From Roseateles puraquae (GTDB taxonomy: Bacteria; Pseudomonadota; Gammaproteobacteria; Burkholderiales; Burkholderiaceae_C), in the NCBI RefSeq assembly GCF_002205845.1, contig NZ_NISI01000010.1, forward strand, positions 124,001-188,000: 64,000 bases of DNA, in the 5' to 3' direction. The translations under genes and the position numbers were made by a program. This document shows, one piece after another, positions 1 to 64,000 of this stretch. Numbering within the stretch: the stretch's first letter is position 1; each line of letters starts with the position of its first letter. The notes beneath the pieces were generated by a model, which had not been told where the DNA came from, made no database searches, and saw nothing but the letters and a program-made list of their open reading frames with translations.

Positions 1-907
1 GCTCCTCAATTTTTGCGGCCGTCGCCCGAATGTCGAATTCTCTTTCGGCCGGCCAATCTGCCAAGTTCGCGTAACTTTGAACCGTCATTGCATAGTAGTA
101 TGGTTTGAAATTGGGCGTGCCGCCGTAATCTTGGAAGCGTTTGATAAATTCCGCCACGCTAACAGCAGGCCTTTGTTGAACGTCCGCGCCAATCTCTCTC
201 GAGTTAATGTCAACAGCCTCAGCAGTCGACGCTGCAAGTGTCTTTTCGCTGATAGACAAGGAGCCGGTTGCTAACGCACCCCCTCCGCTGATGCTGGCGT
301 CAAACGCTTTCTTTTCAGACTGAGACGTCCAGTTGTAGTTAATTTTTCCCACTTGGCGACCGCCGGCTTCCATACTCACTATGTATCCGTCGCCGCACAT
401 TTGCCTGAAAGACTGCAATCCTTTTTCTCTTAACGTCTTAATAGCTTTTCTGGACAGCCGCACTTCACTGCCTGTCAATACGCCGTCATCCGGCGTATTT
501 ATTTGAACGCTATCGTAGTAAAAAGTAACTCGCTTCTCGGCAAGGACATAGCTTCGCTTTCCATCGAAAGAAAACTCTTGACTATAAGAGGCTGATGCAT
601 TCGCAGTTGCGGCCAAGCCGTTGTAAGACGCGCTCAAGCTACCACTGAGCATTTGCATCAGCGAATTTGTGTCTTCCACAAGATAATATCGAGCCTGGGA
701 TGCAATTGCGCGATCTTCCTTTGTGCGCGTCGATCTAGCATTTTCCAAACATACGCTGGGAACAACAGTTCCTGTAATCAAGTTGTATCCGTAGCCTGGC
801 CGCGCATTGGGGACATAGTCAACGTCAAAACTAGTCCTGACCGCCGTTTGCGCCAAACAACTTGACGCAATTAACAAAGCAGACAATCCAAACATTGATA
901 TTTTCAA
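1..907 (-). CDS. Exported protein with a MACPF-like signature, C-terminus cut by window edge
   Basis: The frame is open from a TTG start at 907 to base 1 (302 codons visible). An AGGAG motif 5 nt upstream favours this TTG; the next in-frame ATG at 895 would be 17 nt from it. Residues 1-19 form a Sec signal peptide. Residues 171-183 (CGDGYIVSMEAGG) align without gaps to the MACPF signature YGTH[FY]...GG: G, aromatic and GG are kept, while Y, T and H are replaced by C, D and G. A glycine- and serine-rich stretch follows, as in the membrane-inserting part of that fold. GC content is clearly below the core genome. The gene lies 123 nt downstream of a smaller exported protein on the same strand. 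A pore-forming or perforin-like role is inference; the family is otherwise unrecognised. Confidence 0.65.
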   Translation of the reverse strand, partial: MKISMFGLSALLIASSCLAQTAVRTSFDVDYVPNARPGYGYNLITGTVVPSVCLENARSTRTKEDRAIASQARYYLVEDTNSLMQMLSGSLSASYNGLAATANASASYSQEFSFDGKRSYVLAEKRVTFYYDSVQINTPDDGVLTGSEVRLSRKAIKTLREKGLQSFRQMCGDGYIVSMEAGGRQVGKINYNWTSQSEKKAFDASISGGGALATGSLSISEKTLAASTAEAVDINSREIGADVQQRPAVSVAEFIKRFQDYGGTPNFKPYYYAMTVQSYANLADWPAEREFDIRATAAKIEE

Positions 908-1030
908 AGGAACTCCTCTGCTGGCCTGCAGATCGGTCGCGGCCTCGATAGCATTGTTGTGCTGGCAAACCGCGCCAGGCGTTCGGTTTCGCGACGTTCG
1001 CAAAAGTGGCGCAAATCCACTGGCGTTGAA

Positions 1031-1645
1031 TTAATGAACGACAACTACGTCAGCGGCACAAGCGAATAAAAGTACCGTCGTCGGCTTGCCGTTCAAACTT
1101 GCAGTATGCGAGTACGCCCAAATGAATTTTTGGGCTCCGCTTTTGTCCTTACTAACACGCTCAAACACCGAAACATTGCCGCCCGGCGCAACGGTGCCTG
1201 CAATGTTCGCCAACGATAAGCGACCTGCGTCACCCTGCGCGTTCAACAGCTGAATCATCACGTCTGCCGTAATGCCGACCCACGCCTGCGGAACGAAGGC
1301 GCCGACAAATGTCGAGAACCAGCCTGGAACGGATTTAGTGGCGTTATCGTTGAGAGCGTTCTTTAAGAATGTCGCCTGAGACGCGTTGAGCACAGATGTT
1401 GCAGCCACCAGAGGCTTGTCCACAGTCAGCGATGTCACCTGCGCCGGCGTAAGCCTCTTCGAGAAGTTGCCGTTAGCGACTGTTGAGCCGATCTTTGTTA
1501 GCGCGGGGCTGTAGGCTGGCTTAAACATCACCTCGAGGCCCCTTACTTGCTCATCTGTTAGAGGTCCGCCGCAACTGAAGTCGGCGTGCGCGGACGAGAC
1601 GCAGATAGCTCCAGCGATGAGCATTCCCAGCGATGTTCGGGTCAC
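1031..1645 (-). CDS. Exported protein of unknown function
   Basis: 204 residues. I chose the GTG at 1645 because an AAGGAG box sits 6 nt upstream and it begins a clean signal peptide (residues 1-21, ending SSAHA). Longer in-frame starts would add an implausible basic extension that overlaps the HNH gene on the other strand. The mature part starts DFSCGG, has a central hydrophobic stretch (about residues 105-130) and ends hydrophobic, with a second Cys near the C-terminus (FACAAD) that could pair with the first. No family recognised. It probably forms a transcription unit with the MACPF-like gene downstream, so an exported two-protein system is possible. The codon usage is less GC-rich than in core genes. 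Confidence 0.7.
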   Translation of the reverse strand: MTRTSLGMLIAGAICVSSAHADFSCGGPLTDEQVRGLEVMFKPAYSPALTKIGSTVANGNFSKRLTPAQVTSLTVDKPLVAATSVLNASQATFLKNALNDNATKSVPGWFSTFVGAFVPQAWVGITADVMIQLLNAQGDAGRLSLANIAGTVAPGGNVSVFERVSKDKSGAQKFIWAYSHTASLNGKPTTVLLFACAADVVVVH

Positions 1646-1838
1646 TCGTCTCTCCTTGAACCTGAATTTTCTTGCCCAACTAGTCGGCGCACGGTCCATG
1701 TTGACCACAATAGACCGCGTGCGCAAGTTCTCTCGCAAGGTCGTAGTCAAAGTCAACGCCGATGGGTGACCGGCGAGTCTCAGTGCTACGTTGATCGACA
1801 CACCGCACTCATGCGGGCACGCCAGCGGGATAGGGAAG

Positions 1839-2576
1839 ATGGCGGCAACACAGGGCCACGGCAATCCAAATTGGACGCGGGATGAAACCATCCTCGCCCT
1901 GAATCTGTACCTCAGCGTCGGCGGGCAGGTGCCCGGACCAGACGACCCGAAGGTGATTGCTCTTTCTGAACGGCTGCGAGCCCTTCCCGTACATCGTGAG
2001 GCCGTCAAGCGCGATACCTTCAGGAACCCGGCCGGTGTCGCCTTCAAGCTCCAGAACATCCGCCAGGTCGCTACCGGCAGCGGATTGGGCAACGTGTCGG
2101 CGATGGACCGGAGCACCTGGGAGGAGTTCGGGGGCTCGCCACTGCTGGTTCAGCGCATGGCGAATGCCATCGCAGATCAGGTGGCATCAGGCGAGGCAGT
2201 GGAAGCCGAAATCACGGCAGTGGCCGATGACGAGGAGTTCGCGGAAGGGCGGGTTTTGACGGCGCTGCACCGACGGCGAGAACGGGTGCCGAAGCTCCGC
2301 GGCTTGCTCATCACAAAACGCAGGGCTGAGGGTCGGTTGACATGCGAATGCTGCGGCGCTGGGCCATGGTCTGGTCACCCGGAGATGGCGCTGGCGGGTT
2401 TTGAGGCCCACCACGTCACGCCCCTCGCGGAATACAAGCCGGGCGCCGTGACCCGATTGCGGGACCTCGCGCTGCTGTGCGCTACCTGCCATCGGCTCAT
2501 CCATCGCGCCATCAATGTAGAGCGTCGATGGGTGTTCCCGGCTCAACTGAGCGAGATGCTGGGTATGCCTTCGTAG
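1839..2576 (+). CDS. HNH endonuclease, predicted restriction enzyme (COG3183 type)
   Basis: 245 residues from the ATG at 1839, which has an AGGGAAG-like ribosome site just upstream; earlier in-frame starts lack one. The N-terminal part (about 8-80: NPNWTRDE, TFRNP, GVAFKLQN) is the domain that precedes HNH nucleases in predicted type IV/McrA-like restriction enzymes. The C-terminal ββα-metal domain shows Cys169/171/172, FEAHH (188-192) and LLCATCHRLIHR (212-223), so both the catalytic His and the zinc-binding Cys pairs are present. It would cleave DNA, possibly modified DNA, in the cytoplasm. The SNase gene starts 3 nt after its stop, implying co-transcription. The specificity is inference. 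Confidence 0.85.
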   Translation: MAATQGHGNPNWTRDETILALNLYLSVGGQVPGPDDPKVIALSERLRALPVHREAVKRDTFRNPAGVAFKLQNIRQVATGSGLGNVSAMDRSTWEEFGGSPLLVQRMANAIADQVASGEAVEAEITAVADDEEFAEGRVLTALHRRRERVPKLRGLLITKRRAEGRLTCECCGAGPWSGHPEMALAGFEAHHVTPLAEYKPGAVTRLRDLALLCATCHRLIHRAINVERRWVFPAQLSEMLGMPS

Positions 2577-2579
2577 CCG

Positions 2580-3170
2580 ATGCGCCGTGCACTTCTGTTG
2601 GTTGCGGCGTTGGCCTGGTCCTTCAACGGGATCGCCCAGGAGGTTGCCGGCCGGGTCGTGGGTGTCCACGATGGCGACACCATCACGCTCCTGACCCCGG
2701 ACAAGAAGCAATTGCAAGTCCGCCTCGCTGACATCGACGCTCCCGAGCTGGGCCAACCGTTCGGCCAAGCTGCTAAGCGCGAGTTGTCGTCGCTGTGCTT
2801 CAACCAGCAGGCAAAAGTGCAGACTCGCGCTGTGGACGTGTACGGGCGGACCGTGGGCTTGTTGTCGTGCCAGGGGCGAGATGCGTCTCGGCTGATGGTT
2901 GAACACGGCATGGCCTGGGTATATCGAACCTACCTCAAGCGCCCTGAATTGGTCCCGCTGGAGGAGGCCGCGAAAGGCTCTCACGCTGGCCTTTGGGCCG
3001 AGGCAGCAACGCCGCCGTGGGAGTACCGCAAGCAGATCAAGGCTGCGGCAGCAGCAAGCGCGACATCACCAACCGAGAGGCCGGCTCAGACTGTTCACAC
3101 AGGGCCTCGGGGTGGCAAATACGTCATCAACTCGGCGGGGCACAAGGAGTATTTGTCGGGGCACAGGTAG
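2580..3170 (+). CDS. Exported SNase-like thermonuclease
   Basis: 196 residues starting 3 nt after the HNH gene. Residues 1-20 are a signal peptide ending GIAQ. Residues about 22-145 are a staphylococcal-nuclease domain with the Ca site DGDT (31-34) and the catalytic set Arg48, Glu56 (VRLADIDAPE) and Arg90 (DVYGR). All key residues are intact, so it should hydrolyse DNA and RNA in the periplasm or outside. An Ala-rich linker (about 150-160) leads to a C-terminal motif (HTGPRGGKYVINSAGHKEYL) also seen as a small basic adaptor on phage and bacterial nucleases. Pairing an exported nuclease with a cytoplasmic HNH enzyme in one operon is unusual. Confidence 0.88.
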   Translation: MRRALLLVAALAWSFNGIAQEVAGRVVGVHDGDTITLLTPDKKQLQVRLADIDAPELGQPFGQAAKRELSSLCFNQQAKVQTRAVDVYGRTVGLLSCQGRDASRLMVEHGMAWVYRTYLKRPELVPLEEAAKGSHAGLWAEAATPPWEYRKQIKAAAAASATSPTERPAQTVHTGPRGGKYVINSAGHKEYLSGHR

Positions 3171-3293
3171 TTCTGCACGTCCTCGGACAGGCGCCGCTCA
3201 ACACAGCGACCGCACGGACGCTGCCAAGGGCTGCCTTCAGTGACCTCAAGTAACGCTGGCTTCACTTCAGACACCTTCTCAGGCAACCTGCTC

Positions 3294-3767
3294 ATGAAAC
3301 CACATTTCGAGAACTACTTCATTGACCGCGCCTCGCTATTGGGCGAGGTATTGTTCTATCACCTAACCCTCGAAGCGTTGTTAACGGAGATAATTAGGCG
3401 AAGTCCGAACGCCCCGGCAGAATCCAAGCTAGGCAAGCTAATGTTTGCCAAGAAGGCGGACGAGTGCTTGAGATTGGGGAAGCTGAGTAAAGAGCTCCAC
3501 ACTGCAGTTATGGCGCTGAACAGGGTTCGCAATAAATACGCGCATGAACTTGGGTTCGAAATCTCGTTTGATGCCGCGCTGGCACTTGCCAAACTCTGCG
3601 GAGAGGCTGGTGCAGACTTTACTGACGGCGTAGACGGATGCACTGCTGCTGAAGCCAAGACCCTTGGATACGACACTTTCAGCCTTCTGAATGAGACCTT
3701 TCGAAACACCTTCTTCGAGGTCGCATGCTATCAAGGCGAAGACGAGTGGCTCGAGTTCACGTCATGA
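3294..3767 (+). CDS. HEPN-like protein with R-x4-H motif
   Basis: 157 residues from the ATG at 3294. A GTG at 3240 would add 18 residues and has an AAGGG box, so the start is uncertain. The protein is mostly helical. LNRVRNKYAHEL near residue 76 contains Arg79-x4-His84, the RNase motif of HEPN four-helix proteins; DUF4145 and MtlR-like proteins share the same LxxxRNxxAH pattern, so catalysis is not assured. Its base composition is lower in GC than the core genes, consistent with transfer. It follows the HNH-SNase pair by 123 nt on the same strand. HEPN proteins often act as toxins or abortive-infection effectors; that role here is inference. Confidence 0.6.
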   Translation: MKPHFENYFIDRASLLGEVLFYHLTLEALLTEIIRRSPNAPAESKLGKLMFAKKADECLRLGKLSKELHTAVMALNRVRNKYAHELGFEISFDAALALAKLCGEAGADFTDGVDGCTAAEAKTLGYDTFSLLNETFRNTFFEVACYQGEDEWLEFTS

Positions 3768-3798
3768 CGGAACTGGCTAATGCCATACCCTCGCTCGA

Positions 3799-3842
3799 GC
3801 TGACCCGCTTCGGCAACCCACCTTGACGCGATGAGGGTCAGC
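3799..3842. repeat. Inverted repeat upstream of the replication-like gene
   Basis: GCTGACCC (3799-3806) and GGGTCAGC (3835-3842) are perfect inverted arms with a 28-nt spacer. The surrounding gap (3768-4065) has no convincing gene. It also contains the short hairpin GCCCC-AAAT-GGGGC near 3970 and a C/G-rich stretch at 4020-4050. The arms could be a regulatory or replication-protein site for the gene at 4066; no function is shown. Confidence 0.35.
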
Positions 3843-4065
3843 GCAGCTTGCGGACGACCGCGGTCCAGGCTAGTCGCTGGCGCCAGCACCCACTGCACTT
3901 CACCTACTCTTTACAAAGCAAGATCGGCGCTTGCCACAGGGCGTTTTGCGGAGATGTCAGTTGTCGGGCCCCAAATGGGGCTGCGGCGAGGCTATATCTA
4001 AAGATGGGGCCTGCAGTAGTCCCCTGCCGGGGAGGCCCGGCCCTCCCACCCTCTCCAGAATTGTC

Positions 4066-5004
4066 ATGTTGTTCAGGAAGCTCTTTCCGTCGTTCTTCAC
4101 CGGCGAAACCGGCAGCGCTCTGCGCGTTGCAGGCGGGCCGGATGCATTGCTCGTTGGTGCGTATCTCGTTGCAGGACCGCTAACAAACTACCTTGGCCTG
4201 TATCGGTTGCCACTGGCCGTCATTGCCGAGGACTTGAGCCTCACCATGGACCAGGTGCTTGAAGCCATGGCCCACGCGGAAGCCGTGGGCTTTGCACGGT
4301 ACGACCACGCGGCGCGTGTCGTTTGGGTGGTGAAAATGGCGCAGTACCAAGTCGCCGCATTGACCAAAGAGAGCGATGGCCGAGTGAAGCAAGTCCGAAA
4401 GGACTTCGCCGCACTGCCCAAGCACTGCGCATTCCTCGACGAGTTCTACGCCATGTACGGCGAGAGGCTGATGCTGGACCCCGCCGAGCACCAAGCGACC
4501 TACGCACCGACAACGACGACGGCAAGGACGGCTGCTCACAGCATGGGGCGCGCCGTGCCACGCAAGCACCTTCAGAAGGCGCCCCGAGCGCCACAGGCAA
4601 AGCCTCAAGCTCCGACCAGTTCGCTGGCGGCGGTGGAGTTGCACACCCTCGCGGATGCGGCTGCAACTCCGCCGGATGGACAAGCGCAAGCCCCCGAGCT
4701 CCCGAGTGCCTCCGTCGCTCAGGGCCCTGAGAAGGCCACACGCCCTGCCATGCACGGCGTCGCCGAGTACACGCAGGCGCTGAAGATGTTGATGGGGCTA
4801 CGCGAAGTGTGCCGTGACCAATACCCTGCAACTGGCGATGACCGGGCGAGCGCCTGCGCTGCGTGGATCAGGGGCGAGGCTGGCCCATACAAAGCGGCCG
4901 ACTTGCTTCATCGCGCCATGGTCGTGGACGACCTGGACCTGTCCGAGGCCTGCGTGATGGTCCACGGCGCGCATCACTTCACCGCTGCTGACGAAGCGGC
5001 GTAG
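4066..5004 (+). CDS. Phage-type replication/primosome-like winged-helix protein
   Basis: 312 residues from the ATG at 4066, chosen because homologous-looking sequence begins there (FTGETGSALRVAGGPDALLV). Residues about 10-95 (LVGAYLVAGP, YRLPLAVIAEDLSL, VVWVVKMAQYQ) and then QVRKDFAALP and FLDEFYAMYG resemble proteins found beside replication genes of Burkholderia-type prophages. Those have a DNA-binding helix-turn-helix N-terminus and a disordered middle, and this one has a Pro/Ala/Thr-rich linker at about 155-250. A short helical C-terminal domain follows. It probably helps load replication proteins on an integrated element. The exact function is uncertain, and I assign no symbol. Confidence 0.6.
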   Translation: MLFRKLFPSFFTGETGSALRVAGGPDALLVGAYLVAGPLTNYLGLYRLPLAVIAEDLSLTMDQVLEAMAHAEAVGFARYDHAARVVWVVKMAQYQVAALTKESDGRVKQVRKDFAALPKHCAFLDEFYAMYGERLMLDPAEHQATYAPTTTTARTAAHSMGRAVPRKHLQKAPRAPQAKPQAPTSSLAAVELHTLADAAATPPDGQAQAPELPSASVAQGPEKATRPAMHGVAEYTQALKMLMGLREVCRDQYPATGDDRASACAAWIRGEAGPYKAADLLHRAMVVDDLDLSEACVMVHGAHHFTAADEAA

Positions 5005-5058
5005 CCGCGACCTGCAACTGAGTGCATAGCGCAAGGCTCCTGCACCACTACTGCCAGG

Positions 5059-5167
5059 ACTACAGGCCTTGCTGCGGTTAATTCTCCGAAAGGCGCCGGA
5101 CACACCTCACGCGGCTGCTTTCGCGAAGCGGCGGAGCTTTGATTCGGCACACCAAGCTGCGGCGCTT
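5059..5167. repeat. Diverged intergenic repeat, copy A, with hairpins
   Basis: The gap 5005-5305 has no gene. Copy A begins with the 12-mer ACTACAGGCCTT (5059-5070), which recurs at 5803-5814. Both copies continue with related sequence, most clearly ACGCGGC...TCGCGAAGCGG about 50 nt further on. Copy A also contains an imperfect inverted repeat, AAGCGGCGGAGCTT (5126-5139) against AAGCTGCGGCGCTT (5154-5167), with 12 of 14 bases paired. Confidence 0.45.
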
Positions 5168-5170
5168 GTC

Positions 5171-5192
5171 GCAGGACGTCGCAGCGTCCTGC
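5171..5192. repeat. Perfect 8-bp hairpin downstream of repeat copy A
   Basis: GCAGGACG (5171-5178), loop TCGCAG, CGTCCTGC (5185-5192). It lies 3' of both the replication-like gene on the plus strand and the 5306-5734 gene on the minus strand, so it could terminate either, although no T-tract follows. Confidence 0.4.
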
Positions 5193-5305
5193 ATTGGTCG
5201 GAAGTAGGGCGGCCTCGTCCCCTCTGCGCCGCGTCGTACGTGAGTGACTGCCCCTGGAAGGCCGCCTGAAGTGGCGCCGCGTCCTGCTCCGTAGGGCGTC
5301 CTCTG

Positions 5306-5734
5306 TCAGCCAAGTTGGAGGTACGGATGTACCTTTGGATGTAGGCCAGCGAGTTCGGGGTGTTTCGCCAGCAGGCGATCCGGCCAGGTGAGGTTCAGAA
5401 AGAAGTCTCGCGCTAGCTCCAGGTTGGGGTTTGCTGTCTGACATCGCAGGCCCAGGTCTTCGAGTGCGCTGCACAGAGCGGACGCGCGTTCGATCTTGTC
5501 GACCGCTTGTTCGTGGTACAGCGCTTGAATCTCGTCGAGCGCCTGGGACACTGTCAGCCCCGTCCCCGGTACTTTCAACAACAAGATCGCCCGCCTCAGG
5601 CGCTCAGCCTCGACCGCACCCGGCAGTTGCGCGCCAGTCACCACAGGCGTAGGCGCATCGACGTTCGATAGCCCACCCTCGATCACTTGGAAAACGCCCG
5701 CTTTCCTTGCGGGTTTTGATGTGCTTGAGCTCAT
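5306..5734 (-). CDS. Island protein of unknown function
   Basis: 142 residues, soluble, no signal peptide. The N-terminus is polar (SSSTSKPARKAG), followed by a helical region with LTVSQALDEIQALYHEQAVDKIERASALCSALE-type amphipathic helices (described here in parts: helix 1 about 60-75, helix 2 about 78-92). The C-terminus is ARDFFLNLTWPDRLLAKHPE. I recognise no family. The reading frame looks genuine because amphipathic periodicity is maintained and no better frame overlaps. It is flanked on both sides by the diverged intergenic repeat, which suggests it may have entered with that repeat. Confidence 0.55.
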   Translation of the reverse strand: MSSSTSKPARKAGVFQVIEGGLSNVDAPTPVVTGAQLPGAVEAERLRRAILLLKVPGTGLTVSQALDEIQALYHEQAVDKIERASALCSALEDLGLRCQTANPNLELARDFFLNLTWPDRLLAKHPELAGLHPKVHPYLQLG

Positions 5735-5802
5735 GGGGCCAGCTTAACGCGGCGCAGGGCGCTGACTATCAGGCGCCCGCTCGTGCTTGAGTAATTGGCC
5801 GC

Positions 5803-5900
5803 ACTACAGGCCTTCCTGTGCTCGCTTCCGAAGACGCGCTGCGTACGCCGCCACGCGGCGGTCGTCGCGAAGCGGGCGGGTTATTGATGGCGCCGCGATA
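5803..5900. repeat. Diverged intergenic repeat, copy B
   Basis: Lies in the 333-nt gap 5735-6067, upstream of both flanking genes. It begins with the same 12-mer as copy A (5803-5814) and keeps TTCCGAA, ACGCGGCGG and TCGCGAAGCGG at matching distances, so the two share an origin. It contains a short hairpin, GCCGCC-ACGC-GGCGGT, near 5850. No other gene is apparent in the gap. Function unknown. Confidence 0.4.
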
Positions 5901-6067
5901 CCACACCGCCAGCCCATCCCACTCGAAAAAACACCTCGACGCTGCGGTGCCGAGGGTGCGTGCGAGCAGGCGGCCGGCCTCGCCGTACGGCATCTCGCAA
6001 GTCTGCGCATTACCACACCATCGAGCTGACCATTGCCAGGCTTGACAACAAAACGCATACTCACCCT

Positions 6068-6724
6068 ATGCACCCCGACGAATTCACCTCGTTCGACGCC
6101 TCATTTCCGACCTACGACGACTGTTTCAACAGCGCCGGCGGCTACCACTACGACCTGCACGACGACTGCGCGGTCGATCCATTTCTTGAGTCGTTCGATT
6201 ACGGCACAACGGACTTGCAGGCCATTGCCATCAGGAACGCGCGCGAGGCGGGTGAGCAGATACAGGCGCAGGCGCTGGCTGCAATGCAGGTGGACGAGCA
6301 GGCGGCCGCGGTGTCGTGGGTGCAGGCCGTGGTGCGGGGTCCAGAGCCTGCCTACTTCGCTGGCGCGCCGGCGGTCATCAAGGGGCCCGAGCGCTGGACG
6401 CTGGCGACGCAACTGTCGACTGCGCTTGCGGCGGAGATTGGCTACCAGCTAGACGAAAGGGATGACGACTGCTGGCATCACCCCAGCGACCGCGAGTGGA
6501 AGCACCTGCCGACGGATCGCATCTACGCATACAACGCCGCCTACGAGCGCTTCTGCAAGCTGGTGGGCAAGAAGCTGCCGGCAGCCGCCCCGCTCAGCGA
6601 GGACGAGCTATACGAGGCCGAAGTGCATGCGCAGATGCTGAGGACTGAGCGCGAGCTTGAGCCGTCTGCGGTAGAGCGGATGTTGGGCTGGGTGCGGCTC
6701 AAGCGTGCGCAACTGCTCCACTGA
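6068..6724 (+). CDS. Island protein of unknown function
   Basis: 218 residues from the ATG at 6068; no clear ribosome site, so the start is tentative. The N-terminus is acidic and aromatic (DEFTSFDASFPTYDDCF; YHYDLHDDC), followed by an Ala/Gln-rich helix (about 55-80), then GPERWTLATQLSTALAAEIGYQLDE, here noted as residues about 115-140, and a charged C-terminal helix. No membrane segment or signal peptide. I do not recognise a family. It converges with the ankyrin-like gene, with 3 nt between their stops. Confidence 0.5.
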   Translation: MHPDEFTSFDASFPTYDDCFNSAGGYHYDLHDDCAVDPFLESFDYGTTDLQAIAIRNAREAGEQIQAQALAAMQVDEQAAAVSWVQAVVRGPEPAYFAGAPAVIKGPERWTLATQLSTALAAEIGYQLDERDDDCWHHPSDREWKHLPTDRIYAYNAAYERFCKLVGKKLPAAAPLSEDELYEAEVHAQMLRTERELEPSAVERMLGWVRLKRAQLLH

Positions 6725-6727
6725 TGT

Positions 6728-7270
6728 TCAGTGGGCGCCGTGGGTGGCGCGCATGTAGTAGACGACCTCAAGGTACTCAGGTCGCGTGCCCGCAAGAGCT
6801 AAAGCCACCTGGTACGGCTGCCCATATTTAACGTGGCGGCGCATGGGATCGGCGCCCGCGTCGAGTAGGTCGTAAATCAGTTCAGGGTCGGCCCGCAGCT
6901 GCAGCGCGGCGTCGAGCTGACTGATTGAATCAGCGACGATGACGTGCGTGCTGGTGTGGCCCAGGCGCCTGCCCGTTGGGTTGGGCACGAGACGGTAGCC
7001 CGTCTCAGCCAAGCGCTCGCGCATCTCTTTCGCTGACCGCAGCTGATGCGGGGGCTTGAGCTCCAGCAGCTCGTCCACGTAATGCAGCAGCGCTCTGCCA
7101 GTAGGACACATCGACTCGTCCTCGACCTGCACGAGCACCGTGCCGTCCTCTTCGCGCAGCGTTGTCACCCAGCAGCCGCCGACTCGCTCTTCATGCACCT
7201 CGAAGCTGATCAGCCAGGGGAGAGTGCCCAGGTAGGGGCTCTTAGCTGCCTTTTTCGATTGTCCCGGCAC
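6728..7270 (-). CDS. Ankyrin-like protein overlapping the recombinase remnant
   Basis: 180 residues from a GTG at 7270. The N-terminal part (KSPYLGTLPWLISFEV, then VHEERVGGCWV) is of unknown type. The C-terminal third (DSISQLDAALQLRADPELI, then YDLLDAGADP) looks like one or two degenerate ankyrin repeats, which mediate protein contacts. Its first 29 nt overlap the end of the truncated serine recombinase in another frame. The start may lie slightly further in, since no ribosome site is obvious. The gene may have been placed here by the rearrangement that removed the rest of the recombinase. Confidence 0.5.
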   Translation of the reverse strand: MPGQSKKAAKSPYLGTLPWLISFEVHEERVGGCWVTTLREEDGTVLVQVEDESMCPTGRALLHYVDELLELKPPHQLRSAKEMRERLAETGYRLVPNPTGRRLGHTSTHVIVADSISQLDAALQLRADPELIYDLLDAGADPMRRHVKYGQPYQVALALAGTRPEYLEVVYYMRATHGAH

Positions 7271-7493
7271 GCACAGCGCCGATGAACGCCGCCAGTGCCC
7301 CTTGCTTCAGGTTGCGCTGCTTGAAGGCGGACACGCCTAAGTCTCTGAAGTTTTGAGCTGAGAGATGCAGCTTGTTGACCTTGGCGTACCGCTCCGCCAT
7401 CTCGACCTGGCGACGCAGGCTATCTCCGTGTTGCTGCTTCTTGTTGCTGAAGCGTACGTAGGAATAGGCGGTTGGGCGGGCTGGCTCAATCAT
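7242..7493 (-). pseudogene. Serine site-specific recombinase, N-terminal remnant
   Basis: 83 residues from the ATG at 7493, with AAGG upstream. YSYVRFSNKKQQHGDSLRRQ is the resolvase-type active-site segment: Ser16 would be the nucleophile, and it is followed by Q and the QxxxxxRYA helix. RDLGVSAFK and GALAAFIGAVRAG continue the catalytic domain. In intact large serine recombinases the next block is GSYLLVESLDRLSR, which carries two catalytic arginines. Here the frame stops (TAA) directly after KGS, so the enzyme lacks those residues and the whole DNA-binding half. It lies about 40 nt from the island-yifB junction, where the integrase of an integrated element normally sits. Expected to be inactive. 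Confidence 0.8.
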
Positions 7494-7499
7494 CCATGG

Positions 7500-7514
7500 A
7501 CCTTCTAAGAAGGT
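7500..7514. promoter_or_regulatory. 15-bp perfect palindrome beside the island junction
   Basis: ACCTTCT-A-AGAAGGT has 7-nt arms with a single central base. It lies between the recombinase start (7493) and the yifB breakpoint (about 7535). This position suits either a recombinase-binding site of an attachment region or an autoregulatory operator of the recombinase. The assignment is inferred from position. Confidence 0.45.
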
Positions 7515-7518
7515 GCCA

Positions 7519-7632
7519 TTATCGCTCCAGCTTTGTGAAGGAGGGCAGCCCGTTGGCCAAATGGACTTCGACGGTCACCGGCGCGGCGGCGAGGCCGTCG
7601 AGCGCACGGGAATGGACGGTGGCAAGGCTCAT
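7519..7632 (-). pseudogene. comM: yifB/comM, N-terminal fragment interrupted by the island
   Basis: The ATG at 7632 begins MSLATVHSRALDGLAAAPVT and continues through VEVHLANGLPSFT, the conserved start of the YifB/ComM Mg-chelatase-like AAA+ ATPase family (normally about 500 residues). In relatives GLPSFT is followed by LVGL; here it is followed by KLER and a stop at 7519. Identity to the family therefore ends at about 7535-7539, which marks the junction with the island. The remainder would lie beyond the left edge of this window if the insertion is simple. ComM is a helicase that extends branch migration during natural transformation, so transformation may be impaired. Disruption of comM by islands is well known in Acinetobacter (AbaR-type). 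Confidence 0.85.
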
Positions 7633-7708
7633 CGCCGCACGGTAGGCGTGCCTGCGGAGGGCCGTCCAGCGGCCACCTGCAGCCCTCCCGCGTGCGGTTT
7701 TCACGCCC

Positions 7709-7725
7709 TGCACTGCGGCGGTGCG
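7709..7725 (+). promoter_or_regulatory. Candidate NtrC site 1
   Basis: TGCACT-GCGGC-GGTGCG matches the NtrC dyad TGCACC-N5-GGTGCA at 10 of 12 positions. It is centred about 127 nt upstream of the predicted sigma-54 transcription start, a usual enhancer distance. Confidence 0.5.
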
Positions 7726-7741
7726 CGGCCGCCGAGATTGG

Positions 7742-7758
7742 TGCGCCAGATTGGTGCA
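7742..7758 (+). promoter_or_regulatory. Candidate NtrC site 2
   Basis: TGCGCC-AGATT-GGTGCA matches the NtrC dyad at 11 of 12 positions. It lies 33 nt (about three helical turns) from site 1, so two dimers would sit on the same face of the DNA, as at other NtrC enhancers. Confidence 0.65.
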
Positions 7759-7815
7759 TTGGGTTCCGGGCTGGCTGCCGCCGGCCCAGATTCGTGCAAA
7801 CGCCGGCCCGGGCGC

Positions 7816-7832
7816 TTGGCACGGAAGCTGCA
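7816..7832 (+). promoter_or_regulatory. Sigma-54 promoter for torF-glnK-amtB
   Basis: TTGGCACGGAAGCTGCA fits the -24/-12 consensus YTGGCACGRNNNTTGCW with a single mismatch (C for the first T of TTGC). Transcription would start near 7844, leaving a leader of about 38 nt before the torF ATG at 7882. With the two upstream NtrC-like dyads this is a complete nitrogen-control region. It is shared with the promoter area of the broken divergent yifB. Confidence 0.75.
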
Positions 7833-7881
7833 ATTCCCCGGCAGACCGTCCTTTTCCAACACTTGATTGAGGAGATTCGCC

Positions 7882-8610
7882 ATGAAGTTGTCCCCTTCGC
7901 TGCTCGTTCTGGCCATGGCTGCCGTCGTCCTGCCGGCCGCTGCCGACGAGCCGGCGCCGGACCCGCTGTCGTTCAACATCGGCGCGGTGTCTGAGTACCG
8001 CTACCGTGGCATCTCCCAAACGCGCCTGAAGCCGGCCCTGCAAGGCGGCATCGACTACGCCGACCCGAGCGGCTTCTACGTCGGCACCTGGGCCTCGACG
8101 ATCAAGTGGATCAAGGACGCCGGTGGCGACGCCCAGGTCGAGATCGACCTGTACGGCGGCTACAAGACCGAGATCTCCAAGGGCCTGACCCTGGACGTCG
8201 GCCTGCTGCAGTACTACTACCCCAGCAACAAGCTCAACCCCAGCGCGAACACGCTGGAGGTGTACGGCGCCCTGAGCTTTGGCCCCGTGACGGCCAAGTA
8301 TTCGCAGAGCACGACCAACCTGTTCGGCTTTGCCGACAGCAAGAACTCGGGCTACTTCGACGTGACGGCCAACTTCGACCTCGGCGACGGCATGACCCTG
8401 ACGCCGCACGTCGGTCACCAGACTGTCAAGCGCAACTCGGCCGCGTCCTACACCGACTACTCGCTGACCCTGGCCAAGGACTTTTCCGGCCTGGTGGTCA
8501 GCGGCGCCGTCATCGGCACCGATGCCAGCAAGACGGCCTATGCCAGCCCGGTCAACGGCAAGTTCATGGGCAAGACCATGCTGGTCGTCGGCCTGAAGAA
8601 GACCTTCTAA
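7882..8610 (+). CDS. TorF family putative porin
   Basis: 242 residues. The ATG at 7882 has a GAGGAG box 7 nt upstream and starts a signal peptide (about 1-20, ending AAADE); the in-frame codon at 7867 lacks support. The mature protein starts SFNIGAVSEYRYRGISQT, the hallmark of the TIGR02001 outer-membrane family, is built of alternating beta strands and ends in the outer-membrane-targeting pattern VVGLKKTF with terminal Phe. In Burkholderiales this gene typically precedes glnK-amtB and probably passes small nitrogenous solutes across the outer membrane (inference). It shares the sigma-54/NtrC promoter with the genes that follow. Confidence 0.9.
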   Translation: MKLSPSLLVLAMAAVVLPAAADEPAPDPLSFNIGAVSEYRYRGISQTRLKPALQGGIDYADPSGFYVGTWASTIKWIKDAGGDAQVEIDLYGGYKTEISKGLTLDVGLLQYYYPSNKLNPSANTLEVYGALSFGPVTAKYSQSTTNLFGFADSKNSGYFDVTANFDLGDGMTLTPHVGHQTVKRNSAASYTDYSLTLAKDFSGLVVSGAVIGTDASKTAYASPVNGKFMGKTMLVVGLKKTF

Positions 8611-8967
<357 letters not shown>

Positions 8968-9002
8968 AGCGCGCTCATAACAACCGTTTGGAGAAACCTC
9001 AA

Positions 9003-10541
9003 ATGAAGAAACTCCTCGCCGGCCTTGCGCTCGCCGCCGGCCTGCTCGCGCCAGCCGCCTGGGCCCAGGACCCAGCCTCGGCGCCGGCCTCCGCCGCTGT
9101 CACGGCCGTGGCTGACGCGCCCGCTTCCGCTCCGGCGGCTGACGCCGCAGCCTCGGCCCCGGCTGAGGCCGCCTCGGCCGCCGCCCCGGCCGTGCAGCCC
9201 AACAAGGGCGACACCTCCTGGATGATGCTGTCCACCCTGCTGGTCATCCTGATGACGGTGCCGGGTCTGGCCCTGTTCTACGGCGGCCTGGTGCGCAGCA
9301 AGAACATGCTGTCGGTGCTGATGCAGGTCATGGTCGGCTTCTCGCTGATCGTCGTGCTGTGGTTCCTGTACGGCTACAGCTTCGCGTTCACCGAAGGGGG
9401 AGCAGCGACCGGGAAGTTCATCGGCGGGACCGATCGTCTCTTCATGAAGGGCATCTGGGACAACGTCGCCGGTACCTTCGCCCTCGGCGCCACCTTCAGC
9501 AAGGGTGTGCCGATGTACGAGATCGTGTTCGCGGCCTTCCAGGCGACCTTCGCCGGCATCACTGCTTGCCTTATCGTCGGCGCCTTCGCCGAGCGCATCA
9601 AGTTCTCGGCCGTGCTTGCCTTCCTGACGCTGTGGTTCACCTTCAGCTACCTGCCCATCGCCCACATGGTGTGGTTCTGGGCCGGCCCGGATGCCTACAC
9701 GGCTGCCGCCGTGGTGGATGAGACCAACGCCAAGGCGGGTCTGATCTGGCAGTGGGGCGCGCTGGACTTCGCGGGCGGTACCGTGGTGCACATCAACGCC
9801 GCCGTCGCCGGCCTCGTGGGTGCCTTCATGGTGGGCAAGCGCGTGGGCTACGGCAAGGAAGCCTTCACGCCGCACAGCCTGACGCTGACCATGGTCGGTG
9901 CCTCGCTGCTGTGGGTGGGCTGGTTCGGCTTCAACGCCGGCTCCGCCCTGGAAGCCAACGGCTTCGCCGCCCTGGCCTTCATCAACACCTTCGCCGCCAC
10001 GGCCGCTGCCGTGCTGGCCTGGTGCATCGGTGAAGCCCTGCTCAAGGGCAAGGCCTCGATGCTGGGTGCTGCTTCGGGTGCCGTTGCCGGCCTCGTGGCG
10101 ATCACCCCCGCTGCCGGCAACGTCGGCATCGGTGGTGGCCTGGTCATCGGCTTCATCGCCGGCTTCGCCTGCCTGTGGGGCGTGTCCGGCCTGAAGAAGC
10201 TGCTGGGTGCTGACGACTCGCTGGATGTCTTCGGCGTCCACGGCGTGGGCGGCATCATCGGCGCGCTGCTGACCGGCGTGTTCAACAGCCCCAACCTGGG
10301 CGGCCCGAGCGCCGTGGGTGACTGGGTCACGGCCGCCATGGTCGCCCCGGACGCCTACTCCATCGCCAGCCAGGTCTGGATCCAGGCCAAGGCGGTGCTG
10401 GTGACCATCGTCTGGTCGGGCGTGGTCTCGGTGGTGGCCTACAAGCTGGTCGACCTGACCATCGGCCTGCGCGTCACCGAAGAGGAAGAACGCGAAGGCC
10501 TGGACATCTCGTCGCACGGCGAGACGGCCTATCACAAGTGA
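9003..10541 (+). CDS. amtB: Ammonium transporter AmtB
   Basis: 512 residues from the ATG at 9003 (GGAG 9 nt upstream). Residues 1-20 are a signal peptide ending AWAQ. An unusual Ala/Pro/Ser-rich stretch (about 23-70) precedes the first conserved helix (DTSWMMLSTLLVILMTVPGL). The remaining sequence carries 11 membrane helices with family motifs such as FYGGLVR, WFWAGPDAY-type loops, GGTVVHINAAVAGL and DVFGVHGVGGIIGALLTG, including the twin pore histidines. It conducts ammonium across the inner membrane and is gated by GlnK. A strong terminator follows, so torF-glnK-amtB is a closed operon. Confidence 0.95.
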   Translation: MKKLLAGLALAAGLLAPAAWAQDPASAPASAAVTAVADAPASAPAADAAASAPAEAASAAAPAVQPNKGDTSWMMLSTLLVILMTVPGLALFYGGLVRSKNMLSVLMQVMVGFSLIVVLWFLYGYSFAFTEGGAATGKFIGGTDRLFMKGIWDNVAGTFALGATFSKGVPMYEIVFAAFQATFAGITACLIVGAFAERIKFSAVLAFLTLWFTFSYLPIAHMVWFWAGPDAYTAAAVVDETNAKAGLIWQWGALDFAGGTVVHINAAVAGLVGAFMVGKRVGYGKEAFTPHSLTLTMVGASLLWVGWFGFNAGSALEANGFAALAFINTFAATAAAVLAWCIGEALLKGKASMLGAASGAVAGLVAITPAAGNVGIGGGLVIGFIAGFACLWGVSGLKKLLGADDSLDVFGVHGVGGIIGALLTGVFNSPNLGGPSAVGDWVTAAMVAPDAYSIASQVWIQAKAVLVTIVWSGVVSVVAYKLVDLTIGLRVTEEEEREGLDISSHGETAYHK

Positions 10542-10583
10542 TCTGACGTGAGCGGCCGGCGCCTGCCGGTCCTCTTTCACGCA

Positions 10584-10619
10584 AAGCCGCCCCGCGCCAC
10601 CTGGCCGGGGCGGCTTTTT
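10584..10619 (+). terminator. Rho-independent terminator after amtB
   Basis: Perfect 10-bp stem AAGCCGCCCC (10584-10593) / GGGGCGGCTT (10607-10616) with a 13-nt loop, followed by further T residues to 10619. Confidence 0.9.
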
Positions 10620-10656
10620 CATGGGCGGGCGAGGCAGGCCGTTATGCTGGCCCGCC

Positions 10657-11781
10657 ATGGATGTGATCACCCTGCTGTCGGCGGTGCTGGTCAATGCGCT
10701 GCTGATGCTGCTGGCGCTGGCGGTCAGCGTTGGCATCCGCGCCCGCGGTGGATTGCAGGCCTGGCAGCTGATGTTGCTCGGCCAGGCGCTCGGCTTCGGT
10801 CTGCTGATCGCGGCGACCCAGGTCTGGCCGCTGGTGATGGCCACGCTGGGGGTGATGGCGCTGAGCGGTTCGGCGTCGGCCATGGTGCTGACCTCCGCCC
10901 GTTTCCTGAGCCAGCCCGTGCCTCGTCGCGGCTTGTGGCTGCCGCCGCTGCTGCTGGGCATCGTGCACGTGTTCCTGTTCCCGGACCTGAAGCAGACCAC
11001 CGGCGTCACCAATCTCACCATCAGCCTGCAGATCGGCTGGGCGAGCTGGCTGCTGCTCAACGGGGCGGGGCGGGTGCGCTGGCGCTGGCTGTGCGGCGTG
11101 GCGGCCCTGGCCAATGCGGTGTTGACCTTCGCCCGCGGCGTGCTGGTGCTGGGCTGGCCGGAGATCTACCCGCGCTTCCTGGTGCCGCACCCCATCAACA
11201 TCTCCCACCTCATGCTGCTCAATGCCAGCCTGGTGCTGGGCACCATGGGCTTCTTGCTGGCGCACCGCGATGCCGCCGAGCAGGCGCTGGTGCGACTCGC
11301 CTCACTGGACACCCTCACCGGCCTGCTGAACCGGCGCGAATGGATGCAGCGCGCCGGCCGGGCGCTCGGCACCGCCTCCGAGGGGGCCGTGTTGCTGATG
11401 CTGGACCTGGACCATTTCAAGCGCATCAACGACGAGCGCGGTCATCCGGTGGGTGACGAGGTGCTCAAGCTGGCGGGGGAGGTGCTGCGCGGCGAATTGC
11501 GCGCCACCGACCTGATCGGCCGCTACGGCGGGGAGGAGTTCTGCCTGCTGCTGCGGCACTGTGACCCCGAGGCCTTTGGCCGGCTGGACGCCCGGCTGCA
11601 CCAGGCCCTGCGGCGGCGCTGCGAGGCCAGCCTCGGCTTTGCCGTGGATTTCAGTGCCGGCGCAGTGCGGGTGCCACCAGGCGAGACCCTGTCCTCGGCC
11701 ATCCAGCGCGCCGATGACCAGCTCTACCGCGCCAAGCATGCCGGCCGGGCCCAGACCTGCTGTGCCCCAGGCGTCTTGTGA
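10657..11781 (+). CDS. Membrane diguanylate cyclase (GGEEF)
   Basis: 374 residues from the ATG at 10657. About six transmembrane helices (residues 1-200) form an unclassified sensor module. The GGDEF domain starts near 215 (LASLDTLTGLLNRR) and has DLDHFKRINDERGHPVGD and the active site GGEEF at about 291-295. RATD five residues before GGEEF is the c-di-GMP product-inhibition site (RxxD). It should therefore make c-di-GMP from two GTP under feedback control. It stands alone between the amtB terminator and gshA. The signal sensed is unknown. Confidence 0.92.
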   Translation: MDVITLLSAVLVNALLMLLALAVSVGIRARGGLQAWQLMLLGQALGFGLLIAATQVWPLVMATLGVMALSGSASAMVLTSARFLSQPVPRRGLWLPPLLLGIVHVFLFPDLKQTTGVTNLTISLQIGWASWLLLNGAGRVRWRWLCGVAALANAVLTFARGVLVLGWPEIYPRFLVPHPINISHLMLLNASLVLGTMGFLLAHRDAAEQALVRLASLDTLTGLLNRREWMQRAGRALGTASEGAVLLMLDLDHFKRINDERGHPVGDEVLKLAGEVLRGELRATDLIGRYGGEEFCLLLRHCDPEAFGRLDARLHQALRRRCEASLGFAVDFSAGAVRVPPGETLSSAIQRADDQLYRAKHAGRAQTCCAPGVL

Positions 11782-11834
11782 TCCTTTCGGCCGCCCCCAA
11801 GTGGGCGGTCGCCCAAGTTTGAGATCATTCGGTC

Positions 11835-13100
11835 ATGGTTCCCCATCTGATCACCGCCCTGAACGGCCCCATCAATGAGCTGGAAGCTCGCGTCCTGGAA
11901 TCCATGCCTGCTACCGAGCGCTGGTTCCGCCTCGAATGGATGGAGCACACGCCCACCTTCTACGCGTCGGTGGACCTGCGCAACGCCGGTTTCAAGCTGG
12001 CCCCCGTGGACACCAACCTCTTCCCCGGCGGCTTCAACCACCTGACCGCCCAGATGCTGCCCCAGGCCGTGCAGGCGGCCATGGCGGCCATCGAGAAGAT
12101 CTGCCCCGAGGCGCGCAACCTGCTGGTCATTCCCGAAACCGGCGCGCGCTGCAGCTTCTACCTGGACAACCTCGCCACGCTGGCCCGCATCTTCACGCAG
12201 GCCGGCCTGAACGTGCGCTTCGGGACGCTGGACACCGCGATCACCGAGCCCACCGAGATGCCGCTGGCCAATGGCGAGCGCATCACGCTGGAGCCCCTGG
12301 TGCGCAAGCGCGGCCGCCTGATGCTCAAGGGCTTCGACCCTTGCACCATCCTGCTCAACAACGACCTCGCCGCCGGCACGCCGCCGCAGCTGATGGGCCT
12401 GCATGAGCAATACCTGCTGCCGCCGCTGCACGCCGGCTGGACGGTGCGCCGCAAGAGCCAGCACTTCCGCGCCTACGACGAAGTGGCCAAGCGCTTCGGC
12501 AAGCTGCTGGGCATGGACCCCTGGCTGATCACGCCGATGTTCCAGAGCGTCGACCTGAACGGCAAGTCCGGCCTGGAGGCGCTCCAGACCGCAGCCGACG
12601 CGCAGCTCACCAAGGTGCGCCGCAAGTACAAGGAATACGGCATCAACGAAAAGCCCTTCGTCATCATCAAGAGCGACGTGGGCAGTTACGGCCGGGGCGT
12701 ATTGACGGTGCGTGACGCCAAGGACATTGAAAGCTTGGCCACCTCGCTGCCGGAGAACATCGGCCACGAGATCATCGTGCAGGAAGGCGTGCCCACGCAC
12801 GAGCGGGTGCACGAGGCGGTGGCTGAGCCGGTCGTTTACACCATGGACCGCTACGTGGTCGGCGGCTACTACCGCGTGCATGCTCACCGCGGCATCGACG
12901 AGAACCTGAACGCCCCGGGTGCCAGCTATGTGCCCTTGGCCTTCGCCGAGTCGCCTCATCTGCCCCGCCCGGGCGAAAAGCCGGGTGTGAGCGCGCCCAA
13001 CCGCTTCTACATGTACGGCGTCATCGGCCGGCTGGCGATGCTGGCGGCCAGCTACGAGCTCGAGGCGACCGACCCGCAGGCCGAAGCCGAGGCGGCCTGA
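11835..13100 (+). CDS. gshA: Glutamate-cysteine ligase, proteobacterial type
   Basis: 421 residues. The sequence matches the GshA type (TIGR02049) found in Betaproteobacteria and Acidithiobacillus, unrelated in length and motifs to E. coli GshA: RWFRLEWMEHTPTFYASVDLR near the start (residues about 28-48), then FKLAPVDTNLFPGGFNHL, IPETGARCSFYLDN, IIKSDVGSYGRGVLTV and DRYVVGGYYRVHA. It joins glutamate and cysteine using ATP, the first step of glutathione synthesis. gshB lies 10 kb downstream on the same strand but separately. The start at 11835 fits the family N-terminus. Confidence 0.93.
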   Translation: MVPHLITALNGPINELEARVLESMPATERWFRLEWMEHTPTFYASVDLRNAGFKLAPVDTNLFPGGFNHLTAQMLPQAVQAAMAAIEKICPEARNLLVIPETGARCSFYLDNLATLARIFTQAGLNVRFGTLDTAITEPTEMPLANGERITLEPLVRKRGRLMLKGFDPCTILLNNDLAAGTPPQLMGLHEQYLLPPLHAGWTVRRKSQHFRAYDEVAKRFGKLLGMDPWLITPMFQSVDLNGKSGLEALQTAADAQLTKVRRKYKEYGINEKPFVIIKSDVGSYGRGVLTVRDAKDIESLATSLPENIGHEIIVQEGVPTHERVHEAVAEPVVYTMDRYVVGGYYRVHAHRGIDENLNAPGASYVPLAFAESPHLPRPGEKPGVSAPNRFYMYGVIGRLAMLAASYELEATDPQAEAEAA

Positions 13101-13130
13101 GCACCGGCCGGCGCCCGCCGGCCGGTGCTC
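13099..13130 (+). terminator. Long perfect hairpin at the end of gshA
   Basis: GAGCACCGGCCGGCG (13099-13113) pairs perfectly with CGCCGGCCGGTGCTC (13116-13130). The stem begins inside the gshA stop codon. No T-tract follows, so it may stop transcription weakly or protect the mRNA 3' end. The remaining bases to 13274 show only a TTTTG-N10-CAAAA inverted repeat near 13190-13210. Confidence 0.6.
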
Positions 13131-13274
13131 AGGGCTCGCCGGCGTTGGCTACGCGCGTCATCGCGCGGCGTCAAGCCTCGCTTACGTGGTTTTGCTGCAC
13201 CGCACAAAACACCAAAACCGGGCGCAAAATCCCCACTTTCGATAACGCCACCCCAAGCCGGTGGCCACTGTGAA

Positions 13275-15158
13275 GTGAGTTCTTCCCACGCGGCCCGCAG
13301 CCCTTCGGCGATGGCGGGCTTGACCCTCGGGGCTCTGGGGGTCGTCTATGGCGACATCGGCACCAGCCCGCTGTACGCCCTCAAAGAAGTCTTCCATGGC
13401 GGGCATGTCGCCACGACGCCCGACAACATCCTCGGGGTGCTCTCCCTGCTGTTCTGGACGATGACGGTCATCGTCTCGATCAAGTACGTGCTGCTCATCC
13501 TGCGCGCGGACAACAACGGCGAGGGCGGTCTGATCGCGATGCTGGCCCTGGCCACCAATGCGGTGAACGACAAGCCCACGCTGCGCCGCTCGCTGATGAT
13601 GGTGGGCCTGTTCGGCACCGCCATCTTCTTCGGCGATGCGGTCATCACGCCGGCCATGACGGTGCTGGGCGCCGTCGAGGGCATCGACGTCTACGAGCCG
13701 CAGTTGCACGACGCCATCCTGCCGCTGACCCTCATCGTCATGACGGGCCTGTTCGCCGTGCAGCGCTTCGGCACCAGCGGCATCGGCAAGGCCTTCGGGC
13801 CGGTCATGCTGGCCTGGTTCCTCGTGCTGGCGGCGCTGGGTGTGCCGCACATCATCGACAACCCGCATGTGCTCGTTGCGGTGAACCCGCTGTACGCGCT
13901 GCACTTCTGCCTGGAATACCGCTGGGTGGCGTTCGTGGCATTGGGCGCGGTGGTGCTGGTGGTGACCGGCGGCGAGGCGCTCTATGCCGACCTGGGCCAC
14001 TTCGGCAAGAAGCCCATCCGCATCGCCTGGTATGGCGTGGTCATGCCTGCCCTGGTGCTGAACTACTTCGGCCAGGGCGCCATGCTGCTGGACAACCCCG
14101 AGGGCGTGAAGAACCCGTTCTTCCTGCTCGCCCCCGACTGGGCCGAGATCCCGCTCTTCCTGCTCGCCACCGCGGCGGCTATCGTGGCTTCGCAGGCCCT
14201 CATCACCGCAGCCTTCTCGGTCACCAAGCAGGCGATCCAGCTGGGCATCCTGCCGCGGCTGCGCATCCTGCACACCAGCGTGCGCGACACCGGCCAGATC
14301 TACGTTCCCTTCGTGAACTGGAGCCTGTACGTGCTCGTGATCGTGGCCGTGGTGTTCTTCGGCTCGTCGAGCAAGCTGGCCGGCGCTTACGGCGTGGCGG
14401 TCACGATCGACATGACCATCACCACCGTGATGACCTTCTTCGTCATCCGCTTCGGCTGGAAGTACCCGCTCGCGCTGTGCGTGGCGGCCACCGGCATCTT
14501 CTTCCTGATCGACGTGACCTTCCTCGCGTCCAACCTGCTGAAGATCGCCGCGGGCGGCTGGTTCCCGCTGCTGATCGGGATCGGCATGTTCACGCTCATG
14601 CTGACCTGGAAGCAGGGCCGCCGCCAGCTCTCGGCCAAGCTGCGCGAAGACGCCATCGAGCTCACGGCCTTCCTGGAGGCCGTCTTCATCAACCCGCCCA
14701 CGCGCGTGGCCGGCACGGCGGTGTTCCTGTCGGCTGAAAAGGGCTCCACGCCCAACGCGCTGCTGCACAACCTCAAGCACAACAAGGTCCTGCACGAGCA
14801 GAACATCTTTGTCACCGTGAAGCACCACGAGGTGCCCTGGATCGGCTTCGACAAGCGCTGCGAGGTCGAGCCCCTGGGCAACCACTGCTGGCAGGTGGCC
14901 CTGCACTTCGGCTTCAAGAACGAACCCGACGTGCCCGAGGCGCTGGAGCTGCTGAAGAAGCACGGCGTGCAGCTCGAGGAGATGGAAACCAGCTACTTCC
15001 TGAGCCGCGACATCGTCATCCCGACCATCGGCTCCGGCATGGCCCTGTGGCGCGAGAAGCTCTTCGCCAGCATGCACCGCAATGCCGCGGCGGCGGCGGA
15101 CTTCCTGCACCTGCCGACGAACCGCATCGTGGAGCTCGGCAGCAAGGTCGAGATCTGA
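13275..15158 (+). CDS. kup: Low-affinity potassium transporter Kup
   Basis: 627 residues from a GTG at 13275, which gives the family length (about 622-628) and N-terminus [20 protein letters not shown]; an ATG at 13311 is an alternative. [20 protein letters not shown] is the Kup signature. Twelve membrane helices extend to about residue 440 ([43 protein letters not shown]), followed by a cytoplasmic domain of about 190 residues ending [11 protein letters not shown]. It imports K+ with protons across the inner membrane. It starts 175 nt after gshA on the same strand. Confidence 0.95.
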
Positions 15159-15180
15159 CGCCGCGCGCAAGGCCGTCGCC

Positions 15181-16506
15181 ATGAGCTGGTCGCCGCGACG
15201 CAGCCGGGTGTGGATGGTCGCGGTGGCGCTCGCGCTGGCCAGCGGGGCGCTGAAGTGGTGGGTAGTCGAGGTGGCGCTGCAGCGATCGCCCGCCGGGCAG
15301 GGCAGCCGGGAGGCAGCGCCGTCGAAAGCGCCGGCAGCCTCAGCCTCAGGTCATCCGGCGAGTCGCGCGCAGGCGCTCCGCAGCGTCGCACCCACGGCCA
15401 GCGCGCCCACCCCGACGCTGTCACCGCGTGCCTTGCGCATGCAGGCCGACTGGTGCGGCTTCGGTGCCGCCGAGGCCAGCCGCGAGGACAGCGCCGGCCC
15501 AGCCTCGCCTGGTGAGCCGAGCGAACGGGCCCGAACAGACGGCGAGCAGGTCACGGCGCTTGCTCGTCAGCGGGTGCTGCAACGCTGGGCCGAGGCCCTG
15601 CGCCGGCGCGGTGATCCGCGTTCGCTGGCCCTGGCAGAGTGGATCGTTGCGCTCGACGGCGAGCCACGGGCCGATCTGGCGCGCAGCGCGATGCGGCTGC
15701 AGGCACTCGCCAGCGCCTCCACCGATCCGATGGTGACCGTGCTGGCGCTCGGCCGGCCCTGTGAGCCCGGTGTATGCCGGAACGTCGAGACCTCGCAATG
15801 GTCGCGGCTGGAGCCCGAGAACGTGCAGGCCTGGCTGGCGCTGACGGGGGCGCCGGGCCACGCGCCGGAATACCTGCTGGAGCGCATGGCCACGGTGGGC
15901 CGCTATTCGCGCAACTACCAGCAGGAGGTGGGGGAGCTGCTGCTGAGCGTCCTCCAGTTCGAGATGCCCGGGCTTGAAAACCAGGCGGAATCGGAGTTGC
16001 TCCTGAGCATGAGCGCGAGCTGGTCGCTGCCGGCATTTGCGCCCTTGACGGCCACCTGCCGCCGCCCGGAGGCAGATGCGCTGACGCGGTCCCGGTGTGA
16101 AGCCGTGGCGGCGCTGCTCTGGTCGCAGGGCAGTACGCTGGAGAGAGCCATCGCCCTGAGCGTGGCGGGCAGCGTGGTGCCGAAGTCCGCCGGCCAGCGC
16201 CGTCTCTGGGAGTCCCGCGCGACGGAGTACGAGGCCGTGCGCTTCCACAGCGAAGGCGGCCTGTTCCGCTTGCTCGACGGCGTGGTTGACAAACTGGCGG
16301 CCGGGCAGCCCTGCGATGCGTTGCCTCTCACGCGCCAATGGGCACGGGCGTCCGTTGAACGCAGCGACTGGGACCGTGCGCGTGCTGAGCTGCAGGCCAG
16401 CGGCGCCGACCTGGCTGATCTGTCCAGGCAGTGGCGCAACAAGGAGGGGCGCTCCGCGCTGGAGCGGCCACGACGGACAGGGGCGGCGGCGTCGTCACCG
16501 GGCTGA
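15181..16506 (+). CDS. Membrane-anchored protein of unknown function
   Basis: 441 residues from the ATG at 15181, 22 nt after kup (AAGG upstream). Basic N-terminus SPRRSRVW, then one transmembrane segment (about 11-30), an Ala/Pro/Ser-rich linker (about 35-85) and a largely helical periplasmic domain. Four or more Cys (DWCGF, GRPCEPGVCRN, TATCRRPE, RSRCEAV, QPCDALP) may form disulfides. No catalytic motif is seen and I recognise no family. It may be transcribed with kup. Confidence 0.7.
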   Translation: MSWSPRRSRVWMVAVALALASGALKWWVVEVALQRSPAGQGSREAAPSKAPAASASGHPASRAQALRSVAPTASAPTPTLSPRALRMQADWCGFGAAEASREDSAGPASPGEPSERARTDGEQVTALARQRVLQRWAEALRRRGDPRSLALAEWIVALDGEPRADLARSAMRLQALASASTDPMVTVLALGRPCEPGVCRNVETSQWSRLEPENVQAWLALTGAPGHAPEYLLERMATVGRYSRNYQQEVGELLLSVLQFEMPGLENQAESELLLSMSASWSLPAFAPLTATCRRPEADALTRSRCEAVAALLWSQGSTLERAIALSVAGSVVPKSAGQRRLWESRATEYEAVRFHSEGGLFRLLDGVVDKLAAGQPCDALPLTRQWARASVERSDWDRARAELQASGADLADLSRQWRNKEGRSALERPRRTGAAASSPG

Positions 16507-16544
16507 CGGCGTTGCAGCCGTCGATGACGAGGCGGGAGATCAGA

Positions 16545-16569
16545 AAGGAAAACGGCCCCGCAGGGCCGT
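16545..16569 (-). terminator. Terminator of the nitroreductase gene
   Basis: On the minus strand ACGGCCC-TGCG-GGGCCGT (16569-16552) is followed by TTTCC, a typical rho-independent signal 20 nt after the nitroreductase stop. Confidence 0.75.
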
Positions 16570-16590
16570 CGTTCAGGGCGCGTCGGGCGC

Positions 16591-17226
16591 TCAGATCGTC
16601 GAGACGAACTGCTCCTTGGCGCGGCGCACCTTCTTCAGGTTCACGAGCCAATCGCCGTCCGGCTGGCGGTAGCCCAGCGGCAGCAGCAGCACCGAGCGCA
16701 GGCCGCGGGCCTTCAGGTCGAGGATCTCGTCGACCTTCGCGGGGTCGAAGCCTTCCATCGGCGTCGCGTCGACCTGCTCTTCGGCGGCAGCAATCAGCGC
16801 GGTGCCCAGGCCGATGTAGGCCTGGCGGGCGGCGTGCTGGAAGTTCTCTTCGGCGCTGCGCTGCGGGTAGACCGACAGCAGCTTCTGGCGGTAGGCCTCC
16901 CAGCCTTCGTTCTTGAAGCCGCGCACGTCGTTCGTCAGGTCGAACATCTGGTTGATGCGCTCGGCGGTGTAGTTGTCCCAGGCGGCAAACACCAGCAGGT
17001 GCGAGGCATCGGTGACCTGGGCCTGGTTCCAGGCGTGCTCGCGGATGCGCTGGCGCAGGGCCGGGTCCTGCACGAGCAGCACTTCATAAGGCTGAAGACC
17101 GCTGGAGGTGGCGGTGAGGCGGACGGCTTCCAGGATGCGGTCGAGCTTGTCCTGCGGCACCGGCAGGGCGGGGTTCATCTTCTTGGTGGCGTAGCGCCAC
17201 TGCAGCTTGTCGATCAGGGTGGTCAT
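16591..17226 (-). CDS. Nitroreductase family NAD(P)H oxidoreductase (NfsB-like)
   Basis: 211 residues. MTTLIDKLQWRYATKKMNP is the usual start of the NfsB/YdgI-like branch; RYATKK contributes to FMN binding. SSGLQPYEVLLVQDP, HLLVFAAWDNY, ARQAYIGLGTALIAAAEEQVD and ATPMEGFDPAKVDEIL are further family blocks. It would reduce quinones or nitro compounds with FMN in the cytoplasm. Longer in-frame extensions on this strand run into the TonB receptor region and lack support. It follows the TonB receptor by about 100 nt, separated by a GC-rich hairpin. Confidence 0.92.
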   Translation of the reverse strand: MTTLIDKLQWRYATKKMNPALPVPQDKLDRILEAVRLTATSSGLQPYEVLLVQDPALRQRIREHAWNQAQVTDASHLLVFAAWDNYTAERINQMFDLTNDVRGFKNEGWEAYRQKLLSVYPQRSAEENFQHAARQAYIGLGTALIAAAEEQVDATPMEGFDPAKVDEILDLKARGLRSVLLLPLGYRQPDGDWLVNLKKVRRAKEQFVSTI

Positions 17227-17284
17227 GGGAGACACAAAAACGCAAAGGGGCGGCATGGTGCCAAGCCCCCGCCTGCGTCGCAGC

Positions 17285-17313
17285 GGGCCGCGCGCAAGGC
17301 CTTGGCGCGGCCC
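17285..17313 (-). terminator. GC-rich hairpin between TonB receptor and nitroreductase
   Basis: GGGCCGCGC (17285-17293) and GCGCGGCCC (17305-17313) pair perfectly across an 11-nt loop. GGTTTT follows on the plus strand only, so termination for the minus-strand receptor is likely but not textbook. Confidence 0.5.
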
Positions 17314-17327
17314 GGTTTTCAAGGCGG

Positions 17328-19703
17328 TCAGAAGCTCAGGCGGGCACGGGCGTAGTAGTAGGCGCCGTTGAAGCCGATGGGCGACAACACGTCGTACGGG
17401 AAGTTGCCGAAGTAGCTGATGTCGGCGATGGAGCGCGTCGGGTATTTGTCGGTGGCGTTCACCGCACCGAAGCTCAGGTTCAGCGCACGGCTCACCTGTA
17501 CCTGGGCTTCCAGGTCCAGCTGCCAGACGGCGGCATAGGTCTGCGTCGGCACGAAGCCGTCGCCGAAGTCGAACACGCGGGTCGTGCTGCCGTGGCGCGT
17601 GGCGCGCGCTTGCAGCCCCCAGATGCCGCCCTGCCAGTTGGCGCTCAGGATGTGGCGCTGGCGCGGCGAGGCGTCGGTCAGGGTGTTGATCTCTTCCAGG
17701 CCGACGCTGTCGCCGCCGCGCACCGTGGTGCGGTTGAACGAGGCCGTCCAGCCCAGGCGCAGCTCGCCGCCCAGCGCAGCGCCGCGCCACTGGGTGACGA
17801 GATCAGCGCCGCGGGTGCGGGTGTCCAGTGCATTGGTGAAGAAGTTGACGCCATCGATGCCCGTGGCGCCGAACTTGGCCGCGAGTTCGTCGGCCAGGCC
17901 GTCACGGCTGATGCGTTGCGACAGCGTGATGCGGTTCTTCACGCGGATGGCGTAGGCGTCCAGCGTGGTTGACCAGTCCCTGCTCGGTTGCCAGCTCAGG
18001 CCCAGACTCGCGTTGCGCGAGGTCTCGGCCTTCAGGTCCTGCGCGCCCAGGTAGCGGGCAATCGGGTGGTCCACCGGCAGCGTGCGCACCTGGCTGAGTG
18101 CGCCGCCGTCGCCGCGGTCGGTCACGGTGAAGGCAAAGCCCTGCTGGGCCAGCGACGGCGCGCGGAAGTTGCTCGACACCGCACCGCGCAGCGCCAGCGT
18201 GCGGTCCAGCGCGAGGCGGGTCGAGAGCTTGGCGGTGGTCGCGCTGCCGAAGTCGCTGTAGTGGTCGTGCCGCAGCGCGAGATTGCCTTGCCAGTCGCGG
18301 GTCAGGTCGGCGCTGAGGTCGAGGTAGGCGCCCACGACGTTGCGGTGCCGCGTCGTCGCGTCGCCCGCCTGCAGGCCCGGGCCGGCCTGGGCGCCGGCCG
18401 GTGCGTCGAAGCTGCCGACCGCGTACGAGGCGGCGTCGCCCGCGCCGGTCACGAAGCCGTCGCGGCGCACGTCCAGCCCGGCGGCCAGCGTCAGCGGCCG
18501 GGCCAGGCCGGCCACGGCGAGCTCGCGGCTCAGGTCCAGCGTCACACCGGTCAGGCGGCTGCCGAAGTCAGCCAGGTGGAACTCCCGCGGGCTGGCCGCG
18601 CCGAGCGACGCATTGATCGTGCGCCGCACGCCGTAGTCGAAGTCGTTGCGGCCGTGGTTCAGGGCCAGGTCCACATCCCAATCGGCCCACTGGGTCTTGA
18701 GGCCTGCCACGAGCTGCAGGTCGCGGTTGTCGCCGGTGGTCTGCGGCCGGTAGCCATTGGGGTAGACGGCCTTCACGTTGGCGCTGCTGTCCGGGTAGCG
18801 GAAGTAGGCCGCACCCAGCGTGCGCCGCTGCTGCCAGGTGCCGAAGGCGTAGGCGCGCGTGCCGGGCTGCAGGTCGGCGGCGGCGTTGAACCAGGTCTGC
18901 CACTGGTGGGTGGCCGGCTCGCCCGGCGCGTAGTTGCGCTGGCCTGCGGTGGCGAGGTTGGCGGGCGTCTGGTCTTCCCACGGCGGCAGCTCGTCCAGGC
19001 CGGCGCGGTTGGTGGGGTTGCGGTGCAGGCCCTCCAGGCCGGCGCGCAGGAAGCCGTTGCCGGCCAGCGCCCAGCCGTGGGTCAGGCTCGCCGATTGCGT
19101 CTGGCCATCGGTGATGCGCTCGCCGGTCGGGGCGAACTTCGTGTGGAAGGCGCCCACCTCGGTGGCCAGCTCGCCACCGGCCTTGCGCTCGTCCAGGATG
19201 ATGTTGACCACGCCGGCGATGGCGTCCGAGCCGTACTGCGCGCCGGCACCGTCGCGCAGCACCTCGATGCGGGCCACGGCCGACAGCGGGATGGTGTTGA
19301 AGTCCACCGGGTTGGTGCCCTTGCCGGTCTTGGACTCCAGGTTCACCACCGCCGAGGTGTTGCGGCGCTTGCCGTTCACCAGCACCAACACCTGGTCGGG
19401 CGACAGGCCGCGCAGCTGGGCGGCGCGCACATGGTCACCGCCGCCGGAGTTGGACTGGCGCGGGAAGTTGAAGGCGGGGAGCAGTGCCTGCAGGGCGGCG
19501 GCCAGGTTGCCGTCGGGGCCGGCAGCGCGCAGCAGTTCGTCGCGGCCCAGCACGTCCACCGGCACGGCGGTGTCGGCCAGCGTGCGGTCCTTGGCGCGGG
19601 TGCCGGTCACGACGACGGCATCCAACGCGGTGGTCTGGGCGACGGCGGCGGTGGTGAGCAGGGCTTGCGAGGCGGCGAGGGCGATGAGGCGGAGCGTGGG
19701 CAT
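17328..19703 (-). CDS. TonB-dependent outer-membrane receptor
   Basis: 791 residues from the ATG at 19703. Signal peptide 1-23 (ending AAVAQ). The TonB box region and plug follow (LDAVVVTGTRAKDRTLADTA, then VDVLGRDELLRAAG, RGLSPDQVLVLVNGKRRN, VARIEVLRDGAGAQYGSDAIAGVVNII). The rest is a beta-barrel ending in YYYARARLSF with the terminal Phe needed for insertion. It imports an unidentified large substrate with energy from TonB. It is divergent from an APC permease, which could hint at a shared substrate, but the two are not proven partners. Confidence 0.93.
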   Translation of the reverse strand: MPTLRLIALAASQALLTTAAVAQTTALDAVVVTGTRAKDRTLADTAVPVDVLGRDELLRAAGPDGNLAAALQALLPAFNFPRQSNSGGGDHVRAAQLRGLSPDQVLVLVNGKRRNTSAVVNLESKTGKGTNPVDFNTIPLSAVARIEVLRDGAGAQYGSDAIAGVVNIILDERKAGGELATEVGAFHTKFAPTGERITDGQTQSASLTHGWALAGNGFLRAGLEGLHRNPTNRAGLDELPPWEDQTPANLATAGQRNYAPGEPATHQWQTWFNAAADLQPGTRAYAFGTWQQRRTLGAAYFRYPDSSANVKAVYPNGYRPQTTGDNRDLQLVAGLKTQWADWDVDLALNHGRNDFDYGVRRTINASLGAASPREFHLADFGSRLTGVTLDLSRELAVAGLARPLTLAAGLDVRRDGFVTGAGDAASYAVGSFDAPAGAQAGPGLQAGDATTRHRNVVGAYLDLSADLTRDWQGNLALRHDHYSDFGSATTAKLSTRLALDRTLALRGAVSSNFRAPSLAQQGFAFTVTDRGDGGALSQVRTLPVDHPIARYLGAQDLKAETSRNASLGLSWQPSRDWSTTLDAYAIRVKNRITLSQRISRDGLADELAAKFGATGIDGVNFFTNALDTRTRGADLVTQWRGAALGGELRLGWTASFNRTTVRGGDSVGLEEINTLTDASPRQRHILSANWQGGIWGLQARATRHGSTTRVFDFGDGFVPTQTYAAVWQLDLEAQVQVSRALNLSFGAVNATDKYPTRSIADISYFGNFPYDVLSPIGFNGAYYYARARLSF

Positions 19704-19834
19704 GCGAGCAGCGGGCAAGAAGCGGGGGCCATGAGCCTACGGCCTTCGACGTGCCAGGCTTCAGACATGTTGCGCATATGCAAATGCTGACGCGACCTGG
19801 ACTAGCATCGCGCGCTTCGCCGACACCGCCCGCC

Positions 19835-21181
19835 ATGTCCACCACACCAGCCCAACCCGAACGCCGCCTCGATGTGCGGCATGCCGGCGCGCTGTGCGTG
19901 GGCATGGTGATCGGCGCCGGCATCTTCAAGACCTCGCCGCTGGCGGCCCAGGCCCTGGGTGACCCCACCCAGCTGCTGCTGGCCTGGGCGCTGGGCGGCG
20001 TGTTGTCGCTGATCGGCGGGCTGTGCTTCGCCGAGCTGGCGGCGGCCTTCCCCGACACCGGCGGCGACTACCACTTCCTGCGCCGCGCCTACGGCCACCG
20101 GCTGGGCTTTCTCTTTGCGTGGTCGCGTTTCGCGGTCATCCACACCGGGTCGATGGCGCTGCTGGGCTTCGTCTTCGGCGACTACCTCGCGCAGGTGGTG
20201 GACCTCACGCCCTGGCTCGGTCCGCACGCCAGTGCGTTGATGGCCGCGGCCCTCATCGTCGGGCTGACGGCGCTGAACCTGCTCGGCGTGCGCGTGGGCC
20301 TGGGCACGCAGCTCGGGTTGAGTGCTGCCGTGCTGCTCGGTCTGGTGCTGCTGGGCCTGGGTGCCGGCGCCCAGGTGCTGGCCGGGGTGCCGCCGGCCAC
20401 CGTGCCGCCCGCGTCACCGGGCAGTGACTGGGGCCTGGCGCTGGTGTTCGTCTTCCTGGCCTATGGCGGCTGGAGCGACGCGGCCACGCTGTCGGCCGAG
20501 ATGCGTGACCCCGAACGCGGCATCCGCCGCGCGCTGCTGCTGGGGCTGGGCCTGGTGATGGGCCTGTACCTGCTGGCCAACTGGGCCTACCTGCGGGTGC
20601 TCGGCGTCGCCGGGCTGGCCGCGAGCGACGCGCCGGCCGCAGCCCTGATGCGCATCGCGTTCGGGCCAGTGGCGGAGCTGGTGATGGTGGGTGTGGTCAC
20701 GCTCACGGCCTTGTCGGTCATGAATGCATTGCTCATCGCGGGCCCGCGCACCACCTATGCCGCTGCCCGCGACCTGGCCACCGAATGGCACCTCGCCCGA
20801 TGGAACCATGCCCGCGGCACCCCCACCGGCGCGGTGCTGGCCACGGCAGCGGTGGCCCTGCTGCTGGTGGCCTTTGGCGACCTCACGCGCGGAGGCTTCT
20901 CGACCATGGTGGACTACCTCTCGCCGGTCTACTGGTTCTTCATGACGCTCAGCGCGCTGGCCGTCATTGTGCTGCGCCACCGCGAGCCCGACCGGCCGCG
21001 GCCGGTGCGCGTGCCGCTCTACCCGTGGCTGCCGTTGCTGTTCGCAGCCAGCAGCGCCTATGTGCTGTGGTCCAGCGTGGTGTACGTCAAGGCAGGCGCC
21101 GTGGTGGGCGTGGGGGTGCTGGCTGTGGGCGCGGCCCTGCTGTGGGGCCATGGCCGCTGGCGTCAGCAGATCTCGCGCTGA
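19835..21181 (+). CDS. APC superfamily amino acid permease
   Basis: 448 residues from the ATG at 19835, about 12 transmembrane helices. The first helix carries ALCVGMVIGAGIFKTSP, the G-x-G-I-F substrate-binding break typical of the APC family. GGVLSLIGGLCFAELAAAFP and GGDYHFLRRAYGHRLGFLFAW are conserved blocks, and AYGGWSDAATLSAEMRDPERGI is the helix 6 region. It probably carries amino acids or related cations across the inner membrane. Substrate unknown. Its last 19 nt overlap the convergent amidotransferase gene. Confidence 0.9.
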   Translation: MSTTPAQPERRLDVRHAGALCVGMVIGAGIFKTSPLAAQALGDPTQLLLAWALGGVLSLIGGLCFAELAAAFPDTGGDYHFLRRAYGHRLGFLFAWSRFAVIHTGSMALLGFVFGDYLAQVVDLTPWLGPHASALMAAALIVGLTALNLLGVRVGLGTQLGLSAAVLLGLVLLGLGAGAQVLAGVPPATVPPASPGSDWGLALVFVFLAYGGWSDAATLSAEMRDPERGIRRALLLGLGLVMGLYLLANWAYLRVLGVAGLAASDAPAAALMRIAFGPVAELVMVGVVTLTALSVMNALLIAGPRTTYAAARDLATEWHLARWNHARGTPTGAVLATAAVALLLVAFGDLTRGGFSTMVDYLSPVYWFFMTLSALAVIVLRHREPDRPRPVRVPLYPWLPLLFAASSAYVLWSSVVYVKAGAVVGVGVLAVGAALLWGHGRWRQQISR

Positions 21182-21930
21182 TCGATCTCGGTGCCGCGCA
21201 CGTGCACCAGCTGGCCGCGCTCGATGGCCGTCCAGGCCTGGGCATCGTCGCCCAGGGGCTCGGAGGCAATCGCCCAACCGCCGCGCTGGGGCTTGAGGTA
21301 GAGGCTGGGCGGCTTGTGGTCGCTGGCCCAGCGGACGGCCCAGAGCTGCTCGCCGTCGGCCAGGGCCGCCGAGAAGCGCAGTGGCGTGGTCACGCCGCGG
21401 TCTTCCATTTCGTCGGCGGTGTCGTGCAGCACCTGGCAGATGGCGTCCTCCACCGCTGCGCCGGCCCGCACCCGGGCCATGATGAGCAGGAAGAGCAGCT
21501 CCGAGTCGGTCGAGCCGCGCCGCTCGTCGTAGAGCTCGTCGGGTAACTGGGCCTCCAGCCGGCGGCGCACGCGGGCGAAGTCACCCACCTGGCCGTTGTG
21601 GATGAACAGAAAGCGCCCGAGCGTGAACGGGTGGCAGTTCAGCCGTGACACCCCGCCGCCGGTGGCGGCACGCACATGCGCCATGAAGAGGTGCGAGCGC
21701 ACATTGGCGCACAGGGCCAGCAGGTTGTCGTCGCTCCAGGCCGGCATCACCTCGCGGTAGACGCCGGGCGTCTCGCGCTCGCCATACCAGCCGATGCCGA
21801 AGCCGTCGCCGTTGGTCACCGCCTTGGCCTCGGCGGCCTGCAGGCTCTGGCGCACCAGCGAGTGGCGCGGCTTGCAGACCAGGTCTTCCAGAAAGATCGA
21901 TTCACCCGAATACGCCAGGAAGCGGCACAT
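21163..21930 (-). CDS. Class II glutamine amidotransferase (YafJ-like)
   Basis: 255 residues. MCRFLAYSG places the nucleophilic Cys at position 2, exposed after Met removal. GDGFGIGWYG, HVRAATGGGVSRLNCHPF and FIHNGQV are the class II glutaminase blocks, and GSTDSELLFLLI is the region that in YafJ-type proteins follows. The synthase half found in fused enzymes is absent, so the partner and the amide acceptor are unknown. It converges with the APC permease, overlapping by 19 nt. Confidence 0.92.
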   Translation of the reverse strand: MCRFLAYSGESIFLEDLVCKPRHSLVRQSLQAAEAKAVTNGDGFGIGWYGERETPGVYREVMPAWSDDNLLALCANVRSHLFMAHVRAATGGGVSRLNCHPFTLGRFLFIHNGQVGDFARVRRRLEAQLPDELYDERRGSTDSELLFLLIMARVRAGAAVEDAICQVLHDTADEMEDRGVTTPLRFSAALADGEQLWAVRWASDHKPPSLYLKPQRGGWAIASEPLGDDAQAWTAIERGQLVHVRGTEIDQREIC

Positions 21931-21973
21931 CCCTCACCCTCGTTCCCATGTTCCTCACGGCTATGCTGGCCGC

Positions 21974-23152
21974 ATGAGGCGTTTGCTGCAAGACTTTTCT
22001 CCCGCCACGGTGGTGGCAGGCTTCGTGGCGGTGCTGGTGGGCTACACCAGTTCGGTCGCCATCATCTTCCAGGCCACCGTGGCCCTGGGCGCCACCCCGG
22101 CTCAGACGGCTTCCTGGCTGTGGGCCCTCGGCCTGGGCATGGGCTTGACCAGCCTGGGCCTGAGCCTGTGGACGCGCCAGCCGGTGCTGACCGCCTGGTC
22201 CACCCCGGGCGCGGCCCTGCTGGCCTCCGCGGCGGGCGTGGAGATGCCCGAGGCCACCGGCGCCTTCATCGTTTGCGGCCTGCTCATCACGCTGGCGGGC
22301 GCCACCGGCTGGTTCGAGAAGCTGATGGATCGCATCCCCGTGGCCATCGCCTCGGCGCTGCTCGCGGGCGTGCTGGCGCGCTTCGGGCTGGATGCCGTGG
22401 GCAGCGCCAAGACGGCACCGGTGCTGGTGCTGGTGATGGCGGCTGTCTTCCTGGCCGGTCGGCGCTGGTGGCCGCGCTATGCCGTGCCCGGCGTGCTGGT
22501 GGCGGGCGTGGCGGTGGCCCTGGCGCAGGGGCGCTTGAGCTTCCTGGGCGTGGACACCTCGCAGCTCATCGCGCTGCCGGTCTGGACCACGCCGCAGTTC
22601 ACCTGGCATGCCGCCATCGGCGTGGCGCTGCCGCTGTTCATCGTGACCATGGCCTCGCAGAACCTGCCGGGCGTGGCCGCGCAGCGTGCCAGCGGCTACC
22701 AGACGCCGGTGTCGGCCAGCATCGCCGTGACGGGCGCGGCCACGACGCTGCTGGCGCCCTTCGGCGGCTATGCCTTCAACCTGGCCGCCATCACCGCCGC
22801 CATCTGCATGGGCCGCGAGGCGCATGAAGACCCGGCGCGACGCTACACCGCCAGCGTCGCGGCCGGTGTGTTCTATGTGCTGTTGGGCCTGGCGGGCGGC
22901 GCGGTGGCCGTGCTGCTGTCGGCCTTCCCGCGTGAGCTGGTGGCGGCCATCGCCGGCCTGGCGCTGCTGGGCACCATCGCCGGCGCGCTGGCTGCCGGGC
23001 TCAAGGACGAGGCGCATCGCGATGCGGCCATCCTGACCTTCCTCGTCTGCCTGTCGGGCATCAGCGCCTTCGGCATCGGGGCGGCCTTCTGGGGCGTGGT
23101 GGCCGGTGGCGTGGCCACGGTCGTGGCCCGGTGGCGGCGTTCGCAGCATTGA
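21974..23152 (+). CDS. benE: BenE family transporter
   Basis: 392 residues from the ATG at 21974. RRLLQDFSPATVVAGFVAVL and YTSSVAIIFQA form the first helices of the benzoate/H+ symporter family (BenE), with about 11-12 helices in total. LGLSLWTRQPVLTAWSTPGAAL, TMASQNLPGVAAQRASGY and PFGGYAFNLAAITAAICMG are the family blocks. It likely imports benzoate or another aromatic acid, but no benzoate-degradation genes are in the window, so the substrate is inferred from family only. It starts 43 nt from the divergent amidotransferase. Confidence 0.92.
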   Translation: MRRLLQDFSPATVVAGFVAVLVGYTSSVAIIFQATVALGATPAQTASWLWALGLGMGLTSLGLSLWTRQPVLTAWSTPGAALLASAAGVEMPEATGAFIVCGLLITLAGATGWFEKLMDRIPVAIASALLAGVLARFGLDAVGSAKTAPVLVLVMAAVFLAGRRWWPRYAVPGVLVAGVAVALAQGRLSFLGVDTSQLIALPVWTTPQFTWHAAIGVALPLFIVTMASQNLPGVAAQRASGYQTPVSASIAVTGAATTLLAPFGGYAFNLAAITAAICMGREAHEDPARRYTASVAAGVFYVLLGLAGGAVAVLLSAFPRELVAAIAGLALLGTIAGALAAGLKDEAHRDAAILTFLVCLSGISAFGIGAAFWGVVAGGVATVVARWRRSQH

Positions 23153-23220
23153 TGCAGCCCTGACGCGGCAAGCCGGCGGCCCCTGTGCAACACTGCCCGG
23201 ATTGCACGGGCCAGACCACC

Positions 23221-24168
23221 ATGAAGCTGCTATTCGTTGCCGACCCCCTCGACACCTTCAAGACCTACAAAGACTCCACCTTCGCCATGATGCGCGAGGC
23301 CGCCCGGCGCGGCCATGTCATCCTGGCCTGCGAGCCGCAGCAGCTCGTCTGGGTGCGCGGCAGCCGCGTGACCGCGCGGCGTGCCGTCGAGATCACGCTG
23401 ACCGGCGATGCCGACGACTGGTACACCGTGGCCGCCACGGCGGACGTCGCGCTGGCGGATGTCGACGCGGTGCTGATGCGCAAGGACCCACCGTTCGACA
23501 GCGAGTTCTTCTACGCCACCCACCTGCTCAGCCAGGCCGAGCGCGAAGGCGCCCGCGTCTTCAACAAGCCCAGCGCGCTGCGCGAGCACCCCGAGAAGCT
23601 CGCCATCCTGGAGTTCCCGCAATTCATCTCGCCCACCGTCGTCACGCGGGACCCGGCCGAGATCCGCGCCTTCCATGCCGAGCACCGCGACATCATCCTC
23701 AAGCCCCTGGACGGCATGGGCGGCATGGGCATCTTCCGCGTGAAGGACGACGGCCTGAACCTGGGCAGCATCATCGAGACCCTGAACCAGGGCGGCGCGC
23801 AGACCGTGATGGTGCAGCGCTTCATCCCGGCCATTTCGGAGGGCGACAAGCGCATCCTGATCATCGGCGGCAAGCCGGTGCCGCACTGCCTGGCCCGCAT
23901 CCCGCAAGGCGGTGAGGTGCGCGGCAACCTGGCGGCCGGCGGCAAGGGCGTGGCCCGGCCGCTGACCGCGCGCGACCGCGAAATCGCCGAGTACCTCGGT
24001 CCCATCCTCGCCGCCCGCGGCCTGCTGCTGGTGGGCCTGGACGTCATTGGCGAGAACGTCACCGAGATCAACGTCACCAGCCCGACCTGCTTCCAGGAGA
24101 TCACCGACCAGAGCGGGTTCGACGTGGCCCGGATGTTCGTCGATGCGCTGGAGGAGGCCCTGGCATGA
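23221..24168 (+). CDS. gshB: Glutathione synthetase
   Basis: 315 residues, the normal length. MKLLFVADPLDTFKTYKDST is the typical start. DAVLMRKDPPFDSEFFYATHLL, VFNKPSALREHPEKL, KPLDGMGGMGIFRV (glycine-rich ATP loop) and TEINVTSPTCFQEI cover the ATP-grasp core. It ligates glycine to gamma-glutamylcysteine made by GshA. The stop overlaps the start of the DUF885 gene by 4 nt (ATGA), implying translational coupling. Confidence 0.97.
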   Translation: MKLLFVADPLDTFKTYKDSTFAMMREAARRGHVILACEPQQLVWVRGSRVTARRAVEITLTGDADDWYTVAATADVALADVDAVLMRKDPPFDSEFFYATHLLSQAEREGARVFNKPSALREHPEKLAILEFPQFISPTVVTRDPAEIRAFHAEHRDIILKPLDGMGGMGIFRVKDDGLNLGSIIETLNQGGAQTVMVQRFIPAISEGDKRILIIGGKPVPHCLARIPQGGEVRGNLAAGGKGVARPLTARDREIAEYLGPILAARGLLLVGLDVIGENVTEINVTSPTCFQEITDQSGFDVARMFVDALEEALA

Positions 24169-25865
24169 AGCGTCGTGACTTTGCCGCCTTCGCGCTGACG
24201 CCGTTGGCCCTGCCCGCCTGGGCCAAGCCCGCTGCGAAGCCCTCGGCGTTTGCCGCACTGGCCGACCGCTTTCTCGAAGCCCTGTGGCAACTCGACCCCG
24301 ACGCCGCCGTGGCCGCCGGGCGCTTCGAGTTCGCCGGGCGCCTGACACTGCCGAGCGCGGCGCAGCGCCAGCGCGTGCAGGCGTTTGCCCGGTCCTGGCT
24401 GCGCCGCTTCGAGGCGGTGCCCGAGGCGTCGCTGTCGGTCAGCGACCGCATCGACCGGGCGCTGTTGATCGCCAAGCTGCAGAGCGACCTGTGGCGGCTG
24501 GAGGTGCTCAAGGAATGGTCGTGGAACCCCGCCGAGCACAACCCTGCCGCGCCGCTGGACCTGCTGCTCAGCACCGAATACGCGCCGCTGCCGCAACGCC
24601 TGCGCGCGCTGATGCCGCGGGTGGCGGGGCTGCCGGCCTTCTACCGGGCGGCGCAAGCCAGCCTCACGGGCGTCACGCGGGAGCACACCGAGCTCGCCAT
24701 CCAGCAGGCGCCGGGTGTGCTGGGCGTGCTGGACGACATCGCCGGCCGCGCAGCCGAGGCCGGCCAGGCGGCGGCCTGGCAGGCGCCGCTGGCGGCCGCG
24801 CGCACGTCGGTCAATGGCTACGTGGCCTATCTCAAGACCCTGCAGCCGACGCGCGGCTACCGGCTTGGGGCGGCGCTGTACGAGCCCAAGTTCCAACACG
24901 ACATCCAGTCGGCCCGCAGCGCCCGCGAGACCTATGAGCTGGCCCAGCAGCGCCGCGAAGAGGTGCTGGCCAGCATGCAGGCGCAGGCCGTGCAGCTGTG
25001 GCCGACGGTCATCGGCAGCGAGCCCATGCCGGCCGACCGCTTCGCCGTCATCGGCCGCGTCATCGACAAGCTCAGCGAGCGGCATGTGGCGCGCGAGCGC
25101 TTTGTCGACGAGATCCGTGCGCAGATCCCGCAGCTCGAGGCCTGGGTGCGCGACCACGACCTGCTCAGCCAGGACGCCAGCAAGCCCCTGGCCGTGCGTG
25201 AAACCCCCGAGTACCAGCGCGGCGTGGCCGGCGCCAGCATCGAGGCCCCCGGCCCCTACCGCCCGCAAGACAAGACCTACTACAACGTCACGCCGCTGAC
25301 CGACCTGACGCCTGAGCAGGCCGAGAGCTCGCTGCGCGAGTACAACCACTGGATCCTGCAGATCCTCAACATCCACGAGGCGATTCCCGGCCACTACACG
25401 CAGCTGGTGCATGCCAACCGCACGCCCAGCAAGGTCAAGGCGCTGTTCGGCAATGGCGCCATGGTCGAGGGCTGGGCCGTGTATGGCGAGCGCATGATGA
25501 TCGAGAGCGGCTACGGCGCCTCGCCCGAGATGACGCTGATGTGGGGCAAGTGGCACCTGCGCTCGGTCACCAACACCGTGCTCGACTACAGCGTGCACGT
25601 GCTCGGCATGTCTGAGGCCGATGCGCTGGACCTGCTGGTGCGCCAGGCCTTCCAGACCGAGCGCGAGGCCAAGGAGAAGTGGCGCCGCGTGCAACTGACC
25701 TCGGTGCAGCTGACCAGCTACTTCAGCGGCTACAGCGAGATCTTCGCGCTGCGCGAGCAGCTCAAGGCCCGGCCGGGCTTCCAGCTCAAGGCCTTCCATG
25801 AGCGGTTCCTCAGCTACGGCAGCGCGCCAGTGCGGCTGATTGCCGCGGAGATGCTGAAGGCCTGA
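24165..25865 (+). CDS. DUF885 exported metallopeptidase-like protein
   Basis: 566 residues. MKRRDFAAFALTPLALPAWA is a twin-arginine-like (RRDF) export signal. The DUF885 core occupies the rest and has HEAIPGHY at about 405-412, the zinc-ligand pair, with a downstream Glu in GWAVYGERMM. LLTDLTPEQAESSLREYNHW-type blocks (here VTPLTDLTPEQAESSLREYN) precede it. Function in this family is poorly known; a peptidase is inferred. It overlaps gshB by 4 nt, so a role linked to glutathione turnover or peptide recovery is possible but unproven. Confidence 0.88.
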   Translation: MKRRDFAAFALTPLALPAWAKPAAKPSAFAALADRFLEALWQLDPDAAVAAGRFEFAGRLTLPSAAQRQRVQAFARSWLRRFEAVPEASLSVSDRIDRALLIAKLQSDLWRLEVLKEWSWNPAEHNPAAPLDLLLSTEYAPLPQRLRALMPRVAGLPAFYRAAQASLTGVTREHTELAIQQAPGVLGVLDDIAGRAAEAGQAAAWQAPLAAARTSVNGYVAYLKTLQPTRGYRLGAALYEPKFQHDIQSARSARETYELAQQRREEVLASMQAQAVQLWPTVIGSEPMPADRFAVIGRVIDKLSERHVARERFVDEIRAQIPQLEAWVRDHDLLSQDASKPLAVRETPEYQRGVAGASIEAPGPYRPQDKTYYNVTPLTDLTPEQAESSLREYNHWILQILNIHEAIPGHYTQLVHANRTPSKVKALFGNGAMVEGWAVYGERMMIESGYGASPEMTLMWGKWHLRSVTNTVLDYSVHVLGMSEADALDLLVRQAFQTEREAKEKWRRVQLTSVQLTSYFSGYSEIFALREQLKARPGFQLKAFHERFLSYGSAPVRLIAAEMLKA

Positions 25866-26714
25866 TCAGCGCGGTGGCGTGCTGCCCGTGCGGGCCTTCA
25901 TACCCTGGCTGAAGGCCTCGCTGGTCAGCACCTCCTCCGCCTGCCTCACCACCTGCGCGCCGAGCGGTGACTTGGCGCAGGCCACATGGCCCTCGCGCGT
26001 GGGCCCCTGCTCCTGCAAGGGCAGCAGGTTGGTCTCGGCCAGATCCAGACCCGCCTCGCGATGGAGCTGCTGGGGCTCGAAGGGCATCACCAGCAGGCCG
26101 TCGATGCGGCCGCGCTGCAGCATCTGCATCAGGTTGAGCGTCGGGTTCTGGCTGGTGACCTTGTTGACACGTCCCTCGGGCTGGGCGTCCAGCAGCTCGT
26201 CCAGCGCCGCCCCATAGGCGCGGCCCTCGGCCAGGCCGAAGCGCGTGGCGGGTTGCTGCAGCCAGGCCTTGAGCGACACCCGGCCTTGCGCATCCAGCAG
26301 CGGGCGCCAGCGTTCGGCATCGGCCCGGCGCACCATCAGCACCGGCGTGGCATGGATGGGGAAGGGCCTGGAAAAGTGCAGATAGGTCTCGCGGTCCGCG
26401 TTCTTCAGCATGCCGAGCACGCAGGCATTGGGCAGCTGCTGCAAGCTGGCCTCCAAGCGCTTGGGCGGCAGGGCCACGATCAGGTGCTTCAGGCCCGGCA
26501 GGCGCGGAATCAGCACCTCGCGCAGCAGCCGGTCCAGCACACCCTGGCCCTGGCGTGGGCCTTGCGTGATGTAGAGCGGCGGCAGCTCATACACCAGCCA
26601 CTGCACCTCGGGCTGCGTGGCCGGCTGGGCCAGGCTGGGGCTCGCCCAGCCGGCAAGCGCAGCAAGGGCCATAGCCAGGCCGACTGCGGCAAAGGGGTGA
26701 GGGCGGGGGCGCAT
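25866..26714 (-). CDS. Periplasmic solute-binding-like protein (TIGR02285 type)
   Basis: 282 residues with a signal peptide (about 1-30, ending SPSLAQ). The mature part (WLVYELPPLYITQGPRQGQG, ALPPKRLEASLQQLPNACVLGMLKN, FSRPFPIHATPVLMVRR) resembles the amino-acid-binding-protein-like TIGR02285 family, a periplasmic two-lobe fold with no transporter partner. No permease is nearby. Role unknown; ligand sensing is possible. Its stop abuts the DUF885 stop on the opposite strand with no gap. Confidence 0.8.
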   Translation of the reverse strand: MRPRPHPFAAVGLAMALAALAGWASPSLAQPATQPEVQWLVYELPPLYITQGPRQGQGVLDRLLREVLIPRLPGLKHLIVALPPKRLEASLQQLPNACVLGMLKNADRETYLHFSRPFPIHATPVLMVRRADAERWRPLLDAQGRVSLKAWLQQPATRFGLAEGRAYGAALDELLDAQPEGRVNKVTSQNPTLNLMQMLQRGRIDGLLVMPFEPQQLHREAGLDLAETNLLPLQEQGPTREGHVACAKSPLGAQVVRQAEEVLTSEAFSQGMKARTGSTPPR

Positions 26715-26812
26715 CGTGGGTGACCTGCCGGCATCCTAGACCTGCCAGATCACGCTCGCTTCCCACGGGCCAGCCGGGCGGCTGGCGCGTGCATTAATGC
26801 ACGCCCGTTGCG

Positions 26813-28036
26813 TCAGGCGCCCTGCACGCGGTGGCCGGCGGCGGCCTTGTAGCTGTTGATCTCGCGGGCCACCTCGGCGGGGTCGATGACATCCTCCAGC
26901 CGCGTGAAGCCCTCAGGCGCCAGCGCCTCCACCCGGTCGAGGATGGCGTCCAGCCCCTCACGCCGGTTCATTGCGACGATGCGGGCGCATTGCGGCCGGC
27001 GCTCGTTCTCGTAGGCGGCCAGGGCGGTGTCCAGGTCGGCGCTGCCGGCCAGCGCATCGGCCAGCGCCTGCGCGTCCATGATGGCCTGCGTGGCGCCGTT
27101 GGAGCCGATGGGCACCATCGGGTGCGCCGCATCGCCCAGCAGGGTGGAGCGGCCCAGCTGCCAGCGGGGCAGGGGGTCGCGGTCCACCATGGGCCACTCC
27201 AGCATCTGCTCGGCGCGGGTGATGAGGCCGGGCACGTCCAGCCAGTCGAAGCGCCAGCGGCCGAAGGTGGGCATGAGGTCCTCCAGGCGGCCGGCGCGGC
27301 TCCAGTCGGCACGGTCGGGCGCGGTGAGGCCGGGTACAGGCTCGCGCACGCGGCGGTCGGCAATCCAGTTGATCAGCTGCAGCCCGTCTGCCCGCGGCGC
27401 GCCGATGGGGTAGACGACGAACTTGGCCTGGCTGTAGCCGGCCTGCACCATGGTGCGGCCGTCCAGGAAGGGAGGCGCCCAGGTGGTGCCGCGCCACATC
27501 ATCACGCCGCGCCAGCAGGGCGGACCTTCATTGGGGGCGAGGCGCCGGCGCAGCGCGGAGTGAATGCCGTCAGCGCCGATGACGAGGTCGGCGGTCATCT
27601 CCCGCGGGCCGTCGGCCGTCTCGATTTCGGCCACCGCGCGGCGGCCCTCGTCGCGCACATTGACCACGCGCTGGCCGCTGATCACCGTCAGCTTCGCCGC
27701 CGCCTCGGCCCACAGCCGCATCTGCAACTGGCCGCGATGGATGCTGAACTGCGGGTGCTCGTAGCCGCCGCCCAGGCCGCGCGGGTCGCGGTAGATGGCC
27801 TGGCCATGCCGGTTGGCGAACACCAACGCCGTGGTTTCGACCGCCATCTCGCGCAGCGCTGGCAGCAGGCCCAGGCTGCTCAGCACGCCTACCGCATGCG
27901 GCAGCAGGTTGATGCCCACGCCCAGCGGCTTGGGTTCGCGCACCGCTTCAAGCACGGTCACGTCGTGGCCGCGCGCTTGCAGCATCAAGGCCGCCGTCAA
28001 GCCGCCGATGCCGCCACCCGAAATGATGATCTGCAT
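26813..28036 (-). CDS. FAD-dependent monooxygenase (PhzS/aromatic hydroxylase-like)
   Basis: 407 residues from the ATG at 28036. IIISGGGIGGLTAALMLQARG is the FAD-binding GxGxxG start, DLVIGADGIHSALRR is the DG motif and STLLGDAAHPMVPIGSNGA is the second FAD motif. GVGINLLPHAVGVLSSLGL resembles PhzS and related flavin hydroxylases. It would hydroxylate an aromatic or phenolic substrate using NAD(P)H and O2. It is divergent from a MarR regulator with 54 nt between starts, so it is the probable target of that regulator. Confidence 0.9.
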   Translation of the reverse strand: MQIIISGGGIGGLTAALMLQARGHDVTVLEAVREPKPLGVGINLLPHAVGVLSSLGLLPALREMAVETTALVFANRHGQAIYRDPRGLGGGYEHPQFSIHRGQLQMRLWAEAAAKLTVISGQRVVNVRDEGRRAVAEIETADGPREMTADLVIGADGIHSALRRRLAPNEGPPCWRGVMMWRGTTWAPPFLDGRTMVQAGYSQAKFVVYPIGAPRADGLQLINWIADRRVREPVPGLTAPDRADWSRAGRLEDLMPTFGRWRFDWLDVPGLITRAEQMLEWPMVDRDPLPRWQLGRSTLLGDAAHPMVPIGSNGATQAIMDAQALADALAGSADLDTALAAYENERRPQCARIVAMNRREGLDAILDRVEALAPEGFTRLEDVIDPAEVAREINSYKAAAGHRVQGA

Positions 28037-28040
28037 CAAC

Positions 28041-28086
28041 TCAGGGTATGCGAGATTGTTGCAGTAGGCAACCAAACCTACCCTGA
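28041..28086. promoter_or_regulatory. Nested dyads, probable MarR operator
   Basis: An inner inverted repeat TTGTTGC-AGTAG-GCAACCA (28056-28074, six of seven pairs) lies inside an outer perfect repeat, TCAGGGTA (28041-28048) and TACCCTGA (28079-28086). Both sit in the 54-nt divergent space between the monooxygenase and marR genes. The dimension and spacing suit a MarR dimer that represses both. Confidence 0.6.
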
Positions 28087-28090
28087 CCCC

Positions 28091-28615
28091 GTGACCAAGA
28101 CCGACAGCCCCGATCCCGAAGGCCTGATGCTGCCCGTGCCGGGCGTGGACTACGGGCTGCTCGACCAGCTGCTGGGCTACGCGCTGCGCCGCGCGCAGAA
28201 CGCGCTGTACCTGGACTTCTACCGGGCCACGGCCGATTGGGACGTCAGCCCGCAGCGCTTCGCGGCGCTGGTGCTCATTGCCCGCAACCCCGGCATGCGC
28301 CAGGGCCTGCTCGGCCAGGCCATGGGCCTGCACCGCAGCGGCGCGCTGCGCCTGACCGACTGGCTCACGGCCAAGGGCTGGGCCGAGCGCCGCGACACCC
28401 CGGGCGACGCACGCGCCTGGGGCCTGTATCTCACCGCCACCGGCAGGCGCCGCCTCGCCAAGCTGGAGGCGGCCGTTGCCGAACATGACCGTGCCCTGCT
28501 GGCCGCCCTGGGCGAGCAGGGCCCGGCGCTCAAGGCCGGGCTGGAACGCCTGGCCTGGGCCGCCACCGCGCAGAGCACCGCCCCCGACAACAACCCCAGG
28601 AGACAAGCCCCATGA
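28091..28615 (+). CDS. MarR family transcriptional regulator
   Basis: 174 residues from a GTG at 28091. The winged-helix domain runs from about 30 to 150 (VSPQRFAALVLIARNPGMRQGLLGQ, HRSGALRLTDWLTAKGWAERR, WGLYLTATGRRRL). It should bind as a dimer to the nested dyads immediately upstream and respond to an aromatic ligand (inference from family). The stop overlaps the start of the Bug-type binding protein by 4 nt, so the two are co-translated. Confidence 0.9.
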   Translation: MTKTDSPDPEGLMLPVPGVDYGLLDQLLGYALRRAQNALYLDFYRATADWDVSPQRFAALVLIARNPGMRQGLLGQAMGLHRSGALRLTDWLTAKGWAERRDTPGDARAWGLYLTATGRRRLAKLEAAVAEHDRALLAALGEQGPALKAGLERLAWAATAQSTAPDNNPRRQAP

Positions 28616-29574
28616 TCGACCGCCGCCACCTCCTTGCCGCCTTTGCGGCCCTGCCACTTGCCGCCCGCGCCCAGGGCCAGCCACCGCGCATCCTGGTCGG
28701 TTTCCCGGCCGGCGGATCGGTGGACACCACCGCCCGGCGCTTCGCGGAATTCAGCCGCGGCAAGCTGGCCGAGACGGTCATCGTCGAGCAGAAGGTCGGC
28801 GCTGGCGGGCGCATCGCCATCGCCGGCCTGAAGGACGCCGCCCCCGACGGCCAGACGCTGCTCATCAGCCCGTCGTCGATGTTCACCATCTATCCGCACG
28901 CCTACCGCAAGCTGGCCTACAACCCCGCAACGGACGCCATCCCCGTGGCGCCGCTGGCGCTGTCCACCTGCGGCTTCGGCGTTGGTCCCATGGTGCCGGC
29001 CAGCGTCAAGACCCTCACCCAGTTCGCCGACTGGGCCAAGGCCAACCCCGACAAGGCGGCCTACGCCTCACCCGCAGCCGGCGCCATGCCGCACTTCCTG
29101 GGCAACCAGTTCGAGCATGCAGCCGGCCTCAAGCTCACGCACGCGCCCTACCGCGGCGCCGCCCCCGGCATGCAGGACCTGATGGGCGGCCAGATCGCGT
29201 CGGGCTGCTTCTCCATCGGCGACTTCCTGCCCCACCTGCCCAGCGGCCGGGTGCGCCTGCTGGGTGTCACCGACAAGGCCCGGTCGCGCTTCGCGCCTGA
29301 CGTGCCCACGTTCGAGGAGCAGGGCTTCAAGGGCATCGTCGGCGTGGAGAGCTACGGGCTGTTCGTGCCCGCGAAGACCCCGCAGGCCGTGGTCGACAAG
29401 CTGGCCGACATCGCCCGCGCGGCGGTGCGCGAGCCCAGCGTCGTCGAGGCCCTGGCCAAGCTGGGCTTCGAGCCGCTGAGCCTCGCACCCGCCGATTACG
29501 CCAAGCGGCTGGTGGCCGAGCGGGAGTACTGGGGCCCGGTGGTCAAGGCCTCCGGCTTCTCGTCGGACGACTGA
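28612..29574 (+). CDS. Bug family tripartite tricarboxylate transporter substrate-binding protein
   Basis: 320 residues. The signal peptide (1-23, IDRRHLLAAFAALPLAARAQ) is followed by PPRILVGFPAGGSVDTTARR, the Bug family start. Two-lobe fold blocks include GGRIAIAGLKDAAPDGQTLL, YRGAAPGMQDLMGGQI and VRLLGVTDKARSRFAPDVPT. It binds a carboxylated solute in the periplasm. No TctA/TctB membrane partners are present here, as is common for the many orphan Bug proteins of Burkholderiales. It is coupled to marR, so the ligand may be related to the monooxygenase substrate. Confidence 0.92.
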   Translation: MIDRRHLLAAFAALPLAARAQGQPPRILVGFPAGGSVDTTARRFAEFSRGKLAETVIVEQKVGAGGRIAIAGLKDAAPDGQTLLISPSSMFTIYPHAYRKLAYNPATDAIPVAPLALSTCGFGVGPMVPASVKTLTQFADWAKANPDKAAYASPAAGAMPHFLGNQFEHAAGLKLTHAPYRGAAPGMQDLMGGQIASGCFSIGDFLPHLPSGRVRLLGVTDKARSRFAPDVPTFEEQGFKGIVGVESYGLFVPAKTPQAVVDKLADIARAAVREPSVVEALAKLGFEPLSLAPADYAKRLVAEREYWGPVVKASGFSSDD

Positions 29575-29577
29575 GCC

Positions 29578-30339
29578 TCAGCTCCGGTTCACCGACACGC
29601 CGCCGTCCACCAGCATGGCGGCGCCCGTCATGAACGAGGACGCGCCCGACAGCAGGAAGAGCGCCGCCCGCGCGATCTCATCCGGCTCGGCCAGGCGCTT
29701 GAGGGCATGCAGGCCGGCCACGGCGGCCAGGCCCTCCGGCGTGGGGTTCATCTGGCGGCCCATGGCGGTGTCGGTGCCGCCGGGCAGTAGCGCATTCACG
29801 CGCAGGCCGCGCGGCCCGAACTCGGTCGCCAGCGCCTGCACCAGGCCCACCACCCCAGCCTTGCTGGCGGCATAGGCCGCAGCCCCCGGAAAGCCCGCCG
29901 TGTGGCCGACGAAGGTGCCCGTGAACACCAGGCTGCCCGCGCCCGCGGCCAGCAGCGCCGGGATCTGCGCCTTCGCCGCCAGGAAGGCGGCGGTGAGGTT
30001 GGTGCGCAGCGTGGCCTCCCAGGCTTCGAGCGCGACCTCCGGCGTGGGCCCGAGCGCGCCCAGCGAGCCGGCGTTGTTGAAGGCGGCGTCCAACTGGCCG
30101 AAGCGCTGCACCGCGAGCTCGACGAGCCGGTGGGCATGGCCTTCGTCGCCCACGTCGCCGGCCAGCACGGCCGCCCGGCCGCCGCGGTCGTGAATGGTCT
30201 GGGCCAGGGCCTGCAAGGGGGCGGCCTGGCGGGCGGTGAGCACGAGGTGTGCGCCCTCGGCGGCAGCGAGTAGGGCCGTCGCGCGGCCGATGCCGGCACT
30301 GGCGCCGGTGATGAGCAGGGTCTTGCCTTGCAGGGGCAT
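29578..30339 (-). CDS. SDR family oxidoreductase
   Basis: 253 residues from the ATG at 30339. Rossmann motif TGASAGIGRA (residues 9-18), NNAG near 85, active-site Ser near 138, the catalytic pair YAASK (Y-x3-K, about 154-158) and PGGTDTAMG near 188. This is a classical short-chain dehydrogenase that reduces or oxidises a carbonyl/alcohol with NAD(P)(H). It converges with the Bug gene with 3 nt between. Substrate unknown. Confidence 0.93.
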   Translation of the reverse strand: MPLQGKTLLITGASAGIGRATALLAAAEGAHLVLTARQAAPLQALAQTIHDRGGRAAVLAGDVGDEGHAHRLVELAVQRFGQLDAAFNNAGSLGALGPTPEVALEAWEATLRTNLTAAFLAAKAQIPALLAAGAGSLVFTGTFVGHTAGFPGAAAYAASKAGVVGLVQALATEFGPRGLRVNALLPGGTDTAMGRQMNPTPEGLAAVAGLHALKRLAEPDEIARAALFLLSGASSFMTGAAMLVDGGVSVNRS

Positions 30340-30488
30340 GGTGTCGGTCGGGGAGTGATGCGTGAGCCGCACTCTGCATGGCACCGGTGAGGGCGTCGCG
30401 CTGGTTTCGGACCTGCAAATCTCGCCCTCGTCCCGGCGGGGGCTGGGCCGCAGGGGCTAGCATGGCGGCCCTTGTAGGAGCCCCCCGC

Positions 30489-32936
30489 ATGCCCTTGCGC
30501 ACGCCGGTCGTTCGCTGGAGCGGCCTCTTTGCTGTTGTTCTCCCTGCGGCGCTCGCGGCCAGCCTGGCACTCGCCCCGGCGGCTGCGCAGGCCGCCGACC
30601 TGACCCGGCTGCAGACGCTGCTCATCGAGCAGCACTACGTCAGCGCCCGCCCCGAGCTGGAGGCCCTGCTGCGCAAGCCCGCGCCGGACGCCGTCGAGCG
30701 GGCGCTCATCTACCCCTGGCTCTTCGCCCGCGATGACGGCGCCGCCATCGACCGACGCACGCGCGGCGTACTGCAAGACGAACGGGCCGAGGCTGTCGAC
30801 CTGCTCGCCGCCGGCCGCCTGGCGCTGGACCTGCGCGACTTCGACCGTGCCCTGGCCTGCTTCGAGCGCGCGCTGGCCCGGGCCAGCCAACCCGCCGAGC
30901 GTGCCCAGGCGTTGCGCGGACTGGGCCAGCGGCATTACCAGCTGCGCGAGTTCGATGCCTCGCTGCGCAGGCTCGAAGAGAGCCTTGCGGCCGAGCGCAC
31001 CGCCGACGGCCTCTCGGCCCTGGCCGAGACGCTGATCCGCCTGGGCCGCACCGATGACGCCATCGCGGCGGCCGAAGGCGCGCTCGCGCTGAATCGCCAT
31101 CACGAGATGGCGCACTACCTGCTCGGCAACGGCTACGCCCGAGAGAACTACAGCCAGCTCGCCAACCGGCTCGGCCCTCGCTTCGGGCCGCTGATGGCTG
31201 ACGTGCGGCGTGCGTCCGATGCCTTCGACCGCGGCGACTTCGATGGCGCACTGCGGCTGAGTCTGGCGGTGCTCGAGCGTTGCCCGCAGTTGGGCCGCGC
31301 GCATGCGATCGCCGCCAAGGCGCTGGAGTCGCAGCGGCTGCGCATCGACGTGCACCGGGCCGAGGCGGAGCGCCGCTTTGCGACCACGCCCATGCCGGTG
31401 GTGCCGGGCATCGAGCGCTATGTGCTGAACTGGCGCGATCTCTCGCCGCGCCATCGCAAGCGGGTCGCGATGTCGATCGCCCCGTGGAAGGCCTTCATCC
31501 CGGTGCTGGTGGCGGGTGGCGCCACGCACTACATCAAGCCGATGTGGATGCGACTGTCTGAAACCCCGCAGGCCCAGGCGCTGAAAGATGCGCGCATCGA
31601 CTACGACTCGCGGCTGTGGGACGACGTGCGCGGCATGGGCGGGCATTTCACCGTCACCGGCATCGAGGACGTCGAGCGCAGCATCTTCGACAAGTACAAC
31701 ACCGTGCTCCACGAGCTGACGCACCAGGTGCATGGCGTGCTGACGGCCGACCAGTCGCGCGAGATCGAGGCGCTGTACCAGCAGGCCAAGGCGCGGGATG
31801 CCGCGACGCGTCAGGGCTTCCTGTCGCGCTACGCCGGCGGGTCGGTGTGGGAGTACTTCGCCGAGGGCGCCAATGCCGAGAGTTCGCCCAGGCGCGATGC
31901 CTACGACGGTCGCGAGATCGTGCGGGAGCGGCTGATCGCCATCGACCCCGCGCTGCGCGCCGCCGTGCAGCGCTTCTTCGCGCAGCGCGACACGCGCGCG
32001 AGCCTGCCGATCGCGCTCGTCAATGCTGGCAACCAGAAGCTGGAGGAGGGCCAGCTGTCGGCCGCCCGGCCACTGTTCGCCCGGGCGCTACGCCTGGCGC
32101 CGCAGGACGAGCGCGCACTGGCGGCTCAGCTCAACGCGCTGGCCATCGCGGGTGATGCCACGGCGGTGGCCCAACTGGCCGAGCAGGCGCTGGCGGCCCA
32201 TCCGCGCAGCGGCAGCTTGCGGGTGGGCGTGGCCGATGCGCTGTGGCACACCGGCCGGCCGCTGGCCACGGACGTGCTGCCCGCACTCATGCGCGACCGC
32301 GACGTGCTGCAGGGCGAAGACCGCTTCCGCGTTGACCTCGCGCGCGCTGACCATCACCGGCGCCTGGGCCAGGTGCCCGAGGCGCTGGCGGCCTACGACG
32401 CGGTGCTGGCCTACCAGGGCGACCAGCCCGAGGCCCTGTGGGGCCGGGCCGCCACGCTGGCCCTGGCCGCGCGTTGGGACGAGGCCTTCGCGCAGTACGA
32501 CGCCGTGCTGCGCCTGCGCACCGGGCTCGTGCCGTTGCGCCGCGACTACGCGCTGGACCTGCTGCGCGCCGGTCGCCTGGATGCGGCACGAGGCCAGATC
32601 AAAGAGGCCCTGCTGCTCGATCCCGCCGACCCCGACTTGCTCGCCTTGCAGGCCTGGCTGGCGCTGGCCACGGGTGACGCCGAAGCCGCGCGCCGCGGCA
32701 GCGCCGCCGCGCTGGCCCAGGGCCCGTGGAGCGACCTGGCCGCCATCGTGCAGGCCGCCGCCTTGCGGGCCCTGGGCCAGGCCGAGGCGTCGCAGGCCGT
32801 CATCGCGCCGGTGCGCGAGCGCATCGCCCGGGGCACGCCGCCGCAGTACCTGTACCGGCCGGAGAAATCGGCCTGGTACTCGGTGCATGAACTGCCGGCC
32901 AGCGAACGCCAGGTGTTGGCGCAGTTGCTGCCATGA
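30489..32936 (+). CDS. TPR protein with embedded HExxH metallopeptidase domain
   Basis: 815 residues. The ATG at 30489 has AGGAG 9 nt upstream and starts a signal peptide (about 1-35, ending AAAQAAD). N-terminal TPR-like helices (about 40-290; FDRALACFERALARA, GRTDDAIAAAEGALAL) precede a middle domain with HELTH at about 407-411 and EYFAEGANAE at about 456, a gluzincin zinc site. C-terminal TPR units (about 515-790; PEALAAYDAVLAYQGDQPEA) follow. An exported peptidase held in a TPR scaffold is unusual, and I know no named family. The stop overlaps the FUSC gene start by 4 nt. Confidence 0.8.
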   Translation: MPLRTPVVRWSGLFAVVLPAALAASLALAPAAAQAADLTRLQTLLIEQHYVSARPELEALLRKPAPDAVERALIYPWLFARDDGAAIDRRTRGVLQDERAEAVDLLAAGRLALDLRDFDRALACFERALARASQPAERAQALRGLGQRHYQLREFDASLRRLEESLAAERTADGLSALAETLIRLGRTDDAIAAAEGALALNRHHEMAHYLLGNGYARENYSQLANRLGPRFGPLMADVRRASDAFDRGDFDGALRLSLAVLERCPQLGRAHAIAAKALESQRLRIDVHRAEAERRFATTPMPVVPGIERYVLNWRDLSPRHRKRVAMSIAPWKAFIPVLVAGGATHYIKPMWMRLSETPQAQALKDARIDYDSRLWDDVRGMGGHFTVTGIEDVERSIFDKYNTVLHELTHQVHGVLTADQSREIEALYQQAKARDAATRQGFLSRYAGGSVWEYFAEGANAESSPRRDAYDGREIVRERLIAIDPALRAAVQRFFAQRDTRASLPIALVNAGNQKLEEGQLSAARPLFARALRLAPQDERALAAQLNALAIAGDATAVAQLAEQALAAHPRSGSLRVGVADALWHTGRPLATDVLPALMRDRDVLQGEDRFRVDLARADHHRRLGQVPEALAAYDAVLAYQGDQPEALWGRAATLALAARWDEAFAQYDAVLRLRTGLVPLRRDYALDLLRAGRLDAARGQIKEALLLDPADPDLLALQAWLALATGDAEAARRGSAAALAQGPWSDLAAIVQAAALRALGQAEASQAVIAPVRERIARGTPPQYLYRPEKSAWYSVHELPASERQVLAQLLP

Positions 32937-35077
32937 GAGCGATCAGGGCGATGCGCACCTGGCGCCGGCTGGAGGCCGCACATCTGAACGGGCTGTCCGT
33001 GGCGCTGGGCGTCACGGCCACGCATCTCGCGGTGGGCGGACTGTTCGGCGAGACAGCGGGCCTTGCGGCGGTGGGCGGGGCCGTCTGCGCCAGCCTCACC
33101 GACCTGCCCAACCCGCCGCAGCGCGTGCTGCCACGGGTGCTGCCGGCGGCGGGCGCGGCGGCGCTGGTCACCTTGCTGGTGGGGCTGACCGACGGCTCGT
33201 TGCCGTGGACGGTCGCTGTCATTGCGATGGTCACTTTCGTGTCGCTGATGACGCTGGCCTGGGGGCTGCGCGCCGGCCCGCTGTCGTTCTCTCCGGTGCT
33301 GGCCATGGTGTTCGCCATGGCCTGGGACCGCACGGCCGGCGCCACCTCGCCCTGGGTGCATGCGATGTGGGTGGGACTGGGCGGCCTGGTCTACGCCGGC
33401 TGGGCGCGCGCGGCGGCGGTGGTGTTGCGCCATCGGCTGCGCGAGCTGGCCCTGGCGCAGGCCCTGCGGGCCACCGTGCAACGGCTGCGTTCGCGGGCCC
33501 AGCGCATCGCGCTGGCAGTGAGCCCCGACGAGGCCCGCATCCGCGCCTCGATTGCCGACGACGTGCAGCTGGCCGACGCGCTGCAGGCGGCGCGCGACCA
33601 GGTGTTTGCCGCCCGCCGCTCGCCGCGCAGCCGCCGCCAGACGGACCTCGTGCTCGGCCTCATCGAGCTGCGCGACCTGCTGCTGGCCAGCCGGCTCGAC
33701 ACCGAGCTGCTCGGCCAGGACTTCCCCGGCCGCCAGTGGCGCGCCGCGCTGGCCGACACATTGCGCCATCTCGCTGACGTGCTGGCGGCGCTGGCCGACA
33801 CGCTGGTGTCGGGCGCACCGCTGCCGGAGGTGTCAGCGGATGCCTGGCGGGCGCAACTGGCGTCGCGGCTGGCTGACGTGAGCGCGCCGCCCGGTGACTC
33901 GCGGGTGCATGTGGTGTCGGCCCTGCAGTCGCGCCTGGGGCACATGCTCGATGACGTCTCGGCCATGGTGGCGCGCCAGGCGGCGGGCGACAATCCTGAC
34001 ACGCCCTGGACGCCGGAGCGACTCGCGCCGTTCGTCTCGCCCGAGGGCTGGCCGCTGGCGGCGCTCAAGCCTCACCTGACGCTGCAGTCCGGCGTCATGC
34101 GGCATGCGCTGCGCTCGGCCCTGGCCCTGTCGCTGGCCTACACGCTGGGCGCCTTCCTGCCGTGGTCAGCCCACCCTTTCTGGCTGATGCTGAGTGTGGC
34201 CGTGGTGCTGCGCGGCAACCTGGAGCAGACGATCTCGCGGCGCAACGAGCGGATCATCGGCACGGTGCAGGGCTGCCTGCTGGTGATGCTGCTGGCGCAC
34301 GTGGAGTGGGTGCCGCTGTTGAGCCTGTGCTTCATTGCCGCGGTGGGGACGGCGCATGCCTACGTCAACCGTCGTTACCGCGTGGCCGCCACGGCCGCCA
34401 CGCTGATGGCCCTGCTGCAGCCGCTGATGCTCGCGCCCGGCAGCAACCCCGCCATCGTCGAGCGTCTGGCCGACACGGTGCTCGGTGCCATCCTGGCCTG
34501 GCTGTTCAGCTTCGTGCTGCCGTCCTGGGAGCGCGCCGCCGTGCCACGCCTGGCCGAGCAGCTGCGTGCTGCACTGGCCCGGCATGCCGGCAACATGCTG
34601 CGCTGGCAGCCGGGTGCTGACGAACAACTCGCTCAGCGCCTGAGCCGGCAGCAGGCCTATACCGCGCTGGCGGCGTTGGCGGCCGCGGCCCAGCGCACGC
34701 GGGTCGAGCCCGAGAGCGTGCGGCTGCCCGAGGCCGAGATCGAATCAGCGCTCAGCCATGGCTACCGCCTGATGGCCCTGCTGGGCGCGGTGCAGCACCA
34801 GGTGCAGCGGCGCGTCGACCGGCTCGACGCCAGCCGCGCCGAGCCCGCGCTGGCCCAGGCCCGCGAGGCCTGCGTGCAGGCGCTGCAAGGCGATACCCTC
34901 GTGGCTGCCTTGCCCCCCGAACCGCCCGACGCCGATGCCGGTGCCTGGCCCGAGCATGTCGGCCAGCACGACGTCACACCCTGGTTGCTGCGCCGCCTGC
35001 GGCTGTGCCGCAGCGAGGCGCGCGAACTTGTCATCGCCCTCCATCAACTTCATTCCCCCACAGGAGCACACCCATGA
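32933..35077 (+). CDS. FUSC family efflux protein
   Basis: 714 residues with two membrane blocks, at about 18-140 and 385-530, each followed by a cytoplasmic helical segment. This is the duplicated layout of FUSC/YccS/AaeB proteins. HPFWLMLSVAVVLRGNLEQT and RRNERIIGTVQGCLLVMLL in the second block are typical. Relatives export aromatic acids such as p-hydroxybenzoate; an accessory membrane-fusion protein is not encoded beside it. It overlaps both neighbours by 4 nt, placing it in one translational unit with the TPR-peptidase and frmA. Confidence 0.88.
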   Translation: MRAIRAMRTWRRLEAAHLNGLSVALGVTATHLAVGGLFGETAGLAAVGGAVCASLTDLPNPPQRVLPRVLPAAGAAALVTLLVGLTDGSLPWTVAVIAMVTFVSLMTLAWGLRAGPLSFSPVLAMVFAMAWDRTAGATSPWVHAMWVGLGGLVYAGWARAAAVVLRHRLRELALAQALRATVQRLRSRAQRIALAVSPDEARIRASIADDVQLADALQAARDQVFAARRSPRSRRQTDLVLGLIELRDLLLASRLDTELLGQDFPGRQWRAALADTLRHLADVLAALADTLVSGAPLPEVSADAWRAQLASRLADVSAPPGDSRVHVVSALQSRLGHMLDDVSAMVARQAAGDNPDTPWTPERLAPFVSPEGWPLAALKPHLTLQSGVMRHALRSALALSLAYTLGAFLPWSAHPFWLMLSVAVVLRGNLEQTISRRNERIIGTVQGCLLVMLLAHVEWVPLLSLCFIAAVGTAHAYVNRRYRVAATAATLMALLQPLMLAPGSNPAIVERLADTVLGAILAWLFSFVLPSWERAAVPRLAEQLRAALARHAGNMLRWQPGADEQLAQRLSRQQAYTALAALAAAAQRTRVEPESVRLPEAEIESALSHGYRLMALLGAVQHQVQRRVDRLDASRAEPALAQAREACVQALQGDTLVAALPPEPPDADAGAWPEHVGQHDVTPWLLRRLRLCRSEARELVIALHQLHSPTGAHP

Positions 35078-36180
35078 GCATCCAGACCCGCGCTGCCGTC
35101 GCCTGGAAGGCCGGCGCACCGCTGACCATTGAAACCCTGGACCTGGAGGGCCCGCGCGACGGCGAGGTGCTCGTCGAGGTCAAGGCCACCGGCATCTGCC
35201 ACACCGACGAATACACGTTGTCGGGCGCCGACCCCGAAGGCCTCTTCCCCGCCGTGCTGGGGCACGAAGGCGCCGGTGTCGTGCTGGAGAGCAAGGTGCC
35301 CTGGCTCAAGCCGGGCGACCACGTCATCCCGCTCTACACGCCGGAATGCCGCGAGTGCAAGTTCTGCCTGAGCCGCAAGACCAACCTCTGCCAGGCCATC
35401 CGCGCCACGCAGGGCAAGGGCCTGATGCCCAACGGCACCTCGCGCTTCAGCCTCAACGGCGAGCCGGTCTTCCACTACATGGGCACCAGCACCTTTTCCA
35501 ACCACATCGTGGTGCCGGGCATCGCGCTGGCCAAGATCCGGCCGGATGCGCCGTTCGACAAGGTCTGCTACATCGGCTGCGGCGTGACCACCGGTGTCGG
35601 TGCGGTGCTGTTCACCGCCAAGGTCGAGGCGGGCGCCACGGTGGTGGTGTTCGGCCTCGGCGGCATCGGCCTGAACGTGATCCAGGGCGCCAAGATGGTG
35701 GGCGCCGGCCGCATCATCGGCGTCGACATCAACCCCGGCCGCGAGGCCATGGCACGCCGCTTCGGCATGACCGACTTCGTGAACCCCAAGGACGTGGCCA
35801 ACGTGGTCGACCACATCATCCAGATGACCGACGGCGGCGCCGACTACTCCTTCGAGTGCGTGGGCAACGTGCAGCTGATGCGCCAGGCGCTGGAGTGCAC
35901 CCACAAGGGCTGGGGCCGCAGCATCATCATCGGCGTGGCTCCGGCGGGTGCCGAGATCTCCACCCGCCCCTTCCAACTCGTCACGGGCCGCAAGTGGGAA
36001 GGCTCGGCCTTCGGCGGCGCCCGCGGCCGCACCGACGTGCCCAAGATCGTCGACTGGTACATGGAAGGCAAGGTCAACATCGACGAGCTGATCACGCACA
36101 AGCTCAAGCTCGAGCAGATCAACGAGGGCTTCGAGCTGATGCGCCGCGGCGAGTCGATCCGCGCGGTGGTGGAGTTCTGA
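35074..36180 (+). CDS. frmA: S-(hydroxymethyl)glutathione dehydrogenase / class III alcohol dehydrogenase
   Basis: 368 residues from the ATG at 35074 (AGGAG upstream). GICHTDEYTLSGADPEGLFP and LGHEGAGVV provide the catalytic zinc Cys and His. PECRECKFCLSRKTNLC holds the four structural zinc cysteines, and GLGGIGLNVIQGAKMVGAGRIIG is the NAD fold with the Asp-specific end (VDIN). It oxidises the glutathione adduct of formaldehyde to S-formylglutathione and also reduces S-nitrosoglutathione. No S-formylglutathione hydrolase follows. The start overlaps the FUSC stop, an unusual genomic partner. It depends on glutathione made by GshA and GshB. Confidence 0.97.
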   Translation: MSIQTRAAVAWKAGAPLTIETLDLEGPRDGEVLVEVKATGICHTDEYTLSGADPEGLFPAVLGHEGAGVVLESKVPWLKPGDHVIPLYTPECRECKFCLSRKTNLCQAIRATQGKGLMPNGTSRFSLNGEPVFHYMGTSTFSNHIVVPGIALAKIRPDAPFDKVCYIGCGVTTGVGAVLFTAKVEAGATVVVFGLGGIGLNVIQGAKMVGAGRIIGVDINPGREAMARRFGMTDFVNPKDVANVVDHIIQMTDGGADYSFECVGNVQLMRQALECTHKGWGRSIIIGVAPAGAEISTRPFQLVTGRKWEGSAFGGARGRTDVPKIVDWYMEGKVNIDELITHKLKLEQINEGFELMRRGESIRAVVEF

Positions 36181-36192
36181 CAGGGCCCGGCA

Positions 36193-36214
36193 GGCGCCTC
36201 GTCGACCAGGCGCC
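36193..36214. terminator. Possible terminator hairpin after frmA
   Basis: GGCGCCT (36193-36199) and AGGCGCC (36208-36214) pair perfectly over an 8-nt loop, 12 nt after the frmA stop. There is no T-tract, so this is weak evidence for factor-independent termination. Confidence 0.35.
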
Positions 36215-36311
36215 ACTTGCAGTGACAGGCGGCCGAAAAGGCCCGGCTGCAGGTTGGCCTTGATCGGCGCCGGCTGGCACCAGAGGCTCGGGTCTGCTGT
36301 GCGCCGACTCG

Positions 36312-37766
36312 TCAGCCGGGCGCGCTCGCCAGTGCCTCCAGGCCAGGCCGGCTGCGAGGCAGCGAGACGGTGAAGGTCGCGCCGCGCCCGAGGCCCTCGC
36401 TGGCGGCCGAGACGGTGCCTGCATGCAGCCGAACCACCTGCTTCACAAGGGCCAGGCCCAAGCCCAGGCCGGACTGCTGCTGACGGCCCGCTGGCGCCTG
36501 GACGAAGGGTTCGAAGACCGCTTCGAGCTGATCGGCCTCGATGCCGGCGCCTTGGTCCCTGACCTGGACCTCATATGAGTTTTCGCGGGGCTCGGCTTGA
36601 ATGACCACCTGACTGCCTTCGTCGCTGAACTTGATGGCGTTTGTGATGAGGTTGCAGAAGACCTGCACGAGACGACTCGTATCGGCGTCGAGCTTCATGT
36701 CCTCGCTGGGCAGTCGGAGCTCCAGGTGGATGTGCTTCTGCTGGGCAAGCTCGGCAGACACTTCCCGTGAGGCTTGCAGGATGGTCTTCAGGTCGGCGTC
36801 TGTCCGGTTGAGCTCGACCAGATCGGCGCGAATGCGATTGAGGTCCATCAGGTCGCTGACCAGCCGCGACATCAGGGTCGTCTGCCGCCGCATGGCAGCG
36901 ATGGTCCGCTGCACGGCTGCAGGCGGATCTTGCAGCTTCTCCAGCAACGTCACGCCCGCCGAGAACGTCATCAGCGGGTTGCGCAGTTCATGGGCGACTG
37001 TGGCCAGCATGTGATCCTTCTGCCGGTCGTGCGTTTCGAGAGTGCGCTGGTGGCGCTCGATCTCGGAGATGTCGCGGGTGACCCCCAGCACCGACTTCAC
37101 GACCTCCCGGCTGACGTCAAACTCCGGCACCAGCGTGGCAGCAAAGACTGCGCCTTCATACGTGAACCGCAAGGAAACGGTGCGCGCTTCCAGGAACACG
37201 GTTTCCAGCGCCTGCTCCCACGGGGCGCAAAGTTCGGCTGGCATGCCCAGCTCGCGGTTGGTCTTGCCGATGAAGTCCGAGGTGGGGCGGCCGGTGAGGC
37301 GTTCGATGGCGGCGCTGACGAACAAATGCCTGTAACTGCGATCGAAGCGGGTGAGCACGTCGGGCGAGTTGCTGGTGAGTTCTCGCAAATCACGCTCTCG
37401 CTCCGCAGCCAGTTGCCGGGAGCGGCGCAGCAGGTGCAGCACGATGCAGTCCACCAGCAGGATGGAACTGAAGAAGCTCAGGGCAATCATGTCGCCCGTG
37501 GCCAGACCGGTGAGGGTGGGCTGGCTGTGTGGAATGAAGGAAACGTAGGCCGCGACGACGCTCAGTGCAGCGCAGAGCAAACCCGGCCCCAGACCGAAGA
37601 AGTACGCGGCCAGCATGACCGCAGGGAAGAAGGTGAGGAATGGAAAGCCTTGCGGCGGCAGACTGCCGACCAGCGCGAAACGACCAACGTAAGCCAGCGC
37701 CCACAGCCCGAAGCTGGCGAGGTAGCCCGATACGGTCGACAGGGTCTGCTGCCGATGTGCCGACAA
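36312..37766 (-). CDS. Sensor histidine kinase with DUF4118 and PAS domains
   Basis: 484 residues. Four membrane helices (about 10-115) form a KdpD-type DUF4118 anchor (FPFLTFFPAVMLAAYFFGLGPG). A PAS domain follows (about 130-245, RSYRHLFVSAAIERLTGRPTSDFIG), then HisKA with ATVAHELRNPLMTF (phospho-His near 265) and a HATPase domain with N box NLITNAIKFSDEG and G boxes QGAGIEADQ and GLGLGLALVKQV. All catalytic boxes are intact. No response regulator is adjacent, so it is an orphan kinase with an unknown partner. It faces frmA convergently. Confidence 0.92.
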   Translation of the reverse strand: MSAHRQQTLSTVSGYLASFGLWALAYVGRFALVGSLPPQGFPFLTFFPAVMLAAYFFGLGPGLLCAALSVVAAYVSFIPHSQPTLTGLATGDMIALSFFSSILLVDCIVLHLLRRSRQLAAERERDLRELTSNSPDVLTRFDRSYRHLFVSAAIERLTGRPTSDFIGKTNRELGMPAELCAPWEQALETVFLEARTVSLRFTYEGAVFAATLVPEFDVSREVVKSVLGVTRDISEIERHQRTLETHDRQKDHMLATVAHELRNPLMTFSAGVTLLEKLQDPPAAVQRTIAAMRRQTTLMSRLVSDLMDLNRIRADLVELNRTDADLKTILQASREVSAELAQQKHIHLELRLPSEDMKLDADTSRLVQVFCNLITNAIKFSDEGSQVVIQAEPRENSYEVQVRDQGAGIEADQLEAVFEPFVQAPAGRQQQSGLGLGLALVKQVVRLHAGTVSAASEGLGRGATFTVSLPRSRPGLEALASAPG

Positions 37767-37877
37767 CAGGGCACGCGATGTTCTGGCTGGGCGCAGGTGG
37801 CGCTCCTTGGACGTGGTTATGCGGCCCTGGTGCAGCAGGCCGCCGACAGGGGCGAAAGTTTACTGACGCTTGCATGT

Positions 37878-37905
37878 CGGCCCCCACCCGGGCCTAGGGG
37901 GGCCG
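37878..37905 (-). terminator. Possible terminator hairpin after the small exported protein
   Basis: CGGCCCC (37878-37884) and GGGGCCG (37899-37905) pair perfectly over a 14-nt loop. It lies about 37 nt beyond the stop of the small minus-strand gene. No T-tract. Confidence 0.3.
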
Positions 37906-37941
37906 AGCCTGGCGCTCAAAGGGCGCGTCAGCTCGCAGCGC

Positions 37942-38160
37942 TCAAGCCCACGCGCTCATGCTGGCCTGGCGCGCGTTCTGCGGCTCCGTTGCCTCGGTGG
38001 GCTGGCCAGGGGCATCGCGAACATCGCCCGACTCCAGGACGCCGCCCGCGGGTGGGAGGGCGCCCTGCTCGGCTTGGCTCGGAAAGGTCGAGACATACCC
38101 CAGCGCCAGGACCAGCGTCGCTGTGAGCAACAACGTCACGGTGAGCTTGTGCAAAGACAT
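37942..38160 (-). CDS. Small membrane-anchored or exported protein
   Basis: 72 residues from the ATG at 38160. The N-terminal hydrophobic segment (HKLTVTLLLTATLVLALGY) is followed by a polar Pro/Glu/Gln-rich tail. No family recognised and no ribosome site apparent, so it is uncertain that it is translated. It lies between the histidine kinase and the Gre-like gene, all on the minus strand. Confidence 0.4.
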   Translation of the reverse strand: MSLHKLTVTLLLTATLVLALGYVSTFPSQAEQGALPPAGGVLESGDVRDAPGQPTEATEPQNARQASMSAWA

Positions 38161-38292
38161 GGTGGCAGGTGGCGTGGGCAAATCGGGCCTGTCACCATGG
38201 TGCGCGAGTGCTGCACCGGGCGGTGTAGGACGGTACCCCGGCATCGCGATCGCGCCGTCCCGTGCTGCTCCGTGCGAACCGCCGGCAGCTGC

Positions 38293-38775
38293 TCATGTCG
38301 CCTGCAGCACCTCGAACTGCAAGCGGTGGGGCTCGATCTCCGTGGAGATGTCATCTCCCACGCACTTGCCCAGCAGGGCCCGCCCGAGCGGTGCGTCCGC
38401 ACTGATCACCTGGATCGGCTGGCCCCTGCATTCCAGCTTCATGCTGCCCCCAGGTGGACCGAGAAACACCCACTGCCGCCGATCCTGGGCGTCGACAAGG
38501 CAGACGGCTGCACCGACCTGAATGCCGAGGGTGTCGTCGTGCGCGCGCGGCCGGAACTGCTGCCACGCCGCGATGGCCTGCCGGATGGCTTCGGCCCGTC
38601 GCGCCTGGCCGGTGGCCAGGTAGGCAGCCTCCAGCCCCAGCGTGTCGTACTTGTTCTCGGCGATGTTCTCTTCGTGGGTCGCCGTCTCGTGGGCGGTGAG
38701 TGCTGCCTGCTCGGTCAGCAGCAGGTCGGCGGCGAGTCGTTCCAGCACTTGCTGCTGGAGCCAGCGTTTGTCCAT
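38293..38775 (-). CDS. GreA/GreB family transcription elongation factor-like protein
   Basis: 160 residues from the ATG at 38775. The N-terminal coiled coil (about 1-70) carries an acidic tip region (THEENIAENKYDT). The C-terminal FKBP-like domain ends DAPLGRALLGKCVGDDIS, the Gre signature (SPLGRALLGKxxGD). It belongs to the short Gre-like proteins distinct from canonical GreA and GreB, which bind the RNA polymerase secondary channel. Whether it stimulates transcript cleavage is unknown. No operon partner is evident. Confidence 0.85.
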   Translation of the reverse strand: MDKRWLQQQVLERLAADLLLTEQAALTAHETATHEENIAENKYDTLGLEAAYLATGQARRAEAIRQAIAAWQQFRPRAHDDTLGIQVGAAVCLVDAQDRRQWVFLGPPGGSMKLECRGQPIQVISADAPLGRALLGKCVGDDISTEIEPHRLQFEVLQAT

Positions 38776-38857
38776 GGGAATATTGTCTGAGCAGGAGAGC
38801 AAGGTGCCCACGCTCAACTGCCGCGGCAGGAGGTGCGCCTGCCGCGGCGCCCTGCCG

Positions 38858-39172
38858 TCAATGAAAGTCTTCCTCGCGCTGATGGCGCGCACCGATCACG
38901 AGCACCAGCTGGGGCGAGCGGATGTCGAAGCGAAGCACGTACCCCGTGCTGCCGAACGGAATGATGAGTTCCCGCAGGGTCGATCGGACTCCGACCTTGC
39001 GGTAGCTGTAAGGCGTCGTCGACAAATGACTCAACGCGACCTGTCGAATGACGTTGATCGCTTCTTCGGCCACGTCGAGTTCTTCGAGCGTTTCAGCGCG
39101 ATCGAGCGGGAAGTCGTACAGCCGTATCAGATCGTCTTCAGCACTTTGCGTGAATTCAACGACGTAGCTCAT
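38858..39172 (-). CDS. Type II toxin, RelE/ParE superfamily
   Basis: 104 residues. VVEFTQSAEDDLIRLYDF is the N-terminal strand-helix of the ParE/RelE fold. RKVGVRSTLRELIIPFGSTGYVLRFDI and VLVIGARHQREEDF complete the sheet. The terminal HQREED pattern is typical of ParE toxins that act on DNA gyrase rather than of ribosome-cutting RelE; this is inference. The start overlaps the antitoxin stop by 4 nt (ATGA), so the two are co-translated, with the antitoxin first. Confidence 0.88.
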   Translation of the reverse strand: MSYVVEFTQSAEDDLIRLYDFPLDRAETLEELDVAEEAINVIRQVALSHLSTTPYSYRKVGVRSTLRELIIPFGSTGYVLRFDIRSPQLVLVIGARHQREEDFH

Positions 39173-39441
39173 CCGCCAAGTTGCTTGCGGCGCTTGGCCA
39201 GCCGAGATTCGAGCTTGCCGATGACCTGCGCTGCAGGGATGGACCTGCCGGTGCGCTCATAGTCAGCCAGAGACGCTGCGCATCGCGAGGCGAAGTCTGT
39301 CTGGACCTGCCGGTACTCGACTGCGTTGCGTACCGCCACTTCAACGAAGTCGGTCAGCGTCTCGCCTGGGCGAAGCACCGCATCGAGCCCGGCCCGCAGT
39401 TCTGCTTCGACACGCACTTGAGGAATGACCGCAGTTTTCAT
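39169..39441 (-). CDS. Antitoxin of the ParE-like toxin (YlcI/YnfO-like)
   Basis: 90 residues from the ATG at 39441. KTAVIPQVRVEAELRAGLDAVL is a ribbon-helix-helix-like start (strand followed by two helices with GETLTDFVEVAVRNAVEYR), which should bind DNA as a dimer. The C-terminal helical tail would neutralise the toxin. A perfect 18-bp palindrome lies 10-27 nt upstream of the start, the expected autoregulatory operator. Confidence 0.85.
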   Translation of the reverse strand: MKTAVIPQVRVEAELRAGLDAVLRPGETLTDFVEVAVRNAVEYRQVQTDFASRCAASLADYERTGRSIPAAQVIGKLESRLAKRRKQLGG

Positions 39442-39450
39442 GGCGGCATC

Positions 39451-39468
39451 GTAGTGCAGATGCACTAC
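39451..39468 (-). promoter_or_regulatory. Perfect palindromic operator of the toxin-antitoxin operon
   Basis: GTAGTGCA-GA-TGCACTAC is a perfect 8-2-8 inverted repeat. It lies just upstream of the antitoxin ATG at 39441, where binding by the ribbon-helix-helix antitoxin would block transcription. Confidence 0.75.
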
Positions 39469-39564
39469 GAACTCAACCGATGAACCCGTGGCGAGTTCGT
39501 CCTGACGGCATGCGGCGAATCGCCATGGCTGAGTTGCCGGTCGATCGGGCGCGTGGCGCAGCGG

Positions 39565-40245
39565 TCAACGCGCCGTGCGATAAGGCTCCGCCGCCGGCAG
39601 GAAGTCCTGCTCGCGCATGGCGCCGGCCACCCAGTCTTCCACGGCGGGGTGGGCGAGGAGGGCGTCGCGGTAGGCGGCGGCAGCGTCGGACACCGGCAGG
39701 CTGAAGCGGCTCAACCGGATCGCCACGGGCGCGAAGAAGGCGTCCACCGCGCCAAATTCGCCGAACAGGAAGGGGCCGCCGCTGGCGGCGAGGGCCTCGC
39801 GCCAGGCTGCGTCCAGGCGCGTGACGTCGGCGCGCAAGGCCTCGTCGTCGGCCCACAGCGTCTGGCCGACCTCCGGCAGGAAGGCCTCGATGTTCATCGG
39901 GCAGACCGTGCGCAGCTGCGTGAAGCCGGCATGCATCTCGGCGCAGAGGCTGCGAGCGCGTGCACGGGCCTGGCGGTCGCGCGGCCAGATGGCGTGGTCG
40001 GGGTAGGCGTCGGCGATGAATTCGGTGATGGCGAGCGAGTCCCAGACCGCAAAGCCGTCATCGTCCACCAGCACCGGCAGCTTGCCCGCGGGGCTCACGC
40101 CGGCCAGTTCCTGCCGCCAGGCGGCGCCGGGCGTGAAGTCCAGCCGCAGCATCACCTCGTCATGAGGAATGCCGAACGCCCCCAGCAGCACACCACTGCG
40201 CATGGACCAGGACGAGTAGTTCTTGTTGCCGATGTAGAGCTTCAT
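39565..40245 (-). CDS. Glutathione S-transferase family protein
   Basis: 226 residues. MKLYIGNKNYSSWSMRSGVLL starts the N-terminal thioredoxin-like domain, with Ser in SSWS as the probable glutathione-activating residue. SPAGKLPVLVDDDGFAVWDSLAI contains the cis-Pro (LPVL) and the glutathione-contacting DSLAI. A helical C-terminal domain follows. It resembles the YfcF/maleylacetoacetate-isomerase-like branch. Substrate unknown. It depends on the glutathione pathway encoded elsewhere in the window. Confidence 0.92.
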   Translation of the reverse strand: MKLYIGNKNYSSWSMRSGVLLGAFGIPHDEVMLRLDFTPGAAWRQELAGVSPAGKLPVLVDDDGFAVWDSLAITEFIADAYPDHAIWPRDRQARARARSLCAEMHAGFTQLRTVCPMNIEAFLPEVGQTLWADDEALRADVTRLDAAWREALAASGGPFLFGEFGAVDAFFAPVAIRLSRFSLPVSDAAAAYRDALLAHPAVEDWVAGAMREQDFLPAAEPYRTAR

Positions 40246-40317
40246 GGGGCCTTTCTGCTTCAGAGGGCCGAGCCTAATCGTCAGTGGCGGCTCAAGTGTT
40301 GAGCAATTCGCAAGGGA

Positions 40318-41271
40318 TCAATGCCGCGCGCGCCAGGCATCCAGCCGCGCCACGCCCATGCCGGGGGCCAGGTAGGTGGGCAGCACGGCCTCCAGCGTGG
40401 CAGGCGTGATGCCCAGCTCGGCCAGGCCCGGATGCTGGCCGCTGGCCACGTTGGGCACGGTCAGCGAGGCGAGGTTGTCGCGCGAGAGCAGGGGTTCGCC
40501 GGGCAGGCATTCCATGGCCAGCGCCTGCAATGTGGCCAGCGGCCCGGGCAAGGGCAGCACCGGGCGCGGGTGCCCCACGCAACGCCCCGCCAGGCGCACC
40601 AGTTCCGCCAGCGTCAGCACGCGCGGGCCGGCCACGTCGTAGACCTGGCCAATGGCTTCACGGCGCAGCAGCACCTGCACCAGGGCGGCGGCCAGGTCCT
40701 GCACCCACACCGGTTGCAGCCGGGCATCGGCACCACCGAGCGGCATCAGCGGGAACAGCCGCTGCAGGTCGGCAAAGAGGTTGATGCTGCGATCACCCGC
40801 GCCAAAGACCAGCGAGGGCCGCACGCGGGTGAGGGCCAGGCCTTGCGTCTTCGCGGCCGCTTCGAGCACCGCCTCGCCCGCCGCCTTGCTGCGCAGGTAG
40901 CGCGAGGGCGCCTGCGCCGACACGCCCAGGGCGCTCACATGCACCAGCCGCTGCACGCCCGTGGCCTGCATGGCGGCGGCGATGCGGCGGGGCAGTTCCA
41001 CATGGACGCGCTCGAACGCGGCTTCGCTGCCCTGCAGGATGGCGATCAGGTTGACCACCGCATCATGGCCGGGCAGCAGGCGGGGCAGGTCGTTGAAGAC
41101 GTCGGCCTGCAGCACGGTGACGCCGGGCAGCGGCTGCACGGCTTGCGCATGCCGCAGCCGCCGCGTGGGCACGGTGATGCGCACGCCGGCGCCGAGCTGG
41201 CGGGTCAACTGCTCGCACAGCGCGCGGCCGACGAAGCCGCTGCCGCCGAGCACCAGGACGGAAAGGCTCAT
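40318..41271 (-). CDS. NAD(P)-binding complex I NDUFA9-like protein
   Basis: 317 residues. VLVLGGSGFVGRALCEQLTRQLG is an extended-SDR Rossmann start (GGxGFVG). RLVHVSALGVSAQAPSRYLRSKAAGE contains Ser and the Y-x3-K pair, and RPSLVFGAGDRSINLFADLQRL is typical of the NDUFA9/atypical SDR5 group. Bacterial members are linked to ubiquinone or membrane processes, but a reaction is not established. Its start overlaps the lytic transglycosylase stop by 4 nt. Confidence 0.88.
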   Translation of the reverse strand: MSLSVLVLGGSGFVGRALCEQLTRQLGAGVRITVPTRRLRHAQAVQPLPGVTVLQADVFNDLPRLLPGHDAVVNLIAILQGSEAAFERVHVELPRRIAAAMQATGVQRLVHVSALGVSAQAPSRYLRSKAAGEAVLEAAAKTQGLALTRVRPSLVFGAGDRSINLFADLQRLFPLMPLGGADARLQPVWVQDLAAALVQVLLRREAIGQVYDVAGPRVLTLAELVRLAGRCVGHPRPVLPLPGPLATLQALAMECLPGEPLLSRDNLASLTVPNVASGQHPGLAELGITPATLEAVLPTYLAPGMGVARLDAWRARH

Positions 41272-43271
41272 GACTTGTTGTCTCCCACCGCCGCAGGCGG
41301 CACATCGCTGACATCGCCGCGCGCTCCGGCGGGGCCGACGCTGGCGCCCAGCCGCTCGCGCAGCGACGTGGCCGGCAGGCCCAGCACCTGCGCATAGACG
41401 GCACCGCCCAGCAGCACCTTGCGGACGTAGTCGCGGGTTTCGTTGAAGGGGATGTTCTCGGCCCAGACGGCGGCGTCAAGCACCGGGCCGTCACGCCAGC
41501 GCGCGGGCCGGCCAGGGCCGGCGTTGTAGGCCGCCGCAGCCAGGGCCTGGGCGCCGTCGAAGCGGTCGAGCACCAGCTTGAGGTACTGCGTGCCGATGCG
41601 CAGGTTGAAATCGCGGTCGTGCATGCGCTCGGCGTTGTAGTCCAGGCCCACCTTGCGGGCCGTCCACTTGGCCGTGGCGGGCATGACCTGCATCAGGCCG
41701 GCGGCGCCCACGTGCGAGCGGGCATCCAGCACGAAGCGCGATTCCTGGCGGATGAGGCCATAGACATAGGCCGCATCGACGCCGGCCACCTGGGCTTCGC
41801 GCAGCAGCTCGGCGCGGTGCGGCTGGGGGTAGCGCTGGGCGATGTCGATCTCGTTGCGCGTGCGCTCGCTGGTGTTGATGCAGCGGTCCCACACCTCGCG
41901 GTCGCAGGCCTCCTGGGCGGCCGCGAGCAGCGCGCGGTCGTTCATGCCGCGCAGCGAGAAGTTCCATTCGCGCACGCCTTCGCTGCGCAGGCCCAGGTCG
42001 ATCAGCTGCAGCGCACGCATGAGGCCCGCATGGCCGCGGGCGGCGCGACGCTCTTCGGCCGTCAGCGGTGCGGGAGCGGGCGGCAGCGGCGTGGGCAGGG
42101 CGAGGTCTTCCGCGGCGAGGCGCCCGAAGAAGTTCAGCGTGGCGCCGGGCGTGCCGGTGGCCAGCGCGGTGAGCTGGGCGCGAGCCGCGGGGCCGTCGCC
42201 CTGCATGCGCGTGGCGCGGGCCTTCCAGTAGACCCAGGCCGGGTCGCGCTGCTCGGTGGGCGTCATGCGCTCGATGGCGCGCAGGGCCAGCGCGGGTGAT
42301 TTGGCGCGCAGCGCAGCCCGGGCCGCCCAGGCCAGGGATTCATCAGTCCACGGCAGGTCGGGCGCCAGCTTCTCGGCGCGCTCAAAAGCGGCGGTGGCAT
42401 CGTCCTGCAGCCGCAGGGCTTCCTGGCGGCCGATCTGCACCCAGAGCCAGGCCTGCAGTTCGTTGGGCAGGCGGCTCCATTTGTCGCGCAGCAGGTCGGC
42501 GGCCTGGTCGGGGTCGTTGCCGGCCACGCGGGCCAGGGCCAGGGTCGTCAGTTCGGCTTCGGCGCGTGGTGAGGTGCGCGCCTTGCGGGTGAGGTAGCGG
42601 CCGGCGTTGTCCTGCAGCTCGGCGAGCTTCTGGTCGAGCAGCTTGGTGCCCAGCAGCGCGACCGCCTGGCGCGCGGCCCGCGGGCGTGATTGCTCGGTAG
42701 CCAGGCGCGCCTTGGCCCAGAGCGTGTCGGGCTTGAAGACGCCGGCATCCACCATCGTGCTGGCCAGCTGCTGGCAGCCGTCGTCGCCATCCTTCTGGGC
42801 GAACCAGGCGGCACGCGCGGTGTCGGCCGAGACCTTGCTGCCGGCGAGGTGGTCGGCGAGCAGCGCGTAGCAGGCGACCTCGCGGTCGTCGCGCATCTGG
42901 TAGCTGGCATGGTCGCGGCGGAAGTTGGCCCAGTCGCGGCGGCGGCCGAGCTCCAGCAGCCAGTCGTTGCGCAGCCGGTCTTCCACATAACTGCCCGGGT
43001 AGCGGGTATAGAAGGCGTCCATCTCCGGCTGGCGCACTTCGGCCAGGCGGGCGTTCAGTTCAAAGTAGTCGACCCAGCCGGCCAGCGCATGGCCCTGGCT
43101 GCGCGCGGTGTCGGCCAGGCTCGCCAGGCGCTTGCGGTCACGCTTGACCCAGGCCTCGCGGGCCTGCACGGCGAGGTCGGGCGCGTTGGCGGGCGTGCCG
43201 GCAGGCGTCTGTGCGCTGCCCGCGGCCGGCAGCAGGGTCACGCACAGCAGCAGCCGGGCGGCCACCTGCAT
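41268..43271 (-). CDS. Soluble lytic murein transglycosylase (Slt70-like)
   Basis: 667 residues from the ATG at 43271, which starts a signal peptide (QVAARLLLCVTLLPAAGSAQ). The alpha-helical superhelix occupies about 25-480. The SLT domain begins near 500 with VYGLIRQESRFVLDARSHVGAAGLMQVMPATAKW (read in parts: catalytic Glu in RQESRF, GAAGLMQVMP motif). NLRIGTQYLKLVLDRFDG and AAAYNAGPGR complete it. It cleaves peptidoglycan glycan strands in the periplasm, forming 1,6-anhydro-muropeptides, the kind of ligand that AmpR responds to. It is divergent from a 5-formyl-THF cyclo-ligase with 61 nt between starts. Confidence 0.95.
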   Translation of the reverse strand: MQVAARLLLCVTLLPAAGSAQTPAGTPANAPDLAVQAREAWVKRDRKRLASLADTARSQGHALAGWVDYFELNARLAEVRQPEMDAFYTRYPGSYVEDRLRNDWLLELGRRRDWANFRRDHASYQMRDDREVACYALLADHLAGSKVSADTARAAWFAQKDGDDGCQQLASTMVDAGVFKPDTLWAKARLATEQSRPRAARQAVALLGTKLLDQKLAELQDNAGRYLTRKARTSPRAEAELTTLALARVAGNDPDQAADLLRDKWSRLPNELQAWLWVQIGRQEALRLQDDATAAFERAEKLAPDLPWTDESLAWAARAALRAKSPALALRAIERMTPTEQRDPAWVYWKARATRMQGDGPAARAQLTALATGTPGATLNFFGRLAAEDLALPTPLPPAPAPLTAEERRAARGHAGLMRALQLIDLGLRSEGVREWNFSLRGMNDRALLAAAQEACDREVWDRCINTSERTRNEIDIAQRYPQPHRAELLREAQVAGVDAAYVYGLIRQESRFVLDARSHVGAAGLMQVMPATAKWTARKVGLDYNAERMHDRDFNLRIGTQYLKLVLDRFDGAQALAAAAYNAGPGRPARWRDGPVLDAAVWAENIPFNETRDYVRKVLLGGAVYAQVLGLPATSLRERLGASVGPAGARGDVSDVPPAAVGDNKS

Positions 43272-43332
43272 CGGCCGGCGGCCCAAGACATCCAAAATCG
43301 CCCACTGCTTCACCACCACTGCACTCCTTGCC

Positions 43333-43872
43333 ATGACCAGCCCCAGCCCCGACCGCGCCGCCCTGCGCCGTGAACTGCTGGCCGCGCGCCGCACCTTTGC
43401 GGCCTCGCCGGCCTTTGCCGCAGCCCAGGCGGCGCTGGACGCACCGCTGCGCGACCTGCTGGCCCAGCTGGAACCGGAACTGCTCGGGGTCTACTGGCCT
43501 CTGCCTGGGGAATTTAACCCAGGGGCGCTGCCCTACGCGCGTGCTTTGCCATTCGCGCGGCGTGAGCCGGCACAAATGAACTTCCGGCGCTGGGACGGTG
43601 AGCCGCCCGCGGCCCAGGACGAATGCGGCATCGCCACCGCCGGCGGTGCGGTGGCCGTGCCCGACGTGGTGCTGGTGCCTTGTGTGGGCTTCACCCGCGA
43701 GGGCTTCCGGCTGGGCTATGGTGGGGGCTACTTCGACCGCTTTCTGGCGGCCCATCCCGGGGTGACCACCGTGGGGCTGGCCTGGAGCGGCAGCGAGGCC
43801 CGCTTCGAGGTGCAGGCGCACGACCTGCCGCTCACCCTCATCCTGACCGAGCGCGAGCTGATCGCGCCCTGA
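43333..43872 (+). CDS. 5-formyltetrahydrofolate cyclo-ligase, paralogue 1
   Basis: 179 residues. RAALRRELLAARRTF is the N-terminal ATP-binding basic motif, GVYWPLPGEFNPGAL the folate-site strand, and FRLGYGGGYFDRFLA the conserved glycine-rich ATP loop. It converts 5-formyl-THF to 5,10-methenyl-THF with ATP. A second, diverged copy lies at 47352-47921. The gene leads into the KefB-type antiporter 22 nt downstream. Confidence 0.93.
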   Translation: MTSPSPDRAALRRELLAARRTFAASPAFAAAQAALDAPLRDLLAQLEPELLGVYWPLPGEFNPGALPYARALPFARREPAQMNFRRWDGEPPAAQDECGIATAGGAVAVPDVVLVPCVGFTREGFRLGYGGGYFDRFLAAHPGVTTVGLAWSGSEARFEVQAHDLPLTLILTERELIAP

Positions 43873-43894
43873 TCCACAGAAAGGCCTCCGCACG

Positions 43895-45580
43895 ATGCAC
43901 GACGGCATGACCCTGATCTCCACGCTGGCCGCGGCCTTCGGCCTGGCGCTGGTGCTGGGCCTGCTCGCCCAGTGGGCTCGGCTGCCGGCGCTGGTGGGCT
44001 ATCTGCTGGCCGGCGTGTTGATCGGGCCGTACACGCCCGGCTTCGTGGGCGACCTGCATCTGGCGCAGCAGCTGTCGGAGGTAGGCGTGATGCTGCTGAT
44101 GTTCGGGGTGGGCCTGCACTTCTCGGTGAGTGATCTGATGTCGGTCAAGGGCATCGCGCTGCCGGGCGCCATCGTGCAGATGGCGGCGGCCACTGGCATG
44201 GGCGCGGGGCTCGCGCATGGGTGGTGGGGTTGGGAGCTGGGTGCGGCGCTCGTGTTCGGCCTGGCGCTGTCAGTGGCCAGCACGGTGGTGCTGCTGCGGG
44301 CGCTGGAGGCGCGCGAGCTGCTGCACACCGGCAACGGGCGTATCGCGGTGGGCTGGCTGGTGGTGGAAGACCTGGCCATGGTGCTGGCGCTGGTGCTCAT
44401 CCCCGCGCTGGGCCGCCGCGGCGAGGGGGGCGGGGCCGAGCTTGCCTGGACGATTGCCAAGACGCTGGTCGCCGTGGCCGGGTTCGTGGCGGTGATGCTG
44501 GTGGCCGGCCGGCGCCTGCTGCCCTGGCTGCTGTGGCAGGTCAACCGCACGGGTTCGCGCGAGCTGTTCACGCTGGCGACGGTCGCGGCAGCGGTGGGCC
44601 TGGCGGTGGGCGCGGCGGCGCTGTTTGGCGTCAGCGTGGCGCTGGGCGCCTTCTTCGCGGGGCTGGTGCTGCGTGAGTCGGCCTTCAGCGAGCGCGCCGC
44701 GCATGAGAGCCTGCCGCTGCGGGACGCCTTTGCGGTGCTGTTCTTCGTGGCTGTGGGCATGCTGTTCGACCCCATGGTGCTGGTGCGTGAGCCGCTGGCG
44801 GTGCTGGCCACCGTGGCCGTCATCCTGGTGGGCAAGACGGTGGCGGCCGGCGCCCTGGTGCTGCTGCTGCGCTACCCGCTGTCCACTGCGCTGACGGTCG
44901 CGGTGAGCCTCGCGCAGATCGGTGAATTCAGCTTCATCCTGCTGGGCCTGGGGCAGAGCCTGGGCCTGGTGCCGCCCGAGGCCACCAGCCTGGTGGTGGC
45001 CGGGGCCATCGTGTCGATTGCACTGAATCCGCTGCTCTTCTCGGGCGTGGAGCCGCTGCGGCGCTGGGTGCTGGCTCGCTCGGCCTGGGCGCGCCGGCTG
45101 GAGGCGCGCGACGACCCGCTGGCCGAGCTGCCGGCCGACACGCCCAGCAGCTCGCTCGCCGGCCAGATCGTGCTGGTGGGCTACGGCACGCTGGGCACCG
45201 CGCTGCATGAGCAACTCGGCGCGCGCCCGGTGGTCGTCATCGACCGGGACCGCGATGTGGTGGAAGCCCTGCGCAGCCACGGCCAGGCGGCCGTGCTGGG
45301 CGATGCGGCTGAGGCCATGACGCTTGTGCAGGCCCACATTGCCCAGGCCGCGTGGCTGGTGGTCGCCCTGGCCGATGTGCGCGGCGTGCCGGCGCTGCTG
45401 GACCTGGCGCGCCAGCTCAACCCCGCGCTGCGCTGCGCGGTGCTGGCGCATACCGACGAAGAAGAGCAATGGCTGGCCGAGTCCGGCGTGAGTCATGTGC
45501 TGCGCTCGCAGCGGGCGCTGGCCGAGGCGCTGGCGCGCGTGGTGGCTGAGCCCCGGCCGCAGGCGGCGCCGGCGCACTGA
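43895..45580 (+). CDS. Monovalent cation:proton antiporter with TrkA-N domain (YbaL/KefB type)
   Basis: 561 residues. About 12 membrane helices (residues 5-400; ARLPALVGYLLAGVLIGPYT, GVMLLMFGVGLHFS, GWLVVEDLAMVLAL, AFFAGLVLRESAFS). A C-terminal Rossmann TrkA-N domain (about 425-545) starts IVLVGYGTLGTALHEQL. It exchanges K+ or Na+ for H+ across the inner membrane and is gated by nucleotide or, in Kef proteins, glutathione adducts. Glutathione gating here is inference. It converges with a LysR gene, 6 nt apart. Confidence 0.92.
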   Translation: MHDGMTLISTLAAAFGLALVLGLLAQWARLPALVGYLLAGVLIGPYTPGFVGDLHLAQQLSEVGVMLLMFGVGLHFSVSDLMSVKGIALPGAIVQMAAATGMGAGLAHGWWGWELGAALVFGLALSVASTVVLLRALEARELLHTGNGRIAVGWLVVEDLAMVLALVLIPALGRRGEGGGAELAWTIAKTLVAVAGFVAVMLVAGRRLLPWLLWQVNRTGSRELFTLATVAAAVGLAVGAAALFGVSVALGAFFAGLVLRESAFSERAAHESLPLRDAFAVLFFVAVGMLFDPMVLVREPLAVLATVAVILVGKTVAAGALVLLLRYPLSTALTVAVSLAQIGEFSFILLGLGQSLGLVPPEATSLVVAGAIVSIALNPLLFSGVEPLRRWVLARSAWARRLEARDDPLAELPADTPSSSLAGQIVLVGYGTLGTALHEQLGARPVVVIDRDRDVVEALRSHGQAAVLGDAAEAMTLVQAHIAQAAWLVVALADVRGVPALLDLARQLNPALRCAVLAHTDEEEQWLAESGVSHVLRSQRALAEALARVVAEPRPQAAPAH

Positions 45581-45586
45581 CCCGCG

Positions 45587-46546
45587 TCAGACGCTGGCCA
45601 GCTGCTCTCGCGTGCGCGCAGCCTGCTCGCGCACCCAGTCGGCAAAGGCCTGCACCTCCGGCCGGGCTGACGCGGCCGGGGCCGGGATGAGCCAGTAGGC
45701 ATAGGGGCTGGTCAGGCGGCCGGCGGGGCCGAAGGGCTCCAGCAGTTCGGCCCGCTGCAGATGCTCATGCACCAGCGGCAGCCGCGCCAGCGCCACGCCC
45801 TGGCCGGCGAGGGCGGCCTGGATCTGCTGGTAGGTGAAGTTGAAGTACATCCAGCGCAGCGGCTGCAGGTCGGGCTCGCGCTGCCGCGTCAGCCAGTGCC
45901 GCCATGACAGGAACTCGGCACTCGGGCGCGGGTCGTCTTCCTCGGTCAGCGCGTGGGCGGCCAGGTCGGCCGGGCGGCGCAGCTCGGGCAGGCGGCCATT
46001 GCGCGCGGACTCGGCATACCAGGGGCTGACCACGGGCGACACCGTCTCCTCGAACATCAGCTCGGCCGGCGAGGACAGGCCCGTGCCGGAGATGTAGCGC
46101 AGCGCCAGGTCGTGCTCGCCGTCTTCCAGGTCGACCAGGCCGTCCTGGGCCGACACGCGGATGTCGATGTCGGGATGGTGCTTCTGGAAATCGCACAGCC
46201 GCGGGATGAGCCACAGCGAAGCGAACGAGGCGAAGGTGGTCACGTTCACCACGCGCCGGCCGCGGGTGCGGCGGATCTGGCGCACGGTCTGGTCGAGCTT
46301 GGACAGCACCGCGACCGCTGTCGGCAACAGCACCGCGCCGTCCACCGACAACTCCACCTTGCGGGTGCCGCGCAGGAACAGGGTGCAGCCGATCTCCTCC
46401 TCCAGCGACTGGATCTGCCGGCTGATGGCCGACTGGGTGAGGCTCAGCTCCTCGGCCGCGGCGCGGAAGGACAGCAGCCGCGCGACCGCCTCGAAGGCGC
46501 GCAGCGGGCCGATGGACAAGGGGCGCTGGCGGATCGGCTGATTCAT
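45587..46546 (-). CDS. LysR family regulator, GcvA-like
   Basis: 319 residues. Winged helix at about 10-70 (GPLRAFEAVARLLSFRAAAEELSLTQ, then SAISRQIQSLEEEIG). The effector domain follows, with VNVTTFASFASLWLIPRLCDFQKHHPDIDIRVSAQDGLVDLEDG-type blocks (noted in parts), characteristic of the GcvA subgroup. It is divergent from the DUF2917 gene with 90 nt between starts and probably controls it, a pairing common in this order. The inducer is unknown. Confidence 0.92.
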   Translation of the reverse strand: MNQPIRQRPLSIGPLRAFEAVARLLSFRAAAEELSLTQSAISRQIQSLEEEIGCTLFLRGTRKVELSVDGAVLLPTAVAVLSKLDQTVRQIRRTRGRRVVNVTTFASFASLWLIPRLCDFQKHHPDIDIRVSAQDGLVDLEDGEHDLALRYISGTGLSSPAELMFEETVSPVVSPWYAESARNGRLPELRRPADLAAHALTEEDDPRPSAEFLSWRHWLTRQREPDLQPLRWMYFNFTYQQIQAALAGQGVALARLPLVHEHLQRAELLEPFGPAGRLTSPYAYWLIPAPAASARPEVQAFADWVREQAARTREQLASV

Positions 46547-46636
46547 GCGCGGATGGTATCAATCAGCGCCGCGGAGTCATTGGACCGCCGTGGGGCCACT
46601 CAGCAGAATCCCTGACATCAACGCAGGAGCAAGATC

Positions 46637-46933
46637 ATGAGCGATGCGCAATCCACATGGCATCTGGACGGGGGCCGGGCCCTGACCCTGGCGGCAGGTG
46701 CTGAGGCGCGCCGGCTGGCGGTGGCGCGCGGCCGGGTCTGGCTGACGCTGTCGGGCACCCCCGAGCAACCCGCCGAGGACTGCTGGCTGGAAGCTGGTCA
46801 GGCCGTGGCGCTGGCCCCGGGGCAGACCGCGGTGCTGGAAGGCTGGCCAGCAGCCGACTTTGAAGTGCTGGTGCCGCCGACCTCAGCCCCGGCGCGTGGT
46901 GGGCTTCTGGGTCGCCGGCTTCTTGGCCGCTGA
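46637..46933 (+). CDS. DUF2917 domain protein
   Basis: 98 residues from the ATG at 46637 (GGAG upstream). TWHLDGGRALTLAAGAEARRLAVARGRVWLTL is, in parts, the DUF2917 beta-rich core; EDCWLEAGQAVALAPGQTAVLEGWPA completes a cupin-like strand pattern. The C-terminal 17 codons overlap the convergent TfoX gene. Function unknown; probably the target of the divergent LysR regulator. Confidence 0.82.
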   Translation: MSDAQSTWHLDGGRALTLAAGAEARRLAVARGRVWLTLSGTPEQPAEDCWLEAGQAVALAPGQTAVLEGWPAADFEVLVPPTSAPARGGLLGRRLLGR

Positions 46934-47326
46934 TTTCTTCCCTGGCGACGTTCTCGCGGCCGACTTTCGCGCCGCCGATGCGGCCGCCTTCGCCGCCTTG
47001 GCGTTGGCGGCCCGCAGCGCGGCCTCCATGGCCAGCCGGGCCCAGGGCAGCATCAAGGGCGGCGACTCCAGCGCGTCCTCGGGTGGGCGGCGGTAGTGGG
47101 TCACCACCGTCTCACCGTCCTTCGGAAAGGTGAAGTGGGCGCAACCGGCGTCGTCGAACCGGTGGCGGTTGACGTCATCCGACTTCAGGAACAACTGGCC
47201 GTCGTCGATGATGGCCACGAAAAGGCCGTCGACATACAGGCCCTGGCCGCCGAACATGCGGCGCACCCGCACCGGGCCGAGCGGCATCAGCATTTCCACG
47301 CAGAGGTCGGTGAAGGGGTCGGCCAT
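46883..47326 (-). CDS. TfoX N-terminal domain protein with histone-H1-like tail
   Basis: 147 residues from the ATG at 47326. Residues 1-95 are the TfoX/Sxy N-terminal domain (DLCVEMLMPLGPVRVRRMFGGQGLYVDG-type start, here read in parts; FLKSDDVNRHRFD; PWARLAMEAA). The last 45 or so residues are Ala/Lys/Arg/Pro-rich (AARKSAARTSPGKKSAAKKP), like bacterial H1 tails that bind DNA. TfoX/Sxy governs competence genes in gammaproteobacteria; here the role is unclear. Its 5' end is 25 nt from the divergent cyclo-ligase and its 3' end overlaps DUF2917 by 51 nt. Confidence 0.85.
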   Translation of the reverse strand: MADPFTDLCVEMLMPLGPVRVRRMFGGQGLYVDGLFVAIIDDGQLFLKSDDVNRHRFDDAGCAHFTFPKDGETVVTHYRRPPEDALESPPLMLPWARLAMEAALRAANAKAAKAAASAARKSAARTSPGKKSAAKKPATQKPTTRRG

Positions 47327-47351
47327 GCGCGCAAATGTAAGCTCGCGCTTC

Positions 47352-47921
47352 ATGGACGCCAACGACCGCGCCGCGCTGCGGCACAAGCTGATCGAACAAC
47401 GCCTGGCCCTGCCCGACCGCCTGGCGCGCGCGGCCGACCTGCAGGAGGTGCTGCGGGTGTGGCTGCTGCGGCGCAAGGAGCTCACCATTGGCGCCTACTG
47501 GCCCATCAAGGGCGAGTTTGACCCGCTGCCAGCGCTGTACCGCTGGAGCGAGAGTCATCCCGATCGCCGCATCGGCCTGCCAGTGGTCGACAAGGTGCAC
47601 CGCACGCTGCGCTTTCATGTCTGGTACCCCGGCTGCCCGATGGAGGAAGACGCCTTCCACATCCCCAAGCCCAAGGACACCGAGGAGTTCCGTCCCCAGT
47701 TGATGCTCGTGCCCTGTCTGGGCTTCGGGCCCTGCGGCCTGCGGTTGGGCTACGGCGGCGGCTTCATGGACAAGACCCTGGCCGAGATGCAGCCCCGCCC
47801 GGCGGCTGTGGGCATCGGTTATGCGCACGGCTTCCTGCCGCTGCTCAAGCCCAGCGCGCTGGACGTGCCGCTGGACGCGATGCTGACGGAGGAAGGCGTG
47901 GTGTGGGACCGGGAGGGGTGA
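47352..47921 (+). CDS. 5-formyltetrahydrofolate cyclo-ligase, paralogue 2
   Basis: 189 residues from the ATG at 47352. RAALRHKLIEQRLAL, IGAYWPIKGEFDPLPALYRW and LRLGYGGGFMDKTLAE are the three cyclo-ligase motifs. It differs considerably from paralogue 1 and has a middle insertion (VWYPGCPMEEDAFHIPKPKD). Same reaction expected; one copy may have another substrate or timing. It is divergent from TfoX with 25 nt between the starts. Confidence 0.92.
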   Translation: MDANDRAALRHKLIEQRLALPDRLARAADLQEVLRVWLLRRKELTIGAYWPIKGEFDPLPALYRWSESHPDRRIGLPVVDKVHRTLRFHVWYPGCPMEEDAFHIPKPKDTEEFRPQLMLVPCLGFGPCGLRLGYGGGFMDKTLAEMQPRPAAVGIGYAHGFLPLLKPSALDVPLDAMLTEEGVVWDREG

Positions 47922-47985
47922 GCGCCGTCACCCGGTCTGTTGGCCAGGCAGCGTGCTGCGCCGCCGGAAGCAACCCCCAGCCCTT

Positions 47986-49047
47986 CTAGAACGCCCCACG
48001 CTCGGGCGCGCCATGCCACTGTTGTGGGTCTGGCGCCCAGCGGGCGTCGGGCGGCCGCTCCAGCAGGGCAGCCGCCAGGTCTTCGAGCGGCACCCCGAGG
48101 TGCTCCCGGGCGGCGGCGCTGCCGCCATCGGCCATGTCGGCCGCGAGCACGAACGAGCAGAAGCGCGCCCAGTCGGCGGCGAGCTGTGAGACCAGGATGC
48201 GCGCGAGGTCATAAGACAGCTCATTGCCCTCGTCCGCCCGCAGGAAGGACTTGCCCGACCAGAAGGCCTGGATCTCGGCGGCGCCCCAGAACTGCTGGTG
48301 CCGGGCGTGCATCTGTTGTGGGCTGGGCCGGTTACCAAAGGTATTGGGTGGTGGCGGGCACAGGCGCTGCTCGGTGTTGACGGCCAGGCCCTCGTTCAGC
48401 CAGGCGGGCAAGGGTAGGTGGCTCAGGCAACTGTGCGTCAGCTCGTGGGCGATGACGGGCTCGACCGCGCGCAGGTCGGCCTTGACGGTGGCAAAGTGCG
48501 CGCAGCCCGCGTTGATGAAGACGCCTCCGCTGCCGGCGAACTCGCCGGCGCCCGGGTAGTAGTGCGCCAGGTAGCGGTAATAGGTGGCGTCGTCGTCGAA
48601 GACGATGAGGATCTCCTGCTCATGCGCCTGCGCGGGGCGCGCCAGGCCGTCGAGCACGCGCACGATGCGCTGGTGGGTCTTGTCGACGAAGTGGACCGTG
48701 GCTGCGGCGACACGCTCGTCAAGGCTGGACAGGAGCACGATCTGGCCTTTCTGAACCACGTGGTAGCCCGGGCCGAGCGTGGCGCCGAGGTGCTCTAGCC
48801 AGGCGAGTTCACACGCTGCCCAGGCCTGTGCCTGGGCGCCCTGTGCAGCGATGCCGCTAGCCCACGCTTGCGCGGCCTCCCAATCCAGCACCGGCAGGCC
48901 GTTCGCGTCGACCAGGTTTGCGACGATGTCGAAATCAGCGACGCCCGCAGCGGCCACCCGTGTTGTGGGGGCGGCGCTGGGCTGCCTCACGGGGGCGGTG
49001 CCTGTGTCAGGCTGCCGTGTCACGAGCGAACGGAGGAGCTTCAGCAT
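47986..49047 (-). CDS. Gluzincin-type metallopeptidase of unknown family
   Basis: 353 residues from the ATG at 49047. HELTH at 201-205 supplies two zinc ligands and the catalytic Glu; WLNEG puts the third ligand at Glu219, 14 residues after the second His, the short spacing of peptidase MA-like domains. ILIVFDDDATYYRYLAHYYPG and GVFINAGCAHFATVKADLR precede it. No signal peptide, so probably cytoplasmic. The N-terminal 40 residues are variable and basic. It is followed on the same strand by nothing in this operon; its neighbours have unrelated roles. Confidence 0.8.
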   Translation of the reverse strand: MLKLLRSLVTRQPDTGTAPVRQPSAAPTTRVAAAGVADFDIVANLVDANGLPVLDWEAAQAWASGIAAQGAQAQAWAACELAWLEHLGATLGPGYHVVQKGQIVLLSSLDERVAAATVHFVDKTHQRIVRVLDGLARPAQAHEQEILIVFDDDATYYRYLAHYYPGAGEFAGSGGVFINAGCAHFATVKADLRAVEPVIAHELTHSCLSHLPLPAWLNEGLAVNTEQRLCPPPPNTFGNRPSPQQMHARHQQFWGAAEIQAFWSGKSFLRADEGNELSYDLARILVSQLAADWARFCSFVLAADMADGGSAAAREHLGVPLEDLAAALLERPPDARWAPDPQQWHGAPERGAF

Positions 49048-49105
49048 GCGGCGGTGCGTCAAGTCGGGCGTCGGCCGGACTATGGCAGCTCGCAGCCGGC
49101 GCCTC

Positions 49106-49999
49106 TCAGCCCCGCCAGGCCGCCGCGATGCGACCGACCTCCGCCAGCACCTTCTGGCCGGCTTCGAAAGGCTGGCGGCGGTCTGCTTTCGGCGCTTCGT
49201 AGAACGCCGCGACGACGAGCGGTGCGCGCCCAGGTGGCCAGCAGACCGCCACGTCATTGACCTTGGGCGGCAGCGGCTCGTCCCAGAACGTGCCCGTCTT
49301 GTCGCCGGCGCGCCAGCCCTTGGGCAGGCCCGCGCGCAGGCGGTGGCGGCCGGTTTCGGTCTTCTCCATCCAGCTGACGAGGAGGGCCCGCGAGGCCGGC
49401 TTCAGCACGTCGCCCAGCGTGATGCGCTGCACCAGGGCGGCCAGGGCAGCGGGCGTGGAGGTGTCGCGCGCGTCGCCCGGCGGCATCTGGTTCATCTCGG
49501 GCTCGTAGCGGTCCAGGCGCGTCGTGGCATCGCCGATCTCGCGCAGCCGGGTGGTCAGTCCGGCCGGGCCGTCGATGAGCTTGAGCAGCAGGTTGGCCGC
49601 GGGGTTGTCGCTGGTGACCTGCGCCGCCTCGGCCAGCTCAGCCACGGTCATGTGGCCGCGGGCCAGGTGCTGGCTCGTGACCGGGGCGTGATTGAGCATG
49701 TCGGCCTTGCCGAAGGGCACCGCCTGGTCGAGCGGCAACCGGCCGAGGTCGGACTCGCGCAGGATCATGGCGGCCAGCGGCAGCTTGAACACCGAGCACA
49801 GGGCGAAGCGCTCGTCCAGCCGCAGGCCCGTCTGGGCGCCGGTGCCGGTGTCCAGGATGGCCACGCCCAGCCGGCCGCCGGCGCGGCGTTCCAGGGCGCG
49901 CAGGGCCGGCAGCTCAGGCTCGGCCGGGCGGGCGAAGGCGGGCAATGTCAGCGCGGCCGTGGCGGCAGCCAGCGCTTGGCGGCGGGTGAGTTGGCTCAT
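49106..49999 (-). CDS. Class A beta-lactamase
   Basis: 297 residues with a twin-arginine-like signal (TRRQALAAATAAL). By chance the numbering follows Ambler: active-site Ser69-Val-Phe-Lys72, the loop Ser130-Asp131-Asn132, Glu166 in YEPEMN and Lys234-Thr235-Gly236. All catalytic elements are intact, so it should hydrolyse penicillins and some cephalosporins in the periplasm. It resembles the inducible chromosomal L2/PenA-like enzymes. It is divergent from an AmpR regulator, implying induction by cell-wall fragments. A GAGAAG box sits 4 nt before the start. Confidence 0.95.
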   Translation of the reverse strand: MSQLTRRQALAAATAALTLPAFARPAEPELPALRALERRAGGRLGVAILDTGTGAQTGLRLDERFALCSVFKLPLAAMILRESDLGRLPLDQAVPFGKADMLNHAPVTSQHLARGHMTVAELAEAAQVTSDNPAANLLLKLIDGPAGLTTRLREIGDATTRLDRYEPEMNQMPPGDARDTSTPAALAALVQRITLGDVLKPASRALLVSWMEKTETGRHRLRAGLPKGWRAGDKTGTFWDEPLPPKVNDVAVCWPPGRAPLVVAAFYEAPKADRRQPFEAGQKVLAEVGRIAAAWRG

Positions 50000-50031
50000 A
50001 GATCTTCTCGGGTGAGTGGCAGATGGCGCGC

Positions 50032-50060
50032 ATTCTTCGGGCGCGCTTCCCTGGGCACAA
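50032..50060 (-). promoter_or_regulatory. Possible beta-lactamase promoter in the bla-ampR space
   Basis: On the minus strand TTGTGC (50060-50055) and AAGAAT (50037-50032) are separated by 17 nt, matching the sigma-70 boxes at three positions each. An imperfect dyad CTGAGGTCAGCTCTTAG (50071-50087) lies just upstream, where an AmpR site is expected. Confidence 0.35.
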
Positions 50061-50104
50061 TGGATGGTTTCTGAGGTCAGCTCTTAGTTTTGTTTGGGGT
50101 CATC

Positions 50105-50986
50105 GTGTCGTTGAACGGGGTGTCGTTGAACGGGTTGCGCGCCTTCGAAGCGGCGGCCCGGCACTTGAACCTGAGCCGCGCGGCCGAGGAGCTGTGCGTG
50201 ACGCAGGCGGCCGTGAGCCACCAGGTCAAGGCGCTGGAGGCGCAGCTTGGTCGCCCGCTCTTTCGCCGGCATGCGCGCGGCCTGCTGCTGACCGACGAAG
50301 GCGAGGCGCTCGCGCCGGTGGTGGCCCAGGCCTTCGAGCGCATGGGCGCCGCGTTGGTGGCCTTGCGTGAGGGCGGGCCGGCCGAGGTGCTGACGGTCGG
50401 CGTGGTGGGCACCTTCGCGCTGGGCTTTCTGCTGGAGCGGCTGGCGGACTTCCGCGCCGGCCACCCGCGCATCGAGCTGCGCGTGCAGACCCACAACAAC
50501 AAGGTCGACCTAGCCGCCGAGGGCCTGGACCTGGCCATCCGCTTCGGCGATGGCGCCTGGCGCAGTGTCGAGGCCGAGCCCTTGCTGGCGGCGCCGCTCG
50601 CACCCCTTTGCGACCCGGCGATGGCGGCGCGCCTGGCGGTGCCCGAAGACCTCGCGCGCGTGCCCCTGCTGCGCTCCTACCGCGCAGGCGACTGGCCCGC
50701 CTGGCTGGCCCTGGCGGGCGCGCCGCGCGTGGTGGCGCGCGGTCCGATGTTCGACGCGTCGACGCTGATGGTGCAGGCCGCTTTGCGCGGTGAAGGCGTG
50801 GCGCTGGCGCCGCCTTGTATGTTCACGCGCGAGCTGCGCGCTGGCCGCCTGGTGCAGCCGTTTGCGCAGACGTTGGATGCCGGCAGCTACTGGCTCACGC
50901 GGCAGCTTTCGCGCGAGCCCACGATGGCGATGCGGGCCTTTGCGGATTGGCTGCGTGCCGAGTGCGGCGCGATGGCGATCGATTGA
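50105..50986 (+). CDS. ampR: AmpR-like LysR regulator of the beta-lactamase
   Basis: 293 residues from a GTG at 50105 with GGGG about 5 nt upstream; a TTG at 50090 is an alternative. The N-terminal helix-turn-helix contains GLRAFEAAARHLNLSRAAEE. Diagnostic AmpR blocks follow: VGVVGTFALGFLLERL, VQTHNNKVDLAAEGLDLAIRFG, LLRSYRAGDWPAWL, FDASTLMVQAALRGEGVALAP and GSYWLTR. AmpR binds muropeptides and UDP-MurNAc-pentapeptide and switches bla from repressed to active. It is divergent from bla with 105 nt between the starts, the classical arrangement. Confidence 0.93.
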   Translation: MSLNGVSLNGLRAFEAAARHLNLSRAAEELCVTQAAVSHQVKALEAQLGRPLFRRHARGLLLTDEGEALAPVVAQAFERMGAALVALREGGPAEVLTVGVVGTFALGFLLERLADFRAGHPRIELRVQTHNNKVDLAAEGLDLAIRFGDGAWRSVEAEPLLAAPLAPLCDPAMAARLAVPEDLARVPLLRSYRAGDWPAWLALAGAPRVVARGPMFDASTLMVQAALRGEGVALAPPCMFTRELRAGRLVQPFAQTLDAGSYWLTRQLSREPTMAMRAFADWLRAECGAMAID

Positions 50987-51068
50987 CGCGGCCAGGGTGC
51001 GGCGCGGCGGCGGCGGCCCGCACCTGCCCGAGAATGAGCGCCTCTGAACGCCACAAGCGAGCCACGCC

Positions 51069-51299
51069 ATGCCTACCCGCGCCCTCCTGCTGCTGTCCAC
51101 CACCCTCCTGCTGACCCAGGCCGCCCACGCCGCCCCCAAGCCCTGCGACGAACTCAAGGCCGAGATCGCCGCCAAGCTCGACGAGAAGGGCGTGAAGGGC
51201 TACGAGATCACCGCGGTCGACACCGACAAGGTCGGCGACGCCAAGGTCATCGGCAGCTGCGACGGTGGCAGCAAGAAGCTCACCTACGTGCGCAAGTGA
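51069..51299 (+). CDS. DUF1161 small periplasmic protein
   Basis: 76 residues. Signal peptide 1-21 (ending QAAHAA). The mature protein is CDELKAEIAAKLDEKGVKGY followed by a strand and DAKVIGSCDGGSKKLTYVRK, with two Cys that may pair. It matches the DUF1161 family, of unknown function. It is 10 nt upstream of pepQ on the same strand. Confidence 0.88.
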   Translation: MPTRALLLLSTTLLLTQAAHAAPKPCDELKAEIAAKLDEKGVKGYEITAVDTDKVGDAKVIGSCDGGSKKLTYVRK

Positions 51300-51309
51300 G
51301 GCCTCGGCC

Positions 51310-52626
51310 ATGAGCCTGTATCTGGACCACCTCGCCACGCTGCAGCGCCAGGCCGAAGCCGCGCTGGAACGCGCCGGGCATGACGCGCTGGTGATTGCCG
51401 CCGGCATCGAGAAGTACGCCTTCCTCGACGACCGGCCTTATCTCTTCCAGGCCAACCCGCACTTCAAGCACTGGCTGCCGCTGACCAACCACCCGCATTC
51501 GTGGATGGCAGTTCGCCCGGGGCACAAGCCGCGGGTCGTCTACTACCAGCCGCACGACTACTGGCATGTGCCGCCCGAGGCGCCGAGTGGCGAGTGGGTG
51601 GCGGCGGTCGAGCTGGTGGTCATCCGCGAGCCCGAGCAGGCCGCCCGAGCGCTGGCTGACCTCGTCACGCCGCGCACCGCCCTCCTCGGCGAGGCCGATG
51701 CGGCGCTGCCGGGGCTGGTGCCCAACAACCCCGAGCGGCTGCTCAACCTGCTGCACTGGGCGCGTGGCGTGAAGACGCCCTACGAACTGGAACAGATGCG
51801 CGCCGCCCAGCGCCGCGCGGTGCCGGGCCACCTGGCCGCACGCGCGGCCTTCCTGCAAGGTGAGAGCGAGGCCGGCATCCACCGCGCCTACCTGCTGGCC
51901 ACCGGCCACACCGACCGCGACCTGCCCTACACCAACATCATTGGCCTGAATGAGCATGCCGCGGTGCTGCACTACCAGTACCAGGACGCCAGCCCGCCAG
52001 CGCAGGCGCGCAGCTTCCTGATCGATGCTGGCGCCCAGGTGAACGGTTATGCCAGCGACATCACCCGCACCTGGGCGGCACCCGGGCATGAGGAGTTCGC
52101 CGCGCTGATCGCCGCCATGGAGCGCGAGCAGCTCGCCCTGGTGGACGAAGTGCGCGAAGGTGTGGACTACCGCGACATCCACCTCAGCACGCACCGCCGC
52201 GTGGCCCGCGTGCTGCGCGAGGCCGGCATCGTGCGCATGAGCGACGAGGCCATGGTGGCCGAAGGCGTCACCAAGCCCTTCTTCCCACACGGCATCGGCC
52301 ATCTGCTGGGCCTGCAGGTGCACGACGTGGGCGGCTTCATGGCCAGCGAGGAAGGCGGCGTTGCGGCCAAGCCCGAGGGCCACCGCTATCTGCGCCTGAC
52401 GCGCCCCCTGCAGGCCGGCATGGTGGTCACCATCGAACCGGGCCTGTACTTCATCCCGATGCTGCTGGACGAACTGCGCGCGACCCCGCATGCGGCCCAG
52501 GTCGACTGGGCGGCCGTCGAGCGGCTGTCGCGCTACGGCGGCATCCGCATCGAAGACGACGTGGCCTGCCGGGCGAGGGGTGAGGCGCCGGAGAACTTGA
52601 CGCGGGATGCGTTTGCGGCGGCATGA
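51310..52626 (+). CDS. pepQ: Xaa-Pro dipeptidase
   Basis: 438 residues from the ATG at 51310. The N-terminal domain (SLYLDHLATLQRQAEAALER; FLDDRPYLFQANPHFKHWLP) is that of PepQ. The pita-bread domain has metal ligands in IDAGAQVNGYASDITRTWAA (two Asp), HGIGHLLGLQVHDVGG (His), TIEPGLYFIP (Glu) and RIEDDV (Glu). It hydrolyses dipeptides with C-terminal proline and can act on organophosphates. It overlaps the next gene by 4 nt. Confidence 0.94.
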   Translation: MSLYLDHLATLQRQAEAALERAGHDALVIAAGIEKYAFLDDRPYLFQANPHFKHWLPLTNHPHSWMAVRPGHKPRVVYYQPHDYWHVPPEAPSGEWVAAVELVVIREPEQAARALADLVTPRTALLGEADAALPGLVPNNPERLLNLLHWARGVKTPYELEQMRAAQRRAVPGHLAARAAFLQGESEAGIHRAYLLATGHTDRDLPYTNIIGLNEHAAVLHYQYQDASPPAQARSFLIDAGAQVNGYASDITRTWAAPGHEEFAALIAAMEREQLALVDEVREGVDYRDIHLSTHRRVARVLREAGIVRMSDEAMVAEGVTKPFFPHGIGHLLGLQVHDVGGFMASEEGGVAAKPEGHRYLRLTRPLQAGMVVTIEPGLYFIPMLLDELRATPHAAQVDWAAVERLSRYGGIRIEDDVACRARGEAPENLTRDAFAAA

Positions 52627-53663
52627 GGCGAGCGGTGCTGTGGGCGCTGTTGGCGTTGCCTTCGTGGCACGCCGGGGCGACGGACTCCACCTTGGGTCGT
52701 GTCGAGGTTCAAGGCGAATCGGCGGTCGCGCGCGAGAAGAAGACGCTGGCGCAGCTCTTCAAGGCCGAGGCCCTGTTCGAGAAGCATCGTGCGCTGGCGC
52801 CCCTGGCAACGCTCAAGTTCAAGGTCTATGCACGAACCCAAGCCGACACAGCGCCGAGTCTGGATCTGGGGCTGATGGCGCCGGGTGGTCGCCAGTCGTT
52901 GCAGCTGGACGCGCAGGACCGTTTCGTGATCGACCCTGCCTGGCGCCAGCTCGACGATGCGACCGAGGTGCGCAGCCGCCTCGCCGATGGCCGCGTGACT
53001 TGGCGCCCGGATATCCGCACGCCTGGCTTGCCTGAGGGAGAGCGGCGCCTTGGGGATTTGCGATTGCAGTGCCGTGTCGCATTCAACAGCGGTGTGGCCA
53101 GGGGCGGGCTTGTGTTCGGCTTCCTCCCTAGCCTGTCAGATGGATGCGGTCACGCAGCCTGGAGTTCGAGCAACTTCGCCGATCAGCCGGTGTTCGCGGT
53201 CACGCTGGTGCATGGTGAGCGGCGCCTCACGCTCAGCGGCCGTTTGCTCCACGGCCTGCGCGACCGCGACGGCGAGCGCTTCGACTGGGGCTATTCGCTG
53301 CGGGAGCGCATGTTTCGCTTGCCGATGGGCGATGCTCAGTGGCCGGATGACACGCGCGTGCTGTTCGAGTCGATGGACGACCCTCCCAGTCCACAGGAAG
53401 AGTCGCTGCTGGCGAGTGGCGACCCCTGGACCCGCCCTGCACTGTCGCCGGGGATGTCACCGGCCGACGTGACCGCGCTCCTGGGCCCGGCGGTCGATGA
53501 TTTGCGCTTCGAGTCGGGCCGACGTGTGCAGCGCAGGATGCATGAAGTCAAGACCCCGGAAGGGCGGTTGGCGCTGGAGTGGGTCAGTCTGTTCGATGCG
53601 GATGATCGCCTGGTGAAATCGCAATTGCGACGCGATCAAGGACCCATGTTCAATCGACCTTGA
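52623..53663 (+). CDS. Exported protein of unknown function
   Basis: 346 residues with a signal peptide (about 1-19, ending HAGATD). The mature part is beta-rich with few long helices; LFKAEALFEKHRALAPLATLKFKVYAR and RRLGDLRLQCRVAFNSGVARGGLVFGF (read in parts) are the best-defined stretches, and two Cys (LQCRV, DGCGH) are close together. The C-terminal 70 residues (SPGMSPADVTALLGPAVDDLR) resemble the SmpA/BamE-like small-lipoprotein fold that measures outer-membrane or envelope state; this is tentative. It overlaps pepQ by 4 nt and the convergent GH74 gene by 14 nt. Confidence 0.7.
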   Translation: MRRAVLWALLALPSWHAGATDSTLGRVEVQGESAVAREKKTLAQLFKAEALFEKHRALAPLATLKFKVYARTQADTAPSLDLGLMAPGGRQSLQLDAQDRFVIDPAWRQLDDATEVRSRLADGRVTWRPDIRTPGLPEGERRLGDLRLQCRVAFNSGVARGGLVFGFLPSLSDGCGHAAWSSSNFADQPVFAVTLVHGERRLTLSGRLLHGLRDRDGERFDWGYSLRERMFRLPMGDAQWPDDTRVLFESMDDPPSPQEESLLASGDPWTRPALSPGMSPADVTALLGPAVDDLRFESGRRVQRRMHEVKTPEGRLALEWVSLFDADDRLVKSQLRRDQGPMFNRP

Positions 53664-55929
53664 CGGGGCGTTGCGACTGCGGGTCTCCATACAACACGCC
53701 CCGCCCATGCGTCCCCACATAGACCCGCCCAAACACCTTGGGGTCGCCGCTGACCTGCAGGATCAAGCCCCACTGGTGCGCGTCGTCGTTGATGCGCTGC
53801 CAGCTCCCGCCCGCGTCGGTCGAGCGGAAGAGGCCATAACGGCCTGACACCGTGCCCACGAGGTAGAGCGCCGGGTCTGCCGCGCCCGGCGCGGCGCGGC
53901 CAAAGCCGAAGGCGTGGATCTCGCTGACCCCGGGCAGGCGCTGGAAGCCGGCGCCACCTGCGGCCGTGCGGCGGTACAGGCCGTGGAAGGCGGCCACCCA
54001 GAGCTCGCCGTGGCGGCCGGGCGTGGCGTAGAGGCGGTCCTGGCCGCCGCGGTCGTCGCCGCGGTTGCTGCGGTTGTGGCTGCCGGCCTGCAGGTCGCGC
54101 ACCGGGCCATCGGGCAGGGTCAGGGGCTCGGCGGTGAAGTGCAGGCCGCCGTCGGTGCTGCTGAACAGCTGGCCGTCAAACAGCGCCATCGCGTGGAAGC
54201 GCTGCGGCTCGGCCGGGTCGGCAATCACACGGGTGCCGGCGGGCAGGCCGGTTACGGCCTGCCAGGTGTCGCCGCGGTCGTGGGTGACGTGGGGTGTGCC
54301 GCCCTTGGGTGTCCACACCCAGGCGCGGCCGTCGGCCGACACGGCGATGAAGCCGTCGCCGGGCAGCGGGCCCGGTGGCACCGTCGCGGGCTCGCGCCAG
54401 CTGGTGCCGCCGTCCAGCGAGTAGCCGAGGTTCTTGCCGCCGTCGCGCGCGTGGCCGATGCGCACGATCACCTCGGGCGCGAGCGCCGCGCCCGTCACGT
54501 CATGCGTGTTGCCGAAGAAGGGCGGCTTGGGGTTGCCGGCGGCAGGGTGGTCGAGGTCGGTGTGGACGAAACCGGAGTAGTCGCCGATGGCCGTCACGAG
54601 CGGCACGCCCTTCGTGGGGCTGTGCAGGGCCAGGGCCACGGTCTCTTCGATGCCGCCGGACATCACGCGCCAGTGCGTGGGTTGGCCGCGGTCGGCGGCA
54701 GTGAGGTCGAGCGTCTCCCAGCCGCCGTAGCCGGTGGTGAAGAGGGCGTGGTCGGGGTTGGCGGGGTTGATCTTGACGTCGTAGAGCCAGTGCAGATGCG
54801 TGTCGGCCACATAGGGCGCTGCCGAGGCGTCGAAGCGGGCGGTGGTGAAGAGCGCTGCCCAGGTGGCGCCGCCGTCGGTGCTGCGGAAGAGCTCGTCGCC
54901 CCGCGCGCGCCCGGCGGTGCTGGCCAGCAGCCGGCGGGGTTGCGTGGGGTCAACCACTACGGTGGCATAACCGAAGGGTTGGGCGGCACTGGGGCGCGCG
55001 GGGGTGATGTCGGTCCAGGTGCGGGTGGCCGGGTCCAGGCGCCAGACCGAGCCATCGGTCATGCGGTGCGGCCCGGGCTCGCTGGCGTAGGCGATGTAGA
55101 GCTGGCCATCGCTCGCGAGCGCCGCGCGCATCGGGCGGTGGCGCTCCGGGCCGCCGGGCAGGGGCTGCCAGCTGGCACCGGCATCCAGACTGCGCCACAG
55201 GCTCGGGCGGCCGATGACGGAGACGCCGGCGTAGATCGTGCGGCTGGGCTGGCCGCGCGTGCCGCTGCTCGGGTCGAACAGCAGGAAGTTGATCGTCGCC
55301 TTGCCGTCGCTGCCACCCCAACTGGGCGGCGGGCCGTCGCTCGCCTCGCGGCGCCAGGCCGCGTCGGGGAAGCTGTCCACGCGCTGGAAGGTTCGCGCCG
55401 CGTCGGTGCTGCGCCACAGGCCGGCGGTGCGGCTGGCGAGGTAGAGCACGCGGCCGTCGTTGGGGTCCACGGCCAGCCGTTCGCCGTTGCCCCGGCCGCC
55501 TTCGTTGCCGCCGAGCTTGAAGGGCAGGTCGGTGCGCTGCCAGCTGCGTCCGCGGTCGCGGGAGCGCAGCACGGCGCCGTTGGGCACCGTGGCGGCCGTG
55601 TAGGTGCCACAGGCCAGGTAGATGGCGTCGGGGTTGTTCGGGTCGACCGCGAGGCTCTCCACGCCCATCAGGTTGACGTCGGCCAGCGGCAGGTGGTCCA
55701 GCAGCGGCTGCCAGGGGCCGGTCGCGGTGTCTCGGCGGTAGGCGCCGCCCATGTCGGTGCGGGCATAGGCCAGGCCCGGCACCGTCGGGTGGAAGGCGAT
55801 GCCGTCGACAAAGCCGCCGCCGACGATGGCGACTGACTTGAAGGTGTAGGGCAGGTCGGTCGGCGGCGCAGCCAAGGCGCTCGCACCGGCCAGGGCGAGG
55901 GCGCCCAGCCAGGGGGTGATGCGGGTCAT
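53650..55929 (-). CDS. GH74-type xyloglucanase / BNR-repeat glycosidase
   Basis: 759 residues with a signal peptide (about 1-21, ending ALAAP). TFKSVAIVGGGFVDGIAFHP, YARTDMGGAYRRD, VESLAVDPNNPDAIYLACGTYT and GGNEGGRGNGERLAVDPN are GH74 blocks; Asp-box repeats (RSRDRGRSW, RSTDAARTF, RSTDGGATW, STDGGLHF, RSTDAGGSW) mark two seven-bladed beta-propellers. GH74 enzymes cut beta-1,4-glucan backbones of xyloglucan outside the cell. No other plant-polysaccharide gene is adjacent, although two TonB receptors are in the window. A perfect inverted repeat overlaps its promoter. Confidence 0.85.
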   Translation of the reverse strand: MTRITPWLGALALAGASALAAPPTDLPYTFKSVAIVGGGFVDGIAFHPTVPGLAYARTDMGGAYRRDTATGPWQPLLDHLPLADVNLMGVESLAVDPNNPDAIYLACGTYTAATVPNGAVLRSRDRGRSWQRTDLPFKLGGNEGGRGNGERLAVDPNDGRVLYLASRTAGLWRSTDAARTFQRVDSFPDAAWRREASDGPPPSWGGSDGKATINFLLFDPSSGTRGQPSRTIYAGVSVIGRPSLWRSLDAGASWQPLPGGPERHRPMRAALASDGQLYIAYASEPGPHRMTDGSVWRLDPATRTWTDITPARPSAAQPFGYATVVVDPTQPRRLLASTAGRARGDELFRSTDGGATWAALFTTARFDASAAPYVADTHLHWLYDVKINPANPDHALFTTGYGGWETLDLTAADRGQPTHWRVMSGGIEETVALALHSPTKGVPLVTAIGDYSGFVHTDLDHPAAGNPKPPFFGNTHDVTGAALAPEVIVRIGHARDGGKNLGYSLDGGTSWREPATVPPGPLPGDGFIAVSADGRAWVWTPKGGTPHVTHDRGDTWQAVTGLPAGTRVIADPAEPQRFHAMALFDGQLFSSTDGGLHFTAEPLTLPDGPVRDLQAGSHNRSNRGDDRGGQDRLYATPGRHGELWVAAFHGLYRRTAAGGAGFQRLPGVSEIHAFGFGRAAPGAADPALYLVGTVSGRYGLFRSTDAGGSWQRINDDAHQWGLILQVSGDPKVFGRVYVGTHGRGVLYGDPQSQRPVKVD

Positions 55930-55968
55930 GTCTCCGGATGTTCTTGTGGACAGCGCTGGACATCGTAG

Positions 55969-55989
55969 TTTGTTCAGCGGGCGAACAAA
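55969..55989 (-). promoter_or_regulatory. Perfect inverted repeat over the GH74 promoter
   Basis: TTTGTTC (55969-55975) and GAACAAA (55983-55989) are perfect arms with a 7-nt spacer. On the minus strand TTGTTC within it and TACGAT 15 nt further on could be the -35 and -10 boxes of the GH74 gene, whose start is 40 nt away. A repressor binding here would control that gene. Regulator unknown. Confidence 0.5.
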
Positions 55990-56038
55990 TAGAGTCTGAC
56001 CCGTGGTGGCGGGGGCTTCAGTAGACTCAAGGCTCGCA

Positions 56039-56048
56039 AAGGAGGTGA
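56039..56048 (+). promoter_or_regulatory. Perfect Shine-Dalgarno for the antitoxin
   Basis: AAGGAGGTGA lies 4 nt before the ATG at 56053 and is fully complementary to the 16S rRNA tail. Strong translation of an antitoxin relative to its overlapping toxin fits the need for antitoxin excess. Confidence 0.75.
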
Positions 56049-56052
56049 TGTC

Positions 56053-56283
56053 ATGTCAGACACTGCGGCTGATCTGGTCCGACGTGGCAAACAGCTGTCC
56101 GTCGAAGACCGGGAAATGCTGGTCGATGCGCTTCTTGAGTCGCTCAATGAGCCCGCCGCCGCCGAACTTGATGAGGCTTGGGCCGCCGAGATTGAGCGGC
56201 GCCTCGCGGCCTACGACCGCGGCGAAGCGACGGCACTGCCGGCAGCTGAGGTTTTTGCGCGCGCGAGATCGCTGGCTCGGTGA
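56053..56283 (+). CDS. Antitoxin, addiction-module family (TIGR02574 type)
   Basis: 76 residues. LVRRGKQLSVEDREMLVDALLESLNEP is, in parts, the conserved core of small addiction-module antitoxins; LDEAWAAEIERRLAAYDRGE and ALPAAEVFARARS form the C-terminal toxin-wrapping tail. It has an unusually strong ribosome site. The toxin start overlaps its stop by 4 nt. Confidence 0.88.
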   Translation: MSDTAADLVRRGKQLSVEDREMLVDALLESLNEPAAAELDEAWAAEIERRLAAYDRGEATALPAAEVFARARSLAR

Positions 56284-56573
56284 GAGACATCGAGTTCCTG
56301 CCCCAGGCGCAGGCGGAGTTGCTGCATGAGGTCAGCTACTACTCGTCCCTGAGGTCGGGTGCCGGCGTCAGGTTCCAGGCGGCTGTGGAATCGGCGCTGG
56401 ATCGCGTCGCGAGGCATCCCTTGGGTGGCGCGCCATCGCCCACCGGCACGCGAAGCGTCTTGGTCAAGGGCTTCCCTTTCAGCATCGTCTATCGCTTCAG
56501 TGAGCCGCAGGTGCTGGTGGTGGCCATCGCTCCGCACAAGCGACTGCCGGGTTATTGGCTGAGCCGGGTTTGA
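56280..56573 (+). CDS. Type II toxin, RelE/ParE superfamily (second pair)
   Basis: 97 residues from a GTG at 56280. IEFLPQAQAELLHEVSYYSSL starts the fold, SLRSGAGVRFQAAVESALDRVARHP is the helix, and FPFSIVYRFSEPQVLVVAIAPHKRLPGYW is, in parts, the final sheet. The YRF...VVAIAPHKRLPGYW ending is typical of the RelE/ParE partners of TIGR02574 antitoxins. Target, gyrase or ribosome, unknown. Confidence 0.88.
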   Translation: MRDIEFLPQAQAELLHEVSYYSSLRSGAGVRFQAAVESALDRVARHPLGGAPSPTGTRSVLVKGFPFSIVYRFSEPQVLVVAIAPHKRLPGYWLSRV

Positions 56574-56679
56574 TGCCAAGCACATCGCACGGCACCCGGC
56601 CATCGATGTCGATAGCGCTCCTGCTCGTTCGTCGACACGATGCAAGGCGCCCGATGGCGCCGCTACCTGGAGTGAAGAC

Positions 56680-57048
56680 ATGTCCTACATCGACGGTTTC
56701 GTGATCGCGGTTCCCACCGCCAACCGGCAGCAGTTCATCGACCATGCGCGCCATTTCGACGCGATGTTTCTGGAGCTCGGTGCTCTGCGCGTGGTCGAGG
56801 GCTGGGGCGACGACGTGCCCGACGGCAAGCTCACTGACTTCCGCCGCGCCGTGCAGGCCACGGCCGACGAGACGGTGGCGTTCTCCTGGGTCGAGTGGCC
56901 CGACAAGGCCACGCGCGACGCGGCCATGAAGAAGATGCGAGAAGACCCCCGCATGGACCCCGCCACGCCGGGTAATCCGCCGATTCCGTTCGACGGCAAG
57001 CGGATGATCTTCGGCGGCTTCGAGACGGTCGTTGACGTGAAACCCTGA
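56680..57048 (+). CDS. DUF1428 domain protein
   Basis: 122 residues. SYIDGFVIAVPTANRQQFID and ALRVVEGWGDDVPDGKLTDF followed by FSWVEWPDKATRDAAMKKM and PFDGKRMIFGGFE match DUF1428, a ferredoxin-like alpha/beta family related to dimeric monooxygenase folds. Function unknown. It starts 106 nt after the toxin on the same strand, but is probably independent of it. Confidence 0.92.
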   Translation: MSYIDGFVIAVPTANRQQFIDHARHFDAMFLELGALRVVEGWGDDVPDGKLTDFRRAVQATADETVAFSWVEWPDKATRDAAMKKMREDPRMDPATPGNPPIPFDGKRMIFGGFETVVDVKP

Positions 57049-57081
57049 GGCGGGACGATCGGCGGGCCCCGCGGGCCGGCG

Positions 57082-57552
57082 TCAGCGGCGCAGCGTGGCG
57101 ATCAGCCCGTCACACGCAGCCTCCACCAGGTCCAGCACTTCCTCGAACCCGGCGTCACCGCCGTAGTACGGGTCGGGCACATGGCGCTTGCCGGTCTGCG
57201 GCGCGTAGTCCAGCAGCAGTTTCAGCCGATGGCGCGCGCCCGGCGGGCAAAGCTTCGCGGCGCGGCTGAGGTTGTCGGCGTCCATGCCCAGCACGAGGTC
57301 GAAGCGCGTGAAGTCGTCCGCCACCAGCTGGCGGGCGCGCTGGGCGCTGAGGTCGTAGCCACGGCGCAGCGCATGGGCCTGGCTGCGCTCGTCGGGCGGT
57401 TCGCCCACGTGGTAGGCGTGGGTGCCGGCAGAGTCCACCTCGACCTGACTCGCCAGCCCGGCGGCGGCCAGCTTGGCGCGCATGACGCCTTCGGCCGTGG
57501 GGCTGCGGCAGATGTTGCCCATGCAGAAGAACAGGATGCGGCGGTAGGTCAT
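57082..57552 (-). CDS. Low-molecular-weight protein-tyrosine phosphatase
   Basis: 156 residues. The P-loop is Cys10-x5-Arg16-Ser (CMGNICRS) and the general acid is Asp127 in PDPYY. Full family length. It removes phosphate from tyrosine in the cytoplasm; bacterial relatives act on exopolysaccharide kinases or host proteins. No tyrosine kinase is nearby. It lies upstream, on the minus strand, of nothing in the same unit; a repeat element separates it from the TonB receptor. Confidence 0.95.
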   Translation of the reverse strand: MTYRRILFFCMGNICRSPTAEGVMRAKLAAAGLASQVEVDSAGTHAYHVGEPPDERSQAHALRRGYDLSAQRARQLVADDFTRFDLVLGMDADNLSRAAKLCPPGARHRLKLLLDYAPQTGKRHVPDPYYGGDAGFEEVLDLVEAACDGLIATLRR

Positions 57553-57578
57553 GACAACGGTCTTCGGAGTTCACGGGT

Positions 57579-57692
57579 CGAGCGCCGGGCCGCTCCCAAG
57601 CCGGCCCGTCCTGGCGATGTGCGCGCCAGTCGATCTGGCGTGCATCGCCGTCCCCTCGGGGGACCGCTCAGCGTACCCGCTGGGCGAGGGGC
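57579..57692 (-). repeat. Four-hairpin intergenic repeat, copy 1
   Basis: Fills the space after the TonB receptor stop. H1: CGGGCCG (57586-57592) / CGGCCCG (57602-57608), loop CTCCCAAGC. H2: arms 57613-57629 and 57635-57649, loop TCGAT. H3: GTCCCC-TCG-GGGGAC (57650-57664). H4: CAGCG-TACC-CGCTG (57669-57682). The same element with H1 and H3 unchanged but H2 and H4 altered, still pairing, is at 60100-60231. Either strand could be the functional one; its position fits a 3'-UTR element of the minus-strand gene. Confidence 0.8.
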
Positions 57693-57695
57693 TTG

Positions 57696-59996
57696 TCAGA
57701 ACCTCAGGTCGGCACGCAGCGACACCACGCGGAAGGTCTTGTTGCGTGACCAGCTGTCGGTCACGAGGGTGTGGCCCGTCACGGGGTCGAGCGTGACCGC
57801 CTCGGAGGTGACCTGTGCGTCGCGCGGCACGAGGTTGGCGAAGGACAGCCGCCAGTTGATGCCGTCGCGCACCGAGCCGCTGCTCCACGACAGGTAGGCA
57901 TCGAACTGGCGGCGGGCGGTCTCGTCGCGGCGCAGGTTTTCGGTCTGCTGCACGCGCGTCGGCGGCACGTAGTTGACGTTGAAGCCACTGCCGAAGTTCT
58001 GGCCCAGGGCCTTCCAGCGGTGGTCCAGGCCAAAGTTCAGGCTGCCGCGGGGTTGCTGGTCCAGCCGGGCGTTTGGGCCCGGGATGCCCTTGACCTGGCT
58101 GTCGAACACCGCGATGTTGAAGCGCAGCAGCAGCGACTGCCACTCGGGTGGGGCGTCTTCCCAGACTTCGTCGAGCCGCGCCTTCACCTCGAATTCCACG
58201 CCCATGGTGCGGGCGCCTTGCATGTTGCGCGGGCGGCTGACCCAGCGCGGCGAGCTGTCCCAGGGCACGGTCTCGAGTTCGAGCTGGCTGCGGATCAGGC
58301 TCTTGATGTCGCGCACGAAGGCGCTGCCCGAGACGATGCCGCCGGTGGGCAGCCAGTGCTCCAGGCTCAGGTCCACGCCGGTGGCGAGTTCGGGCTTGAG
58401 GTCGGGGTTGCCGGCGCGGTCGGCGTAGGTGGGCAGGTTGGGGCCGCTGGGGTAGGTGGTGTTGATGGTGGGCCGCGCGATCAGGTCGTTCAGGTTGGGT
58501 GAGCGGTAGCTGCGGGTGAGGCTCAGGCGCACCTGGTCTTTCGGGAAGGCCTCGGGCTTCCAGAGCAGATGAAAAAGCGGCGAGGTGACCTGGGAGATGT
58601 TGCGTGTGTCGGGCATCAGGCCGCTGCCGTCGGCCCGGGTCTCGATGCGTTCGTAGCGGATGCCGGCGTACACCGACCACTGCTTGCTCGGGCTCCACTC
58701 GTCCTGGGTGTAGGCGGCCAAGCGCTGGCTGCGCGAGCCCAGGGTGTCGCCAAACTTCTGCAGCGCGAGCGACTCGACGCCGTCCACCAGCGTGCGGCGC
58801 ACCTGGGTGCGGCGGCTCTGCTCGCCTTCGGTACCGGTCACCCACTGGTGCTCCTTGGCCGTCTTGAGGCTCCACTTGGCGGCCAGGCTGGTCTGGTCTT
58901 CGTCGGTGACGTTGTGATCGTCCTGCACCCGCTGCAGGTCGACGCCGATGTCCTTGAGCGTCTCGCGCCGCTGGCTGTTGCTGGTGTTCTTGAAGCCGCC
59001 ATGGCCCAGGCGCAGCTCCCAGCTCTCACCGGGCTCGGGGCGCCAGTTGGCCGAGACGTTCAGCCGCAGGTTGTGCATGCGCCCGTCAGAGTTGCCCTGG
59101 ACGTCGCGGAATCGGGTGAAGCCGGTGGCATTGTTCTGGCTGCTGCCCTCGCTTTGGGACAGCGCGAAGAAGGGCGAGAGGTTGATGCTCAGCGTCTCGC
59201 TGGCCTTCCAACGCAGGCGTGCGTTGCCGTTCAAGCTGGCGCTGCGGCCCTCGCTGGTGCCCAGCTGCACGGTCTCGTTGAGCACCTGCGCCGTGTCGGT
59301 GTCGACCACGCGGTTGCGCGAGTCGATGTTGTTGAAGCGCCGGTGCAGGCCGCCGTTGGTGGAGAAGGCGCCAACGAAGGCATCGCCGTTCGGCCCGCCC
59401 CATTTGAGGTTGCGCGTCCAGCTGAAGTCGGCCTGCGGCTCGCCGCGGTCCTGGCCGAGTGTGAGGCGCAGCTCGTGGTTGGCCTTGACCAGCGGCTCGC
59501 GCAGGATGATGTTGATGGTGCCGGCAATCGCCCGCGCACCGGTCTCGGCCGTGGGGGCGCGGTAGATCTCGATGCGCTCGATCTGGTCGGGCGGCAGCTC
59601 CTCCACCGCAAAGCCGGCGGGCGCGCGCTCGCCGTCGACCAGGATCTGCGTGAACCCGCCGCCCAGGCCGCGCATGCGGATGTCGCCACCGCGGCCGGGG
59701 CGGCCGCCGATCGTGACGCCCGGCAGGCGGCGCAGCACGTCGCCCAGCACGGTGTCGCCATAACGATCGAGGTCTTCACGCTCGATGACGATCTTGCTGG
59801 CGGTGCTGTTGCGCCGCCGGCTGTTGGCGGTCGGGCCACTGCTGACCTCGACGCGGTCCAGCCGGTTGCCCACCACGCCGCTGGCCGCCGCAGCGGGGGC
59901 GCTGGCGGCGGCGGCAGGCTTGGTGGGCGTGGGCAGCTGGGCCGCACTGAGCGCGCAGGCGCAGAGCGCACCCAGCGCAAGGAGGAGGCGGCGCAT
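57696..59996 (-). CDS. TonB-dependent receptor
   Basis: 766 residues from the ATG at 59996. Signal peptide about 1-19 (ending ALSAAQ), then an Ala/Pro-rich stretch. The plug has IVIEREDLDRYGDTVLGDVL, RLPGVTIGGRPGRGGDIRMRG (in parts), GGFTQILVDGERAPAGFA and ERIEIYRAPTAETGARAIAGTINIIL. The barrel follows and ends VVSLRADLRF with terminal Phe. Substrate unknown; it is the more oligosaccharide/peptide-like of TonB receptors only by weak resemblance. The four-hairpin repeat starts 3 nt after the stop. Confidence 0.93.
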   Translation of the reverse strand: MRRLLLALGALCACALSAAQLPTPTKPAAAASAPAAAASGVVGNRLDRVEVSSGPTANSRRRNSTASKIVIEREDLDRYGDTVLGDVLRRLPGVTIGGRPGRGGDIRMRGLGGGFTQILVDGERAPAGFAVEELPPDQIERIEIYRAPTAETGARAIAGTINIILREPLVKANHELRLTLGQDRGEPQADFSWTRNLKWGGPNGDAFVGAFSTNGGLHRRFNNIDSRNRVVDTDTAQVLNETVQLGTSEGRSASLNGNARLRWKASETLSINLSPFFALSQSEGSSQNNATGFTRFRDVQGNSDGRMHNLRLNVSANWRPEPGESWELRLGHGGFKNTSNSQRRETLKDIGVDLQRVQDDHNVTDEDQTSLAAKWSLKTAKEHQWVTGTEGEQSRRTQVRRTLVDGVESLALQKFGDTLGSRSQRLAAYTQDEWSPSKQWSVYAGIRYERIETRADGSGLMPDTRNISQVTSPLFHLLWKPEAFPKDQVRLSLTRSYRSPNLNDLIARPTINTTYPSGPNLPTYADRAGNPDLKPELATGVDLSLEHWLPTGGIVSGSAFVRDIKSLIRSQLELETVPWDSSPRWVSRPRNMQGARTMGVEFEVKARLDEVWEDAPPEWQSLLLRFNIAVFDSQVKGIPGPNARLDQQPRGSLNFGLDHRWKALGQNFGSGFNVNYVPPTRVQQTENLRRDETARRQFDAYLSWSSGSVRDGINWRLSFANLVPRDAQVTSEAVTLDPVTGHTLVTDSWSRNKTFRVVSLRADLRF

Positions 59997-60099
59997 GGCC
60001 GCGCATTCTTGCGGAGGGTGCTGACGCCAGCTCACGTAAAGCGCTCATTTACATGAGCGGCAATGCGTATGGAGTTGTGGGGTTGGACCAAGTGCGGGC

Positions 60100-60231
60100 C
60101 GAGCGCCGGGCCGCTCCCAAGCCGGCCCGCCATGGCGATGTGCTTGCGGCTTGATGCCGCAAGCATCGCCGTCCCCTCGGGGGACCGACCAGGCTCGCGC
60201 GCGTTCAGCGAAGCGAGTCTGGGCGAGGGGC
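60100..60231 (-). repeat. Four-hairpin intergenic repeat, copy 2
   Basis: Same order as copy 1. H1: 60107-60113 / 60123-60129, sequence identical to copy 1. H2: GGCGATGTGCTTGCGGC (60134-60150) against GCCGCAAGCATCGCC (60156-60170), loop TTGAT; here TTGCGGC/GCCGCAA replace the inner pairs CGCCAG/CTGGCG of copy 1. H3: 60171-60185, identical. H4: AGGCTCGC (60191-60198) against GCGAGTCT (60213-60220), different in sequence and loop from copy 1. It starts 3 nt after the OmpW stop. Confidence 0.8.
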
Positions 60232-60234
60232 ACT

Positions 60235-60849
60235 TCAGAACCGCCAGCCGAGGCCGACGCTGACCAGCGTGGGGTTGACCTTGAACTTGCCGACTTCCGT
60301 GCCCTTGGAGTAGACCGTGGTGTCCAGGCCGACCTTCTTCACGTCGAAGTTCAGGTAGGTGCCCTTGGCGATCTCCACGTCCGCGCCGATCTGGAAGGCG
60401 GCGCCCCAGCTGTTGCGCTTGATGCTGGGCTGCAGCGCGGTCTGCACGGCGGGCGCGAAGTTCACGCTGGAGAAGTTGGTGTAGTTCAGGCCGGCGCCGA
60501 CATAGGGGCGCACGGTGCCGGTGGGGTTGAAGTGGTACTGCAGCGTCAGTGTCGGCGGCAGGTGCTTCAGGCTGCCGATCTCGGCGCCGTTGGAGTAGAG
60601 CGTGTGCTTTTGCGGGTAGGTCAGGATCAGCTCGGCCGCGATGTTGGGCGTCACGAAGTAGCTGAAGTCGACCTCGGGGAAGGTCTTGTTGTTGACCGAC
60701 AGGCCCAGGCCCGTGCTGTCCTTGTTGGCCGAGTCCAGGTGCAGGGCGCGCACGCGCACCAGCCACGGGCCTTCATCGGCGAAGGCAGGTTGCAGGGCGA
60801 GGGCGGCGGCAGCAACGGCGGCCAGGCGCAGGGCGGTAGCGAACTTCAT
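60235..60849 (-). CDS. ompW: OmpW family outer-membrane protein
   Basis: 204 residues from the ATG at 60849 (AGGAG about 9 nt upstream). Signal peptide 1-24 (ending QPAFAD). EGPWLVRVRALHLDSANKDS, VDFSYFVTPNIAAELILTYPQKH, TLQYHFNPTGTVRPYVGAGLNYT and the ending VSVGLGWRF with terminal Phe are OmpW hallmarks for an eight-stranded barrel. It may pass small hydrophobic molecules. A loosely FNR-like sequence upstream is too poor to claim. The four-hairpin repeat follows directly. Confidence 0.93.
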   Translation of the reverse strand: MKFATALRLAAVAAAALALQPAFADEGPWLVRVRALHLDSANKDSTGLGLSVNNKTFPEVDFSYFVTPNIAAELILTYPQKHTLYSNGAEIGSLKHLPPTLTLQYHFNPTGTVRPYVGAGLNYTNFSSVNFAPAVQTALQPSIKRNSWGAAFQIGADVEIAKGTYLNFDVKKVGLDTTVYSKGTEVGKFKVNPTLVSVGLGWRF

Positions 60850-60924
60850 GGTCAATGACTCCTGGTGAATGGGACGTGTCCCGATGGAGCCATTGCAATC
60901 CGGCAGGCGCTTGCCGACTTTGAG

Positions 60925-60978
60925 GCAACACAAAGTCACCCCGAGGCCGCCCGGCGTCAGCGGGCGGTCTTGTGTTGC
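60925..60978 (-). terminator. Long two-part hairpin at the end of metF
   Basis: Outer stem GCAACACAA (60925-60933) / TTGTGTTGC (60970-60978) is perfect; inner stem GCCGCCCG (60946-60953) / CGGGCGGT (60961-60968) has one G-T pair. It begins just 2 nt past the metF stop on the minus strand. It probably stops metF transcription before ompW, and could also fold in the opposite direction. Confidence 0.6.
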
Positions 60979-60979
60979 A

Positions 60980-61819
60980 TCAAACTTTGGCGCCGAGGCC
61001 GAGGCGTTTGCACAACTCCAGCACCAACGGGGCCTGGTTGAGCGTGTAGAAGTGGATGCCCGGCGCGCCGCCGTCGATCAGGCGCTCGCACAGCCGCGCG
61101 ATGACGTCCAGGCCAAAGGCGCGGATGCTGGCCGCGTCGTCCATGAAGCCTTCCATCTTGAGTTGCACCCAGCGCGGGATGTCGATGCCGTCGCGCTGCG
61201 CGAACTGCGCGATGCGCGCGTAGTTGTGGAAGGGCATGATGCCCGGCACGATGGGCTGGGTGACGCCCAGCTTGCGGGCCTCCTCCACGAAGTGGAAGTA
61301 GGCATCGGCATTGAAGAAGAACTGCGTGATGGCGCCGTCGGCGCCGGCCTTCATCTTGTCGGCGAAGTGCTGCAGGTCCTTGGCGGCATAACGCTGCTGC
61401 GGGTGCACCTCGGGGTAGGCGGCCACCTCGATGTGCCAGTCGGCGCCCTGGGTTTCGCGGATGAAGCTGACGAGCTCAGCCGCGTAGCGGAACTCGCCGG
61501 CCGTGGCGGTGCCGCTGGGCAGGTCGCCGCGCAGGGCCACCACGCGGTGGATGTTCTGGGCGCGGTAGGTGCCCAGGATGTCGGCAATGTTCTCGCGGGT
61601 GGAACCCACGCAGGACAGGTGCGGCGCGGCCTCGAAGCCGGCAGCGGCGATGTCCATCACGGCCGACAGCGTCTTGTCGCGCGTGGAGCCGCCTGCACCG
61701 TAGGTGACGCTGAAGTACTGCGGCGACAGTTCGCCGAGCTGCTGCACGACGGCCTTGAGCTTCTCGACGCCCACGGGCGTGTTCGGCGGGAAGAACTCGA
61801 ACGAAACAGGTGTGCTCAT
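60980..61819 (-). CDS. metF: Methylenetetrahydrofolate reductase
   Basis: 279 residues. VSFEFFPPNTPVGVEKL is the MetF start. YGAGGSTRDKTLSAVMDIAA, HLSCVGSTRENIADIL, VALRGDLPSG (FAD/folate), ITQFFFNADAYFHFVEEARKLG and GIMPFHNYARIAQFA complete the TIM-barrel motifs. It reduces 5,10-methylene-THF to 5-methyl-THF, supplying methyl groups for methionine. The start overlaps the tlyA stop by 4 nt; ahcY is the first gene of the unit. The folate input links it to the two cyclo-ligases upstream in the window. Confidence 0.96.
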   Translation of the reverse strand: MSTPVSFEFFPPNTPVGVEKLKAVVQQLGELSPQYFSVTYGAGGSTRDKTLSAVMDIAAAGFEAAPHLSCVGSTRENIADILGTYRAQNIHRVVALRGDLPSGTATAGEFRYAAELVSFIRETQGADWHIEVAAYPEVHPQQRYAAKDLQHFADKMKAGADGAITQFFFNADAYFHFVEEARKLGVTQPIVPGIMPFHNYARIAQFAQRDGIDIPRWVQLKMEGFMDDAASIRAFGLDVIARLCERLIDGGAPGIHFYTLNQAPLVLELCKRLGLGAKV

Positions 61820-62562
61820 CGTGAGGCGTACAAAAAGAATTCGCGGTTGCCATCACCGCCGGTGATGGGGCTGTCGAAGTAGTCCAGCACCTTCAGGCCG
61901 AGCGCCGTGCAGGCCAGGCGGGTGCGGGCTTCCAGGCGCGGGTAGTCGGCCTCGTCCTTGACCAGGCCCCGCTTGTCCAGCGCCTGCGGACCGAGCTCGA
62001 ACTGCGGCTTGATCAGCACCAGCAAGTGGCCATGGGCCTCCAGCCAGGGCAGCAGCTCCGGCAGGCTGCCGATCATCGAGATGAAGCTGAGGTCGCCCAC
62101 GATGAGTGGGAAGCCGCCGGTGGGGGCATGCGGGCGCAGGCTGTCGAGCTCGCGCACATGCGTGCCTTCCAGCGCCGTGACGCGCGCGTTGCGCTTCAGC
62201 TGCGCGTGCAGCTGGCCATGCCCGACATCAATGCCCACCACATGGCGCGCGCCGCGCGCCAGCAGGCAGTCGGTGAAGCCCCCGGTGCTCTGGCCCACGT
62301 CCAGCACGATGAGGTCGTGCACATCGGCCTCGGTGCGAGCCAGCGCACCCTCCAGCTTGAGCCCGCCGCGGGACACATAGCGCAGCTCCGCGTCGTCGGT
62401 GACGCGCAGCTGCGCCGTCTCGGGCAGGTCTTCGCCGGCCTTCTTCAGCGCGGCCCAGCCGGTGGGCGAGGCCCACTCGGCCACGCCGTGCTGGATGAGC
62501 CGTTGCGCGGCCGACCGCGTGGGCGCCAAGCCCTGGGCGACGAGGAGCTGGTCGGCGCGCAT
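61816..62562 (-). CDS. tlyA: TlyA family RNA 2'-O-methyltransferase
   Basis: 248 residues. An S4 RNA-binding domain (1-60, MRADQLLVAQGLAPTRSAAQ) precedes a Rossmann methyltransferase (about 75-240) with LDVGQSTGGFTDCLLARGA (SAM loop), YVSRGGLKLEGAL and LIKPQFELGPQAL. Relatives methylate ribosomal RNA (16S C1409, 23S C1920), and the K-D-K-E set is present in part. Its SAH product is the substrate of the AhcY encoded 7 nt upstream, which may explain the unusual position between ahcY and metF. Confidence 0.92.
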   Translation of the reverse strand: MRADQLLVAQGLAPTRSAAQRLIQHGVAEWASPTGWAALKKAGEDLPETAQLRVTDDAELRYVSRGGLKLEGALARTEADVHDLIVLDVGQSTGGFTDCLLARGARHVVGIDVGHGQLHAQLKRNARVTALEGTHVRELDSLRPHAPTGGFPLIVGDLSFISMIGSLPELLPWLEAHGHLLVLIKPQFELGPQALDKRGLVKDEADYPRLEARTRLACTALGLKVLDYFDSPITGGDGNREFFLYASR

Positions 62563-62569
62563 GCCTCGA

Positions 62570-63991
<1,422 letters not shown>

Positions 63992-64000
63992 GTCGGCTCC

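Follow-up and report, generated by a model that had tools for sequence, protein, structure and literature searches.

A probable dispersed mobile palindromic repeat at stop/start gene junctions of Roseateles puraquae and related Burkholderiales

The window analysed here, a stretch of 64,000 nucleotides of the Roseateles puraquae genome (contig NZ_NISI01000010.1), contains two copies of a structured repeat just past the stop codons of a TonB-dependent receptor (ORF 57696-60035) and of OmpW (ORF 60235-60939). An initial annotation, made from the letters alone, had singled out this pair, and the two copies are real: they form a 98-nt direct repeat of 84% identity (57574-57671 and 60095-60192), and each whole element starts 4 nt past its stop codon. 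Read from the stop codon outwards, the element consists of the end word CCCCTCG, hairpin 4, hairpin 3, hairpin 2, whose stem has a bulge of 2 nt, and hairpin 1. The boundaries of the whole elements were set by eye, and the scores are those of a covariance model of the three core hairpins (R1, described below). The features are as follows:

57574..57691, minus strand: copy 1, four-hairpin element of 118 nt with a short hairpin 4 (R1 101.6 bits)
57574..57608, minus strand: hairpin 1 of copy 1, holding the conserved core GGCTTGGGAGCGGCCCGGCG
57613..57649, minus strand: hairpin 2 of copy 1, with a 2-nt bulge on the 3' side and a compensated inner stem
57650..57664, minus strand: hairpin 3 of copy 1, GTCCCC-CGA-GGGGAC
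57668..57684, minus strand: hairpin 4 of copy 1, short form CCAGCG/CGCTGA
57692..57698, minus strand: stop codon TGA of the TonB receptor and the 4-nt spacer ahead of copy 1
60095..60230, minus strand: copy 2, four-hairpin element of 136 nt with a long hairpin 4 (R1 112.3 bits)
60095..60129, minus strand: hairpin 1 of copy 2
60134..60170, minus strand: hairpin 2 of copy 2
60171..60185, minus strand: hairpin 3 of copy 2
60188..60230, minus strand: 5' end (CCCCTCG) and long hairpin 4 of copy 2
60231..60237, minus strand: stop codon TGA of OmpW and the 4-nt spacer ahead of copy 2

Both copies are single, not tandem, and on either strand they fold better than dinucleotide shuffles, with z scores of -2.5 to -4.6 as RNA and -3.4 to -5.9 as DNA. 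That the upstream genes encode outer-membrane proteins holds for the window and is a coincidence, as the genes upstream of copies elsewhere are varied; 17 others, assigned through Pfam, include relatives of rpe, lpxA, flgI, tatB, an Fe/Mn superoxide dismutase and ctaA. On the plus strand at 56053-56573 lie two small adjacent frames that may form a toxin-antitoxin pair, resembling the ParD/ParE or RelE type.

A motif search of the whole genome and of its relatives, including a covariance model as the initial annotation had proposed, uncovered a dispersed family. BLAST against the own genome returned 46 matching pieces, 33 of them below 1e-5. The R1 model, built from 24 own copies, found 31 matches there (29 at E<=1e-3), and among 399 family genomes (own included) 73, from 35 of 141 genera, contain a match at E<=1e-3, with 10 candidates scored per genome and E-values that are rough. 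The best match reaches E<=1e-6 in 32 of the 73; the rest score lower, and other forms or chance hits may be among them. Deeper scoring of 11 other genomes, with 150 candidates each, gave 19 to 145 matches per genome, the upper figure lying near that ceiling. Among the matches listed, the hairpin 1 core (GGCTTGGGnGCGGCCCGGCG) occurs largely in Pelomonas, Roseateles, Paucibacter, Rhizobacter, Methylibium, Piscinibacter, Aquabacterium, Leptothrix, Sphaerotilus, Rubrivivax, Ideonella and unnamed Burkholderiales bins, and also in one Variovorax. Rfam covariance models gave a single sub-threshold match in window positions 55000-62000, outside the element, and three sub-threshold matches in 14 related loci. 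A plasmid search with the four-hairpin form and phage and plasmid searches with a three-hairpin form yielded no match, and a related-lineage form is present on 10 plasmid records. Two viral metagenome contigs (L207, L208) hold the hairpin 1 core, and the R1 match in L208 (109 bits) spans all three core hairpins. Three-hairpin or related copies at L173, L149, L098, L126 and L106 and on contig 48 of genome G566 stand in tandem arrays, one unit every 82-90 nt; in the first five of these the few bases preceding each unit are repeated along the array.

The stems of the family covary. In an alignment of 24 own copies (A2, drawn from 30 own BLAST loci and omitting the partial or rearranged L023, L025, L026, L028, L029 and L030), 93.7% of pair cells are standard and 50 are double-changed, against 17 in shuffles. 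Across 99 distinct copies from other genomes, 97.1% of pair cells are standard and 200 are double-changed (shuffles give 57, slid controls 10-29), although these copies (alignments A3 and A4) were found using R1, which biases the pair counts towards its structure. The claim that a structure is under selection, for which further copies lacking compensatory changes would have been damaging, is thereby strengthened. G-U pairs are rare (46 of 6721 pair cells; in nine tRNAs predicted by ARAGORN, a small and biased sample, the figure is 22 of 194). Copies of other genera and families retain the hairpin 1 core within a stem of unrelated sequence: in the first five outer pairs 94 of 100 cells are Watson-Crick, four are A-C, two are other mismatches and none is G-U, each position showing three or four pair types, as counted in the 20 of 30 rows with GCC after the core, several of which come from one genome. 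Of 399 genomes of the order, 14 from five families show this pattern of a core in a free stem, and the reversed pattern gave no match.

Compensatory change had been proposed for two stems of the window copies. For hairpin 2 it is genuine, with compensated changes in 12 of 15 pairs across the 99 copies. Hairpin 4 exists as two length subtypes, with about 25 nt (104 of 196 copies) or about 43 nt (92 of 196) from the CCCC end to the core, and the two window copies carry different forms, so that their contrast in this stem is a difference of subtype. The modules (hairpins 4, 3, 2 and 1) differ by lineage around the conserved hairpin 1 core. An attenuator-like switch, in which the 5' CCCCTCG would pair with CGAGGGG of hairpin 3, was considered and rejected, since the T of CCCCTCG is retained in 183 of 196 copies while all four bases occur at the loop position opposite it. 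At two loci, L375 in the closest relative (G410) and L053 in the own genome, a GC-rich sequence GCAGACCGCGC...CTTCGGCAGGC...CCGGCCTCAG lies at the boundary of hairpins 4 and 3, as if a small repeat had been inserted inside another.

The copies are far from randomly placed with respect to genes; random placement would have told against the initial annotation. For position and hairpin 4 counts we used the 196 of 212 distinct copies that have a recognisable 5' end, with gene starts taken from a purpose-made codon-usage gene finder checked by eye on the window. The flanking genes are oriented ++ at 135 copies, -- at 14, +- at 38 and -+ at three; six copies lack a neighbour. Of 193 copies, 164 have a stop codon on the same strand at a position that ranges from 14 nt ahead of the element start to 4 nt inside it. 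At the other end, a stop word is found 0-2 nt ahead of the downstream start in 42 of 121 cases compared with 14 of 116 control starts (p 5.5e-5; gaps of 8-90 nt for the element and 15-300 nt for the control), an excess that fits a stop/start junction word duplicated at insertion. Exact target duplication was not detected overall, the longest common flank words matching those of shuffles; 10-nt shared words number three against 0.6 expected, two of them within tandem arrays. The right flank is A-rich in 115 copies. Neither inverted repeats at the ends (CCCCTCG and CTCGGCCCG) nor a general target duplication were seen, which sets the element apart from a classical MITE.

A form with three hairpins, lacking hairpin 2, occurs mainly in other genera, and its orientation is reversed: of 56 copies, among them tandem ones and three with a different type of hairpin (L116, L124, L204), and with the short matches L159, L168 and L066 left out, 38 lie in -- and five in ++ contexts (p 5e-23 against the four-hairpin form). 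In 28 of the 56 an opposite-strand start codon lies no more than 14 nt from the CCCC end, and in 23 the distance is exactly 5 nt, a spacing at which the CGAGGGG of this form could act as a Shine-Dalgarno sequence. Both figures may be inflated by a gene finder bonus for GAGG-like words that favours starts beside CGAGGGG. In nine a same-strand stop codon falls within the 14 nt.

Comparison of equivalent junctions in related genomes reveals filled and empty states. Among 18 phosphatase loci, 10 have a TonB receptor directly upstream, as judged by eye; the element occupies three of these junctions, one of them that of the window, and seven are empty, with gaps of 3 to about 20 nt. The element is present between lpxA and lpxB in three of 20 genomes, with 16 having 3-6 nt in its place and one a different hairpin repeat, and between flgI and flgJ in three of 20, the stop and start touching or overlapping in the other 17. 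The different repeat in the lpxA-lpxB gap, at L304 in genome G412, has the sequence CCCCCTACCGGCTACGCCGGCCCCCTCAAGGGGGC, and suggests that such gaps are hot spots for repeats. At all three junctions, whose states were partly read by eye where the gene finder had misplaced a start (L274, L288, L293, L294), the element occurs in a minority of related genomes and both flanking reading frames are intact. Filled and empty states vary between species within one genus. By parsimony the filled states are gains of the element as a unit, loss being formally possible. The early suggestion of a mobile palindromic element in the spirit of REP/BIME is thus supported by the many copies, the filled and empty sites and the strong covariation.

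Copies that have stayed in place behave differently from the family as a whole. We compared 12 orthologous pairs between the own genome and G410, out of 14 with both flanks matched; L053 and L057, with the 5' part replaced and too diverged, were dropped, and L042, matched on one side, was excluded. Of 38 pair differences, counted without polarity and in columns forced to model length, which makes a single-base deletion in L384 register more than once, 36 are not compensatory: at least one copy has a non-Watson-Crick pair, namely G-U in 11, A-C in 10 and other mismatches in 15. Both compensatory differences belong to the copy at lpxAB, which, to judge by its flank, may have been converted or inserted separately. 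Set against these counts, the family-wide 200 double changes versus 107 other departures give a Fisher p of 3e-13 (computed with 108). Since pair differences between orthologous copies are mostly non-compensatory, pairing appears to be maintained in spreading lineages and not visibly in situ. Differences are slightly less frequent at paired positions (38 of 703) than at unpaired positions (23 of 314) in a count that omits L034/L373, so that a weak constraint in place is possible.

Which strand folds can be approached through mismatches, A-C on one strand being G-U on the complementary one. In the 6721 cells A-C mismatches number 99, more than twice the G-U count; by pairs, A-C is above G-U in 17 and below in seven (p 0.064). 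The base of hairpin 4 in the 196 copies is T.C in 88, C.T in 75, Watson-Crick in 25, C.C in five, T.T in two and A.C in one; T.C and C.T, which both occur in both hairpin 4 forms, are G.A and A.G on the other strand. The A-C excess and this pattern suggest that the folded strand is the complement of the upstream gene's mRNA, and both whole window copies fold better on that strand. Against antisense folding, only 70 of 212 copies have a core with the better RNA energy on that strand, and the orthologous copies show no asymmetry (G-U 11, A-C 10). Folding of the strand complementary to the upstream mRNA, probably as DNA, is therefore weakly supported.

The element has no gene of its own and is too short for a transposase. 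A search for a mover that covered Y1 transposases was negative: no copy lies at any of the 21 Y1 loci from 11 genomes, with flanks of at most about 1.5 kb. The one Y1 (RAYT-like) gene found in the own genome (L031, C12:1373220-1373546) is bordered by AATGGGGTCAGA-type words and is perhaps a separate REP-like system.

On the basis of these data, the copies probably represent a non-autonomous, dispersed mobile palindromic repeat of Pelomonas/Roseateles and related Burkholderiales that is selected for spreading and enters stop/start junctions, a REP/ERIC/BOX-like element being the best reading of its kind. In the mechanism we propose, a geneless element of three or four hairpins would enter a stop/start junction beside the stop codon, in a preferred orientation, and the junction word would be duplicated on insertion. 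A trans-acting enzyme may recognise the folded single strand together with the hairpin 1 core; base pairing would consequently be selected in copies still spreading, and a settled copy would drift, mostly without function for the neighbouring genes. More speculatively, and in our opinion doubtfully, one may envisage a Burkholderiales superfamily united by the core in a stem of free sequence and entering stop/start junctions harmlessly, the four-hairpin form after the stop and the three-hairpin form reversed with its own Shine-Dalgarno (CGAGGGG, 5 nt before ATG), moved by an enzyme by way of a folded single strand whose polarity is fixed.

The main competing explanation is a cis-acting RNA element in the 3'-UTR of the upstream gene, that is, a terminator, an RNase barrier or a stabiliser selected at its locus. 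The sense position just past stop codons and the stable hairpins suit such an element, and REPs of Escherichia coli protect mRNA ends. Copies, however, also lie within lpxA-lpxB and flgI-flgJ, operon sites at which a terminator should be costly; no intrinsic terminator (a GC stem followed by a T run) is predicted in 57450-60350; presence is patchy among species of one genus; and nearly all orthologous pair differences leave the pairing uncompensated. We therefore regard this explanation as unlikely, and neither the terminator nor the 3'-UTR or mRNA-stability role that the initial annotation had offered is supported as a selected function.

Covariation could also arise, with no selection for folding, from quasipalindrome correction, in which repair templated by one arm keeps the arms complementary and makes each double change a single event. 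The arbitrary sequence of the arms and the near absence of G-U are as expected from such a process. Uncorrected mismatches nevertheless persist in orthologous copies with a divergence of about 2-14% in the coding flanks, and differences that are double and standard on both sides are limited to two of 38, at one locus that was perhaps converted or is a separate copy. Correction also leaves the conserved loops and the hairpin 1 core unexplained, and it seems to us quite improbable. A classical REP/RAYT system (REPtron), with a Y1 transposase acting on single-stranded DNA, would account for the high copy number, for extragenic palindromes with a bulged hairpin 2 and possibly for single-strand specificity, but the words that border the own genome's Y1 gene are different, the 21 Y1 loci are devoid of the element within the flanks given above, and the units exceed REPs in size, which makes this origin very improbable. 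The dispersed repeat selected for spreading thus remains the preferred reading, and its wider meaning is that covariation in bacterial repeats is easily taken as a sign of RNA function. Strong covariation between copies combined with drift at the same locus separates selection for spreading from local function, and the test could be used on REP, ERIC, BOX and BRE. The element further shows that DNA can occupy the stop/start overlaps of operons with both genes unbroken, and its conserved core is a handle for finding the missing enzyme. Its newest aspects are the targeting of junctions with opposite polarity of the two forms and the split between selection in spreading and drift in place.

Several known systems invite comparison. 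REPs have a bulged stem and are smaller than the present units, which measure about 80-136 nt and have three or four hairpins. ERIC/IRU and BOX have long stems, BOX being modular, and their mover is unknown or absent; we know of no sequence match between either and the element. REP/BIME with RAYT (PMC2817692) resemble it as extragenic palindromes in large number, and ERIC/IRU and BOX (PMC2759123, PMC3049150) as small mobile intergenic repeats. With REP/BIME it also shares spread in trans, as we infer it, and differs from them as a multi-hairpin unit at gene junctions, in a preferred orientation and with no Y1 link in flanks of at most about 1.5 kb. A literature search, with subscription journals mostly outside its reach, returned no published description of the window form, and the initial statement that none was known is nearly right, no paper having been found that prints the sequence; a probable relative, BRE, has been published.

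BRE (Hot et al. 2011, PMC3110155) is described, in the section devoted to it, as a GC-rich beta-proteobacterial repeat of ~90 bp, usually intergenic and patchy between species, with tandem copies separated by no or few nucleotides, signs of mobility, and hosts in Bordetella, Polaromonas, Delftia, Acidovorax, Rhodoferax, Verminephrobacter and Azoarcus. Units of ~82-90 nt, tandem arrays and overlapping host genera are likewise seen in the three-hairpin and related-lineage copies; tandem intergenic units of ~90 bp are seen in some of these copies, whereas those of the window are single and of 118 and 136 nt. That section of the paper (PMC3110155) makes no mention of secondary structure, stop/start insertion or a four-hairpin form, nor of Pelomonas, Roseateles, Leptothrix, Rhizobacter or Methylibium. 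Compared by description, the paper's text printing no sequence, BRE is probably the nearest published relative. The related-lineage copy L476 is the one that matches the 10 plasmid records, which include Acidovorax temperans (97.5%), Rhodoferax antarcticus and Azoarcus sp. KH32C, all of genera also listed for BRE; the Azoarcus copy lies between two transketolase genes, just past the end of the first. We think that these copies and BRE, the latter compared by description, form one superfamily, and if the BRE at 3605317-3605401 of B. pertussis shared the GGCTTGGG-type core, BRE would belong to it.
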